Made by a program: the position numbers and the translations under genes. From NCBI GenBank assembly GCA_902587295.1, contig CACIKS010000006.1, positions 1-48,826 of the forward strand: a stretch of DNA of 48,826 nt, given 5' to 3'. This DNA comes from an uncultured Pelagibacteraceae bacterium. Its GTDB lineage: Bacteria; Pseudomonadota; Alphaproteobacteria; Pelagibacterales; Pelagibacteraceae. Shown one piece after another: positions 1 through 48,826 of this stretch (its first letter is position 1; each line of letters begins with the position of its first letter). The notes under the pieces were generated by a model. The model did no database searches. It was not told where the DNA came from and was given only the letters and a program-made list of their open reading frames with translations.

Positions 1-1
1 A

Positions 2-262
2 ATTGAAAAGCCTAAATTAAGTGAAGCACCCTCAAATTATGCCATAATTGGAAGATATATTTTACCAAAAAAAATACTTTCTGTTTTAAAGAATCAAAAA
101 AGAGGAAAGGGCGGAGAGATTCATATTACTGATGCAATAAAAACTTTGGTTAAGAGAAATGAAAAATTTTATGGAAATATATTTAAAGGAAAATATATTG
201 ATTGCGGAACACTTAATGGATTTATTAATTCGGGACTTACGATCTCAAAATATATTAAATAA
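2..262 (+). CDS. galU: UTP--glucose-1-phosphate uridylyltransferase, C-terminal part (5' end outside window)
   Basis: This is the last 86 codons of an open frame entering from the left edge and ending with TAA. The visible protein has GEIHITDAI followed by YIDCGTLNGFINS, matching the C-terminal part of GalU-type nucleotidyltransferases, where the corresponding segments are usually GE.QLTDAI and YD.G...GYL. GalU makes UDP-glucose from UTP and glucose-1-phosphate in the cytoplasm. The next gene, 6 bases downstream on the same strand, is UDP-glucose dehydrogenase, which uses that product. This supports the call and suggests co-transcription. The N-terminal nucleotide-binding half is not visible, so a related sugar-phosphate nucleotidyltransferase cannot be fully excluded. 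Confidence 0.8.
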   Translation: MEKPKLSEAPSNYAIIGRYILPKKILSVLKNQKRGKGGEIHITDAIKTLVKRNEKFYGNIFKGKYIDCGTLNGFINSGLTISKYIK

Positions 263-268
263 AACATT

Positions 269-1567
269 ATGAAGATATGTATGATAGGAACAGGATATGT
301 TGGTTTAGTTAGCGGAACCTGTTTTGCAGATTTAGGTAACAAAGTTCTTTGTGTTGATAAAGACTTAAAAAAAATTAGTAAACTTAAAAAAGCTATTTCT
401 CCAATTTATGAACCTGGTTTAGATGACTTAATTAAAAATAATTTTCGTGCAAAAAGATTAGATTTTACTGATAATATAGAAAAAGCAGTAAAAGATTCCC
501 AAATTATTTTTATTTGTGTTGGCACCCCAACAAAAAAAGGTTCAAATTTAGTTGATCTTTCCCAAGTGTATAATGTTGCAAAAGCTATATCTAAATATAT
601 TAAAACATATAAAGTCATAGTAACAAAATCTACTGTCCCAGTAACAACTGGTGATGAAATAGAAAGAATTATTGGAAATAAAGTAAAAAGATCTTTATTT
701 GATGTCATATCAAATCCAGAATTTTTAAGGGAAGGCGAAGCTATAAGAGATTTTAAATATCCAGATAGAATTGTAATTGGATCCAATAATAAAAAAATCT
801 TTAAGAAAATGGAGCTTCTTTATGAACCTCTTATTAAGAAAGGGGCAAAATTTTTTTCAACATCAAGAAAAGGTGCAGAATTAATAAAATATGCATCAAA
901 TGCTTTTCTTGCCACAAAAATTACATTTATAAATGAAATTGCTAATTTATGTGAAGAGGCAGATATAAATGTAGAGGACATCTCGGTTGGAATAGGTTCT
1001 GATGCAAGAATTGGAAGTAGATTTCTTAGAGCAGGACCAGCCTATGGCGGTTCTTGTTTCCCAAAAGATACAAAAGGATTAGTGTCTATAGCTGATAAGT
1101 TTAAGACTAATTTATCCATTGTTAAATCAGTAATTAAATCAAATCATAATAGAAAAATGTTGTTAACTAAAAAAGTCAGTAAAATATTAAACAACAAACT
1201 TAAGAATAAAAAGATTACTGTTTTAGGTGTAACTTTTAAAGCTAACACAGATGATATGAGGGAGTCCTCAGCACTTGTATTAATACCATATTTAATAAAA
1301 AAAGGAGCAAAAGTTACATATTATGATCCATCTGGTTACAAAAGTGATTTCAAAAAAAATAAAAATCTTAAATTTGAAAAAACCTTAATCAAAGCCTGTT
1401 TGGGAGCTGATTTAATAATTATTAATACTGAATGGGATGAATTCAAATCTATAGATTTTAGAAAAGTTGTTAAAAAAAGTAATTTTAAAATATATGATAT
1501 GAGAAATCTTTATAATCCTAGTGAACTAAAAAAAAGAAACTTAAAGTATTATTCTATAGGAAGATAA
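269..1567 (+). CDS. ugd: UDP-glucose 6-dehydrogenase
   Basis: Oxidises UDP-glucose twice with NAD+ to UDP-glucuronate, a precursor for surface polysaccharide and uronic-acid-derived sugars. The 432-residue protein starts with the Rossmann motif GTGYVGLVSG (about residues 7-16). It has the conserved STVPVTTGD and NPEFLREGEA segments in the first domain, and the catalytic motif GGSCFPKDT with the nucleophilic cysteine at residue 263. The C-terminal UDP-binding domain includes GVTFKANTDDMRES. Length is normal for the UDP-glucose/GDP-mannose dehydrogenase family. It starts 6 bases after the galU-like gene and runs tail to tail into ridA with 3 bases between the stop codons. Confidence 0.96.
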   Translation: MKICMIGTGYVGLVSGTCFADLGNKVLCVDKDLKKISKLKKAISPIYEPGLDDLIKNNFRAKRLDFTDNIEKAVKDSQIIFICVGTPTKKGSNLVDLSQVYNVAKAISKYIKTYKVIVTKSTVPVTTGDEIERIIGNKVKRSLFDVISNPEFLREGEAIRDFKYPDRIVIGSNNKKIFKKMELLYEPLIKKGAKFFSTSRKGAELIKYASNAFLATKITFINEIANLCEEADINVEDISVGIGSDARIGSRFLRAGPAYGGSCFPKDTKGLVSIADKFKTNLSIVKSVIKSNHNRKMLLTKKVSKILNNKLKNKKITVLGVTFKANTDDMRESSALVLIPYLIKKGAKVTYYDPSGYKSDFKKNKNLKFEKTLIKACLGADLIIINTEWDEFKSIDFRKVVKKSNFKIYDMRNLYNPSELKKRNLKYYSIGR

Positions 1568-1570
1568 AAA

Positions 1571-2026
1571 TTAAATTTCAAATATTCCCTCAACCTCAAC
1601 GGCAGCACCTAAAGGTAGTGAATTTGCACTTACAGCTGCTCTAGCATGCTTTCCATTTTCACCAAATACTTTCGATATTAAATCTGATGCACCATTTAAA
1701 ACTTTTGGTTGGTCTACAAAAGTGTCAATCGAATTAACATACCCAGTTATTTTGATACATCCTTTTACTTTATTTAAATCACCACTAATTTTTTTTAATT
1801 GTGCTAAAAGATTTATAGCGCATAATTTAGCTGCATTTTGTGCTTGTTCTAAAGTAACTTCTTTTCCAACCTTTCCTTTAATTAATTTACCATCAGAGTC
1901 AAACGGAACTTGTCCAGAAATAAAAACTAAGTTACCAGAGATTTTGGAAGCAACGTATGAACCAACTGGATCAGGTGCTTTAGGTAATTGAATATTTAAT
2001 TTTTTTAGTTTATCTTCAATACTCAT
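1571..2026 (-). CDS. ridA: RidA/YjgF family reactive-intermediate deaminase
   Basis: A 151-residue member of the YjgF/YER057c/UK114 family, in the longer subgroup with about 25 extra N-terminal residues. RidA enzymes hydrolyse reactive enamine/imine intermediates released by PLP enzymes, protecting those enzymes from damage. Visible family features are LVFISGQVPFD near residue 33 and the C-terminal GKHARAAVSANSLPLGAAVE, which contains the conserved arginine used for substrate carboxylate binding. The subgroup is less well characterised than classical RidA, so substrate and catalytic activity are inferred. It lies 8 bases downstream of a small secreted-protein gene on the same strand. Confidence 0.85.
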   Translation of the reverse strand: MSIEDKLKKLNIQLPKAPDPVGSYVASKISGNLVFISGQVPFDSDGKLIKGKVGKEVTLEQAQNAAKLCAINLLAQLKKISGDLNKVKGCIKITGYVNSIDTFVDQPKVLNGASDLISKVFGENGKHARAAVSANSLPLGAAVEVEGIFEI

Positions 2027-2034
2027 TAAAATCC

Positions 2035-2235
2035 TTATTCTACTTTTTTTAATTTTTTGTAAGTTTCTACTCCAGTTTTAGGAACATTTTTTCTAAAATT
2101 TTCGTATTTTTCTTTTAAGCATTTAAGTTTATCTTCCACACCTTTTATTGAAAAACATTTATTATTAGACTCACTTGTTTGAACAGAAAAATTAAAAAAA
2201 AATAATAATAATGTTATAAATAAAGTTTTTTTCAT
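2035..2235 (-). CDS. small secreted protein of unknown function
   Basis: A 66-residue protein I do not recognise. Residues 1-20 form a clear signal peptide: MKKT, then a Leu/Phe-rich core, then a polar boundary near SVQTSES. The mature part is short, lysine-rich and charged, with two cysteines (NKCFSIKG and KLKCLKEK) spaced to allow one disulfide, and is predicted helical. Its ATG shares one base with the topA stop codon, so it is probably co-transcribed and translationally coupled with topA. The secretory N-terminus and conserved operon-like spacing suggest a real gene. No function can be assigned. Confidence 0.65.
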   Translation of the reverse strand: MKKTLFITLLLFFFNFSVQTSESNNKCFSIKGVEDKLKCLKEKYENFRKNVPKTGVETYKKLKKVE

Positions 2236-4796
2236 TATTTTTTTCTCTTTTTCTTACTTTTATCGTATTCTTTCCTTTTTTCAATTAGTATTAAAGCTTC
2301 TTCCATTGATATTTCCGAGGGATCTTTGTCCTCAGGTATTGTTGCATTTAAAGATTTATATTTAATATATGGACCATATTGTCCTTTCATTATTCTTACA
2401 GGTTTTTTATCTTCAGGATGTTCCCCCAAGTTTTTTATTTCAGATGATGACATTCTACCAGGTTTAGCTTCAGAAATTAAAGTTATAGCTCTATTAAGGC
2501 CAATAGAAAATAATTCATCAACACTTTCAATTCGTGCAGATTTATTAGAGCATTTTAAATAAGGACCAAATCTTCCAATATTAATTGTTATATCTTCGTT
2601 TAAGTCAGGGTGTTTACCAATTATCTTTGGCAAAGAGCAAAGATATTTAGCTTTATCTAAATCAATATTTTCAATCGGCAACCCCTTAGGTATGGATACA
2701 TTTTTCAAATTTTCATTCTCTTTTTTCTTTTTGGATTTTTTTCCTTTACTTTGATTAAGTTGATCTGGTTCCATCTCAAATTGTAAATAAGGGCCAAATC
2801 TCCCATTTTTAAGATAAATATCTTTCCCTAAATCATTTTTACCAATCAATTTTGGTTCAGCCAAATTTACCTGTTGCGAAGCTTTTGATTTTGATAAAGG
2901 TCTGGTGAATTTACATTCAGGATAATTAGAACAACCTATAAAAGCACCACCTCTAAAACTATTCTTGAGACTAAGTTCTCCCGTATTACAAAGTTTACAC
3001 TTTCTATCAATTGCGTCATTATCATCTCTCTCAAAAACCAAGTCACCTAAACTATCATTTAAGAGATCCAGTACCTCTCTAGTCCTTTTTTCTTTTACTT
3101 GACCTACGTTTGAATAAAAATCTTTCCAAAACCCATCCAAAACTTTAACCCAATCAATTTTGCCACTAGTAATTTCATCTAATTGATTTTCCAAATCAGC
3201 TGTGAAATTGTAATCAACATATTTTGTAAATAATTTTTCAAGGAATGCTGATAACAATTTGCCTCTATCAGTTGGGTGGAATCTTTTGTTTAATAATTCA
3301 ACATAATTTCTAGTAGATAAAACTGATATGATACTTGCATATGTTGATGGACGACCTATCCCTAATTCCTCCATTTTTTTTACAAGACTTGCTTCAGAAT
3401 ATCTTGGCGGTGGGTCTGTAAAATGTTGATCATCAATTAATTCTTTTATAGAAACTTTGTCTCCAATCTTTACCTCAGGTAAAATATTTTTAAGATCTTC
3501 ATCCTTTTCCTCAAATTTGTATACCTTTAAATATCCTTCAAATTTTATGGTTGATCCATTTGCTCTAAAATTAATTTTTCTATTTTCAGATTCTATGGAT
3601 ATACTTTTTCTATCAAATTCAGCTGGGTTCATTTGAGAAGATATCGCTCTGTTCCATATTAATTCATAGAGCTTAGATTGATCAGTACTTAAATATTTTT
3701 TCATATCAGATGGTTTTCTTCTAACATCTGTTGGTCTAATAGCTTCGTGCGCTTCTTGTGCATTCTTTGCTTTTTTTCCAGCATAATTATTAGGAATATC
3801 TGGAAGAAATTCTTTTCCATGTTCATTTTTGATAAAATTTCTAAAATCTGAAATAGCTTCTTTAGAGATTTGAGTACCATCAGTTCTCATATATGTAATT
3901 AAACCAACGGTATCTCCCTCTATATCTATACCCTGATAAAGTCTTTGAGCAATTTGCATTGTTCTAGATGCACCAAAGCCGAATTTTCCAGACGCTGTTT
4001 GTTGCAAAGTTGACGTGGTAAATGGAGCCAAAGGATTTCTTCGATAAACTTTTGATGAGACGTCAGTTATTTTATATATTTGTTTTTTAATTTCATTTAA
4101 TGCTTTTTCAGAGTCTATTTTCTTTTTAAAAGAAAACTTTTCAATTTTTTTAGATTCAAAAATAGATAATTTAGATTTTATTAGTTTATCGTCATATTGA
4201 AAATTACTAGCAATAGTCCAAAACTCTTCAGGTTTAAAAAGTTCAATTTCATGTTCACGTTCAGTTATGAGTCTTAGAGCAACAGATTGAACTCGCCCCG
4301 CAGATTTTGATCCTGGCAGTTTAGTCCATAGGATTGGAGATATGTTAAATCCTACGAGGTAATCCAATGCTCTTCTTGCCATATAAGCATTAACTAATAA
4401 TGATTCAATTTCTCTAGGATTATTTATACCATTAGTAACAGCTTTTTTTGTTATTTCATTAAACACAACTCTTTCTACTTTTTTACCTTTTAAAAGTTTT
4501 TTGCTCTCAAGTATTTCTCTTACGTGCCAAGCTATAGCTTCACCTTCTCTATCAGGGTCCGTTGCCAATATAATTCTTTCTGACTCTGCAGCAGCATCCG
4601 TAATTTCTTTAACATATTTTTTTGAGAATGAGTCTAATTCCCATTCCATTTTAAAGTTATTTTCTGGATCAACAGAACCGTTTTTTGATGGAAGATCTCT
4701 AACATGCCCATAACTTGCTAATACTTTATAATCTTTCCCTAAGTATTTGTTTATGGTTTTTGCTTTAGCTGGACTCTCTACTATGACAAGATTCAT
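2235..4796 (-). CDS. topA: DNA topoisomerase I (type IA)
   Basis: Relaxes negatively supercoiled DNA by transient single-strand cleavage. I start it at the ATG at 4796 (853 residues), because MNLVIVESPAKAKTINKYLG is the normal N-terminus; an ATG at 4817 would add seven atypical residues. In order: Toprim domain (VIVESPAKA, ATDPDREGEAIAWH), then the cleavage domain with active-site tyrosine 302 in GLITYMRTDG. Next is one four-cysteine zinc finger (CKLCNTGE...CSNYPEC), then three C-terminal repeats marked by GRFGPYLQ, GRFGPYLK and GQYGPYIK. The last are typical of alphaproteobacterial TopA. The tail is lysine-rich. In many alphaproteobacteria dprA separates plsY from topA; here only about 60 bases do. 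Confidence 0.97.
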   Translation of the reverse strand: MNLVIVESPAKAKTINKYLGKDYKVLASYGHVRDLPSKNGSVDPENNFKMEWELDSFSKKYVKEITDAAAESERIILATDPDREGEAIAWHVREILESKKLLKGKKVERVVFNEITKKAVTNGINNPREIESLLVNAYMARRALDYLVGFNISPILWTKLPGSKSAGRVQSVALRLITEREHEIELFKPEEFWTIASNFQYDDKLIKSKLSIFESKKIEKFSFKKKIDSEKALNEIKKQIYKITDVSSKVYRRNPLAPFTTSTLQQTASGKFGFGASRTMQIAQRLYQGIDIEGDTVGLITYMRTDGTQISKEAISDFRNFIKNEHGKEFLPDIPNNYAGKKAKNAQEAHEAIRPTDVRRKPSDMKKYLSTDQSKLYELIWNRAISSQMNPAEFDRKSISIESENRKINFRANGSTIKFEGYLKVYKFEEKDEDLKNILPEVKIGDKVSIKELIDDQHFTDPPPRYSEASLVKKMEELGIGRPSTYASIISVLSTRNYVELLNKRFHPTDRGKLLSAFLEKLFTKYVDYNFTADLENQLDEITSGKIDWVKVLDGFWKDFYSNVGQVKEKRTREVLDLLNDSLGDLVFERDDNDAIDRKCKLCNTGELSLKNSFRGGAFIGCSNYPECKFTRPLSKSKASQQVNLAEPKLIGKNDLGKDIYLKNGRFGPYLQFEMEPDQLNQSKGKKSKKKKENENLKNVSIPKGLPIENIDLDKAKYLCSLPKIIGKHPDLNEDITINIGRFGPYLKCSNKSARIESVDELFSIGLNRAITLISEAKPGRMSSSEIKNLGEHPEDKKPVRIMKGQYGPYIKYKSLNATIPEDKDPSEISMEEALILIEKRKEYDKSKKKRKK

Positions 4797-4860
4797 TATA
4801 ATTAACTTTACTGTCAAAAATAAAGCAGTTTGTCAAATCAAAGTATAATAAGTGTTGATT

Positions 4861-5442
4861 TTAAAGTTTAATTTTATCTTCTGTTCTATTTTTCAACCTG
4901 ACAATATTCTTTCTATGAGTGTATAAAATAATCACAAAAACAATAAATAAAAATGAATTTATTTCAAAATTACTTTCAAAAAAAGAAATTAAAAAAATTA
5001 CTAGAGTTGAAATGATTGATGATAAGGAAGAATATTTAGTAATGAAACTAATTAAAATCCAGGATACACAAAATAACAAAGCAAGTTTTAATGATAAAGC
5101 AAAAATAACCCCTAAATAGGTTGCAACACCTTTACCACCCTTAAATTTTAACCATATGGGAAATATATGTCCAAGAAATGCCATTAAAGCAGATAAATAA
5201 ATTAAATTTGGGAAATAAAATTTTACAATAATAACAGGCGCAAACCCTTTGAAAATATCCATAAATAAAGTTAAACCCGCAACGAATTTATTTCCAGCTC
5301 TTAAAACATTTGTTGCGCCAATATTTTTGGAACCTACGTTACGTATATCTTTACTTAAAAAAAATTTACTTAAAATTAATCCAAATGGTACTGACCCAGC
5401 TATATATGAAAAAAAAGATACTAAAAATGTTTCAAAAATCAC
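4861..5442 (-). CDS. plsY: acyl-phosphate:glycerol-3-phosphate acyltransferase PlsY
   Basis: Integral inner-membrane enzyme that transfers the acyl group from acyl-phosphate to glycerol-3-phosphate, the first step of phospholipid synthesis. Its partner PlsX, which makes acyl-phosphate, is encoded at 34986-36038. The 193-residue protein has about five hydrophobic segments and the conserved cytoplasmic motifs GSVPFGLILSK (near residue 16), VGSKNIGATNVLR (about 37-49), and KFKGGKGVATYLG (about 99-111). Its start overlaps the 3' end of the pyrC-like gene by 4 bases, indicating translational coupling in the pyrB-pyrC'-plsY operon. Confidence 0.96.
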   Translation of the reverse strand: MIFETFLVSFFSYIAGSVPFGLILSKFFLSKDIRNVGSKNIGATNVLRAGNKFVAGLTLFMDIFKGFAPVIIVKFYFPNLIYLSALMAFLGHIFPIWLKFKGGKGVATYLGVIFALSLKLALLFCVSWILISFITKYSSLSSIISTLVIFLISFFESNFEINSFLFIVFVIILYTHRKNIVRLKNRTEDKIKL

Positions 5443-6731
5443 TGTAAATTAAAAACACTTTCTCCATTAAGGTATGTCATTAAAACTTTTCCTTGAAGTT
5501 TCCTATTTTCTATAGCCGCATTTTTAGATTTCGATTTTAGTTTAGATACATCAACTTTCCAAGGTTGATTAAGATCAAAAATACACAAATCTGCATCAGA
5601 TCCTTTTTTTAAAGTACCTTTGTTAATTTTTAATATTTTTGCAGGGTTGTATGTAATAGTTTCGATTATTTTTTTTAAAGGTAAAGAACCATTGTGATAT
5701 AGCTCTAAGCAGAGTGAAAGAAGAGTTTCAATACCAATAGAACCCTCAGCTGCTTGTGCAAAAGGAAGTCTTTTACTTTCCTCATCTTCAGGTTTGTGAT
5801 CTGAAACTATTACGTCTATCAAACCATCTTTTACTCCTTGAATTAGTGCTTTTCTATCTTCTTCTTTTCTTAAAGGAGGGGAGACCTTCATAAAAGTTTT
5901 AAAATCTCCAATGTCATTTTCATTAAGTGAAAGATTGTTTATAGAAACACCAGTAGTAAATTTTAAACCATTTTTTTTATATTTTTTTATGACATCGACT
6001 GATTTTGCTGATGATAACTGGGATATATGATATCTACACGGGTATTCTTCAAGTAAAGATAGATCTCTTTCAATTATAATCTTTTCTGCAATGTAAGGTA
6101 TACCTTGCAAACCAAGTCTAGTTGAAACTTCTCCCTCGCTAATACATCTACCTTTAGAAAGTTCATGATCTTCAGGATGTTGCATAACAAGAACATTAAT
6201 GTCAGATGCATAATTCATAATTCTAGACATCATTTCAGCATTTTGCACAGTTTTTGTTGCATCAGTAAATCCAATTATTCCTTTTTTTGAAAGTAATCCA
6301 AACTCAGTCATAAGTTTTCCATCCATATTTCTCGTGAGTGTAGCGGATGGATAAATATTTACTCCAGATTTGTCTCTACCTCTCCTTAAAATAAAGTCTA
6401 CCATAGACACGTTATCTATGACCGGACTTGTGTTTGGCATTGAAACCACAGACGTAACACCCCCAGACACTGCTGCACTGCTTAAGCTTCTAAAATTTTC
6501 TTTATATTCAAAACCAGGTTCACCAATAAATACTTTCATATCTACTATGCCAGGAATTAAAACTTTACCTTTTAAATCTATTGTTTCTGACTTAATTGAA
6601 ATATTCGATTTCTTTACACTTTTTCCAACAGCTTTAATTTTACCTTTAGAGTCAACTATTAAACCGCCAGTCTCATCAAGGTTTTGGGATGGATCGATTA
6701 TCCTTCCATTTATAAAATATTTTTCTTTCAT
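5439..6731 (-). CDS. pyrC: non-catalytic dihydroorotase-like subunit (PyrC'/PyrX)
   Basis: A 430-residue amidohydrolase-superfamily protein of class I dihydroorotase type, directly after pyrB with a 1-base stop/start overlap. The metal-binding DxHxH signature is lost. At residues 64-73 the sequence is DMKVFIGEPG, so both metal histidines and the substrate-binding arginine of HFR are replaced by Lys, Phe and Gly. Later elements remain: QHPEDHE, YHISQLSSA and VSDHKPEDEE. This is the pattern of PyrC' proteins, known in Pseudomonas as inactive partners needed to assemble and hold active aspartate carbamoyltransferase. An active dihydroorotase should be encoded elsewhere. Automatic annotation will probably call it dihydroorotase. 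Confidence 0.88.
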   Translation of the reverse strand: MKEKYFINGRIIDPSQNLDETGGLIVDSKGKIKAVGKSVKKSNISIKSETIDLKGKVLIPGIVDMKVFIGEPGFEYKENFRSLSSAAVSGGVTSVVSMPNTSPVIDNVSMVDFILRRGRDKSGVNIYPSATLTRNMDGKLMTEFGLLSKKGIIGFTDATKTVQNAEMMSRIMNYASDINVLVMQHPEDHELSKGRCISEGEVSTRLGLQGIPYIAEKIIIERDLSLLEEYPCRYHISQLSSAKSVDVIKKYKKNGLKFTTGVSINNLSLNENDIGDFKTFMKVSPPLRKEEDRKALIQGVKDGLIDVIVSDHKPEDEESKRLPFAQAAEGSIGIETLLSLCLELYHNGSLPLKKIIETITYNPAKILKINKGTLKKGSDADLCIFDLNQPWKVDVSKLKSKSKNAAIENRKLQGKVLMTYLNGESVFNLQ

Positions 6732-7675
6732 TATTTACAGTATAATTTTAAACACGCCATTCTTACAGCTACACCTAATTCCACCTGTTCTTTAACCAAA
6801 CTAACATTTATATCATCAGCTAACTTAGTATCTATTTCTACACCTCTGTTCATTGGTCCAGGATGCATAATTAAAGCATCTTTTTTAGCAAATTTTAATT
6901 TGTCAGGCGTCAATCCAAAATACTCGTAGTACTCTCTTTTTGAAGGTAAAAAAGATCCTTTCATTCTTTCATTTTGTAATCTTAACATCATAACGATGTC
7001 ACAAGATTTTAAACCCTCTTTCATATTGGTAAATCCTTTAACACCAAGTTTGTTGATTGAGTTAGGCATCAAAGTTTTTGGCGCAATAACATTGACCTCA
7101 GCCCCAAGCATATTAAGTAAATAAATATTTGATCTAGCTACTCTAGAGTGAAGTATATCTCCGCAAATAGCTATTTTTAAACCTTCAATTCTTCCTTTTC
7201 TGTTAATTATTGTTAAAGCATCTAAAAGTGCTTGTGTTGGGTGTTCTCTTAGACCATCACCAGCATTAATAACTGCACAATTAACTTTTTGTGATAAAAG
7301 GTTGGGAGCACCTGAGTCTTGATGTCTCACAACTATAATATCAGGATGCATTGCATTTAGTGACATTGCAGTATCCAAAATGGTTTCTCCTTTTTTTAAT
7401 GAGGAGTTTCCAACATTCATTGTCATTACATCAGCTCCCAATCTTTTACCTGCAAGTTCAAACGAGCTTTGTGTTCTTGTAGATGGTTCAAAAAATAAGT
7501 TAATTTGAGTTTTTCCTCTTAGCAAATCCAGTTTTTTAGATGCACTTCTATTTAACTTTATAAAATTTTTTGCCTCATCTAAGATTAGATTTGCTTCTTG
7601 AATAGATAGATTTTGAATTCCTAAAAGATGTTTTTGGATTTTTTTAACAGCTGAAAATTTTTTAATAACTGCCAT
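6731..7675 (-). CDS. pyrB: aspartate carbamoyltransferase catalytic subunit
   Basis: Condenses carbamoyl phosphate and aspartate to N-carbamoyl-aspartate, the committed step of pyrimidine synthesis. The 314-residue protein has the carbamoyl-phosphate site [15 protein letters not shown] (near residues 58-72), the [10 protein letters not shown] segment, and [12 protein letters not shown] near the C-terminus. No regulatory pyrI lies nearby. The next gene is the non-catalytic PyrC' subunit, consistent with a dodecameric ATCase-PyrC' complex like that of Pseudomonas. pyrE, for a later pathway step, lies in a separate operon at 20452-21033. Confidence 0.97.
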
Positions 7676-7719
7676 TAAAATTAACTCTATAGGCCTTTTG
7701 TACTATCATAGCAAGTTAT

Positions 7720-8175
7720 TTATCTTCTTAAGTAATCTATAGCCCCCTGTAATATAAAAGAAGCTGCATTTTGGTCTAATTTCTCAACTTTTTTTGAGAC
7801 ATTTACGTCCAAATTACTTGATAAATTGAACGCCCCTGCGCTTGACAATCTCTCATCCCACATACTGACAGGTATTGAAACATTATTTGATAAGTATTTG
7901 GTAAAATCGTTAGCAGATTGTGCAGATGGACCTATTTTACCATCCATATTAATTGGATTTCCTACAATGATTCCCTTGATATTATTTTCAAGAATTATTT
8001 CTTGAATCTCATTGATAAAATTGGAATTATTTTTTTTATGAATGGTTTTTAAAGGCGTTGAAACAAGTTTATTTTCATCTGATATTGCCAAACCAATGCG
8101 ATTTTTACCTGGGTCAATGCCTAATATTCTAGATTTTTTTCCTATTGATTTCTTAAAATCTTCTATATCTACCAT
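7720..8175 (-). CDS. ruvX: YqgF/RuvX-type RNase H-fold nuclease (16S rRNA 5'-end maturation)
   Basis: A 151-residue YqgF-family protein with an RNase H-like fold. Members are annotated as putative Holliday junction resolvases, and E. coli YqgF acts in pre-16S rRNA processing. The N-terminal nuclease strand ILGIDPGKNRIGLAISD carries the first catalytic aspartate (about residue 21). IIVGNPINMDGKIGPSAQ and the WDERLSS segment provide the rest of the active site. It is divergent from gatC with 53 bases between the start codons, a pairing common in alphaproteobacteria. Confidence 0.93.
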   Translation of the reverse strand: MVDIEDFKKSIGKKSRILGIDPGKNRIGLAISDENKLVSTPLKTIHKKNNSNFINEIQEIILENNIKGIIVGNPINMDGKIGPSAQSANDFTKYLSNNVSIPVSMWDERLSSAGAFNLSSNLDVNVSKKVEKLDQNAASFILQGAIDYLRR

Positions 8176-8228
8176 GAATATGTTATATTTTACTTCACTT
8201 TCTAATCAAACTAAAACATAGTTTATAG

Positions 8229-8516
8229 ATGTCTATTGATAAAAACCAAGTTAAAAAAGTTGCTAAACTATCCAGAATATTGCTTGAAGATAGCAAATTA
8301 GAAACTTTATCTAAAGATTTAGCTTCTATATTAAATTTCGTAGAACAACTTAATAAGTTAGACACAAATAAAACAAAACCATTAAGTTCTGTGGTTGATA
8401 AAACTTTGGAACCTAGAAATGATAAAGTTGATGATGGAAAAATAAAGAGTCAGATATTAAAAAATTCTCCTAATAAAAACGAAGATTTTTTTATTGTTCC
8501 GAAAGTGATTGAATAA
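8229..8516 (+). CDS. gatC: aspartyl/glutamyl-tRNA amidotransferase subunit C
   Basis: The small 95-residue subunit that wraps around and stabilises GatA in the GatCAB complex, which converts misacylated Glu-tRNA(Gln) and Asp-tRNA(Asn) to Gln- and Asn-tRNA. The N-terminal half has the family pattern KNQVKKVAKLSRI followed by LSKDLASILNFVEQL. The C-terminal strand ends in FFIVPKVIE, similar to the usual F.VPKV. It begins the gatC-gatA-gatB operon, with 2 bases between its stop and the gatA start. Presence of the operon implies indirect Gln-tRNA or Asn-tRNA formation. Confidence 0.95.
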   Translation: MSIDKNQVKKVAKLSRILLEDSKLETLSKDLASILNFVEQLNKLDTNKTKPLSSVVDKTLEPRNDKVDDGKIKSQILKNSPNKNEDFFIVPKVIE

Positions 8517-8518
8517 AA

Positions 8519-9976
8519 ATGACTGATTTAAATAAGAGCTCTTTAAAAGAAATAGTTAATTTAATCAAATCAAAGAAAATATCTTCTTTAGAAGTTACTA
8601 AACATTTTATTAAAAATATTGAAAAAGGAAAAAATTTAAATAGTTTTATTACAACTTGTTTTGAAAAAAGTATGAACAGTGCAAAAGAATTTGATAGTAA
8701 AAAAAATTTTGACGGTTTACTTTCTGGAATACCTATAGCTGTCAAGGATTTGTTTTGTACCAAAAACATAAAGACGACTGCTGGAAGTAAAATTTTGGAA
8801 AATTTTGTCCCTACATACGAGTCTACTGTCACTGATAATTTATGGTCCGAAGGAGCTTTTTTACTTGGTAAACTAAATTGTGATGAGTTTGCTATGGGAT
8901 CATCAAATGAAACTAGTTATTTTGGAAACACCATTAATCCGGTCGGTAAAAATTTAGTACCAGGTGGTTCATCAGGCGGGTCAGCTAGCGCCTTAGCAGC
9001 GAGTCTTACTCCAGCCACAATAGGTACTGACACAGGTGGTTCTATCAGACAACCCGCATCCTTTACCGGAACAGTTGGATTGAAACCTACTTACGGATTA
9101 TGTTCTAGATGGGGCATAGTTGCTTTTGCTTCATCATTAGATCAAGCAGGACCTATGACTCAAAATGTCGAAGATTGTGCTTTGATGCTAGAAGCAATGT
9201 CAGGTTACGATAAAAAAGACTCCACATCTATAAATAAAAAAAAAGAAAATTATTTGAAAAATTTAAATCAAAAAATTGATGGATTAAAAATCGGTATACC
9301 AAAGGAATACAGAGTAGAAAATATGCCAAAAGAAATAAATGATCTATGGAAAAAAGGAATTGATATTTTAAATAAGTCAGGAGCTAAAATCATTGACATC
9401 TCTTTACCGCATACAAAATATGCGCTACCAACTTATTATATAGTTGCTCCCGCAGAGGCTTCTTCAAATTTAGCACGATATGATGGTGTAAAGTTTGGAT
9501 ACAGATCTAGTAAAGGAAATAATCTGGTAGAAATGTATGAAAGTACAAGAGGTGAAGGCTTTGGAGATGAAGTAAAAAGAAGAGTTCTTATCGGTACTTA
9601 TGTTTTATCGTCAGGATATTATGATGCTTACTATATTAAAGCGCAAAAAGTCAGAAGATTGATAAAAAATGATTTTGATCAATGTTTTAAAAATGTTGAC
9701 GCTATCTTAACTCCTTCAACACCAAGTAGCGCCTTTAAAATTGGTGAGAAAACTAATGATCCAATATCTATGTACCTAAATGATGTATTTACAGTTCCTG
9801 CAAATTTAGCAGGGATTCCTGCAATTTCAATTCCAGCTGGACAGGATAGTGAAGGACACCCTCTTGGAATCCAACTAATATCTAAAGCTTTAGATGAACA
9901 AAAAATTTTAAACATAGCTTTTGCTATGGAAAAAAGTATTGGTCATAAACAATCTTTAAATAGATGGTGGGAATAA
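8519..9976 (+). CDS. gatA: aspartyl/glutamyl-tRNA amidotransferase subunit A
   Basis: The amidase subunit that hydrolyses glutamine and passes ammonia to GatB. The 485-residue protein has the amidase signature fold with an intact Ser-cisSer-Lys triad. Lys76 is in IPIAVKDLF, Ser151 in PGGSSGGSASA, and the nucleophile Ser175 in GTDTGGSIRQPA, positions matching characterised GatA proteins. The C-terminal part has the expected NLAGIPAISIPAG segment. It lies between gatC and gatB with gaps of 2 and 3 bases. Confidence 0.98.
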   Translation: MTDLNKSSLKEIVNLIKSKKISSLEVTKHFIKNIEKGKNLNSFITTCFEKSMNSAKEFDSKKNFDGLLSGIPIAVKDLFCTKNIKTTAGSKILENFVPTYESTVTDNLWSEGAFLLGKLNCDEFAMGSSNETSYFGNTINPVGKNLVPGGSSGGSASALAASLTPATIGTDTGGSIRQPASFTGTVGLKPTYGLCSRWGIVAFASSLDQAGPMTQNVEDCALMLEAMSGYDKKDSTSINKKKENYLKNLNQKIDGLKIGIPKEYRVENMPKEINDLWKKGIDILNKSGAKIIDISLPHTKYALPTYYIVAPAEASSNLARYDGVKFGYRSSKGNNLVEMYESTRGEGFGDEVKRRVLIGTYVLSSGYYDAYYIKAQKVRRLIKNDFDQCFKNVDAILTPSTPSSAFKIGEKTNDPISMYLNDVFTVPANLAGIPAISIPAGQDSEGHPLGIQLISKALDEQKILNIAFAMEKSIGHKQSLNRWWE

Positions 9977-9979
9977 TTA

Positions 9980-11449
9980 ATGGAAAAAGAAAAGTTTGAC
10001 TATTTTATAAAAACAGAAAGTAATATCTGGGAAGTAGTAATTGGTCTGGAAGTACACGCTCAAGTTATTTCGGAATCAAAATTATTTTCGGGTTCATCTA
10101 CAAAATTTGGCTCAAAGCCAAACACACAAGTAAGTTTAGTTGACTCAGCTTTTCCAGGAATGCTTCCTGTTATTAATCAATACTGTATAGAACAAGCTGT
10201 TAAAACTGGTTTAGGATTGAATGCCAAAATTAATTTACTTTCTATATTTGATAGAAAAAATTATTTTTACGCCGATTTACCCGCAGGATATCAGATTTCT
10301 CAATACAAAAGTCCAATAGTTGGAGAAGGTGCCGTCACCCTTGATATGCCTTATGGAAGTAAAAAAATTGGCATAGAGAGATTACACTTAGAACAGGATG
10401 CAGGAAAAAGCATACACGATCTAAGTCCGGATAATACTTTTGTAGATCTAAATAGAGCAGGTGTTGCCTTGATGGAAATTGTTAGCAAACCAGATTTAAG
10501 ATCTCCAAGTGAAGTAAATTCATATGTAAAAAAACTTAGAACTATTATGAGGTATCTTGGTACCTGTGACGGAAATATGCAAGAAGGCTCATTAAGGGCC
10601 GACGTAAATGTTTCTGTTAAAAAAAAAGGTGAAAAAAAATTTGGAACAAGATGTGAAATTAAAAATGTAAATTCAATAAAATTTATGGAGATGGCAATTG
10701 ATTCTGAAGCAAAAAGACAGGTTGAATTGCTTGAGACAGGTAAAACTATAATTCAAGAAACTAGGCTTTTTGATACAAAAAAGAATGAAACAAGATCGAT
10801 GAGATCAAAAGAAGAAGCACATGATTACAGGTATTTTCCAGATCCAGATTTGCTTCCATTAGAACTTAAACAAAGTTTTATTGATAATATAAAAAATAAA
10901 TTACCAGAACTACCTGATCAAAAAAAAGAAAGATTTATAAAGAATTATAAATTAACACCGTACGAATCAAATGTTTTGGTATCAGAATTTGAAACATCAA
11001 AATATTTTGAAGAAGTAATCAAAAAAGCTGATATAAATCTTGCCAAAAATTGGATAATTGTTGAGTTATTTGCAGTTTTAAATAAAAAAAATTTAGATAT
11101 AAAAGAATCACCTGTGTCACCACAAAACTTAGCATCACTAATTAATGCAATTAGTTCTGGAGAAATTTCAGGAAAAATTGCAAAAAAAGTTTTTGAAATA
11201 ATGGTTGAGACTGGAGACGAACCAACAAAAATAATTAAAGAAAAAGGATTAAAACAACAAAGCGACCCCAAGGAACTAGAGAAAATTATAATTAAAGTTT
11301 TAGAAGCTAATTCTGATAAAGTTTTACAATACAATTCTGGTAAAGAAAAATTATATGGATTTTTTGTCGGTGAAATAATGAAAGCTTCATCAGGAAGTGC
11401 AAATCCTAAACTTGTTAATGATATTTTAAAAGTTAAATTAAAAAAATGA
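9980..11449 (+). CDS. gatB: aspartyl/glutamyl-tRNA amidotransferase subunit B
   Basis: The kinase/transamidase subunit that activates the mischarged aminoacyl group with ATP and transfers ammonia to it. The 489-residue protein has [13 protein letters not shown] at about residues 18-30, [11 protein letters not shown], the [11 protein letters not shown] motif, and [14 protein letters not shown]. The catalytic-domain segment [12 protein letters not shown] follows. The C-terminal helical YqeY-like domain that contacts tRNA is present up to the normal family length. The gene overlaps the following O-methyltransferase gene by 4 bases. Confidence 0.98.
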
Positions 11450-12102
11450 TTAAGAATCTTGAAATCAACGAAAGATTAGAAAAATATATTTCTGATCATA
11501 GTTACAATCTTCATCCTATTCAAAAAGAAATACTTAATCACAATGATCAACTTGGAGATATTAAAAAAATGCAAATTTCAATATCACAAGGTTACTTTTT
11601 CCAACTTTTTATTAAGAACAATAATATAAAAAATATTTTAGAAATAGGAACTTTTACCGGATATAGCGCTCTATCTATGGCCCTTGTTGTACCCGAGGAA
11701 GGAAATGTTACTTGCTTAGATATAAATGCAGAAACTACTGAAAAAGCAAAAAAGTTTTTTAAAAAAGCTAATTTGGAGAAAAAAATAAAAGTTATACTAG
11801 CCCCAGCTTTACAAAGTCTTAAGAAACTTAAAAACGAAAAAAAAATATTTGATATGATTTTTATTGATGCAGATAAGGAAAATTATATAAATTATTTTAA
11901 TCATTCCATAGAACTTCTTAAAAACAAAGGATTTATACTTGTAGATAACGTTCTATGGAAAGGAGATGTCGCTGATCCTAATAAAAATGATAATTTAACT
12001 AATATAATTAGAGAATTTAACTCTTTTATCAAAAAAGATGATAGAGTAGATAAAACAATTTTACCATTAGGCGATGGCATTACAATTTGTAGGAAGATTT
12101 AA
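11446..12102 (+). CDS. class I SAM-dependent O-methyltransferase (CCoAMT-like)
   Basis: A 218-residue cytoplasmic methyltransferase of the caffeoyl-CoA O-methyltransferase-like family. The SAM-binding motif I is [17 protein letters not shown] (about residues 64-80), followed by the acidic strand VTCLDINAE. The metal/active-site region is [11 protein letters not shown] and [12 protein letters not shown], where the conserved aspartates and asparagine bind a divalent metal. Length and motif spacing are normal. It overlaps gatB by 4 bases and abuts trhO. The methyl acceptor cannot be predicted, because bacterial members act on varied hydroxylated substrates, including tRNA nucleosides in the TrmR subgroup; the position before a tRNA hydroxylase gene makes tRNA an attractive guess. 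Confidence 0.85.
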
Positions 12103-13008
12103 ATGTTCTATATTTTTGGTTTTTATAAATTTAAAAGACTTACCGGTCTAAAAAAACTTAAAGTTTTATTTCAAGAGAAGTTCATTAAAAATAATATAAG
12201 AGGGACAATAATATTTTCCAAAGAAGGTATAAATGGAACTATATCCGGGAAGAAAACAAGTATTCATTTAATTAAAAGAAATTTAATGCACATTTTTAAA
12301 ATTAAGAATTTTGACTCAGAGAATTTTTCTGAATGTAATTTTCAACCATTTCATCGTGGAAAAATAAAAATAAAAAAAGAAGTTGTACCTTTAGGCTTTC
12401 AAGTATTAAAATCTAAAGCAACAAAAAACTATATTGAACCTAATAAATGGAATTCTTTAATCGAAGAGCCAAATGTATATTTAATAGATGCTAGAAAACC
12501 TTTCGAATACAATGTGGGTACTTTTAAAGGATCTAAAAATCCGAATATAAATAACTTTAGAGATTTTCCAAGATATTTAAAAAAAATTAATAAAGAAAAT
12601 AAAATTGCTATGTTTTGTACTGGAGGAATTAGATGTGAAAAAGCTTCTTTATATTTAAAAAACAAAGGATTTAAAAATGTTTTTCAATTAAAAGGTGGAA
12701 TATTAAATTACTTAAAAAATGTAAAAAAAAACCAAAGCTTATGGAAAGGTGAGTGCTACGTTTTTGACAATAGAATTTCAGTTAAACACAACCTAAAGGT
12801 TGGTACTTATTTAATGTGTAGTGGATGTAGAAAGCCTCTTTCAGATAAAGATACTAAGTCAAAAAAGTATGTAGAAGGTATTTCTTGCCCTAAATGTTTT
12901 GACAATCTAACTGAAAGTCAGAAGAGTAGATTTGCTATGAGACAAAAACAAATACTAACTGCTAAAAAAACAGGAAAAAAATATATTTTTCAAAAAGAAT
13001 ACACCTGA
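12103..13008 (+). CDS. trhO: tRNA uridine(34) hydroxylase TrhO (rhodanese family, YceA-like)
   Basis: TrhO proteins hydroxylate U34 of certain tRNAs to 5-hydroxyuridine in an oxygen-dependent reaction. The 301-residue protein has the acylphosphatase-like N-terminal domain (FYKFKRL, then GIIFSKEGING-type residues around IFSKEGINGTISG). A rhodanese domain follows, with LIDARKPFEYNVGTFKG and the catalytic-loop cysteine in MFCTGGIRCEKAS. The C-terminal part has a cysteine pair motif (CSGCRKPLS and CPKCFD). All match YceA/TrhO. It starts immediately after the methyltransferase stop, and a short gap with an SD-like GAGG follows before the MATE gene. Confidence 0.92.
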   Translation: MFYIFGFYKFKRLTGLKKLKVLFQEKFIKNNIRGTIIFSKEGINGTISGKKTSIHLIKRNLMHIFKIKNFDSENFSECNFQPFHRGKIKIKKEVVPLGFQVLKSKATKNYIEPNKWNSLIEEPNVYLIDARKPFEYNVGTFKGSKNPNINNFRDFPRYLKKINKENKIAMFCTGGIRCEKASLYLKNKGFKNVFQLKGGILNYLKNVKKNQSLWKGECYVFDNRISVKHNLKVGTYLMCSGCRKPLSDKDTKSKKYVEGISCPKCFDNLTESQKSRFAMRQKQILTAKKTGKKYIFQKEYT

Positions 13009-13016
13009 GGTAAATA

Positions 13017-14390
13017 TTGAATAAAAATTTAAATTTAACCTCGACCCCAATTACAAAGTTGTTAAGAGATATTGCAATCCCATCAATGACTGGGAGTTTG
13101 TTCCAAACTTTATTTAATCTAGTCGATATTTTTTATGCAGGTAAAATTTCGCCTGAAGCATTAGCTGCTTTAGCAAAATCATTTCCATTATATTTTATTA
13201 TTATTTCTGCAGGAATCGGTATTGTTGCAGGTTGTAATTCACTAATCGCAAACGCGTTAGGCACAAATAACAAACTAGCTGCCTCTATATATTCTTATCA
13301 TTCCATTATATATGCATTTTTTCTTTCTGTGTTTATTACTCTAATCGGAATATTTTTTTCATTTGATTTATTGAAATTGATGGGTAGTAACTTTGAAAGT
13401 ATAATTTTAGCAAAAGAATATACAGATATTATTTTTTATGGAACTATTATATTTTTAATACTAACTTCATTAAATTCTATCCTTTATGCCCAAGGAGATA
13501 CAAAAACTTACAGGAATGTTTTAATCGTAGGTGTATTACTTAATATTATTTTAAACCCATTATTTATTTTTGGTTTTTTATTTATCCCCGCTTTTGGTAT
13601 AGCGGGACTAGCAATATCAACTTTATTAATTCAGTTTTTTGCATGTATTTATATTTATAATAAAGTAAATAAAACAGATCTTAAAATATTACCTAGAATT
13701 TCTAATTTTTTTATAAGAAGAAACTTTTTAATAAACATTTTCAATCAAAGTATGCCAATTACTATGGCATTATTTTTAGTTGCCGCTGGAAGCTACATTC
13801 TTTTATCATTTATAAGTAATTTTGGTGACCAAGCAATAGCAGGATACGGAGCAGCAGTAAGATTTGAGCATTTATTTTCTCTTCCTGTGATTGGTTTAAA
13901 CACAGCAGTTATATCTATTGCTGGACAAAATTTTGGGGCCAAAAGATTTGATAGAATTAAGGAAGTATATCTAAAAGCAGTAGCGTTTGGTTTTATTATT
14001 ATGTGTATTGCTGGAATATTGCTTTATATTTTTTCAGAATATATTATTCAAATTTTTTCTAGCGATCTTGAGGTAATTAAATATGGATCAAGCTATCTTA
14101 AAATAGCAGCATTTATTGGCCCAATTTATCCTTCATTTTTTATATCTCACGCATTGTTTACTGCTCTTAAAAAAACATATTTAATATTTTATTCAAACCT
14201 AATTAGGATGGTGGTTTTACCTGCTATTATCGTATGGACAATTTTAAATATTTATAATGGATATTACCAAGATATATTTTATGGTTTATTAATTATGAAT
14301 TGGGTTTTAGGAATTTTAATGCTTTGTTTAGCCAGAGGTCTAATGATTAAAAGTTTTAATGAAGAGAAAAAAGTTTTCTTTATATTTTGA
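13017..14390 (+). CDS. MATE family multidrug/toxin exporter
   Basis: A 457-residue integral membrane protein with twelve predicted hydrophobic segments in two similar halves. MATE hallmarks include the N-terminal SMTGSLFQTLFNLVDIFYAG and the second-half INIFNQSMPITMALFL. It probably exports cationic compounds using a Na+ or H+ gradient; the substrate is unknown. The start is TTG at 13017, chosen because an SD-like GAGG at 13007-13010 sits 6 bases upstream and no ATG precedes the first conserved segment. It ends 24 bases before the tRNA-Ser gene. Confidence 0.9.
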   Translation: MNKNLNLTSTPITKLLRDIAIPSMTGSLFQTLFNLVDIFYAGKISPEALAALAKSFPLYFIIISAGIGIVAGCNSLIANALGTNNKLAASIYSYHSIIYAFFLSVFITLIGIFFSFDLLKLMGSNFESIILAKEYTDIIFYGTIIFLILTSLNSILYAQGDTKTYRNVLIVGVLLNIILNPLFIFGFLFIPAFGIAGLAISTLLIQFFACIYIYNKVNKTDLKILPRISNFFIRRNFLINIFNQSMPITMALFLVAAGSYILLSFISNFGDQAIAGYGAAVRFEHLFSLPVIGLNTAVISIAGQNFGAKRFDRIKEVYLKAVAFGFIIMCIAGILLYIFSEYIIQIFSSDLEVIKYGSSYLKIAAFIGPIYPSFFISHALFTALKKTYLIFYSNLIRMVVLPAIIVWTILNIYNGYYQDIFYGLLIMNWVLGILMLCLARGLMIKSFNEEKKVFFIF

Positions 14391-14414
14391 AAGTGTTATA
14401 AAAAAAGAAGATTT

Positions 14415-14506
14415 GGAGAGGTGGGTGAGTGGTTGAAACCAGTTCTTTGCTAAAGAACCGTACGCTTAACCGTGTACCGAGAGTTCGAATCTCTCCCTCT
14501 CCGCCA
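14415..14506 (+). tRNA. tRNA-Ser (anticodon GCU)
   Basis: A 92-base class II tRNA including an encoded CCA. The acceptor stem pairs GGAGAGG (14415-14421) with CCTCTCC (14496-14502), followed by discriminator G and CCA (14504-14506). The anticodon arm is GTTCT-TTGCTAA-AGAAC with anticodon GCT at 14449-14451, reading AGC/AGU serine codons. The long variable arm typical of tRNA-Ser follows. The T arm is GAGAG-TTCGAAT-CTCTC. It lies between the MATE gene and slt, only 4 bases from the slt stop codon on the opposite strand. Confidence 0.97.
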
Positions 14507-14510
14507 TTTA

Positions 14511-16838
14511 TTACTTAAGGTAATTTTCCAATTTTATCGGTTTACCACTAATCATATATCTATAAACATTCGCGTTTTCTAAAACCCTTTGTACATAATT
14601 TCTAGTTTCCTCGAATTTAATTAATTCAATCCAATTAATATAATCTATTTTATTTTTACTTGGGTCCCCATTAGTTTTTCTCCAATATCTTACTCTCTTA
14701 GGACCCGCATTGTATGCTGCTATAGCAAAGGGATATACTTCCCTATAATCATTTAACAATGAATTAAAATAATAGCTTCCAAGTTTAATGTTATACTCTG
14801 GATCTGAAGTCAATTTACTCTTACTATAAGGAACTTTCATTTGTTTAGCTACAAGCTTAGCAGTATAAGTCATTAACTGCATCATACCTTTAGCCCCCGC
14901 ATAACTATTGGCTTTAGGATCAAATTCACTTTCTTGTCTTGTAATTGCCAAAATTATTTCTTGTGACGGCATTGCCTTACCATTAATAACCCTAGGTGTT
15001 GTTATGATTGGATAATTAAATTTATTATAAAATCTTTTTTCGTAAGATGCTTTTTTAGATATTTGAATAGCAAAATCATATCTTCCCACTTCTGTAGCAA
15101 GTTTAGCCGCAAGTACTTCACTACCTTTATCTATATCATTTGCAGCTAAGTGTTTAAGAATATCTTTAGTGTACTTTGTTTTGTTTAACTCTTTTAAAAG
15201 AATTACATGTCTAACTAATGGATTTTTATTAAATTCTTTTTCATAATCTTTTGAATATTTGGATTGATCTTTTAATTCAAAATCTCCAAACGGATTAATT
15301 TTTTTAAAAGATAATTGACCATAGTAAGTAGTCAAATATTTTGCACCTTCTTTAAAATAATCTTCAGATAATTTTTTTTTGCCAAGTTTTTCATAAGTTG
15401 TTCCAATCCAATAAGCGCCTCTCGCCAAACTTATCGGATAGCCAACATTTTCATAAAATGATTTAAAATGACCCAGGGCTTTGTTTGGATTATTTAAAAA
15501 GCTTAAAGCAATCCATCCAGATATCCATTCAGCTTCAGCAAATTCAGGGCCTTCACGCATTGAATGGTTTTTTGCAACCTCATAGGCTAATTGATATTTT
15601 TTTTTATAAATTAATGATCTTGAAATTATATGTCTTTCTTTCCACCATAAATCTGCTCTAATTAATTCGCTTTCATTATTAGGGGCCTTATTAATTATTT
15701 CTAATGATGACTCTATTCTTCCTCTTCGTCTTCTCCATTTTAATCTATCATATCGAAGACCTATGTCGGATTTAAAATTATCAGGAACTTTTGCAATTGC
15801 ATTATCTACACCATAAGAATTGCTCATTAGTATTTGTCTGGCATTATACAAGGCTCTATAATCGTTTGGCAAATATCTCAATATTCTTTTCAAATCCCAA
15901 TATTTATATTCCCAGGCCATATAATCAGCTCTTTTAATGTGATCCGATGAATTTAAAAATTTTTTATATTTTTTATTTAAATATCTTAAATCCTTTGAGC
16001 TTAAAGATGCATTTATCCAACCCTCCTTAATTAGTTCAGAACCTTTTTCGGCATTACCTTTTATTAAATAGGACTCACCGAGTTTAATTTTTCCAAAACC
16101 ACTTAATGGATCTGATGACTCAAACCATCCTATAATTGTATTTGGACTGTTGGTTTGTAAATTTATTTTATGCTCTGCTAAATATTTTAGACGGTTTATT
16201 CTTGGATAATTAGGGTTTTTGTCAATAAAGTTAATATAATCAGTAAATGTAGCCTTATTATTTCTTTCTTTTAAATAAATCCACCAAATTAGATTTTTAA
16301 AATCTTTATCCTTAACTTTTTTCGTTGTTCTAAAAGCAGATGTCCATTTTTTTTCTTTTATATTTAAAAATATTTCTTTTGCATATCCATAATCTTTTTT
16401 TGACAGAATGGAAGAAACCGCTTCTTCTTTGCTCACTATTTTTTTGTAAGAGATTGGTTTTTTTTCAGGAAATAAAAATTTACTTTCTATTTTATTTACA
16501 ACTAAGTCTGAGGTAACTACTTCTTTTTTTTCAATAGTTTTACTTTGAGGAAGACTATTTGAATTTTCGTTATTATTATTGTCTGCCTTTTTATATAATT
16601 CAGAATCATTTTTTTTTGGTTTTTCTTTTGGAACGATATTATTTGTCGCTATTTTGATATTTTTTTTTATTATTGGTTTTTCAACAGGCAATAAAACTTG
16701 CTTCTGCTGTTTTTTCTGCAATATTGATATTTTTTTTGGTTTTGATTTAGGTAAAATTGTACTTTTATTATCAGAGGACGCATAAGCCCAGTGCAAAAGT
16801 GCAAATAAAAAAACTAGACTAATTAATTGTTTAAGCAT
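14511..16838 (-). CDS. slt: soluble lytic murein transglycosylase
   Basis: Periplasmic enzyme that cleaves peptidoglycan glycan strands to 1,6-anhydro-muropeptides during wall growth and recycling. The 775-residue protein has a signal peptide cleaved after about residue 20 (HWAYA/SSD). A lysine/proline-rich, probably disordered segment to about residue 130 follows. Then comes a long alpha-helical superhelical region built of TPR-like repeats, and a C-terminal GEWL-fold catalytic domain. The catalytic glutamate is residue 636 in AITRQESEFDP. The other lytic-transglycosylase motifs AGAKGMMQLM, SYYFNSLL and AIAAYNAGP are present. It is divergent from dapA with 39 bases between starts. Confidence 0.93.
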   Translation of the reverse strand: MLKQLISLVFLFALLHWAYASSDNKSTILPKSKPKKISILQKKQQKQVLLPVEKPIIKKNIKIATNNIVPKEKPKKNDSELYKKADNNNNENSNSLPQSKTIEKKEVVTSDLVVNKIESKFLFPEKKPISYKKIVSKEEAVSSILSKKDYGYAKEIFLNIKEKKWTSAFRTTKKVKDKDFKNLIWWIYLKERNNKATFTDYINFIDKNPNYPRINRLKYLAEHKINLQTNSPNTIIGWFESSDPLSGFGKIKLGESYLIKGNAEKGSELIKEGWINASLSSKDLRYLNKKYKKFLNSSDHIKRADYMAWEYKYWDLKRILRYLPNDYRALYNARQILMSNSYGVDNAIAKVPDNFKSDIGLRYDRLKWRRRRGRIESSLEIINKAPNNESELIRADLWWKERHIISRSLIYKKKYQLAYEVAKNHSMREGPEFAEAEWISGWIALSFLNNPNKALGHFKSFYENVGYPISLARGAYWIGTTYEKLGKKKLSEDYFKEGAKYLTTYYGQLSFKKINPFGDFELKDQSKYSKDYEKEFNKNPLVRHVILLKELNKTKYTKDILKHLAANDIDKGSEVLAAKLATEVGRYDFAIQISKKASYEKRFYNKFNYPIITTPRVINGKAMPSQEIILAITRQESEFDPKANSYAGAKGMMQLMTYTAKLVAKQMKVPYSKSKLTSDPEYNIKLGSYYFNSLLNDYREVYPFAIAAYNAGPKRVRYWRKTNGDPSKNKIDYINWIELIKFEETRNYVQRVLENANVYRYMISGKPIKLENYLK

Positions 16839-16866
16839 AAAATTTCGTTAGACAAATTATTTACTT

Positions 16867-16872
16867 TATAAT
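16867..16872 (+). promoter_or_regulatory. candidate -10 element for a leaderless dapA transcript
   Basis: A perfect TATAAT lies 5 bases before the dapA ATG (16878), in the 39-base gap between the divergent slt and dapA starts. Transcription from it would begin at or next to the ATG, giving a leaderless mRNA. This agrees with the absence of any Shine-Dalgarno-like sequence. No convincing -35 is visible, and TATAAT occurs easily by chance in such AT-rich DNA. Confidence 0.4.
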
Positions 16873-16877
16873 GAATT

Positions 16878-17762
16878 ATGTTCAAAGGATCAATTGTAGC
16901 TTTAATAACACCTTTTAAAAATAATAAGTTGGATGAGGAAAAATACATCTCTCTTATACACCATCATATTTCTAGTGGTACAAAAGGTTTAGTACCGGCT
17001 GGCACAACCGGTGAGTCTCCAACTTTGAATAACAATGAACATAAAAAAGTAATTGAAATAGCTATAAAAGAGTCTAAAGGAAAAATCCCAGTCATTGCTG
17101 GAACAGGATCTAACTCCACCGAGGAAGCTGTAGAATTATCAAAACATGCAGAAAAATCAGGAGCAAATGGATTATTAATAGTTACTCCATATTATAACAA
17201 ACCAACTCAAGAAGGACTTTATCAACATTATAAACTAATTAATGATAAAGTTGGTATTCCGATAATAATATATAATATTCCACCAAGATCTGTCGTCGAT
17301 ATGTCTGTTGATACTATGGCTAGACTTTTTGAATTAAAAAATATTGTTGGAGTCAAAGACGCTACAGCTGATTTAAACCGAGTAGATGAACAACTAAAAA
17401 AAATGGGACCTGAATTTATACAATTATCTGGTGAAGATGGAACAGCATTAGAGTTTAATATTAGAGGTGGGACAGGATGTATTTCGGTCTCAGCAAATGT
17501 TGCTGCTAAATTGTGTGCAGAGTTTCAAGAAGCATCGTTAGCGAAAAATAATAGCAATCTTTTATCAAAAGCAAAAGAGATTAATAATAAACTTATGCCA
17601 TTACACAAAGCATTATTTATTGAAAGCAACCCAAGTCCTGTTAAGTACGCCGCAAGTTTATTAAACCTATCATCTGAGGAAGTACGGTTACCACTTGTAA
17701 AAATTACAGAAAAAACAAAGCAAGAAGTTAGGAAAGCATTAAAATTTGCTGATTTGATTTAA
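16878..17762 (+). CDS. dapA: 4-hydroxy-tetrahydrodipicolinate synthase
   Basis: Condenses pyruvate with aspartate semialdehyde, the first step of the diaminopimelate/lysine branch. The 294-residue TIM-barrel protein has the Schiff-base lysine at residue 160 in NIVGVKDAT. The proton-relay tyrosine 132 is in IIYNIPPRSV, and the AGTTGESPTL motif with threonines 43 and 44 is present. Length is normal. It heads a plus-strand run of nearly contiguous genes, smpB following after 3 bases. Confidence 0.97.
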   Translation: MFKGSIVALITPFKNNKLDEEKYISLIHHHISSGTKGLVPAGTTGESPTLNNNEHKKVIEIAIKESKGKIPVIAGTGSNSTEEAVELSKHAEKSGANGLLIVTPYYNKPTQEGLYQHYKLINDKVGIPIIIYNIPPRSVVDMSVDTMARLFELKNIVGVKDATADLNRVDEQLKKMGPEFIQLSGEDGTALEFNIRGGTGCISVSANVAAKLCAEFQEASLAKNNSNLLSKAKEINNKLMPLHKALFIESNPSPVKYAASLLNLSSEEVRLPLVKITEKTKQEVRKALKFADLI

Positions 17763-17765
17763 TGA

Positions 17766-18230
17766 ATGAGAAAAACTATAGGCGCAAAAATAGTTTGCAA
17801 TAACAGAAAAGCGAGATTCAATTATTTTTTTTTAGAATTGATTGAGGCCGGCATAGTTTTAAAAGGGTCTGAAGTCAAATCATTAAGAGATGGAAAAGCA
17901 AATATAACAGATGCATATGCCACTGACAGTAAGGGTGAAATTTACTTAATTAATTCTCATATACCATTGTATAAAGAGTCAAGTTACAACAATCACAACC
18001 CAAGAGATATGAGAAAACTTCTGCTCAAAAAAAAAGAAATTAATAAGATGATAGGAAGAATCAATAGAGATGGATTAACAATAGTTCCTACTAAAGTATA
18101 CTTTAAAAAAGGTAAAGCTAAAGTTGAACTAGCTATTGCAAAAGGAAAAAAACTTTACGACAAAAGAAATGTGAAGAAAAAAAGAGATTGGGAAAGAGAA
18201 CAAGCAAAAATCTTAAGTAGAAACAAATAA
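17766..18230 (+). CDS. smpB: SsrA-binding protein SmpB
   Basis: Binds tmRNA and delivers it to stalled ribosomes for trans-translation. The 154-residue protein has the OB-fold core: [13 protein letters not shown], then [19 protein letters not shown], then [13 protein letters not shown]. The C-terminal tail is basic ([18 protein letters not shown]), as required for ribosome decoding-centre contacts. The family-typical segment before the tail is [20 protein letters not shown]. dapA-smpB adjacency is common in alphaproteobacteria. The stop codon shares one base with the folK start. The tmRNA gene itself is not in this window. Confidence 0.97.
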
Positions 18231-18760
18231 TGGTTTATCTCGGAATAGGTTCAAATTTATCATCTAGTTTCGGAAGTAGATTTCAAAATATAAACTTTGC
18301 AATTTCTTATATCCAAGAAGAAAAAATTGATTTAATCAAAAAATCTAGTTTTTATGAGACTTTTTCATTTCCAAACAAAGAGGATCCAAAATTTATAAAC
18401 ATTGTTATTGCTGTTAAAACAAATTTATCGCCACAAGAGTTAATGCAACGACTATTATTTATTGAGCAAAAACTTGAAAGAAAAAGATTTAAAAAAAACG
18501 ATCCACGAACCTGCGATATAGACATTATAGATTATAATAATAAAATTATAAATTTTAAATTAAATAAATTTTCACTAAAAATTCCCCACCAATCTTTATC
18601 TACTAGAAATTTTGTTTTGCACCCTTTAAAAGAAATTTGCCCTAATTGGACTCACCCTGTTAGCAAAAAAAATATCGATGTTTTAATAAAAAACTTAAAA
18701 AAAACTAATAATGACATTACAAAATTAACTGAAAATGATATAAATAATTATGTTAAATAA
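18230..18760 (+). CDS. folK: HPPK, 6-hydroxymethyl-7,8-dihydropterin pyrophosphokinase
   Basis: Transfers pyrophosphate from ATP to 6-hydroxymethyl-dihydropterin in folate synthesis. The 176-residue protein has the N-terminal LGIGSNLSSS, the FPNKEDPKFINIVI region, and the catalytic signature FKKNDPRTCDIDIIDYN, where the aspartates bind two Mg ions. IPHQSLSTRNFVLHPLKEI follows. About 25 lysine/asparagine-rich C-terminal residues extend past the core. It overlaps the following spoT gene by 11 bases. Confidence 0.92.
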   Translation: MVYLGIGSNLSSSFGSRFQNINFAISYIQEEKIDLIKKSSFYETFSFPNKEDPKFINIVIAVKTNLSPQELMQRLLFIEQKLERKRFKKNDPRTCDIDIIDYNNKIINFKLNKFSLKIPHQSLSTRNFVLHPLKEICPNWTHPVSKKNIDVLIKNLKKTNNDITKLTENDINNYVK

Positions 18761-20495
18761 TGAAGAACTTATTAAAAAAGTTAAATCATATAACAGATTT
18801 TTCAACCCAGAAGCTTTGTCAAAAGCCTATAATTTTGCACTTGAAGCTCACAAAAATCAAAAAAGAGATGAGGGTATACCCTATATAAGTCACCCTGTTG
18901 CTGTAGCTAGTATATTAACCGAACTCAAGTTAGATAGTGCAACAATTACAACCGGTCTTCTTCATGACACCGTTGAGGACACAAAAGCAACTTACGAGAA
19001 CGTAAAAAAAGAATTCGGTAAAGAGGTAGCTGATTTAGTTGATGGAGTTACAAAAATTTCAGCCTTAGAAGACAAAGCTGTAGAAAATTCCAAAGCGGAA
19101 AACTTTAGAAAATTAATATTGGCAACATCAAAAGATATTCGTGTTCTTTTAGTTAAATTAGCAGACAGACTGCATAATATGAGAACTATTAATTACGTTA
19201 AAGATCAAAGCAAAAAAATCAGAAAAGCAAAAGAGACTATGGAAATTTATGCACCATTAGCTGATAGAATGGGTATGAATACTATAAGAGATGAATTGGA
19301 GGATTTATCTTTTTCTATTCTTAATTCTGATGCGAGAAATTTAATTTTAAACAGATTATCTTTCATTAAAAACAAGAGAGAGGACCTTATCAAGAATGTC
19401 TCTGACGAACTAAATCAACTACTTAAGTCTTATGAAATTAATGCTCATATAACTGGTAGAGAAAAAACTCCTTTTTCGATATGGAGAAAAATGCAAAACA
19501 AAAGAATTTCACTTGAACAGCTTACTGATATTGTTGGTTTTAGAGTAATAGTAAATGATATTAATGATTGCTATATTACTTTAGGAATATTTCATAATAA
19601 ATATTCAGCTATTCCTGGAAAATTTAAGGATTATATATCTACCCCTAAAATTAACCAATATAAATCTATTCACACATCAGTAATAGGGCCAATGAAAAAA
19701 AGAATAGAAATACAAATAAGAACAAAGCCAATGCACGAATTTGCTGAACGAGGAATAGCATCACATTGGAAATATAAATCATCAGAAAAATTTTCTGAGC
19801 TTTCTTGGAAAGAATATGATTGGCTTAGAGACCTAGTAGAAATTATAGAAACAGGTGGAAGTCCAGAACACTATTTTGAATTTACTAAGCTTCAAATGTT
19901 TCAAGACAATGTTTTTTGTTTTTCACCTAAAGGCGCTGTTATTAAATTACCCAAAGATGCTACACCAATAGATTTTGCATATGCCGTTCACACTAAAATT
20001 GGAGACACAGCTATCGGCTGTGAAATTAATGGCAGTTCATCACCTTTACAATCTAAACTCAAAAATGGTGATATGATAAAAATTATAACTTCCAAAAAAG
20101 TTTCTCCCTCATTACATTGGTTGTCATCAAGTAAAACAGGTAAAGCAAGAGCTTCGATACGAAGGCATTGGCAAGGTAAACTTTTAGCAAATGAGTCAAA
20201 GAGTAAAGAATATTCGTCAACTCTATCAATAGATCTTCCACACAAACCAGGAATACTAGGAAAAGTTAGCACAATAATCGGGGTTAATGACGCTAATATT
20301 ATAAACATTGAATTAACTAAAAGAAGCCCAGAATACTTACAATTTTTGTTTGATTTGCAAATTAAAGATTTAAAAAACTTCACAAACTTGATAAGTCAAC
20401 TTAAACAAGAAGATTTAAAATTTAAAGTAATTCGTCATAAAAAGAAAAAGTATGCTTTCATACAAAGAGTCCTTAAAAATTTTAAAAGAAACTAA
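18750..20495 (+). CDS. spoT: bifunctional (p)ppGpp synthetase/hydrolase of the RelA/SpoT family, shortened
   Basis: Makes and degrades the stringent-response alarmone (p)ppGpp. Domains in the 581-residue protein are as follows. The HD hydrolase domain (about 30-150) has metal site HDTVEDT, with His72 and Asp73. The synthetase domain (about 240-345) has FKDYISTPK, YKSIHTSVIG and EIQIRT with Glu320. TGS spans about 385-450 and a C-terminal ACT domain about 490-565. E. coli SpoT has about 180 residues between TGS and ACT; here about 40 remain, so the helical and zinc-finger/conserved-cysteine region is mostly absent. In the synthetase G-loop the usual NGYQS reads NQYKS. The last 44 bases overlap pyrE in another frame. 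Confidence 0.93.
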   Translation: MLNNEELIKKVKSYNRFFNPEALSKAYNFALEAHKNQKRDEGIPYISHPVAVASILTELKLDSATITTGLLHDTVEDTKATYENVKKEFGKEVADLVDGVTKISALEDKAVENSKAENFRKLILATSKDIRVLLVKLADRLHNMRTINYVKDQSKKIRKAKETMEIYAPLADRMGMNTIRDELEDLSFSILNSDARNLILNRLSFIKNKREDLIKNVSDELNQLLKSYEINAHITGREKTPFSIWRKMQNKRISLEQLTDIVGFRVIVNDINDCYITLGIFHNKYSAIPGKFKDYISTPKINQYKSIHTSVIGPMKKRIEIQIRTKPMHEFAERGIASHWKYKSSEKFSELSWKEYDWLRDLVEIIETGGSPEHYFEFTKLQMFQDNVFCFSPKGAVIKLPKDATPIDFAYAVHTKIGDTAIGCEINGSSSPLQSKLKNGDMIKIITSKKVSPSLHWLSSSKTGKARASIRRHWQGKLLANESKSKEYSSTLSIDLPHKPGILGKVSTIIGVNDANIINIELTKRSPEYLQFLFDLQIKDLKNFTNLISQLKQEDLKFKVIRHKKKKYAFIQRVLKNFKRN

Positions 20496-21033
20496 TGCAC
20501 TTTTAGAGGGTCATTTTGTTTTATCCTCAGGACTTCATAGTGATACATATCTTCAATGTGCTAAGCTTTTAAGTCAACCCAATAAAGCAAAAGAATTATG
20601 TATTTCACTTGCTGAGAAAATTAAAAAACAATTTAAAAAAATAGATTTAATATTATCCCCTGCTATCGGTGGTATAGTAATTGGTTATGAAATAGGAAGA
20701 GTTTTAGGGATTGAAACAATATTTGCAGAGAGAGTAAATAACTCATTTACTCTAAGAAGAGGTTTTAATATTAAAGAAAACCAAAAAGTTCTAATTGTCG
20801 AAGATGTAATTACTACGGGGAAGTCTAGTTTAGAATGTTCGAATTTAGTAAAAAAAGTTCATTCTGAAATTATTGGCTATGCTTGCATAGTCGATAGATC
20901 TAATGGAAAAAGTGAAATAGATAAAAAAATCATATCTCAAATTGAAATAAAAATTCCAACTTACACCAAAGATAATTTGCCAAAACACCTTATAGATAAA
21001 AAAGCTATAAAACCAGGAAGCAGAAATTTGTAA
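20452..21033 (+). CDS. pyrE: orotate phosphoribosyltransferase
   Basis: Attaches ribose-5-phosphate from PRPP to orotate, giving OMP in pyrimidine synthesis. The 193-residue protein has the alphaproteobacterial N-terminus LLEGHFVLSSGLHSDTYLQC and the PRPP-binding loop VLIVEDVITTGKSS at about residues 113-126. SPAIGGIVIG supplies the phosphate-binding segment. The ATG at 20452 lies inside spoT, giving a 44-base overlap. I keep it because no ATG, GTG or TTG occurs later before the conserved region, and the resulting N-terminal length is normal. It ends 1 base into pdxJ. Confidence 0.94.
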   Translation: MLSYKESLKILKETNALLEGHFVLSSGLHSDTYLQCAKLLSQPNKAKELCISLAEKIKKQFKKIDLILSPAIGGIVIGYEIGRVLGIETIFAERVNNSFTLRRGFNIKENQKVLIVEDVITTGKSSLECSNLVKKVHSEIIGYACIVDRSNGKSEIDKKIISQIEIKIPTYTKDNLPKHLIDKKAIKPGSRNL

Positions 21034-21758
21034 TGATTACTCCTAGACTCGGCGTAAATATTGATCACGTAGCAACTATTAGAAATGCACGAGGAGAAAA
21101 TTATCCAAGCCCGTTAAGGGCAGCAATATTAGCTCAAAAATTTGGTGCAGACTCAATAACAATTCATTTAAGAGAAGACAGAAGGCATATAAAAGAAGAA
21201 GATTTAAAAGAAATAAAAAAAAAATTAAAAATCCCATTAAATTTAGAGATTGCACCGACAAATGAAATGTTAAGAATTTCATTAAAGTATAAACCAACTT
21301 TTGTCTGTATAGTTCCAGAAAAGCGAATGGAAATTACGACAGAGGGTGGTTTGAATTTAAAAAAGAAATACTTTTTAATTAAAAAGATTATTAATCATTT
21401 AAAAAAAAAAAAAATTAGAACAAGTTTATTTATTGAACCAAATTTAAATGACGTTAAAATCGCAAAAAAAATTGGGGCAGACTGTATTGAAATACATACA
21501 GGCAAGATATGTAACTTATTAAACCATAAAAAAAATATTAAAAAAGAATTTAAAAAAATACAAAAATCTGTAAATTTTGCAAAGTTTATTGGATTAGAAG
21601 TTCATTTAGGTCACGGAATTACGTTTCATTCAGCTAAATTATTGTCAAAAATCCAAGGAATAAACGAATACAACATAGGTCACTTTCTAATTGGAGAATC
21701 AATTTTTATAGGTATAAAAGAATCTATCAATAAATTTAAAAAAATTTTAAAAAAATGA
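21033..21758 (+). CDS. pdxJ: pyridoxine 5'-phosphate synthase
   Basis: Condenses 1-deoxy-D-xylulose-5-phosphate with 3-amino-2-oxopropyl phosphate to pyridoxine 5'-phosphate, the final ring-closing step of DXP-dependent vitamin B6 synthesis. The 241-residue TIM-barrel protein starts with the family signature RLGVNIDHVATIRNARG. It has ITIHLREDRRHI, the CIVPEKR catalytic region and GLEVHLGHGI. It sits in the classic pyrE-pdxJ-acpS-lepB-rnc order, with a 1-base overlap on the left and a 4-base overlap on the right. Confidence 0.97.
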   Translation: MITPRLGVNIDHVATIRNARGENYPSPLRAAILAQKFGADSITIHLREDRRHIKEEDLKEIKKKLKIPLNLEIAPTNEMLRISLKYKPTFVCIVPEKRMEITTEGGLNLKKKYFLIKKIINHLKKKKIRTSLFIEPNLNDVKIAKKIGADCIEIHTGKICNLLNHKKNIKKEFKKIQKSVNFAKFIGLEVHLGHGITFHSAKLLSKIQGINEYNIGHFLIGESIFIGIKESINKFKKILKK

Positions 21759-22144
21759 ATATCTATGGAATAGGTACTGATATCGTAAATATTAATAGAA
21801 TAAAAAATGTAATTAAGAATAAGCAAAACGCATTCCAAAAAAGAGTCTTTACTAGTTTTGAAATTAAAACTTGTGAAAAGAGAAAAAATAAAATTGAGTG
21901 TTTTGCCAAAAGATTTGCTGCAAAAGAAGCCCTTTTTAAGGCTGTTGGATCTGCAAATAAATTAAAATTTCAAGATGTTGAAGTAAAAAATAATATTTCT
22001 GGTGCTCCAAAATTTTTTATTAAGGGTGTTTCGCTTAAAAATTTAAAAAATTTCTTCAAAAATAAAAAGTTCACTATACATCTATCTTTGTCTGATGATA
22101 AACCTTGGGCAATAGCTAATGTAATTATTTTTTTACACAAATAA
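21755..22144 (+). CDS. acpS: holo-[acyl-carrier-protein] synthase
   Basis: Transfers 4'-phosphopantetheine from CoA to apo-ACP, activating it for fatty acid synthesis. The 129-residue protein has the Mg-binding N-terminus YGIGTDIVNINRI and the core motif CFAKRFAAKEALFKAVG. ISGAPKF and HLSLSDDKPWAIANVI are the usual C-terminal segments. It overlaps pdxJ by 4 bases and is followed after 3 bases by lepB. Confidence 0.97.
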   Translation: MNIYGIGTDIVNINRIKNVIKNKQNAFQKRVFTSFEIKTCEKRKNKIECFAKRFAAKEALFKAVGSANKLKFQDVEVKNNISGAPKFFIKGVSLKNLKNFFKNKKFTIHLSLSDDKPWAIANVIIFLHK

Positions 22145-22147
22145 TAA

Positions 22148-22876
22148 ATGATAAAAAAAATCTTAGATAATTTAAAAACCTTGTTAATAGCTCTTGTTAT
22201 AGCAATTCTAATAAGATCCTTATTTTTTCAACCTTTTTATATACCGTCATCATCAATGGAACCTACTTTGTTAGTAGGGGATAGAATATTCGTGTCAAAA
22301 TATTCATATGGATATAGCAAACACTCTTTTCCATTTAGCCCACCTATGTTTAAAAACAGATTATTTTTGTCAAATCCAGAGTATGGTGATTTAGTTGTAT
22401 TTAAGACACCATCAGATAATAGAACTGATTTTATCAAAAGATTAATTGGACTTCCAGGAGACGAAATACAAATAATTAATGGTGATTTATATATAAATAA
22501 AAAAAAAATATTAAAAAAAGATATTTATAATGATCTTAAATTAAGATGTGGGGGAAATAATATAGATGTTTCCTTTCACAAAGAAAAACTGCCTAATGGA
22601 AAAACTCACTCAGTAGCTTATAACAAATTGGGAACCATGGTTAATTCGGATAAATATATAGTACCTGAAAAGCATTATTTTTTTTTAGGTGACAATAGGG
22701 ATTGTTCAAGGGATAGTAGATTTTTAGCAAGTGTAGGATATGTTCATCAAGAGAATTTAGTAGGTAAAGCTAGAGTTATTTTTTTCTCAAATGATACAAT
22801 TAAGGGAAGTGTACTCAAGTTTTGGAACTGGGGTTATTCATTTAGATTTGAAAGACTTTTTAAGAAATTGAAATGA
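22148..22876 (+). CDS. lepB: signal peptidase I
   Basis: Inner-membrane protease that removes signal peptides from exported proteins, such as the secreted and periplasmic proteins encoded here. The 242-residue protein has one N-terminal membrane anchor (about residues 11-27). The catalytic serine is in IPSSSMEPTLLVGD and the catalytic lysine in FIKRLIGLPGDEI. The box YFFLGDNRDCSRDSRF completes the family signature. The catalytic domain faces the periplasm. The gene overlaps rnc by 4 bases. Confidence 0.97.
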   Translation: MIKKILDNLKTLLIALVIAILIRSLFFQPFYIPSSSMEPTLLVGDRIFVSKYSYGYSKHSFPFSPPMFKNRLFLSNPEYGDLVVFKTPSDNRTDFIKRLIGLPGDEIQIINGDLYINKKKILKKDIYNDLKLRCGGNNIDVSFHKEKLPNGKTHSVAYNKLGTMVNSDKYIVPEKHYFFLGDNRDCSRDSRFLASVGYVHQENLVGKARVIFFSNDTIKGSVLKFWNWGYSFRFERLFKKLK

Positions 22877-23541
22877 AAAATAATTTAAAAAAATTACAAA
22901 AAGATATTAATTTTATCTTTAAAAATAAAGAGCTTTTATTACAAAGTCTTACTCACAAAAGTTTTAATGAAAAAGACAACAATGAAAAACTCGAATTTTT
23001 AGGAGATAGAGTTATAGGATTAGTGATTTCAAAAAAACTTCTTGAGCTTTATCCTGAAGAAAGTGAGGGAGTTATTGATAAAAAATTTTCAAATCTTGTT
23101 GATAAAAAAACCTGCAAGAAAGTAGCAAATCAATTAAATTTACAAAAATATATTAGAACAGGTAAATCATTTAAAAATATTATAAATATAGGCGATAAAA
23201 TATTAGGTGATTGCTGTGAAGCATTAATTGGAGCAATATATTTGGATCAAGGATTCGAATCTTCTGAAAAATTTATTATTAAAAATTGGGATAATTTTAT
23301 TAAAAAATCCAACGTTCTAAAAATTGATCCGAAAACGCGATTACAAGAACATTCATTAAAAAAATATAAAAAGTTACCTTCATATAGAATGTCAAAACAG
23401 ATTGGACCTAATCATAACCCCTTTTTTAAAGTTCAGGTACAAATATCTAATTCAAAAAAATTTTTTGGTTATGGTAAATCCAAAAAAATAGCCCAAAAAG
23501 ATGCAGCTTTAAAATTATTGCAGAGTTTAAATCTTAATTAA
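22873..23541 (+). CDS. rnc: ribonuclease III
   Basis: Double-strand-specific endonuclease for rRNA and mRNA processing. The 222-residue protein has the N-terminal nuclease domain with signature NEKLEFLGDRVIGLVI (about residues 37-52), and the second metal-binding segment ILGDCCEALIGAIYLD. The C-terminal double-stranded RNA-binding domain ends with KKIAQKDAALKLLQSL. Length is normal. In many alphaproteobacteria era lies between rnc and recO; here recO starts one base after the rnc stop. Confidence 0.97.
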   Translation: MKNNLKKLQKDINFIFKNKELLLQSLTHKSFNEKDNNEKLEFLGDRVIGLVISKKLLELYPEESEGVIDKKFSNLVDKKTCKKVANQLNLQKYIRTGKSFKNIINIGDKILGDCCEALIGAIYLDQGFESSEKFIIKNWDNFIKKSNVLKIDPKTRLQEHSLKKYKKLPSYRMSKQIGPNHNPFFKVQVQISNSKKFFGYGKSKKIAQKDAALKLLQSLNLN

Positions 23542-23542
23542 A

Positions 23543-24220
23543 ATGAATTGGGAAGACCAAGGTTTTGTAATATCAAAAAGAAAGTTTAGAGAAAATTCTA
23601 TAATATTAGAAGTTTTCACAAGTAAATATGGAAAAGTTAGTGGCATAGTTTATGGGGGCACTTCTAGAAAAATAAAGAATTATTTGCAGTTAATAAATAA
23701 AATATTTATTACTTACAATTCTAAAGGTGAAAATAAAGCAGGTTATTTTAAAACAGAATTAATTAATGCTATTTCACCAAAATACTTTAATCAAAGAAAT
23801 AAAATATTATGTTTAAATGCATTATCCGCAATACTTCGATCTGTTTTGCCAGAACAGCAACCCTATGAGAAAATTTATAAATCTTTAGATAACCTTTTAA
23901 ATAATTTTAATAATACTAATTGGCTATTATTATACTTAAATTGGGAAATTGAATTAATTAAAAACTTAGGTTTTGGCTTCTCATTTGATCCAGATAAATA
24001 TAAAAAATTAAAAAAAGATAGTACTGTCAATATTAAAGTCGACAATATTGATTATAAAATACCTAGTTTTTTAATTTTTACAGATTTAAAAAATCCAAAT
24101 AATATAGATATTTATAATGCTTTATGTTTTTCGAGAAACTTAATGGAAAATAAATTTTTTATTCCCAACAATTTACGTTTTCCTTACTCAAGAAAATTGT
24201 TAGAGGAAAAATTTGCATAA
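23543..24220 (+). CDS. recO: DNA repair protein RecO
   Basis: RecFOR-pathway mediator that helps load RecA on SSB-coated DNA and anneals strands. The 225-residue protein has the N-terminal OB-fold (DQGFVISKRKFRENSIILEV, then KYGKVSGIVYGG) and a mainly helical C-terminal part. No zinc-finger cysteine cluster is evident, as in many proteobacterial RecO proteins. The identification rests on the N-terminus and on position after rnc; the rest is divergent. It ends tail to tail with hemB, one base apart. Confidence 0.87.
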   Translation: MNWEDQGFVISKRKFRENSIILEVFTSKYGKVSGIVYGGTSRKIKNYLQLINKIFITYNSKGENKAGYFKTELINAISPKYFNQRNKILCLNALSAILRSVLPEQQPYEKIYKSLDNLLNNFNNTNWLLLYLNWEIELIKNLGFGFSFDPDKYKKLKKDSTVNIKVDNIDYKIPSFLIFTDLKNPNNIDIYNALCFSRNLMENKFFIPNNLRFPYSRKLLEEKFA

Positions 24221-24221
24221 T

Positions 24222-25214
24222 TTATTTTTTTAAGTTTTTTGCAACTTCCAGTGCAAAATACGTAACAATTGCAGATGTTCCTGCTCTTTTAATTGACATA
24301 AGACTTTCTGTAATTGAATTTTTATCTATAATTCCTTTTTTAATAGCGTTTATAATCATCGAATACTCTCCTGAAACTTGATAACCAAAAACTGGTATCT
24401 TAAAATTTTCTTTTATTGATTTTATAACATCTAAATATGGAAGCGCTGGTTTAACCATAACAAAATCTGCCCCTTCTTTTATGTCTAAAGCGACCTCTCT
24501 AAGTGCTTCATTTGAATTTTTAAAATCCATCTGATAGGTTTTTTTATCTCCCTTAAGTTTTTTATTTGATCCAATAGCATTTCTAAAAGGGCCATAAAAA
24601 TTAGAAGCATATTTTGCTGAGTATGACAGAATTTGTACATTTTTATAATTTTTATTATCTAAAGCTTTTCTAATTACCCCAACTCTTCCATCCATCATAT
24701 CTGAAGGAGCAATAACATCACACCCCATATCAGCTTGTAGGACTGCTTGTTTAGATAATATTTCAATTGTTTCATCATTTAATATTTCTTTCTTTTTTAA
24801 AATTCCATCATGACCATGACTTGTATACGGATCCAAAGCAACATCAGCCATAACACCAATTTTAAAATTGTTTCTTTTAATTTTTCTTATAGCTCTGCAA
24901 ACGAGATTATTTTCATTTAACGCCTCGCTTCCATTTTTATTTTTAAATTTTTCTGGTGTGTTAGGAAAAACTGCAATTAGCGGAATATTTAATTTGCTCG
25001 CTTTTTCTACAACATAACTAATTTTATCTACAGAATATCTGAAAATACCAGGCATTGTTTTTATTGATTGAATTTTATTATTACCTTCTGTAATAAAAAT
25101 CGGAAGTATCAAATCATTAGCAGTTAAGTTGTTTTCTGCTACCAACCTCCTAGCCCAATCACTTTTGCGATTCCTTCTCAATCTTGATTCTGGATATTTA
25201 CCAATTATTTTCAT
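24222..25214 (-). CDS. hemB: delta-aminolevulinic acid dehydratase (zinc-independent type)
   Basis: Condenses two 5-aminolevulinate molecules to porphobilinogen for heme. The 330-residue TIM-barrel protein has both active-site lysines, in SYSAKYASNFYGP and FVMVKPALPYLD. In the metal-site region the sequence is DVALDPYTSHGHDGI. The three cysteines of zinc-dependent enzymes are replaced by Ala, Asp and Asp, which is the Mg-using, zinc-independent type. The N-terminus RLRRNRKSDWARRLVAEN is the allosteric arm. It diverges from the oxygenase gene at 25296 with 81 bases between starts. Confidence 0.96.
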   Translation of the reverse strand: MKIIGKYPESRLRRNRKSDWARRLVAENNLTANDLILPIFITEGNNKIQSIKTMPGIFRYSVDKISYVVEKASKLNIPLIAVFPNTPEKFKNKNGSEALNENNLVCRAIRKIKRNNFKIGVMADVALDPYTSHGHDGILKKKEILNDETIEILSKQAVLQADMGCDVIAPSDMMDGRVGVIRKALDNKNYKNVQILSYSAKYASNFYGPFRNAIGSNKKLKGDKKTYQMDFKNSNEALREVALDIKEGADFVMVKPALPYLDVIKSIKENFKIPVFGYQVSGEYSMIINAIKKGIIDKNSITESLMSIKRAGTSAIVTYFALEVAKNLKK

Positions 25215-25236
25215 TTTTTAAACTTATTAAACTTTG

Positions 25237-25242
25237 TATAAT
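25237..25242 (+). promoter_or_regulatory. candidate -10 element upstream of the oxygenase gene
   Basis: A TATAAT preceded directly by TG lies in the 81-base divergent gap between hemB and the oxygenase, about 54 bases before the oxygenase ATG. There is no recognisable -35; the expected position is a run of T. In DNA this AT-rich such a hexamer is weak evidence alone. Confidence 0.3.
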
Positions 25243-25295
25243 GCGACAAATATAATATTATTTAAGATAATAAAAAGTGTATTAAATTATTAAAT

Positions 25296-25892
25296 ATGTC
25301 AAATTCGAGCACATCAACTGATTTTTACCAAGTACCTGACTTATCTTTCGATATTAGTAAACTAAAATCTGATCTTGAGAAAGTATTAAGCAAATCAAAT
25401 TATCAAACTTTAGGTATTACAAATTTTCATGCTATACCGATGAATAAAATTCCAGGTGATGATGAGTCAGTCACAGGACATAATGTAAGAGGCGTTTATT
25501 GGACAAAACCAGATGAGACAGGAAAAGAAGTTATGAGAGATAAACCAATAGACGAGTCTAAGTATACTGAATTAATGAAAGATTTTAAAAATACTTATTT
25601 TGAAGAGGTATATAAAGTTTTAAAATCGAAGTTTAAAATTGGAAGAGTAAGAATTTTATTAAAAGAGCCAAGATCAACTCTAAGCTGGCACAAAGATCCT
25701 GAACCAAGGCTTCACATTCCAATTATAACCAATCCTGGTTGTAAAATGGTTATAGAAGATGTTGCCAAACATATGCCTGCAGACGGAAAAGTTTGGATTA
25801 CAAATAATACAAGGTACCATAACTTTTTTAATGGTGGTGAGCAAAATAGAATTCATATTGTAGCTTGTATGTTAGAAAATAGATTTAATTAA
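25296..25892 (+). CDS. putative Fe(II)/2-oxoglutarate-dependent oxygenase, Asp/Asn hydroxylase-like
   Basis: A 198-residue cupin-fold protein with a plausible facial triad. His132-x-Asp134 is in LSWHKDPEPRLHIPI, distal His175 is in TRYHNFFNGG, and the basic residue for 2-oxoglutarate binding is probably Arg185 in NRIHIVACM. The pattern WH.D....LHIP and H...N....R.H resembles aspartyl/asparaginyl beta-hydroxylase-like proteins. The first 110 residues have no motif I recognise. No signal peptide is evident, so it should be cytoplasmic. Its target (protein side chain or small molecule) is unknown. Divergence from hemB may hint at iron- or oxygen-linked expression, but this is speculative. Confidence 0.75.
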   Translation: MSNSSTSTDFYQVPDLSFDISKLKSDLEKVLSKSNYQTLGITNFHAIPMNKIPGDDESVTGHNVRGVYWTKPDETGKEVMRDKPIDESKYTELMKDFKNTYFEEVYKVLKSKFKIGRVRILLKEPRSTLSWHKDPEPRLHIPIITNPGCKMVIEDVAKHMPADGKVWITNNTRYHNFFNGGEQNRIHIVACMLENRFN

Positions 25893-25893
25893 T

Positions 25894-26331
25894 TTGAAAT
25901 TTTTATTTAAAAAAATATCCTTATCATCAGATCACGCAGGATTTTATTTAAAAGAAAATATTAAAAAATTTTTATTAAAAAAAAAAATTCAAGTTATTGA
26001 TTTAGGGCCTAAAGATGACAATTCAGTAGATTACCCTGATTATGCTAAGAAAGTTGCAAAAAGTATTATTTCTAAAAAAAGCGATATAGGTATATTGGTT
26101 TGTGGATCTGGAACAGGAATGGCTATCTCAGCTAATAAATACAAAAGAATAAGAGCAGCTGTTTGTTATAATAAAGCATCTACTCGTTTGTCTAGAAAGC
26201 ATAATAATGCTAATATCCTGGCACTAGGATCAAGATTAATTAATAGACAAAATGCAATACTTTTAGTTAATATTTTTCTTAGTACTAAATTTGAAGGTGG
26301 AAGGCATCTTCGAAGAGTAAAAAAAATTTAA
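25894..26331 (+). CDS. rpiB: ribose-5-phosphate isomerase B
   Basis: Interconverts ribose-5-phosphate and ribulose-5-phosphate. The 145-residue RpiB/LacAB-family protein has [16 protein letters not shown] at the start and the active-site [13 protein letters not shown] at about residue 70. The C-terminal [12 protein letters not shown] helix region is present. The start is TTG at 25894, one base after the preceding stop. I accept it because no ATG exists before SSDHAG and it gives the normal short N-terminus. It precedes glyA by 7 bases, as in many alphaproteobacteria. Confidence 0.94.
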
Positions 26332-26338
26332 ATTAAAT

Positions 26339-27655
26339 ATGTCGAATATTAAAAAAGATATTAGTGTTTACTATCAGGATTACTTTAATAAAAATTTATC
26401 TGATAGAGATCCAGATTTATACAAATCAATTAAAAACGAGCTTGATAGACAACAACAACACATTGAGCTAATTGCATCGGAAAATATAGTTTCAAAAGCA
26501 GTCCTAGATGCCCAAGGGTCAATTTTAACAAACAAATATGCCGAAGGTTATCCTGGAAAAAGGTATTACGGTGGATGCGAGTTCGTTGATAAAACGGAAG
26601 AACTTGCCCTTGAAAGAGTTAAAAAATTATTTAACAGCAAATATGCAAACGTTCAACCTCACTCTGGCGCACAAGCTAATGGTGCAGTCTATCTTGCTTT
26701 ATTAAATCCTGGAGATACAATTTTGGGTATGAGCTTAAATTCTGGAGGTCATTTAACTCATGGCGCAAAAGTTTCTCAATCTGGAAAATGGCTTAAATCT
26801 TTTCACTACGAAGTTGATAAAGAAACTGGTCTTATTGATTATGATCAAGTAAAGAAATTAGCCCAAGAACATAAACCAAAAATTTTAATTGCAGGTGGGA
26901 GCGCATATTCTCGTATAATTGATTTTAAAAAATTTAGAGAGATAGCTGATAGTGTTAACGCTTACCTAATGGTTGATATGGCGCATTTTTCAGGTTTGGT
27001 TGCAGGCAAAGGTTATCCTAATCCAGTTGAGTATGCTGATGTCGTTACATCTACAACACACAAAGTTCTTAGAGGAGGAAGAGGAGGAATTATTTTAACA
27101 AATAGAGAGGATTTGTACAAAAAATTTAATTCAGCTGTTTTTCCCGGATATCAGGGTGGTCCTTTAATGCATGTTATAGCAGCCAAAGCCGCTTCATTTC
27201 ATGAAGCTTTGCAACCAAGTTTCAGAGAATATATTAAATCAGTAATATCAAATGCAAAGATCTTATCAGAGACACTTAAAAATAATGGTTTTAAAATATT
27301 TTCTGGAGGCACTGATACACATTTAATGTTGGTAGATTTAAGACCATTTAAGGTTACTGGTAAAGCTGCCGAGGTTAGTTTAGGCAAGTCAAATATTACC
27401 TGTAATAAAAATGGTATACCATTTGATAAGGAAAAAATGACTGTTACCTCAGGTATTAGACTTGGATCTCAAGCAGCAACAACTCGAGGATTTGGATTAA
27501 ATGAATTTAAAAAAGTTGGTGAGTTAATTACAAAAGTAATAAAAGGTTTGTCAGAAAATCCTGAAGATAATAGTAAAATTGAATCAGAAGTTAGAAAAGA
27601 AGTGATTGAACTTTGTTCAAAATTTCCTATATATAATCACTTGTTTAAAAATTAA
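26339..27655 (+). CDS. glyA: serine hydroxymethyltransferase
   Basis: PLP enzyme interconverting serine plus tetrahydrofolate with glycine plus methylene-tetrahydrofolate, the main source of one-carbon units. The 438-residue protein has [16 protein letters not shown], the [15 protein letters not shown] region, and the PLP-binding lysine in [15 protein letters not shown]. All family segments are intact and length is normal. It follows rpiB and precedes nrdR by 3 bases. No glycine riboswitch is visible upstream, consistent with its position inside an operon. Confidence 0.98.
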
Positions 27656-27658
27656 TTT

Positions 27659-28123
27659 ATGCTTTGTCCATTTTGCAGAGAAAAAGACACTTCAGTTGTA
27701 GATTCAAGGCCAACGGAGGATGGTACAGCAATAAGAAGAAGAAGATTTTGTAATTGTAGTGGAGGTCAGAGATTCACAACATTCGAAAGAGTTCAATTTC
27801 GAGAATTAACTGTTATAAAAAGGAATGGTCGAAGAACTCCATTTGATCGAGAAAAATTAGCTAAATCTTTTTTTACTGCATTAAAAAAGAGACCAATAGA
27901 CTCTGATACAACAGAGAAAGTGATCTCAAGAATTTCAAGAGAACTCGAGGAAATGGGTCAATCTGAAATTCAGTCGAATGTTATAGGTAAAAAAGTTATG
28001 GACACATTAAAGGAACTAGATAAAGTTGCGTATATCCGATTTGCTTCAGTATATACAAATTTCAAAGAGGTAGGTGACTTTGGAGAATATATTGAGGAAC
28101 TTGATGGGAAACCTAAAAAATAA
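27659..28123 (+). CDS. nrdR: transcriptional repressor NrdR
   Basis: Nucleotide-sensing repressor of ribonucleotide reductase genes. The 154-residue protein has an N-terminal zinc ribbon ([20 protein letters not shown], then [18 protein letters not shown]) and an ATP-cone domain ([17 protein letters not shown] onward). The second metal half-site is odd. The family norm is C-x-x-C-G-x-RFTTF, but here it is [12 protein letters not shown], one residue longer and with only one residue between the cysteines. No NrdR box was searched for, and no nrd genes are in the window. It overlaps the ribD start by 20 bases. Confidence 0.94.
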
Positions 28124-29198
28124 AAATAAATCTAAGCATAACTATTTTTTATCACTCGCCTTTGAAGAAGCTAAAAAAAATCTAGGTTCAACAAAAACCA
28201 ACCCTTCCGTAGGATGCATTGTTGAAAGAGAAGGCACTGTGTTATCTTCTGGATGTACATCATTTAATGGAAGGCCCCACGCTGAATTTAATGCTTTAAA
28301 TGTAAAAAAAAATTTTAAAAATGCAAATATATATACAACTTTAGAACCTTGTACTCATTTTGGTCAAACACCACCTTGTACAGATATAATTATAAAAAAA
28401 AAAATTAAAAAAATTTTTTATTCAGCCATAGATCCTGACTCAAGAACGAAAAATAAATTGAAAAAAAAACTTAAAAATAAAAATATTTATATCAAAGGAT
28501 CAATTCTAAAAAAAGAGGGACTTAATTTCTATAAAAGTTATTATTTGCAACACAATTCAGATCTACCTTTAATTGATGCAAAAATAGCAATTTCAAGAGA
28601 TTATTATACTAAAAATCTTAAAAAAAAATGGATCACAAACTTTTATTCAAGATCAAGAGCCCAGTTACTCAGGTCTATGTACAATTGTATAATTTCAACA
28701 TCAAAATCAATAAATGATGACAACTCTTTGCTCGACTGTAGAATTAAAGGTTTAGAAAAAAAAAGCCCAGATCTTGTTATATTAGATAGAAACTTAAAAT
28801 TGAAGAAAAAATTAAATTTACTTATGAAAAGAAAAAATAGAAAAATATATTTGTATACTTGTTCCGAAAATAAAAAAAAAATATCTTTTTTTAAACGAAA
28901 TGGAATTAAAATAATTAAGTTTAAATCATTAAACAATAAAAAGGATTTAATAAATTTATTCTTAATTTTGAAAAAGAAGGGATACTCAAGAATTTTTATT
29001 GAATCAGGTCTTACATTGCTTAATATTTTAATTAAATATAAATTTTTAAAAAATATATTTATATTTAAATCAGGTAACAAGTTAATGAAATATGGAACTA
29101 ATTTTTCTAACTATAATTTAATTAAAAAAATAAATCTTAAAAATATAATTAATGTTAATTTATTTGGCGATAAACTTTATAAAGAAAGATTAAGATAA
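28104..29198 (+). CDS. ribD: bifunctional riboflavin deaminase/reductase RibD
   Basis: Carries out two consecutive steps of riboflavin synthesis: deamination of the pyrimidine intermediate, then NADPH-dependent reduction of its ribosyl side chain. I start it at the ATG at 28104 (364 residues), because GAGGA at 28094-28098 is well placed; a GTG at 28074 would add ten residues inside nrdR. The deaminase zinc site is [10 protein letters not shown] plus [14 protein letters not shown]. The reductase half (from about residue 145) is recognisable by [10 protein letters not shown] and DDNSLLDCR, but is divergent and lysine-rich. It is followed directly by riboflavin synthase. Confidence 0.93.
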
Positions 29199-29794
29199 TG
29201 TTTAATGGAATTGTTTATAATAAAGGATATATAAAAAGTATTAAAAAAAGCTCGAGATATGTTCAAGGTAGTTTAGTTATTGAAATTACCTCAAATATCT
29301 CATTCAAAAAATCTGATATTGGAGAATCAGTTTGTTGTGATGGTGTATGTTTGACCCTAATAAGAATTAAAAAGAAATCTTTTCTTTTTTATCTATCTAA
29401 AGAAACCTTGAATAGATCAAATTTTAAAAATGCCAAAGTTGGTAAACTTATAAATATTGAAAAATCACTCCATCATGGAAAAAAAATTTCTGGCCACTAT
29501 ATCCAAGGCCACGTTGACACAACATCTTTTGTCAAAAATATAAAAATTATTGATAGATCCTGGAATGTTATTTTTTCGCTTGATAAAAAATCAGCTAAAT
29601 TTGTTGTTGAAAAAGGTTCGATCTCCATCAATGGTGTTTCTTTAACAATCTCAAAGGTAAGATCAAACAGTTTTCAAATTACAATAATTCCACATACTTT
29701 AAAACTTACTAATTTAATTAACTTAAAAAGAGGTGACATAGTAAATGTAGAATTTGATATAATTGGAAAATACTTAAACAACATTTATAATTAA
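29198..29794 (+). CDS. ribE: riboflavin synthase alpha subunit
   Basis: Dismutates two 6,7-dimethyl-8-ribityllumazine molecules to riboflavin. The 198-residue protein consists of two homologous lumazine-binding barrels. The first has [12 protein letters not shown] and SVCCDGVCLTLIRI; the second has SGHYIQGHVDTT and GSISINGVSLTIS. The C-terminal helix is present (GDIVNVEFDIIGKYL). It shares one base with ribD and is followed after 4 bases by ribB. Some nomenclatures call this gene ribC. Confidence 0.96.
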   Translation: MFNGIVYNKGYIKSIKKSSRYVQGSLVIEITSNISFKKSDIGESVCCDGVCLTLIRIKKKSFLFYLSKETLNRSNFKNAKVGKLINIEKSLHHGKKISGHYIQGHVDTTSFVKNIKIIDRSWNVIFSLDKKSAKFVVEKGSISINGVSLTISKVRSNSFQITIIPHTLKLTNLINLKRGDIVNVEFDIIGKYLNNIYN

Positions 29795-29798
29795 TCAA

Positions 29799-30857
29799 AT
29801 GAAAAACAATTCATCTACCATCAAACAAATTATTAAAGATGCTAAAAATGGAAAAATGTTTATCTTAGTAGATAATAAAGATAGAGAGAACGAGGGTGAT
29901 TTAGTAGTTCCAGCTTCAAAAATAAATCCAAAAAAAATTAATTTTATGGCAAAACATGGAAGAGGATTAATATGTTTGGCTCTTACTTCTAATAAAGTAA
30001 AAAAATTAAATTTACCCCTAATGTCATTGATAAATAAGTCCAGAACACAAACGGCTTTTACGGTTTCAATTGAGTCAAAAAAAGGTATTTCAACTGGAAT
30101 ATCTGCTTATGATAGATCAAAAACTATTAAGGTGGCTATCAAATCTTCATCAACTAAAAAAGATATAGTCTCCCCTGGTCACGTCTTTCCACTTGTAGCA
30201 AAAAATGGTGGTGTTCTTGAGAGGGCAGGTCACACAGAGGCATCAATAGATATTTCTAAACTGGCAAAACTAAATCCTAGCGCTGTGATTTGCGAAGTGA
30301 TGAATGAGGATGGCACAATGGCAAGATATAACGATTTAATACCATTTGCAAAAAAACATAAATTAAGAATAGCTAAAATTGAAGATTTAATATCGTACAG
30401 ATTAAAAAATGAGAGACTAATAAAAATATTATCTACAAAAAAAATTAAGATTAAAAAATTTGGAAATTTTGATATAAAAATATTTAAAAATAAATTAGAC
30501 GGTTCTGAACATTATGCCTTAGTAAAGGGTAGATTTAATCAAAATAAAGCATCAAGAGTAAGGGTAATTTCTACAAGTATACCGAATAGTTTTTTTAATT
30601 TTAATAAAAATATTTTTAAAAATTCATTAAAATATCTCAATAGGTTTAATAATTTTGCTTTAATACTTGTTAAGGGATCAAATACAGGTCCACAATCTTC
30701 AGAAAATAGCAGCATATTAAGATATTATGGTGTAGGAGCTCAAATAATTAAAGAATTAAAAATTAAAAATATGATATTAGTTTCAAGATCAAAAAAACGT
30801 ATTATTGCTTTAAAGGGTTATGGTATAAAAATTACTAAACAAGAAATTATTAAATGA
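29799..30857 (+). CDS. ribB: 3,4-dihydroxy-2-butanone-4-phosphate synthase with degenerate GTP cyclohydrolase II-like domain
   Basis: The N-terminal about 205 residues are a RibB domain making the four-carbon riboflavin precursor from ribulose-5-phosphate: FILVDNKDRENEGDLVVPAS, GLICLALT and RAGHTEASIDISKLA are all present. The C-terminal about 145 residues align with GTP cyclohydrolase II only as a remnant. The zinc-binding CDCG region is missing: where VRVHSECLTGD is expected there is VRVISTSIPNSFF, and no cysteine cluster follows. The ending (RYYGVGAQII then GYGIKI) still resembles the family. So it is probably RibB-active only, and RibA must be supplied elsewhere. It overlaps ribH by 4 bases. 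Confidence 0.92.
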   Translation: MKNNSSTIKQIIKDAKNGKMFILVDNKDRENEGDLVVPASKINPKKINFMAKHGRGLICLALTSNKVKKLNLPLMSLINKSRTQTAFTVSIESKKGISTGISAYDRSKTIKVAIKSSSTKKDIVSPGHVFPLVAKNGGVLERAGHTEASIDISKLAKLNPSAVICEVMNEDGTMARYNDLIPFAKKHKLRIAKIEDLISYRLKNERLIKILSTKKIKIKKFGNFDIKIFKNKLDGSEHYALVKGRFNQNKASRVRVISTSIPNSFFNFNKNIFKNSLKYLNRFNNFALILVKGSNTGPQSSENSSILRYYGVGAQIIKELKIKNMILVSRSKKRIIALKGYGIKITKQEIIK

Positions 30858-31249
30858 AATTCAAAATTTGCATAGTTATATCAACATATAATAACGATAT
30901 TACTGAAAATTTGTATCTTAATGCAAAAAAAGAATTAGATAAATTTTCACTAAAAAAAATAGATATTGTTAAAGTTCCAGGATCATTTGAAATACCAGTA
31001 GTCATATCAAAACTTGCAAAAAAATATGATGGATTTATTGCAATAGGCTGCGTTATTAAAGGCGAAACAGCTAATTTTGATTTAATTTCAAAAGCAATAA
31101 CAAATGGAATTATGGAAATATCTATTAGTCAAAAAAAACCAATAGGAAATGCAGTAATTACATCTTTTAATAGAGAGCAAGCTTTAAAAAGATTTAATAG
31201 AGGAAAAGAAGCAGCTCAAGCGATCCTGGAAGTTTTAAAAATAAAATAA
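30854..31249 (+). CDS. ribH: 6,7-dimethyl-8-ribityllumazine synthase
   Basis: Joins the pyrimidine intermediate from RibD with the RibB product. The 131-residue protein has the conserved strand-loop PGSFEIPVVISKLAKKYDG (about residues 41-59) and the IGCVIKGETANFDLI segment. The NGIMEIS helix is present, as is the C-terminal IGNAVITSFNREQAL with GKEAAQAILE. It is slightly shorter than the typical 150-160 residues, mainly at the N-terminus. It lies between ribB and nusB with overlaps of 4 bases and 1 base. Confidence 0.95.
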   Translation: MKFKICIVISTYNNDITENLYLNAKKELDKFSLKKIDIVKVPGSFEIPVVISKLAKKYDGFIAIGCVIKGETANFDLISKAITNGIMEISISQKKPIGNAVITSFNREQALKRFNRGKEAAQAILEVLKIK

Positions 31250-31650
31250 TGAATGAAGCAAATTTAGATGCAAATCCTAGGATAATTGTTGTACAAAAAC
31301 TATACGGATATTTCTTAAATAAAGAAACTGAAATTTCTTACCCAAAACACCGATATAAAAAATTTATTAAGGATACAGTTTCAGGCACAATCGAAAGGGA
31401 AGAACTTCTACTTGAAAACTTAAAAACAATATTACAAAATGAGTTTAACCCATCTCGAACTGATCTTATACTTAAACTAATGATTCTTTCAGCCACTTTT
31501 GAGCTTATGTTCACACACAAAACGCCTATTAAAGTGATTGTTAGTGAATATGTTAAAATTTCAGATTTTTTTTTAGAAAGTGCTCATAAAGCCTATTTAA
31601 ATGCGATTTTAGATAAAATTTCAAAAAATGTTAGGAAAGATAGCGAATAA
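31249..31650 (+). CDS. nusB: transcription antitermination protein NusB
   Basis: Helical RNA-binding factor that, with NusE/S10, binds boxA during rRNA antitermination. The 133-residue protein has the N-terminal PRIIVVQKLYGYFLN and the helices around LILKLMILSATFELMF. The conserved C-terminal block is TPIKVIVSEYVKISDFF. ribH-nusB adjacency is widespread in bacteria and supports the call. It shares one base with ribH. A 69-base gap follows before hppA. Confidence 0.93.
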   Translation: MNEANLDANPRIIVVQKLYGYFLNKETEISYPKHRYKKFIKDTVSGTIEREELLLENLKTILQNEFNPSRTDLILKLMILSATFELMFTHKTPIKVIVSEYVKISDFFLESAHKAYLNAILDKISKNVRKDSE

Positions 31651-31719
31651 TTTCTTGCCTTTTACTTATTTTTTTGGCAACTTTCCTTTTTTTAAACGAT
31701 CATAAGTGGAGATGCATCA

Positions 31720-33810
31720 TTGGAAAATTTATATTTAATAATATTAGTCGGAATTTTAGCTGTTGTTTATAGTTACTTTTTAAGCAAACAAATTATTTCA
31801 TCTAGCCCTGGTAATGATAAAATGCAAGAAATTGCAGAAGCAATACAAATTGGCGCAAAAGCATACTTAAACAGACAGTATAAAACTATAGCAATTGTTG
31901 GTGTGGTAGTTTTGTTAATTATAAGTTATTTTTTTAGTTTACTAGTTGGCCTTGGTTATCTCATAGGTGCTTTACTATCAGGTGTTGCTGGTTATATAGG
32001 AATGTTAATTTCTGTTCAGGCAAATGTTAGAACTGCCGAAGCATCAAGAACAAGTTTACAAAAAGGATTAACAATGGCCTTTAAATCTGGAGCAATAACT
32101 GGTCTGTTAGTAGCTGGTTTAGCTTTATTAGCGATTTCAATTTATTACTGGATGCTGGTATCTTTTGATATAGACAGCAGGGAATTAATAAACGCTCTAA
32201 TTGCTCTAGGATTTGGAGCCTCTTTAATTTCTATTTTTGCAAGGCTTGGAGGCGGTATTTTTACCAAAGGTGCTGATGTTGGTGCTGACTTAGTTGGAAA
32301 AGTTGAAGCAGGGATACCCGAAGATGATCCAAGGAATCCTGCGGTTATAGCTGACAACGTTGGAGATAATGTCGGCGATTGTGCTGGAATGGCAGCAGAT
32401 CTATTTGAAACATATGCTGTCACGATTGTTGCAACAATGGTTCTTGCATCGATATTCTTCCAAGGAAATACGGGGATGATGATCTATCCATTAGCTATTG
32501 GAGGAGGTTGTATTATCGCTTCAATAATTGGAACCTTTTTTGTTAAACTTGGTAAAAGTAAAAATATTATGGGGGCTCTTTACAAAGGGTTTATTGTTAC
32601 GGCAATAATTTCTTTAATATTACTTTATCCAATTACATCTAGTATTATTGGTTTAGAAAATTCCTTTAGTGTCGGAGATAAAAGTTTTACCGGATTCGAT
32701 TTGTATTATTGTGGGGTTATTGGTTTGGTAGTAACAGGCTTGATTATTTGGGTTACTGAATATTATACAGGGACCAATTATAGACCAGTAAGAAGTGTTG
32801 CCAAATCTTCAACTACTGGACATGGCACAAACGTAATTCAAGGTTTGGCGGTTTCAATGGAAGCTACTGCTTTACCAGCATTAATAATTGTAGCAGGAAT
32901 AATTGCTACAAATGAATTAGCAGGATTATTTGGTATAGCAATAGCGGTCACAGCGATGTTAGCTTTGACAGGAATGGTAGTCGCTTTAGATGCGTACGGT
33001 CCTGTAACAGATAATGCAGGCGGAATAGCTGAAATGTCAAAACTACCAAAGAAAGTTAGAAAAACTACTGATGCCCTTGATGCTGTCGGAAACACAACAA
33101 AAGCGGTAACCAAAGGTTATGCAATTGGTTCAGCCGGTCTCGGAGCTTTAGTTCTTTTTGCTGCTTATACAGAAGATATTAAATTTTTTTCAACAGTATC
33201 TGGTTCTGCTTTAGAGGGAATAAATGTGAGTTTTGATTTGTCGAATCCATTTGTTGTTATAGGTTTATTAGTTGGTGGAATGCTACCTTATTTGTTTGGA
33301 TCTATGGGAATGCAAGCTGTAGGTAGGGCGGGAGGCGCTGTTGTTATTGAGGTTAGAAGACAATTCAAAAAAATTCCAGGAATTATGAAAGGCAAAAGAA
33401 AACCTGATTATGGAAGATTAGTTGATTTACTAACAAAAGCTGCAATAAAGGAAATGATTATTCCCTCACTACTTCCAGTTCTCTCACCAATAGTTTTATA
33501 TTTAATTATTTATCAAATAGGTGGACTAGAAGCCGCGCTATCATCTGTTGGAGCAATGTTGTTAGGAGTTATTGTTACAGGTTTATTTGTAGCAATATCG
33601 ATGACCGCTGGGGGAGGAGCTTGGGATAATGCCAAAAAATACATTGAAGACGGAAATTATGGTGGCAAAGGTTCCGAGTCTCACAAAGCAGCTGTAACCG
33701 GAGATACTGTAGGGGATCCATACAAAGATACAGCAGGACCAGCTGTAAACCCAATGATAAAAATAACTAATATAGTTGCACTTTTACTTTTAGCTGTTAT
33801 ATCACATTAA
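31720..33810 (+). CDS. hppA: membrane proton-pumping inorganic pyrophosphatase (K+-independent type)
   Basis: Couples pyrophosphate hydrolysis to proton export across the inner membrane. The 696-residue protein has about sixteen membrane segments. The substrate loops are [20 protein letters not shown] followed by [34 protein letters not shown], and the C-terminal [30 protein letters not shown] has lysine where K+-dependent enzymes have alanine, so it should be K+-independent. The start is TTG at 31720, supported by GGAG at 31708-31711. Such pumps conserve energy from biosynthetic pyrophosphate. Confidence 0.97.
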
Positions 33811-33818
33811 AAATTTAA

Positions 33819-34301
33819 TTAATCTTTTTTGAGACCTTTTCCCTGATTCATTTTTTTAACCAAACTAGATAAAAAAGAATTCAAAAAACTTCCTTTTTTT
33901 ACAGCGTTATCAGTAACTTCTTTTTCGAATTTATGATTATTCATTTTATTTTTATCATAAAAAAGTTTCTGCTCTAATACTCCATATTTATCAAATTTTA
34001 CAACCAAAACGTTGTTATTTAATAAAATATTCTTTCCTAATCTTGCCATACTCCCTCTTGTTCTTGTTCTTTCAATATAAAGCCAAGTGTTTTTTTCACT
34101 TATGGACCTCACGTGTGGTTCGCCCAGTACATTAATAACATCATTTTTGTTGCTTTCATTGGGTTTAAGTAAAGCCTCTCTTTTCTCAAGGAAAATAATA
34201 CCATGACTTTTTATCACTTTATTCTTTTGACAATTAGTTAGAAAAATAGATAGAAATAATATAAGTAAAAAATTTATATGTTTGCTTTTTATAAAAAACA
34301 T
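33819..34301 (-). CDS. bamE: outer-membrane assembly lipoprotein BamE (SmpA/OmlA family)
   Basis: A 160-residue predicted lipoprotein of the beta-barrel assembly machinery. The N-terminus is basic and hydrophobic and ends in a lipobox LTNC, with the lipidated cysteine at residue 24. The core SmpA/OmlA pattern is LLKPNESNKNDVINVLGEP (about residues 45-63), followed by TWLYIERTRTRGSMA and VVKFDKYGVL. The lysine-rich C-terminal part is poorly conserved. Its ATG lies inside the start of the divergent chaperone gene, a 24-base overlap of 5' ends. Confidence 0.88.
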   Translation of the reverse strand: MFFIKSKHINFLLILFLSIFLTNCQKNKVIKSHGIIFLEKREALLKPNESNKNDVINVLGEPHVRSISEKNTWLYIERTRTRGSMARLGKNILLNNNVLVVKFDKYGVLEQKLFYDKNKMNNHKFEKEVTDNAVKKGSFLNSFLSSLVKKMNQGKGLKKD

Positions 34302-34781
34302 AATGATAAACTTTACAATAAATTAGTTGAATTATCACGAAATAAATTCTTTTACAGGCAATTAAAATTACCAGATACTTTCGAAACACGAGCTGTATTA
34401 ATTTTTTTTCACCTTGCAATTATTTTAAAGATCAATAAGAAAAAAAAAGGAAAAGAAACATTACAGATAATATTTGACAATATTTTTAAAAATATAGAAA
34501 CAAATATACGTGAGCTTTCTTATGGAGACACTAAAGTAAACAAAACTATGAAAAGTTTAAGTAAAATTTTTTACGATATTTTATATAATCTTGATAAAAA
34601 AGATTTTATTTCTTTTGAGAATAACTCCTATTTAATTAATAAATATTTTTATGTAAAAATTGAAAATGATCGAGATAAAACTACTAAATTAGCCAAATAT
34701 CTAGATGAATTTCAAAATTTTTGTTTTGATTTAGACATCAATAGTGTGTTAAACGGTTCTTTAAACTTTAAATATAGGTAA
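34278..34781 (+). CDS. ubiquinol-cytochrome c chaperone family protein (CBP3-like)
   Basis: A 167-residue protein of the ubiquinol-cytochrome c chaperone family, related to mitochondrial Cbp3, which assists cytochrome b synthesis and bc1 complex assembly. The recognisable part is [20 protein letters not shown] followed by [18 protein letters not shown] (about residues 12-50). [15 protein letters not shown] matches the family G(V/D)..V...M pattern. The C-terminal half is divergent. The gene diverges from bamE, as in other alphaproteobacteria, and runs on to rpmF. Function in this organism is inferred from the family. Confidence 0.82.
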
Positions 34782-34788
34782 TATTTCT

Positions 34789-34962
34789 ATGGCTGTTCCA
34801 AAACGAAAAACGTCTAAATCGAGAAGAAATAAAAGAAGGTCTCATCACAAGATAATTGGAACTAATATTGTAGAAGACAAAAAAAGTGGTGAATATCGTT
34901 TATCACATCATATTGATCTTAAAACAGGTTTCTACAATGGAAAAAAAATATTAGACAAATAG
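34789..34962 (+). CDS. rpmF: 50S ribosomal protein L32
   Basis: A 57-residue ribosomal protein with the family N-terminus [40 protein letters not shown] is the typical remainder. There are no cysteines, so this is a zinc-free L32. It starts 7 bases after the chaperone gene and precedes plsX by 23 bases, the widespread rpmF-plsX arrangement. Its small size means automatic gene finders can miss it. Confidence 0.96.
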
Positions 34963-34985
34963 TCTAAAAACTAAAATAGATCATT

Positions 34986-36038
34986 ATGGCTGAACAGGTA
35001 AAAATTGCTATAGATTTAATGGGCGGAGAAAATTCACCCAATAAAACTCTAGAAGGTGCAGATTTATTTCTTAGTAGAAACAAAAATATCAAAGATCTTA
35101 AGTTTTATTTTTTTGGAGATGAAAATATAATTCAAGAAAAGTTAAAAAAGTATAAAAACCTAAATAATAATTACAAAATATTTAATACCGAGATAATTGT
35201 TTCAGATGAACTTTCACCAATATCGGCTTTAAAAAAAGGAAAAGATTCAAGTATGTGGAAAAGTATTCAAGCTCAAATAGATCATAAAGCAGATATAACA
35301 TTATCAGCAGGAAATACTGGAGTATTACTAGTTATGTCAAAAATGATTCTAAAAACATTAGAAAATGTCGACAAACCAGCATTAGCTGGTTTGTGGCCAA
35401 ATGAAAAAAATATGAATGTGGTTTTAGATCTTGGCGCAAATATAGACTGTAGTGAAAAAAACCTAATTGATTTCTCCGAGATGGGATCGGCTCTTTTTAA
35501 ATCGATCTTCCCTGATGATACACCAAAAGTTTCATTATTGAATATAGGTCTTGAAGAAATGAAAGGTACAGAACTATTAAAAACTACTTTTTTAAAATTA
35601 AAAGAAATTAGCAAATTAGGTGATTTTAAATTTAACGGTTACATAGAAGGAAATCAAATTACCAAAGGCGAATCTAACGTTATAGTTACAGATGGTTTTA
35701 CAGGTAATGTGGCACTCAAAACAGCAGAAGGAACAGCAAATTTTTTAACTCAAACTTTAAAAAAGAGTTTGTCTGAGAATTTATTGTCAAAGATATCAGT
35801 TATCTTTTCCTACTTTGCTATGAAAAAATTTAAAGAGAGATTAGATCCTCGAAAATACAACGGAGCTATTTTTTTAGGTTTAAACGGTCCCGTTGTCAAA
35901 AGCCATGGAGGAACAGATGCATTAGGTTTTTCTTATTCTATTGAGCTATGTTATAAAATCGCAAAAGGTAAATTAATTGAAAAAATCAAAAATAATTTAG
36001 GTCATATTAAAAGTTTAAATGATAAGGGACAATATTAG
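34986..36038 (+). CDS. plsX: phosphate acyltransferase PlsX
   Basis: Converts acyl-ACP and phosphate to acyl-phosphate, the substrate of PlsY encoded at 4861-5442. The 350-residue protein begins with IAIDLMGGENSPNKTLEGA. It has ADITLSAGNTGVLLVMSKM, the VVLDLGANIDC segment, and VTDGFTGNVALKTAEG. The C-terminal YNGAIFLGLNGPVVKSHGG is present. Length is complete. In related genomes fabH usually comes next; here the ihfA reading frame begins 20 bases before the plsX stop, so no room for fabH remains. Confidence 0.97.
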   Translation: MAEQVKIAIDLMGGENSPNKTLEGADLFLSRNKNIKDLKFYFFGDENIIQEKLKKYKNLNNNYKIFNTEIIVSDELSPISALKKGKDSSMWKSIQAQIDHKADITLSAGNTGVLLVMSKMILKTLENVDKPALAGLWPNEKNMNVVLDLGANIDCSEKNLIDFSEMGSALFKSIFPDDTPKVSLLNIGLEEMKGTELLKTTFLKLKEISKLGDFKFNGYIEGNQITKGESNVIVTDGFTGNVALKTAEGTANFLTQTLKKSLSENLLSKISVIFSYFAMKKFKERLDPRKYNGAIFLGLNGPVVKSHGGTDALGFSYSIELCYKIAKGKLIEKIKNNLGHIKSLNDKGQY

Positions 36039-36345
36039 CAAAAAAGATGTTCTTTAAAAGATAAACTTAGGTTTAGGTATACCAATTTCTTTTTCTGAGA
36101 AAATTCTAGATTTAATTTTTCTTATTATACTTCAAGGTTTAAAGAAAAAAAACAAAGTTAAAATACATGGTTTTGGAACATTTAAAATTATAAATAAAAA
36201 AGAAAGACCTGGTAGAAACCCCAAAACTAAGCAGGAATACCTTATAAATGCAAGAAAAGTTATTACGTTTATTCCTTCTAAAGAAATAAAAAAAAGAATT
36301 AATGAAAAAAAAATAAAACTGTTTACAAAACTATTGGAAATGTAG
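36019..36345 (+). pseudogene. ihfA: integration host factor alpha subunit, interrupted by an in-frame stop
   Basis: The frame starting at ATG 36019 reads as IHF alpha over its whole length but contains TAA at 36055-36057 (codon 13). Before it is NISKKDVL, and after it KINLGLGIPISFSEKILDL, then KVKIHGFGTFKI, ERPGRNPKT (the intercalating-proline arm) and NARKVITFIPSKEIKKRI. Spacing on both sides aligns with E. coli IhfA without gaps, so the stop replaces one residue (Glu in E. coli) by substitution, not an indel. No ATG, GTG or TTG follows that could restart translation early. A second anomaly is the 9-A tract at 36305-36313, which extends the 3' end beyond KRINEKK. This may be a real lesion, read-through, or sequence error. 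Confidence 0.85.
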
Positions 36346-36353
36346 CAAAAGAG

Positions 36354-36665
36354 ATGTCCATAAAGACACATACATTAAGATTTTGGGAGAAAGAATTTAA
36401 GCAAATCAAACCCAAAATATTATTAGGTAAAAGAAGATATTATGATGATAATGCAGTAAAAATTTTAAAGTTGATATATGAGCTGCTAAAAAAACAAGGA
36501 TATACAATTGAGGGTGCAAAAAAACTTTTAAATTCAAGTTCCATTAAACTTGACGAACATTTATCTTCAGGTATAAAAAGAGAAAATTTTAAAAGTTCTT
36601 TAAAAGTAAGAGCTCAAAAAATTAAACTAATATTAAATAAAATTAAAGGATTAGATAATGGCTAA
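36354..36665 (+). CDS. MerR-family transcriptional regulator, 5' end out of frame
   Basis: From ATG 36354 the frame gives 103 residues: the second half of a MerR-type helix-turn-helix (THTLRFWEKEFKQIKPKI), wing (GKRRYYDDNAVKIL) and a short helical dimerisation tail. The first helix, VYKTIGNVAKEM, is encoded just upstream in the same frame (36321-36356) but lacks a usable start: the frame is closed by TGA at 36303. The expected ATG at 36302 is one base out of register because the A-run at 36305-36313 has nine A. With eight, ATG 36302 would give MKKNKTVYKTIGNVAKEM and an intact 120-residue regulator. As written, the DNA-binding domain is incomplete. It is normally encoded next to ihfA; its target is unknown. 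Confidence 0.8.
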   Translation: MSIKTHTLRFWEKEFKQIKPKILLGKRRYYDDNAVKILKLIYELLKKQGYTIEGAKKLLNSSSIKLDEHLSSGIKRENFKSSLKVRAQKIKLILNKIKGLDNG

Positions 36666-36849
36666 GAAAAGTTCGGTTAAAGTTAGATTGGTTCCTGAAA
36701 CAAAGCCGGATAGTCCTTTTTTCTACTACGTTAAAAAACCAACAAAAGGCGAAAAGGCAAAAGTTAAACTTAAAATGAAGAAGTATAATCCTTCAACAAA
36801 AAAACATGAAACTTTTGTTGAAAAAAAACTTCCTCCACATAGTAAGTAA
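36658..36849 (+). CDS. rpmG: 50S ribosomal protein L33
   Basis: A 63-residue L33. The family pattern is SVKVRLVPETKPDSPFFYYV, followed by a basic stretch and KKYNPSTKKHETFVEKKL. It lacks cysteines and is therefore the zinc-free form, like L32 above. It is slightly longer than the usual 55 residues because of an insertion near residues 28-37 and a short tail. The start overlaps the merR-like gene by 8 bases, ending 2 bases before the convergent chorismate mutase gene. Confidence 0.92.
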   Translation: MAKKSSVKVRLVPETKPDSPFFYYVKKPTKGEKAKVKLKMKKYNPSTKKHETFVEKKLPPHSK

Positions 36850-36851
36850 AT

Positions 36852-37133
36852 TCATTTTTTTTTAAAATTTTTATATTCGTACCTGACAAACTCACGAATC
36901 ATCGAAACCCATATACCCTTAGTAATTTGTACATCAATATTTTTTTTAATTGATTTATTTTTAATATTTTTTAAAATCATTTTTATTCTTTTTTTGTCTA
37001 CTATTTGATTTTTTTTTGTTTTATTTGATAAAATCTGTTCAACTAAAATACTTCTTTTTTTAATTATTTGCAGCATTTTATCATCCAGCTTATCCAATTT
37101 TCTTCTAATTTTTTTAATTTTTTTACTAATCAT
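36852..37133 (-). CDS. chorismate mutase, AroQ class (stand-alone)
   Basis: A 93-residue all-helical protein resembling AroQ-type chorismate mutases, which convert chorismate to prephenate for phenylalanine and tyrosine. The N-terminal helix IRRKLDKLDDKMLQIIKKRS matches the family IR..ID.ID..il.Ll..R. VDKKRIKMIL corresponds to the usual REe.iL, with the arginine kept. The C-terminal helix VQITKGIWVSMIREFVRYE is typical. It is extremely lysine- and isoleucine-rich. It diverges from ctaA with 50 bases between starts. Activity is likely but untested. Confidence 0.8.
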   Translation of the reverse strand: MISKKIKKIRRKLDKLDDKMLQIIKKRSILVEQILSNKTKKNQIVDKKRIKMILKNIKNKSIKKNIDVQITKGIWVSMIREFVRYEYKNFKKK

Positions 37134-37183
37134 AGCGACATAAATGTAATTAAAATCATTCCTAAATATTATATAACAAAATA

Positions 37184-38215
37184 ATGGAAATTATATTAAG
37201 AAAAGAATACACAAAATTTATTAATTATTGGCTATTAAGCTTATTATTTTTTATTGGATTAATAGTAATAGTGGGCGGACTTACGCGGCTAACTGACTCT
37301 GGTTTATCTATTACCACTTGGGATGTTGTTAAGGGAATTTTGCCACCACTAACTATGGAACAATGGCAGAATGCATTTAATCTATATAAAGAAATACCAC
37401 AATTTTATCTTTTAAATCAAAATATGTCTATCGAGGAATTTAAAGTCATTTTTTATTGGGAATATATTCACAGAATACTAGGAAGAATTTTAGGTTTATT
37501 ATTTCTCATACCTTTTATCTTCATTTATTTAAAAAAAATATTGAATAAAAAATATAATAAAAATTTATTTATTTTGTTCTTGCTTATACTTCTACAAGGA
37601 ACTGTTGGATGGTATATGGTTAAAAGTGGTTTGGTTGAAAACACAACAGTAAGTCATTATAGATTAGCAATTCATTTAAATTTAGCTTTTATATTGTTTT
37701 CAGCAATTTTCTGGTATTTTTTAAATATAAGATTAAAACAAAATAAATATTTTTTTCAATTTAAGACAAATAATATAATTTCTAAAGTATTTATTTTTTT
37801 AATATTTTTACAAATTACTTTTGGAGCATTTACATCTGGGTTAGATGCAGGGAAAATTTACCAGACATGGCCACTTATGAATAATTATTTTTTTCCTGAT
37901 GATTTAACTTTAAGCAATATTATGAATATTAAAATTTTTAATGATCCATCATTTGTTCAATTTATTCATAGGAAACTAGCCTATCTGATTTTTATATATG
38001 TATTATTAATGTCTTTTTTTGTTTTTTATAAAAAAGAGACACATATGTATAATTCAACTTTTTTTCTTTTATCAATGATTTTCATTCAGGTATTTTTAGG
38101 CATTATAACATTACTAAGCGGAGCTTATATTTGGATTGCATCATTACATCAAATTTCGACAATTTTTTTATTAATTTCATCAATATATTTTTATTATAAT
38201 TCATTAAAAGCTTAG
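37184..38215 (+). CDS. ctaA: heme A synthase (CtaA/COX15)
   Basis: Inner-membrane enzyme that oxidises the C8 methyl of heme O to a formyl group, making heme A for cytochrome aa3 oxidase. The 343-residue protein has eight predicted membrane helices. The N-terminal signature is GGLTRLTDSGLSITTWDVVK. Four conserved histidines are visible, in WEYIHRILGR, VSHYRLAIHLNLA, FVQFIHRKLAYL and IASLHQIS, as expected for the two heme sites. It belongs to the type without the cysteine pair in the first loop. It ends 47 bases before rplM. Confidence 0.95.
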   Translation: MEIILRKEYTKFINYWLLSLLFFIGLIVIVGGLTRLTDSGLSITTWDVVKGILPPLTMEQWQNAFNLYKEIPQFYLLNQNMSIEEFKVIFYWEYIHRILGRILGLLFLIPFIFIYLKKILNKKYNKNLFILFLLILLQGTVGWYMVKSGLVENTTVSHYRLAIHLNLAFILFSAIFWYFLNIRLKQNKYFFQFKTNNIISKVFIFLIFLQITFGAFTSGLDAGKIYQTWPLMNNYFFPDDLTLSNIMNIKIFNDPSFVQFIHRKLAYLIFIYVLLMSFFVFYKKETHMYNSTFFLLSMIFIQVFLGIITLLSGAYIWIASLHQISTIFLLISSIYFYYNSLKA

Positions 38216-38221
38216 TTTAGG

Positions 38222-38250
38222 TTGACAGATTAAATAATAACTTGTAATTA
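38222..38250 (+). promoter_or_regulatory. candidate promoter for rplM-rpsI
   Basis: A consensus -35 hexamer TTGACA lies at 38222-38227 in the 47-base gap between ctaA and rplM, a rare sequence in this AT-rich background. The region 17 bases downstream (38245-38250, TAATTA) is a poor -10 match. The resulting leader would be only a few bases long, and no Shine-Dalgarno is seen before the rplM ATG at 38263. The position upstream of a ribosomal protein operon fits a strong promoter. Confidence 0.45.
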
Positions 38251-38262
38251 TGCCCAAGTTTT

Positions 38263-38727
38263 ATGACGCCCTTTGCCAAAAAAAAAGAACTCAAAAACAA
38301 ATGGTACTTAGTAAGTGCCGAAGATGCTGTTGTTGGTAGACTGGCAGCATATATCTCTATAGTTCTTAGAGGAAAAAATAAAAGTCAATATAATCCTAAT
38401 CAGGACAATGGAGACTTTGTTATAGTTACAAATATTGAGAAAATTAAGTTTACTGGAAAAAAATTTAAAAACAAAAAATATTTTAGACACACTGGTCATC
38501 CAGGTGGAATTAAAGAGACAAATCCTTATAATTTAAATGAAAAAAATAAATCTCAGGATATTCTTAAATATGCGGTAAAAAGAATGTTGCCAGGAGGTCC
38601 TTTAGCTAAAAAACAATTAAGTAAACTTAAAATTTATTATGGATCAAAACATCCACATGATACACAAAATCCAATTGAAATTAAATTTTCAGATTTAAAT
38701 AAAAAAAATTCGATCAAAACAGTATGA
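38263..38727 (+). CDS. rplM: 50S ribosomal protein L13
   Basis: A 154-residue large-subunit protein. The N-terminus WYLVSAEDAVVGRLAAYISI matches the family W..vDA....GRLAs.ia. NGDFVIVTNIEKIKFTGKK, YFRHTGHPGG and AVKRMLPGGPLAKKQL are the conserved internal segments. Its stop overlaps the rpsI start by 4 bases (ATGA), the universal rplM-rpsI pairing. Confidence 0.97.
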   Translation: MTPFAKKKELKNKWYLVSAEDAVVGRLAAYISIVLRGKNKSQYNPNQDNGDFVIVTNIEKIKFTGKKFKNKKYFRHTGHPGGIKETNPYNLNEKNKSQDILKYAVKRMLPGGPLAKKQLSKLKIYYGSKHPHDTQNPIEIKFSDLNKKNSIKTV

Positions 38728-39170
38728 ACACAACAATTCTAGAGAGTTCTAAAAATAATAATCAAAAAATTAAACTTGATTTTAAAGAAAGTAAATATGC
38801 TACAGGAAGAAGAAAAAAATCTATTGCAAGAGTATGGGTAAAAAAGGGAACAGGTAAAATTTATGTAAATGGAAAGGAAATGAATAAATATTTTAAAAGA
38901 CCAGTCCATCAAATTTTAGTCGTTAGACCACTTCAAGAAATTAATGCACCCACAGATTATGATGTAAAATGTAATGTTAAAGGGGGAGGTTTATCAGGCC
39001 AAGCTGGTGCAATAATTCACGGTTTATCAAGAGCCTTGGTAAGTTTCGACACTTCATTAAAGAAAAGTCTCAAAAAAAATAAAATGACCACAAGAGATTC
39101 AAGAAAAGTTGAGAGAAAAAAATATGGGCGCAGAAAAGCCCGAAGAAGTTTCCAATTTTCTAAAAGATAA
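38724..39170 (+). CDS. rpsI: 30S ribosomal protein S9
   Basis: A 148-residue small-subunit protein with about 20 extra N-terminal residues, common in alphaproteobacteria. The core begins YATGRRKKSIARVWVKKGTG and continues with VKGGGLSGQAGAIIHGLSRA. The C-terminal tail ends RRKARRSFQFSKR, which reaches into the P site of the ribosome. It is translationally coupled to rplM. It is followed after 41 bases by the argC fragment. Confidence 0.97.
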   Translation: MNTTILESSKNNNQKIKLDFKESKYATGRRKKSIARVWVKKGTGKIYVNGKEMNKYFKRPVHQILVVRPLQEINAPTDYDVKCNVKGGGLSGQAGAIIHGLSRALVSFDTSLKKSLKKNKMTTRDSRKVERKKYGRRKARRSFQFSKR

Positions 39171-39211
39171 AACATTTATTTTCATTAGATATAAAAGTGA
39201 TATAAGGAATT

Positions 39212-39499
39212 ATGTCATCTAAAAAGATCAATATAGCTGTTATTGGGGCAACTGGGTACGTTGGTTTGGATTTGATAAAAATATTATCGAACCATCCAAA
39301 AGTTAATATCAAATATTTATGCGCACAAAAAAATATAGGAAAAAATATTCAGTTTTTCGACAAAAGAATTAAAAAGAAATTACCGAGAATAACAAAAATT
39401 AAAAATGTTAATTGGCATAGAATTGAAATTCTTTTTACCTCTTTACCCACAGGTTATTCGCAAGTATATCTTCTTACTCTGCCTTCTATTTTTTTATAA
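39212..39499 (+). pseudogene. argC: N-acetyl-gamma-glutamyl-phosphate reductase, N-terminal fragment
   Basis: The frame begins like ArgC, which reduces N-acetylglutamyl-phosphate in arginine synthesis: INIAVIGATGYVGLDLIKIL is the NADP-binding Rossmann motif, and IEILFTSLPTGYSQ at about residues 71-84 is the usual (D)vvF.aLPhG segment. After about codon 84 (around 39463) the homology stops, and 11 unrelated residues precede the stop at 39499. Those bases are the antisense of znuC. A normal ArgC has over 300 residues with a catalytic cysteine further on, so roughly three quarters is missing. The break is shared with the znuC fragment, pointing to a single join. Confidence 0.88.
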
Positions 39500-39672
39500 A
39501 TACCTAGTGCAATTTTCGCTGTAGTCGACTTACCTGATCCATTGGGGCCAATTAATGTAACTATTTCACCTTGTTTTATTTCTAATGAAACTTCTTTTAT
39601 TAATGCTTTATTATTTAAATAAAAGCTCGCATTTTCTACTTTTAAGAGAATTTTGTTATTTTTATTTTTCAT
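39454..39672 (-). pseudogene. znuC: zinc ABC transporter ATPase, N-terminal fragment
   Basis: The frame starting at 39672 gives 72 residues of an ABC ATPase like ZnuC: LLKVENASFYLNNKALIKEV, then the Walker A motif LIGPNGSGKSTTAKIALG, then KKIEGRVRRYT. It then runs into Cys-Glu-stop at the join with argC. The Q-loop, ABC signature, Walker B and H-loop are all missing from a protein of normally 230-260 residues, so it cannot be a working ATPase. Divergence from znuA through a Zur-like operator region supports ZnuC identity. No znuB is present in the window. Confidence 0.87.
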
Positions 39673-39696
39673 AATAAAACTCTTGATAAATAAAAT

Positions 39697-39709
39697 GTAA
39701 TATTATAAC
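39697..39709. promoter_or_regulatory. Zur-like operator, copy 1
   Basis: GTAATATTATAAC, a 13-base near-palindrome with one mismatch to the second copy, in the gap between the divergent znuC and znuA starts. Alphaproteobacterial Zur sites have a GTTATA-N-TATAAC-like core, so zinc-dependent repression of both directions is the likely function. The two copies are 17 bases apart centre to centre. Confidence 0.6.
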
Positions 39710-39713
39710 AAAC

Positions 39714-39726
39714 GTTATATTATAAC
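39714..39726. promoter_or_regulatory. Zur-like operator, copy 2
   Basis: GTTATATTATAAC is a perfect odd-length palindrome (GTTATA-T-TATAAC) 15 bases before the znuA ATG. It matches the core of the Zur box found upstream of znuA genes in proteobacteria. With copy 1 it would allow two Zur dimers to bind side by side. AAGGAG at 39732-39737, just downstream, is the znuA Shine-Dalgarno sequence. Confidence 0.7.
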
Positions 39727-39741
39727 AAATTAAGGAGCAAC

Positions 39742-40734
39742 ATGAAACGAACCCTATTTATTACATTATTTTTATCTATATTTTCTTTTAACAGCACAGT
39801 ATCTGCAGACGTTAAAGTAGTTACTTCAATTAAGCCAATACATTCTTTGGCTGCATACGTTATGGATGGTGTTGGAAAACCCAATGTAATAGTAGATGGT
39901 TATAATTCACCACACGGTTTTAGCTTAAAACCATCACATGCAAAAATGATTGAAAACGCTGATCTAATTATTTGGGTTGGTGAAGACTTAGAGGCATTTC
40001 TAGAAAAACCATTAGTTTCAATTGCAAAAAAAGCAACAAAAGTTGAATTAATGGATCTAAAAGGAATTAAAAAATTAAAATTTAGAGAAAAAAATATTTT
40101 TGAAGGTCACGATGATCACGGACATAAAAAAGATAAACACGATGATCACGGACATAAAAAAGATAAACACGATGATCATGGACATAAAAAAGATAAACAC
40201 GATGATCATGGACACGAAGGCCATGCTCACGGAGAACACGATCCGCACATTTGGTTAGACCCAATGAACGCCAAAGTGATTATTAAAGAAATTACAAATC
40301 AATTGGTTAAGCTTGATTCAGCAAACAGCGAAAAATATAAGGCAAATTCTAAAGAAGCTATTGCTGATATAGATGCTTTAACAAAATCTATTAAAAAAGA
40401 CTTAAATAAAAATTCAAGAGTTGTAGTATTTCATGATGCTTATCAATATTTTGAAAATAGATTTGGAATTAAGGTTTTAGGTGCATTAACTGTAAATACA
40501 GATGTATTACCTGGAGCTGAACAATTAGCTGAGATTAGAGAAGTTATTGAACATGAGAAAGTTAATTGTATTTTTTCAGAACCACAGTTTAATCCGTCAA
40601 TTATAAAAACAATTGCAAAGGATACAAATATTAAAACTGGTGTTTTAGATCCTTTAGGAGCAACTCTAGACAAAGGTAAAGGCATGTATTCAGAATTACT
40701 GAAAAATATGTCTTCATCCTTTAAAGGCTGCTAA
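39742..40734 (+). CDS. znuA: zinc ABC transporter substrate-binding protein
   Basis: Periplasmic zinc-binding protein of the cluster A-I family, 330 residues. The signal peptide is residues 1-22 ([10 protein letters not shown]). Metal ligands expected for ZnuA are in [13 protein letters not shown] (His), the [14 protein letters not shown] motif (His) and [13 protein letters not shown] (His). Between them is a His/Asp-rich loop made of tandem [10 protein letters not shown] repeats that probably captures or senses zinc. A strong AAGGAG precedes the ATG. The gene is intact even though its ATPase partner is truncated. Its stop overlaps the convergent ATPase gene by 4 bases. Confidence 0.95.
40108..40215 (+). 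repeat. 30-base tandem repeat encoding [10 protein letters not shown]
   Basis: Three full 30-base units (40108-40137, 40138-40167, 40168-40197) followed by a partial fourth (to 40215). Units differ only by a C/T change (GATCACGG to GATCATGG). Each encodes the decapeptide [10 protein letters not shown] in the metal-binding loop of ZnuA. Near-identity suggests recent unit duplication, so copy number may vary between strains. Confidence 0.93.
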
Positions 40735-41786
40735 TTTTTGATCCTATTTTTATTTGAGTCAAAGAAATAAACATTTTCTTTAGAGAATGATATTTGGGAA
40801 TGATTTTTATCAATATTGCTTGAAGTTTTTATTCTAAACTCTTGTCCATCCACAGACGAGTATATAATCTTATCAAATCCAAGATTTTCTATAAGATCAA
40901 TCTTAATTTTGGCTTTTATATCTTGAGAATTATCAGCCTTAATATGTTCAGGTCTAATTCCAAGATAAATATCATCATTAAATTTATAACCATTAAACTG
41001 GATATCGCTGTTAAAAATTTTAATTGTATTTCCATTTTTAATTTTTCCTTTATCAATTTTTAAAATATTCATTCTTGGAGACCCTATAAATTCTGCTACA
41101 AAAATATTATTTGGATTGTTATATATTTCATCAGGTGATCCGTATTGCTCCATTACGCCTTGATTTAAAATAACAATCTTGTCAGCTAAAGTCATAGCCT
41201 CTATTTGATCGTGTGTGACATAAATCATATTCGTGCTAAGTTTTTTATGAAGTTTTGAAATTTCTACACGCATTTCTGATCTTAAAGCAGCATCAAGATT
41301 TGAAAGTGGTTCATCAAACAAAAACAACTTAGGGTTTCTGGTTATTGCACGACCTATTGCCACTCTTTGTCGTTGTCCGCCAGAAAGTTGTCTTGGTTTT
41401 CTATCAAGAAGATCTTCAATTTGAAGAGTTTTTGCGGCATCTTTTACCTTTTTATCTATTTCATTTTTATCAAGTTTTTCATTCTTTAAACCAAAAGACA
41501 TATTTTCATAAACATTCATATGCGGGTATAAAGCGTATGATTGAAAAACCATAGCAATTCCCCTTTTAGATGGAATTAAATTATTAATTATTTTTTTATC
41601 TAAATGTATTTCGCCTTGATCAACTGACTCTAAACCAGAAATCATTCTTAAGAGGGTCGACTTTCCACATCCTGATGGACCAACTAAAACGATAAATTCA
41701 CCATGATTAATTTTAATGTTAAATTTATCTATTACTTTGTTTGTGCCAAATGATTTTTCAATATTTTTTAATTCAATAGTAGTCAT
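40731..41786 (-). CDS. ABC transporter ATPase, carbohydrate uptake (UgpC/MalK family)
   Basis: A 351-residue nucleotide-binding subunit for a CUT1-type importer. Walker A is [13 protein letters not shown] (about 36-48), the Q-loop is [12 protein letters not shown], the signature is [15 protein letters not shown], Walker B is [12 protein letters not shown], and the switch histidine is in YVTHDQ. The C-terminal TOBE/OB regulatory domain (from about residue 240, with LGIRPEHI) is typical of MalK/UgpC. It diverges from the binding-protein gene across a 156-base control region and presumably energises the two permeases at 43314-45756. MalK-family ATPases may be shared between importers. Confidence 0.93.
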
Positions 41787-41864
41787 ACAACTTCTGGTTT
41801 AACTTTAGACTTAAATTCATATTTATATTAGAAAATTAAAGTAATAGAAAAATTAATTGTCTTC

Positions 41865-41913
41865 TATAATTTTTTTATAGGTTTTCATTCTCGACAGATT
41901 TGGTAGGTTTTCA
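41865..41913 (+). promoter_or_regulatory. control region upstream of the sugar-binding protein gene: -10 candidate and direct repeat
   Basis: In the 156-base gap between the divergent ATPase and binding-protein genes there is a TATAAT at 41865-41870 inside a small inverted repeat (CTATAA...TTATAG). Two exact copies of TAGGTTTTCA lie downstream at 41878-41887 and 41904-41913, 26 bases apart. Such spacing suits a dimeric or tandem-bound regulator, perhaps controlling expression by substrate. A strong AGGGGG at 41933-41938 precedes the ATG. No regulator gene is adjacent. Confidence 0.4.
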
Positions 41914-41942
41914 CGTTAAAAATTAATTTATTAGGGGGATAA

Positions 41943-43265
41943 ATGAAGAAAATATTAATTTATCTTTTTGCATTCGCATTTTTGGCTAACTCTAGTTATG
42001 CCGGAATTACATTTTGGACGACTGAAGTACAGCCGGCTAGAATGGAAAAGCAAAAAGAAATGGCTAAAGCTTTTGAAGCCAAGTCAGGTATTAGCGTAGA
42101 AGTAATTCCTGTTGAAGAAAAAGATCTTGGTAAAAGAGCTACAGCTGCAGCGGCTGCAGGTGATCTACCTGATGTGATTTATCATACACTTCAATATGTA
42201 TTACCTTGGGCAGAAGCTGGGATATTAGATGTTAATGCTAACAACGCAGTTGTTAAATCTTTGGGCAAAGATACTTTTGCTCCAGGCGCACTTAACATGG
42301 CAAAAAAAGGTGGAAAAATCGCTGCTGTACCAGTTGATGGCTGGACACAGATGGTTGTTTACAGAAAAGATTTATTCAAAGAATTTAATCTTCAACCACC
42401 AACAAATTATGAAAACATTTCTAAAGCTGTAAAAGCTTTATCTAATGCTGACAGATTTGGATTCGTTGCCGCTACCAAAACAGATGAAAACTTTATGAGC
42501 CAGGTACTAGAACATGTGCTTTTAGCTAATGGAGTTAATTTTGTTAAAAAAGGTGGAACAAAAAAACAAGGTAAAGAACTTAAAAATGCTTTAATATTTT
42601 ACAAAGAGCTTGCTAAAGCGAGCCCTCCAGGAGAATTATTCTGGAAGCAATCTAGAGCACTTTACTTTGCTGGTAAAACACCAATGATTATTTGGTCACC
42701 ATTTATTATGGATGAATTAGCTGGTCTTAGAGACTCTGCTCCTCCAACAATAAATAGCGATCCTACATCACCGGAACTTGCATCAAAAACTGGATTCATT
42801 ACAAACTTTAGTGGACCAGATAATAAAAAAGGTGCAGCTTGGGCTGATGTTAGATACTTTGGTATTACTGCTGATGCTGATACTGACGAAGCTAAAAAAT
42901 TCATCGAATATTCAATGGATGAAGGTTACACAGCTACATTGTCTATCGCACCAGAAGGTAAATTTCCTGTAAGAAGAGGAAATGCTAGTGATCCAGCAGC
43001 TTTTACAAAAGCTTGGAGTAAACTTCCAGTTGGTGTTGATAGAAAGAAACCTTTAACAGAACTTTATTCTGGTGATGTTATTAATAACATTGTGGCAGGT
43101 TTAGATACTGCTAACAGATGGGGTGTTAAAGAAGGAGAACTTTCTAGAGCATCAAAAATCATTAATGCACAATTCTTAAATAGAATCACAAGAGAATTTA
43201 TTGATGATCAAATTTCAGCAGATGAAGCAGTTGATAAAATCAACGCTGAATTAGCTAAATTTTAG
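41943..43265 (+). CDS. extracellular solute-binding protein, family 1 (carbohydrate/glycoside ABC importer)
   Basis: Periplasmic receptor of the importer, 440 residues. The signal peptide ends at about residue 20 (ANSSYA/GITF). The mature start ITFWTTEVQPARMEKQKEMA followed by FEAKSGISVEVIPV and AAAAAGDLPDVIYH is typical of family 1 (CUT1) binding proteins for di- and oligosaccharides or glycosyl compounds. GGWTQ-like VDGWTQMVVYRKDLFKEF and the C-terminal FPVRRGNASDP fit. The very strong Shine-Dalgarno and the hairpin after the gene suggest high expression relative to the permeases. The ligand is inferred only from the hydrolase gene in the operon. Confidence 0.93.
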   Translation: MKKILIYLFAFAFLANSSYAGITFWTTEVQPARMEKQKEMAKAFEAKSGISVEVIPVEEKDLGKRATAAAAAGDLPDVIYHTLQYVLPWAEAGILDVNANNAVVKSLGKDTFAPGALNMAKKGGKIAAVPVDGWTQMVVYRKDLFKEFNLQPPTNYENISKAVKALSNADRFGFVAATKTDENFMSQVLEHVLLANGVNFVKKGGTKKQGKELKNALIFYKELAKASPPGELFWKQSRALYFAGKTPMIIWSPFIMDELAGLRDSAPPTINSDPTSPELASKTGFITNFSGPDNKKGAAWADVRYFGITADADTDEAKKFIEYSMDEGYTATLSIAPEGKFPVRRGNASDPAAFTKAWSKLPVGVDRKKPLTELYSGDVINNIVAGLDTANRWGVKEGELSRASKIINAQFLNRITREFIDDQISADEAVDKINAELAKF

Positions 43266-43277
43266 TAAAAATATTTT

Positions 43278-43312
43278 TAAAAAGCGGGTAATATAATATT
43301 ATCCGCTTTTTA
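43278..43312 (+). terminator. hairpin between binding-protein and permease genes (attenuator/partial terminator)
   Basis: A near-perfect inverted repeat: AAAAAGCGGGTAATAT pairs with ATATTATCCGCTTTTT around a single central base, with one G-U pair, ending in five T. It lies between the binding-protein stop (43265) and the permease ATG (43314), only 1 base before that ATG. Similar hairpins in other importer operons protect the upstream mRNA and reduce permease expression. Here it may also hide the permease start. Confidence 0.75.
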
Positions 43313-43313
43313 T

Positions 43314-44573
43314 ATGAACGATACATTATCAAAAATAGAAAAAAGAACAGCTTACACGCTCTTATTACCGGCGGTATTTTTAGTTTTCGCTATAGTATTA
43401 TTTCCAATTTTTGCAAATGTTTGGATTAGTTTTAAAGAAGTACAATTAAAAGATATTAGAATTCCTGAGCCAAGAGCAAAAAAGATAGTAAAAAGTATTC
43501 CTGGAGATAATACTAAATTAAAAATAGTTTATAGACTAAGAAACAGTTCACTAATTGAAGATATTAATAATATTAAATTTTCAGATAATTTACCTAGAAA
43601 TATTGAACCTGTAAATCTTGACTCAAGATGCGAATTTAAATCAAAAAAAATTAAATGTGATTTTGGAAATTGGGAGGCTAAATATAGGGAAAATTTTGAG
43701 ATTGTTATTCAAAATATTAATAATAATGTAATTAATAAAAATACTATTAAATCTCAAAAACCTAAACTATCTGGTGATGCTGATAATATTTTATTAACTA
43801 GCAAATTTACTTTAAAAAATTTTAAACAAGTTTTTAGTGAAAATGAATTTTTAGATTTATTACTAACTACTTTTTATTTTACTTTTTTTGGAACAATTGG
43901 TGCAATCATTTTTGGTATGTTTGCAGCGCAATTAGTAAATCAAAAATTTTATGGTAGGACTTTTATGAGAAGTATTCTACTATTTCCATATGTCGGACCT
44001 GTAGTTGCATTAGCATACACGTGGACTTTATTGTTAGATCCAAATAGCGGGACTTTAAATGCTTTGTTAGTTAATTTTGGAATTATTGATAAACCGATAA
44101 ATTTATTAGGTCAGAAGTATATAACACTAAATCTATTGGGTTTTGATATTAAATTAAGGTTGGCCCTAACTACAGTAATAATGTTTGAGATTTGGAGATA
44201 TTTTCCCCTAGCCTTCTTATTCATTCTAGCTAGATTACAGGCGGTCCCCAAAGATTTGTATGAAGCTGCTGAGGTTGATGGTGCTGGACCATTAAGAAAA
44301 TTTATTAATATTACTCTGCCACAGATAACAGCAATTTTATCTATTTTATTTATGATTAGGTTTATTTGGAACTTTAATAAATTTGAAGACATTTTTCTTT
44401 TAACCGGAGGAGCATCGGGAACAAGAACATTGCCAATAAATGTTTACCAACAAGGTTTTGCTGTTTCTAACATAGGAATGGGGTCAGCGGTTTCAATTGT
44501 TATAGTTATGCTATTAATAATTTTTATGATTATTTATTTCAAATTAATTGGGAAGCGTGCGAATGAGATATAA
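43314..44573 (+). CDS. carbohydrate ABC transporter permease 1 (MalF/UgpA-like) with large extracytoplasmic insertion
   Basis: First membrane subunit, 419 residues. TM1 is about residues 14-38, and the remaining five or so helices start at about 180. The cytoplasmic EAA loop that contacts the ATPase is YEAAEVDGAGPLRKFINITL. Between TM1 and TM2, residues about 44-165, is an extra polar domain. It has a beta-rich pattern (LKIVYRLRNSS, then FSDNLPRNIEPVN, C106 and C115, then ENFEIVIQNI) resembling Ig/DUF11-like domains. Its position is like the MalF P2 loop, which touches the binding protein. Start ATG 43314 lacks a visible Shine-Dalgarno and follows the hairpin. Confidence 0.91.
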   Translation: MNDTLSKIEKRTAYTLLLPAVFLVFAIVLFPIFANVWISFKEVQLKDIRIPEPRAKKIVKSIPGDNTKLKIVYRLRNSSLIEDINNIKFSDNLPRNIEPVNLDSRCEFKSKKIKCDFGNWEAKYRENFEIVIQNINNNVINKNTIKSQKPKLSGDADNILLTSKFTLKNFKQVFSENEFLDLLLTTFYFTFFGTIGAIIFGMFAAQLVNQKFYGRTFMRSILLFPYVGPVVALAYTWTLLLDPNSGTLNALLVNFGIIDKPINLLGQKYITLNLLGFDIKLRLALTTVIMFEIWRYFPLAFLFILARLQAVPKDLYEAAEVDGAGPLRKFINITLPQITAILSILFMIRFIWNFNKFEDIFLLTGGASGTRTLPINVYQQGFAVSNIGMGSAVSIVIVMLLIIFMIIYFKLIGKRANEI

Positions 44574-45756
44574 ACCATTAGTAATTTATTTATTTATATC
44601 GTCTATTTTTCTGACATTAGTAGGTTCAATTTGGAAAATAATGGCAACCCTTCAAGGACTTAAGTTAACAGAAATAAATTTTAATATAAATTTTCTTTTA
44701 GCTTTATTATTAAGTTTATCACTTGTTTTTATTGGTAATAAAATTAATCATCTATTTAAAATACTAGTGCTACCATTAATATTTACTTTTATTTATATTG
44801 CTATAAATGAAAGTGCTCCAATTTGGTATAATGTTGGAATTCTTTTAATAAGTTTATTTTTTACAAATAGAGTTAAGAATTATAACTTAAATTATCTTAA
44901 AGAAGATTTTGTGTCCGAAAAAATCGTTTTTGACTTCTTGTCTTTATTTGCAATTGTATTTTTCGCTTTTATCATTTTGTTTCCATTTTATTTAATGTTC
45001 GTTACAAGTTTTAAATTACAAGCAGCATTACTATATAATCCTTTAGATTTAAGTATTGATTTTACCAAAAATATTTCTGACCAATTTAAATCTTATCTAG
45101 TAATTTTTAAAACATATGATTTTGGAAGATATATTTTAACAAGCTCTATAGTCTCAATAGGAACTGTAATTATTACTTTAATCTTTGCAATACCAGCTGC
45201 TTATGCAGTTGCTAGATTAAACTTTTTTGGTAAAACTTTTTTATCAACCTCAATATTAATTATATACATGTTTCCTGCCATTGTTTTAGTTATACCTCTT
45301 TATACTGTCTTTAGTCAGTTAGGATTAAGAAATTCAATTGAGGGCCTTCTAATCGTCTATACCGCAACAACGTTGCCTGTCGCTATTTATATGCTTCAAG
45401 GATATTTCAAAAGTATACCAAAAGAAATTGAAGATGCTGGTCTTATGGATGGACAAAATTGGTTTGGAATAATAATTAAAATTATAATCCCTTTAAGTTT
45501 ACCTGCAATTGCATCAGTTGCTTTATATGTTTTTATGATTGCATGGAATGAATTTCTATTTTCATTAATGTTCTTGGATAATCCTAAATCATTTACATTA
45601 TCCAGAGCTATTAATCATTTAACTGGAGATGCAGAAACACCTAGACAATATTTAATGGCAGGATCTGTTGTTGTAACACTTCCAATTCTTTTGATTTTTG
45701 TTTACTTTGAAAAATATCTTGTAAGTGGATTAACTGCAGGAAGTGTAAAAGGTTAA
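44563..45756 (+). CDS. carbohydrate ABC transporter permease 2 (MalG/UgpE-like) with extra N-terminal helices
   Basis: Second membrane subunit, 397 residues from ATG 44563; GGGAAG at 44550-44555 supports this start over a TTG at 44548. The last about 270 residues are a normal CUT1 permease: FPFYLMFVTSFK, AIPAAYAVARLNFFGK, and the EAA motif EIEDAGLMDGQNWFGIIIKI. The first about 115 residues add roughly four hydrophobic segments not found in ordinary MalG/UgpE proteins of about 280 residues. They could be an added regulatory or assembly module. It overlaps permease 1 by 11 bases and the hydrolase gene by 1. Confidence 0.91.
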   Translation: MRYKPLVIYLFISSIFLTLVGSIWKIMATLQGLKLTEINFNINFLLALLLSLSLVFIGNKINHLFKILVLPLIFTFIYIAINESAPIWYNVGILLISLFFTNRVKNYNLNYLKEDFVSEKIVFDFLSLFAIVFFAFIILFPFYLMFVTSFKLQAALLYNPLDLSIDFTKNISDQFKSYLVIFKTYDFGRYILTSSIVSIGTVIITLIFAIPAAYAVARLNFFGKTFLSTSILIIYMFPAIVLVIPLYTVFSQLGLRNSIEGLLIVYTATTLPVAIYMLQGYFKSIPKEIEDAGLMDGQNWFGIIIKIIIPLSLPAIASVALYVFMIAWNEFLFSLMFLDNPKSFTLSRAINHLTGDAETPRQYLMAGSVVVTLPILLIFVYFEKYLVSGLTAGSVKG

Positions 45757-47012
45757 TGAAAGAAACAATCAAAATTGCAAAAGAAGTTTTAATAAATAAT
45801 AGAAGATCTGGTTATACACTACCTACAAATAACGAATTGTACCCTGCTCAATGGAATTGGGACTCGGCTTTCATAGCTTTGGGATACTCATATTTTAATA
45901 TGGAATATGCAATTGAAGAATTAGAAAAACTTATATCAGGACAGTGGGAAGACGGTATGATACCTCATATTTTATTTCATGATACTGACGAAACTTATTT
46001 TCCAAATCACAAAACATGGGATTGTGGTAATAAAGTGCCCTCTTCTGGTATTACGCAACCACCAATTATTGCAACAATAATTAAAAAAATCGTCGACCAG
46101 AATAAATTAGATCAAAGTCAAATGAAAAGAATGGAACTTATAATAAAAAAATTAAAAAAATATTTAGAGTGGTTTTATAGTTACAGAGATACAAATAAAA
46201 TTGGTCTGGCTGCAATTATCCATCCTTGGGAAAGTGGACTTGATAACTCTCCTATTTGGGATGGTCCATTGGATAAAGTGAAAATTGAGGAAAATTTAAA
46301 GTATGAAAGAAGAGATCTCAATGTTTCAAGAAGTTCAAATAGGCCGCTGAAAAAAGATTACGATGGTTACATAACCTTATTAAATCAATTTAAAAAAAAC
46401 AAATACAATCCAAATAAAATTGTAAATGACTCAATGTTTAATGTAATTGATATTGGTTTTAATTCAATACTTATTAGAGCTACTAAAGATCTTATAGAGG
46501 TATCAAAAAAATTTAATTTAGATTTTACTGATCTTAAAAATAAAATATCAAAGTCAGAAGAAAGTTTAATTAAATTTTATAAAGATGAAGATCAAAGTTT
46601 TTTTTCTTACGATTTTAAGAACCACAGTTTAATTAAAGTTGATGCTATTTCTAATTATTTCATATTATTTGCTAACCTTGAAAATCAGAAAATAAATAAT
46701 AAAATTATTGATAAACTCAAAAAATACAACTCACAGAAAGATTATTTTTTTACCACAGTTAATCCAAAAGATAAAACTTTTGAGGAAACAAGATATTGGA
46801 GAGGGCCTGTTTGGATAAATTCAAATTGGATAGTTTATCAAGGCTTAATTAATAAAGATAAAAACTTCTCATCATTAATAAAAAATAAAACTTTAGAATT
46901 GTTGGAAAATAAGAAATTTTATGAATATTATAATTATAAAACTGGCGAATGTTTGGGAGCTAATAATTTTTCTTGGTCAGCAGCTCTATATTTGGATTTT
47001 AAATTTAATTAA
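45756..47012 (+). CDS. GH63-type glycoside hydrolase, mannosylglycerate/glucosylglycerate hydrolase-like
   Basis: A 418-residue cytoplasmic (alpha/alpha)6-barrel enzyme resembling bacterial mannosylglycerate and glucosylglycerate hydrolases of family GH63. Diagnostic segments are PAQWNWDSAFIALG (residues 30-43), WEDGMIPHILFH (64-75), SSGITQPP (96-103) and HPWESGLDNSPIWDG (156-170), where an aspartate is the probable acid catalyst. TRYWRGPVWINSNWIVYQGL is near residue 345, and a C-terminal EYYNYKTGECLGANNFSWS is the usual base region. No signal peptide is present, so it acts on imported substrate. Translational coupling to the permease ties it to uptake. Exact substrate is unproven. Confidence 0.82.
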   Translation: MKETIKIAKEVLINNRRSGYTLPTNNELYPAQWNWDSAFIALGYSYFNMEYAIEELEKLISGQWEDGMIPHILFHDTDETYFPNHKTWDCGNKVPSSGITQPPIIATIIKKIVDQNKLDQSQMKRMELIIKKLKKYLEWFYSYRDTNKIGLAAIIHPWESGLDNSPIWDGPLDKVKIEENLKYERRDLNVSRSSNRPLKKDYDGYITLLNQFKKNKYNPNKIVNDSMFNVIDIGFNSILIRATKDLIEVSKKFNLDFTDLKNKISKSEESLIKFYKDEDQSFFSYDFKNHSLIKVDAISNYFILFANLENQKINNKIIDKLKKYNSQKDYFFTTVNPKDKTFEETRYWRGPVWINSNWIVYQGLINKDKNFSSLIKNKTLELLENKKFYEYYNYKTGECLGANNFSWSAALYLDFKFN

Positions 47013-47853
47013 TTTTTCTAACAATAAAAACAAAAATTATAGAAGTTACAAACATCACTATAGCGTAAGTAGCAGTTGGTATTAAATATTCTATGTCGCT
47101 AAAGAGCTGACTTGCTACGAATACAGCTAAAGTTCCATTTTGAAGTCCACACTCTAGTGAAATGGATTTTCTTTGCGAAACTCCACTGGCAAGAAACTTT
47201 GCAACATAATATCCGATATACATCATAACAATATTTAAAACTAAAGTAATTAATCCTGCTTGTTTAATATAACCCATTATATTCTCCCACTCTTCAACCC
47301 ATATAGCAGCAAAAACAATTACAAATAAAAGAACTGAAATTCTTTCAATCAATTGAGATTTAGACATAACAAAATTTGTTGCGAATTTTCTTATTAACAT
47401 TCCAATAAGTACTGGAAGAGTTACAACCAAAAACATTTTCATTGATATTCCTATCATAGAAATTTCTTTTGAAATTTCGGCAACGTCTAATAATTCTGCA
47501 GATTTAAATACAATAAATGGAACCGAAATAATGCTGATTAAACTTATAATTGCTGTTAATGAAATTGAAAGAGCCACATCTCCATTAGCAAATTTTGTAA
47601 GTACATTTGATGTTACACCACCTGGCGCTGCAGCAATAATCATTACACCGAGAGCAATCTCTAAAGGTAAATTAAAAATTTTAAGTAATAGAAAAGCAAT
47701 AATTGGAAGCAGTATTAACTGACAAATTAATCCAACTAAAAAATCTTTTGGTTGTTTTGCTACTCTTACAAAATCTTGACCAGTTAAACCTAATCCAAGA
47801 GCCAACATTATTAGTGCAAGCGCTATAGGTGCAATTTTTGTTACTACTTCCAT
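47005..47853 (-). CDS. bile acid:sodium symporter (BASS) family transporter
   Basis: A 282-residue membrane protein with about nine or ten hydrophobic segments. The family region MLALGLGLTGQDFVRVAKQP is at about 18-37. AAAPGGVTSNVLTKFANGDVALSIS is split across two membrane helices and contains the conserved sodium/substrate site around GG.TSN. Later ECGLQNGTLAVFVASQLF has the conserved E..QN. Family members import organic anions with sodium (bile acids, pyruvate, pantothenate and others). The substrate here is unknown. Its 3' end overlaps the hydrolase gene by 8 bases tail to tail; it is followed by gap in the opposite reading direction order, 3 bases away. Confidence 0.9.
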   Translation of the reverse strand: MEVVTKIAPIALALIMLALGLGLTGQDFVRVAKQPKDFLVGLICQLILLPIIAFLLLKIFNLPLEIALGVMIIAAAPGGVTSNVLTKFANGDVALSISLTAIISLISIISVPFIVFKSAELLDVAEISKEISMIGISMKMFLVVTLPVLIGMLIRKFATNFVMSKSQLIERISVLLFVIVFAAIWVEEWENIMGYIKQAGLITLVLNIVMMYIGYYVAKFLASGVSQRKSISLECGLQNGTLAVFVASQLFSDIEYLIPTATYAIVMFVTSIIFVFIVRKIN

Positions 47854-47856
47854 TTA

Positions 47857-48826
47857 TTAAATAAGTTTTGATATTTGTATTGATGTATCACACATACGAT
47901 TTGAAAAACCCCATTCATTATCATACCAAGATAGTACTCTACTAAATTTATTTTTGACAACCTGAGTTTGGGTAACGTCAAATATTGAACTGTGTGCATT
48001 ATGATTAAAATCTTTTGAAACTAATGGCTCTTTATTAATTCCAAGAATACCTTTTAACTCACCATTAGAAGCCTTTGTCATAGCATCATTTATACTATCA
48101 GTAGTAACATCTTTTTTTGTAACTAATGTAAAATCAATTAAAGAGACATTTGGTGTTGGAACTCTTATGGCCGTGCCATCAAGTTTGCCTTTAAGACTTG
48201 GTAAAACTAAACTCATTGCTTTTGCAGCTCCTGTTGAAGTAGGTATCATCGCGCCTTCAGTAGATCTTGCCCTTCTTAAATCTTTATGAAAAGTATCCAG
48301 CAATTTTTGATCCCCAGTATAACTGTGAATGGTGGTCATATATCCATACTCAATACCAAAACTATTCTCCAAAATCATTGCGACAGGTGCTAAACAATTT
48401 GTTGTACAAGATCCATTGGAAATAACATTGTGCTCTTTTTTTAATTCCTTACTATTTACTCCTTGAACTATTGTAAAATCTACATCTTTTCCAGGAGCGG
48501 ATATAATAACTTTTTTAGCTCCACCTTTTAAGTGTTTACCAGCAGTTTCTTTGTTTAAAAATAATCCTGTACATTCTAAAACAATATCAGCACCAACTTT
48601 ACCCCAAGGTAAATTCGCCGGATCCCTCTCAGCAAAAACTTTTATATTTTGATTTAAAATTTTAAAACCGTCTTTTGATGTACTCACATCGTGTGGTAGA
48701 GTTCCGTGCGTACTATCATATTTTATTAAATGTGCGTTAGTATCAATGGAACCAAGATCATTAATACCAACAACTTGAATTTTATCTTTGTAATTTTCTA
48801 ATAAAGCTCTGAGAATTAATCTTCCA
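47857..48826 (-). CDS. gap: glyceraldehyde-3-phosphate dehydrogenase (N-terminal start outside window)
   Basis: Oxidises glyceraldehyde-3-phosphate to 1,3-bisphosphoglycerate, or the reverse in gluconeogenesis. The frame is open to the window edge, so about 12 N-terminal residues (the Gly-rich NAD loop start) are missing; the first visible are [15 protein letters not shown]. The catalytic motif is [15 protein letters not shown] with the nucleophilic cysteine. VVNDL-type [33 protein letters not shown] and the C-terminal [13 protein letters not shown] are present. The coenzyme-contact loop reads INDLG. An in-frame ATG at 48687 is an internal methionine, not the start. It is in the same direction as the BASS gene. 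Confidence 0.97.

Follow-up and report, generated by a model that had tools for sequence, protein, structure and literature searches.

How is a run of nine adenines to be read when it sits at the overlap of two genes and breaks the start of the second? The question is raised by the ihfA/merR overlap of G000, a draft genome of the SAR11 order (852 kb, 39 contigs, 76% complete) whose neighbours in the genus are single-cell genomes of marine Pelagibacteraceae. The run lies on contig C6, and this contig of 48,826 nucleotides, taken whole, is the window analysed here. A sequence-only reading had offered four explanations, unranked: (i) an error, (ii) a fixed mutation, (iii) a phase-variable switch, and (iv) a site of polymerase slippage that yields a mix of proteins. 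Comparison with relatives and with the rest of the assembly makes error the best supported of the four; nothing supports phase variation or functional slippage.

The gene order around the site is plsX, ihfA, merR and a small ribosomal-protein-like gene; coordinates are collected in the table. Read letter by letter, the run holds exactly nine A between G 36304 and T 36314. As assembled, the ATG immediately upstream of it translates to MKKK followed by a stop, so the break of the merR start seen in the sequence-only reading is real in the letters. The merR frame opens past TGA 36303 and offers no ATG, GTG or TTG ahead of ATG 36354; the longest normally started ORF (103 aa) has lost the first part of the DNA-binding domain. 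The Pfam family MerR_1 matches this shortened protein from model position 12 to 68 (59 bits), and matches the open frame read upstream of its first standard start from position 2 to 68 (67.8 bits), with the full N-terminal helix-turn-helix (HTH). The missing first DNA-binding helix is thereby confirmed. A different start for merR was considered and rejected: ahead of the first standard codon there is just the rare ATT 36333. With eight A in place of nine, merR would begin MKKNKTVYKTIGNVAKEM and ihfA would finish INEKK-TAA.

The state of ihfA is less simple. Its frame meets a TAA at codon 13, ~250 bases before the A9 run, then passes through the run to a TAG; downstream of the TAA, the list of open reading frames holds no same-frame ORF of at least 40 aa with a standard start. 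When an X is placed at the stop, the product carries a full Bac_DNA_binding domain (80.9 bits, model 2-90). The proposal that eight A would repair both genes consequently stands for merR and for the C-terminus of ihfA, and fails for ihfA as a whole, where the codon-13 TAA would remain. Owing to the same codon, the statement that one base change mends both genes is no more than half right.

Table. Features of the ihfA/merR overlap in G000 (positions are those of the window)
Feature	Position	Strand	Basis
A9 run at the ihfA/merR overlap, one A above the state expected from relatives	36305..36313	+	frame comparison with relatives
ihfA reading frame from ATG 36019, broken by the codon-13 TAA and extended to TAG 36343 by A9	36019..36345	+	
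In-frame TAA in ihfA at a codon that is Lys (AAA/AAG) in many relatives; a substitution that A8 would not mend	36055..36057	+	
Probable true merR start codon; its place relative to the ihfA end is kept in 21 relatives	36302..36304	+	
merR coding sequence, open frame of 119 codons plus stop, standard start absent before 36354	36306..36665	+	
First standard start in the merR frame as assembled; 103-aa protein without HTH helix 1	36354..36356	+	

The relatives define what the site should look like. In all 21 genus members with the two genes adjacent, ihfA and merR are intact and overlapping, and the distance from the merR ATG to the ihfA stop downstream of it is 5, 8, 11, 14 or 26 nt, in every case 2 mod 3. 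Eight A would place the G000 ATG 11 nt before the stop, matching G001, G007 and G023; nine A violate the frame rule. It is from this frame relation that the A8 of relatives and ancestor is deduced, and because A8 restores it, there is strong support for A8 as the presumed ancestral, or expected, state of merR. The proposed check of run length in related genomes agrees: merR is in frame in 21/21, no genus relative compared has a frame-breaking A9 at the merR start, no run-length change switches merR off at the site in these 21 species, and no alternative merR start was found. One of the neighbours, G024, shares its ihfA and merR starts with the single-cell genome AG-422-J20. Codon 13 of ihfA encodes Lys in most relatives, versus TAA in G000, and for this reason a single substitution would explain the stop.

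Across the genus, merR is present in 25 of 31 genomes (58-95% complete) and is broken in G000 and G029 only. The break in G029, the nearest relative, is an extra G in TTTTGGGGAAAAAG within the HTH (G029:C11:10540-10890, locus L004). The overlapping arrangement seen elsewhere in the genus is absent at two loci (G003:C6:58506-61206 and G026:C4:46419-49119), where ihfA and merR lie ~2.2 kb apart on opposite strands. The G000 genome yielded no second copy of merR; it does carry two other HU/IHF-family genes, HU and a second IHF-like gene, both intact. Among IMG/VR viral contigs no relative was found. Decay of the operon was considered and rejected, as the invariant sites of the two genes show no surplus of changes: G000 deviates at 0 of 24 invariant columns in ihfA and at 2 of 34 in merR, within the range of the relatives.

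The length of the run is ordinary. A/T runs of at least nine bases number 28 in the window, 22 of them exactly nine, and the conserved genes of G000 hold 298 of exactly nine. In these genes the counts of A/T runs roughly halve with each extra base up to 8-9 and fall sharply at 10 (298 to 56), a pattern as if runs of at least 10 were selected against or unstable. The A9 run itself is no more than chance; the part that is not chance is the break of an otherwise conserved gene.

Similar breaks are found in other genes of the same assembly. G000 was compared gene by gene and in both directions with G029 (991 kb) and with 398 kb of G024, and indels were called by eye on alignments of ~725 shared genes. 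Fourteen frame-breaking indels were found in G000, merR included, and 13 are one-base insertions of the run's own base. They affect ileS (A9), alaS (T9), proS (A8), accD (T9), thyX (A6), hisA (G7), ddlB (two), merR and ftsA (four indel sites, one best read as a deletion), with one further, ambiguous site in ftsQ; the names, other than merR, are putative assignments from sequence. The surplus bases sit in A, T and G runs, down to an A5 lengthened to A6. Among these assignments, alaS is the one checked with a family model, and its full-length copies in other genomes of the genus have an open frame. Several of the broken genes are essential in bacteria generally, and the tblastn matches listed for the genes searched include no second intact copy, only weak paralogues at 22-27%. 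The indels crowd in ddlB-ftsQ-ftsA (G000:C2:8300-11260, locus L037), where ~7-8 one-base indels, nearly all insertions, fall in A runs within 3 kb; either the sequence is poor here or the clustering is highly unusual.

G029 shows the same kind of lesion in other genes: ~8 frame-breaking indels, all insertions. The genes hit include pntB, murA and atpG, and also merR, at a site other than that of G000. Together the two genomes have 21 insertions against 1 deletion (two-sided sign test, ~1e-5), and none of the lesions listed lies at the same site in both. One apparently shared frameshift (G000 C4:42417 and G024 C1:11015) was rejected, the difference lying in G029. The insertion bias in G000 and G029 is strong and extends to short runs and G runs. 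G024 has at most one frameshift in its 398 kb.

A base rate for such lesions comes from 80 loci of a collection of named genomes, the majority of them from marine single cells. Across the 332 kb and 538 ORFs of these loci, three indels break the frame (two insertions and one deletion) and two nonsense codons occur, a frequency comparable in order to that of G000. The pair studied here is among the genes hit: ihfA is broken by an A11 insertion in AG-365-D19 (locus L113), a locus with two lesions within ~650 bp, and merR by a nonsense codon in AG-918-G06 (locus L176). For one marine single-cell pipeline, the benchmarked error rates are 3.0 indels and 5.0 mismatches per 100 kbp (PMC6122165). The load of G000, 14 frame-breaking indels in ~680 kb of conserved genes or ~2 per 100 kb, lies under the published indel rate; the two published rates cover the lesions seen, a point in favour of an artefact. 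Lesions also come in patches, as in ddlB-ftsQ-ftsA and in AG-365-D19, so two of them 250 bp apart in ihfA/merR fit.

We therefore give a probability of about 0.7 to the A9 being an artefact of a draft SAR11 (Pelagibacterales) assembly of the single-cell type. Amplification of the DNA, sequencing or assembly would have added one A to a natural run of eight; the merR of the organism itself would start at the ATG before the run and overlap the ihfA 3' end by a few codons, as in relatives, and the ihfA TAA, a mismatch, is probably another lesion of this class. The company of other lesions, their sign and their rate point to this technical origin. To judge by its genus, size and contig pattern, G000 is probably a single-cell genome. 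An error is favoured over a genetic switch because so many similar one-base insertions occur in single-copy essential genes of the same assembly. Like the draft single-amplified genomes of the benchmark (PMC6122165), G000 has one-base indels scattered through it that break conserved genes with a frequency of comparable order; unlike them, G000 and G029 have insertions almost exclusively. This is one of several points against an artefact. The benchmarked single-cell pipeline is not documented to produce insertions alone, and a benchmark paper finds deletions, if anything, slightly commoner in amplified reads (PMC5519541). G024, a known single-cell genome, carries fewer frameshifts than G000. 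Real homopolymer mutations should moreover be frequent, because SAR11 lacks mutS and mutL.

That last point also speaks for the view that the sampled cell truly had both the A9 and the ihfA TAA, and that these inactivated a regulator and one nucleoid-protein subunit, both dispensable to it. No MutS (PF00488) or MutL (PF08676) domain was found in any of 41 genomes of the order, among them G000 and 12 that are at least 90% complete, and deep-sea SAR11 have been reported without mutS and mutL (PMC12374537); with both absent, uncorrected homopolymer indels are expected. One operon holding two lesions, the broken merR of the nearest relative and the intact HU and second IHF-like gene would all suit such a loss. 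It is nevertheless unlikely: neither protein shows decay at its invariant columns, merR is otherwise kept wherever it occurs in the genus, and essential genes of the same assembly bear similar lesions, which cannot all be real losses. The wider claim, that in SAR11 without mismatch repair the essential genes of each genome truly carry several homopolymer insertions, tolerated by transcriptional or ribosomal slippage and with the merR A9 among them, is very improbable.

Slippage could also act on merR in its own right, as a pseudo-pseudogene: the A9 would be genuine, RNA polymerase would slip on it, and the part of the merR mRNA with A8 would give full-length MerR. Baranov et al. (PMC1088944) describe just such a lengthening, in which a non-slippery 8A becomes a slippery 9A and the gene keeps part of its activity, and merR has the same pattern, with A8 expected for relatives and ancestor, A9 here and the rest of the gene intact. 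In Blochmannia vafer, eight genes have poly-A or poly-T frameshifts that are possibly corrected by slippage (PMC3017870); Blochmannia and Buchnera resemble G000 in having an AT-rich reduced genome with a few frameshifted genes, essential ones included. The resemblance ends in two places. Some frameshifts of those symbionts are common to several species, whereas G000 and G029 have no listed lesion at the same site; and unlike the 9A cases (PMC1088944), G000 has next door, in ihfA, a nonsense codon beyond repair by slippage, and several of its sister lesions sit in runs that are not long enough for slippage or consist of the wrong base. The direction is also unfavourable. Transcription slippage in A/T runs of E. 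coli and Buchnera adds bases rather than removing them, and is absent in G/C runs (PMC5574713); rescue should therefore favour alleles one base short, and G000 has almost only insertions, the G7 and A6 included. As no relative has a frame-breaking A9 at the merR start either, rescue of this kind is quite improbable. Least credible of all is a phase-variable switch, in which slippage at replication would shift the tract between A8 and A9 and so switch merR between an on and an off state. A homopolymer directly after the start codon, in a clade without MutS/MutL, does recall the general mechanism (PMC2831843). Against it, the tract is of ordinary length for G000, one among the many nine-base A/T runs of its conserved genes, no genus relative has a tract length that turns merR off here, such gene-switching variation being absent among relatives, and merR encodes a regulator, in single copy, rather than a surface structure.

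The case illustrates how an assembly lesion can be told from a switch, namely by setting the site against the remainder of its own assembly. Calls of gene loss from such drafts need the reads, as ~1-2% of conserved genes are affected here. Were the lesions real instead, a very abundant clade of the ocean would read essential genes through frameshifts.
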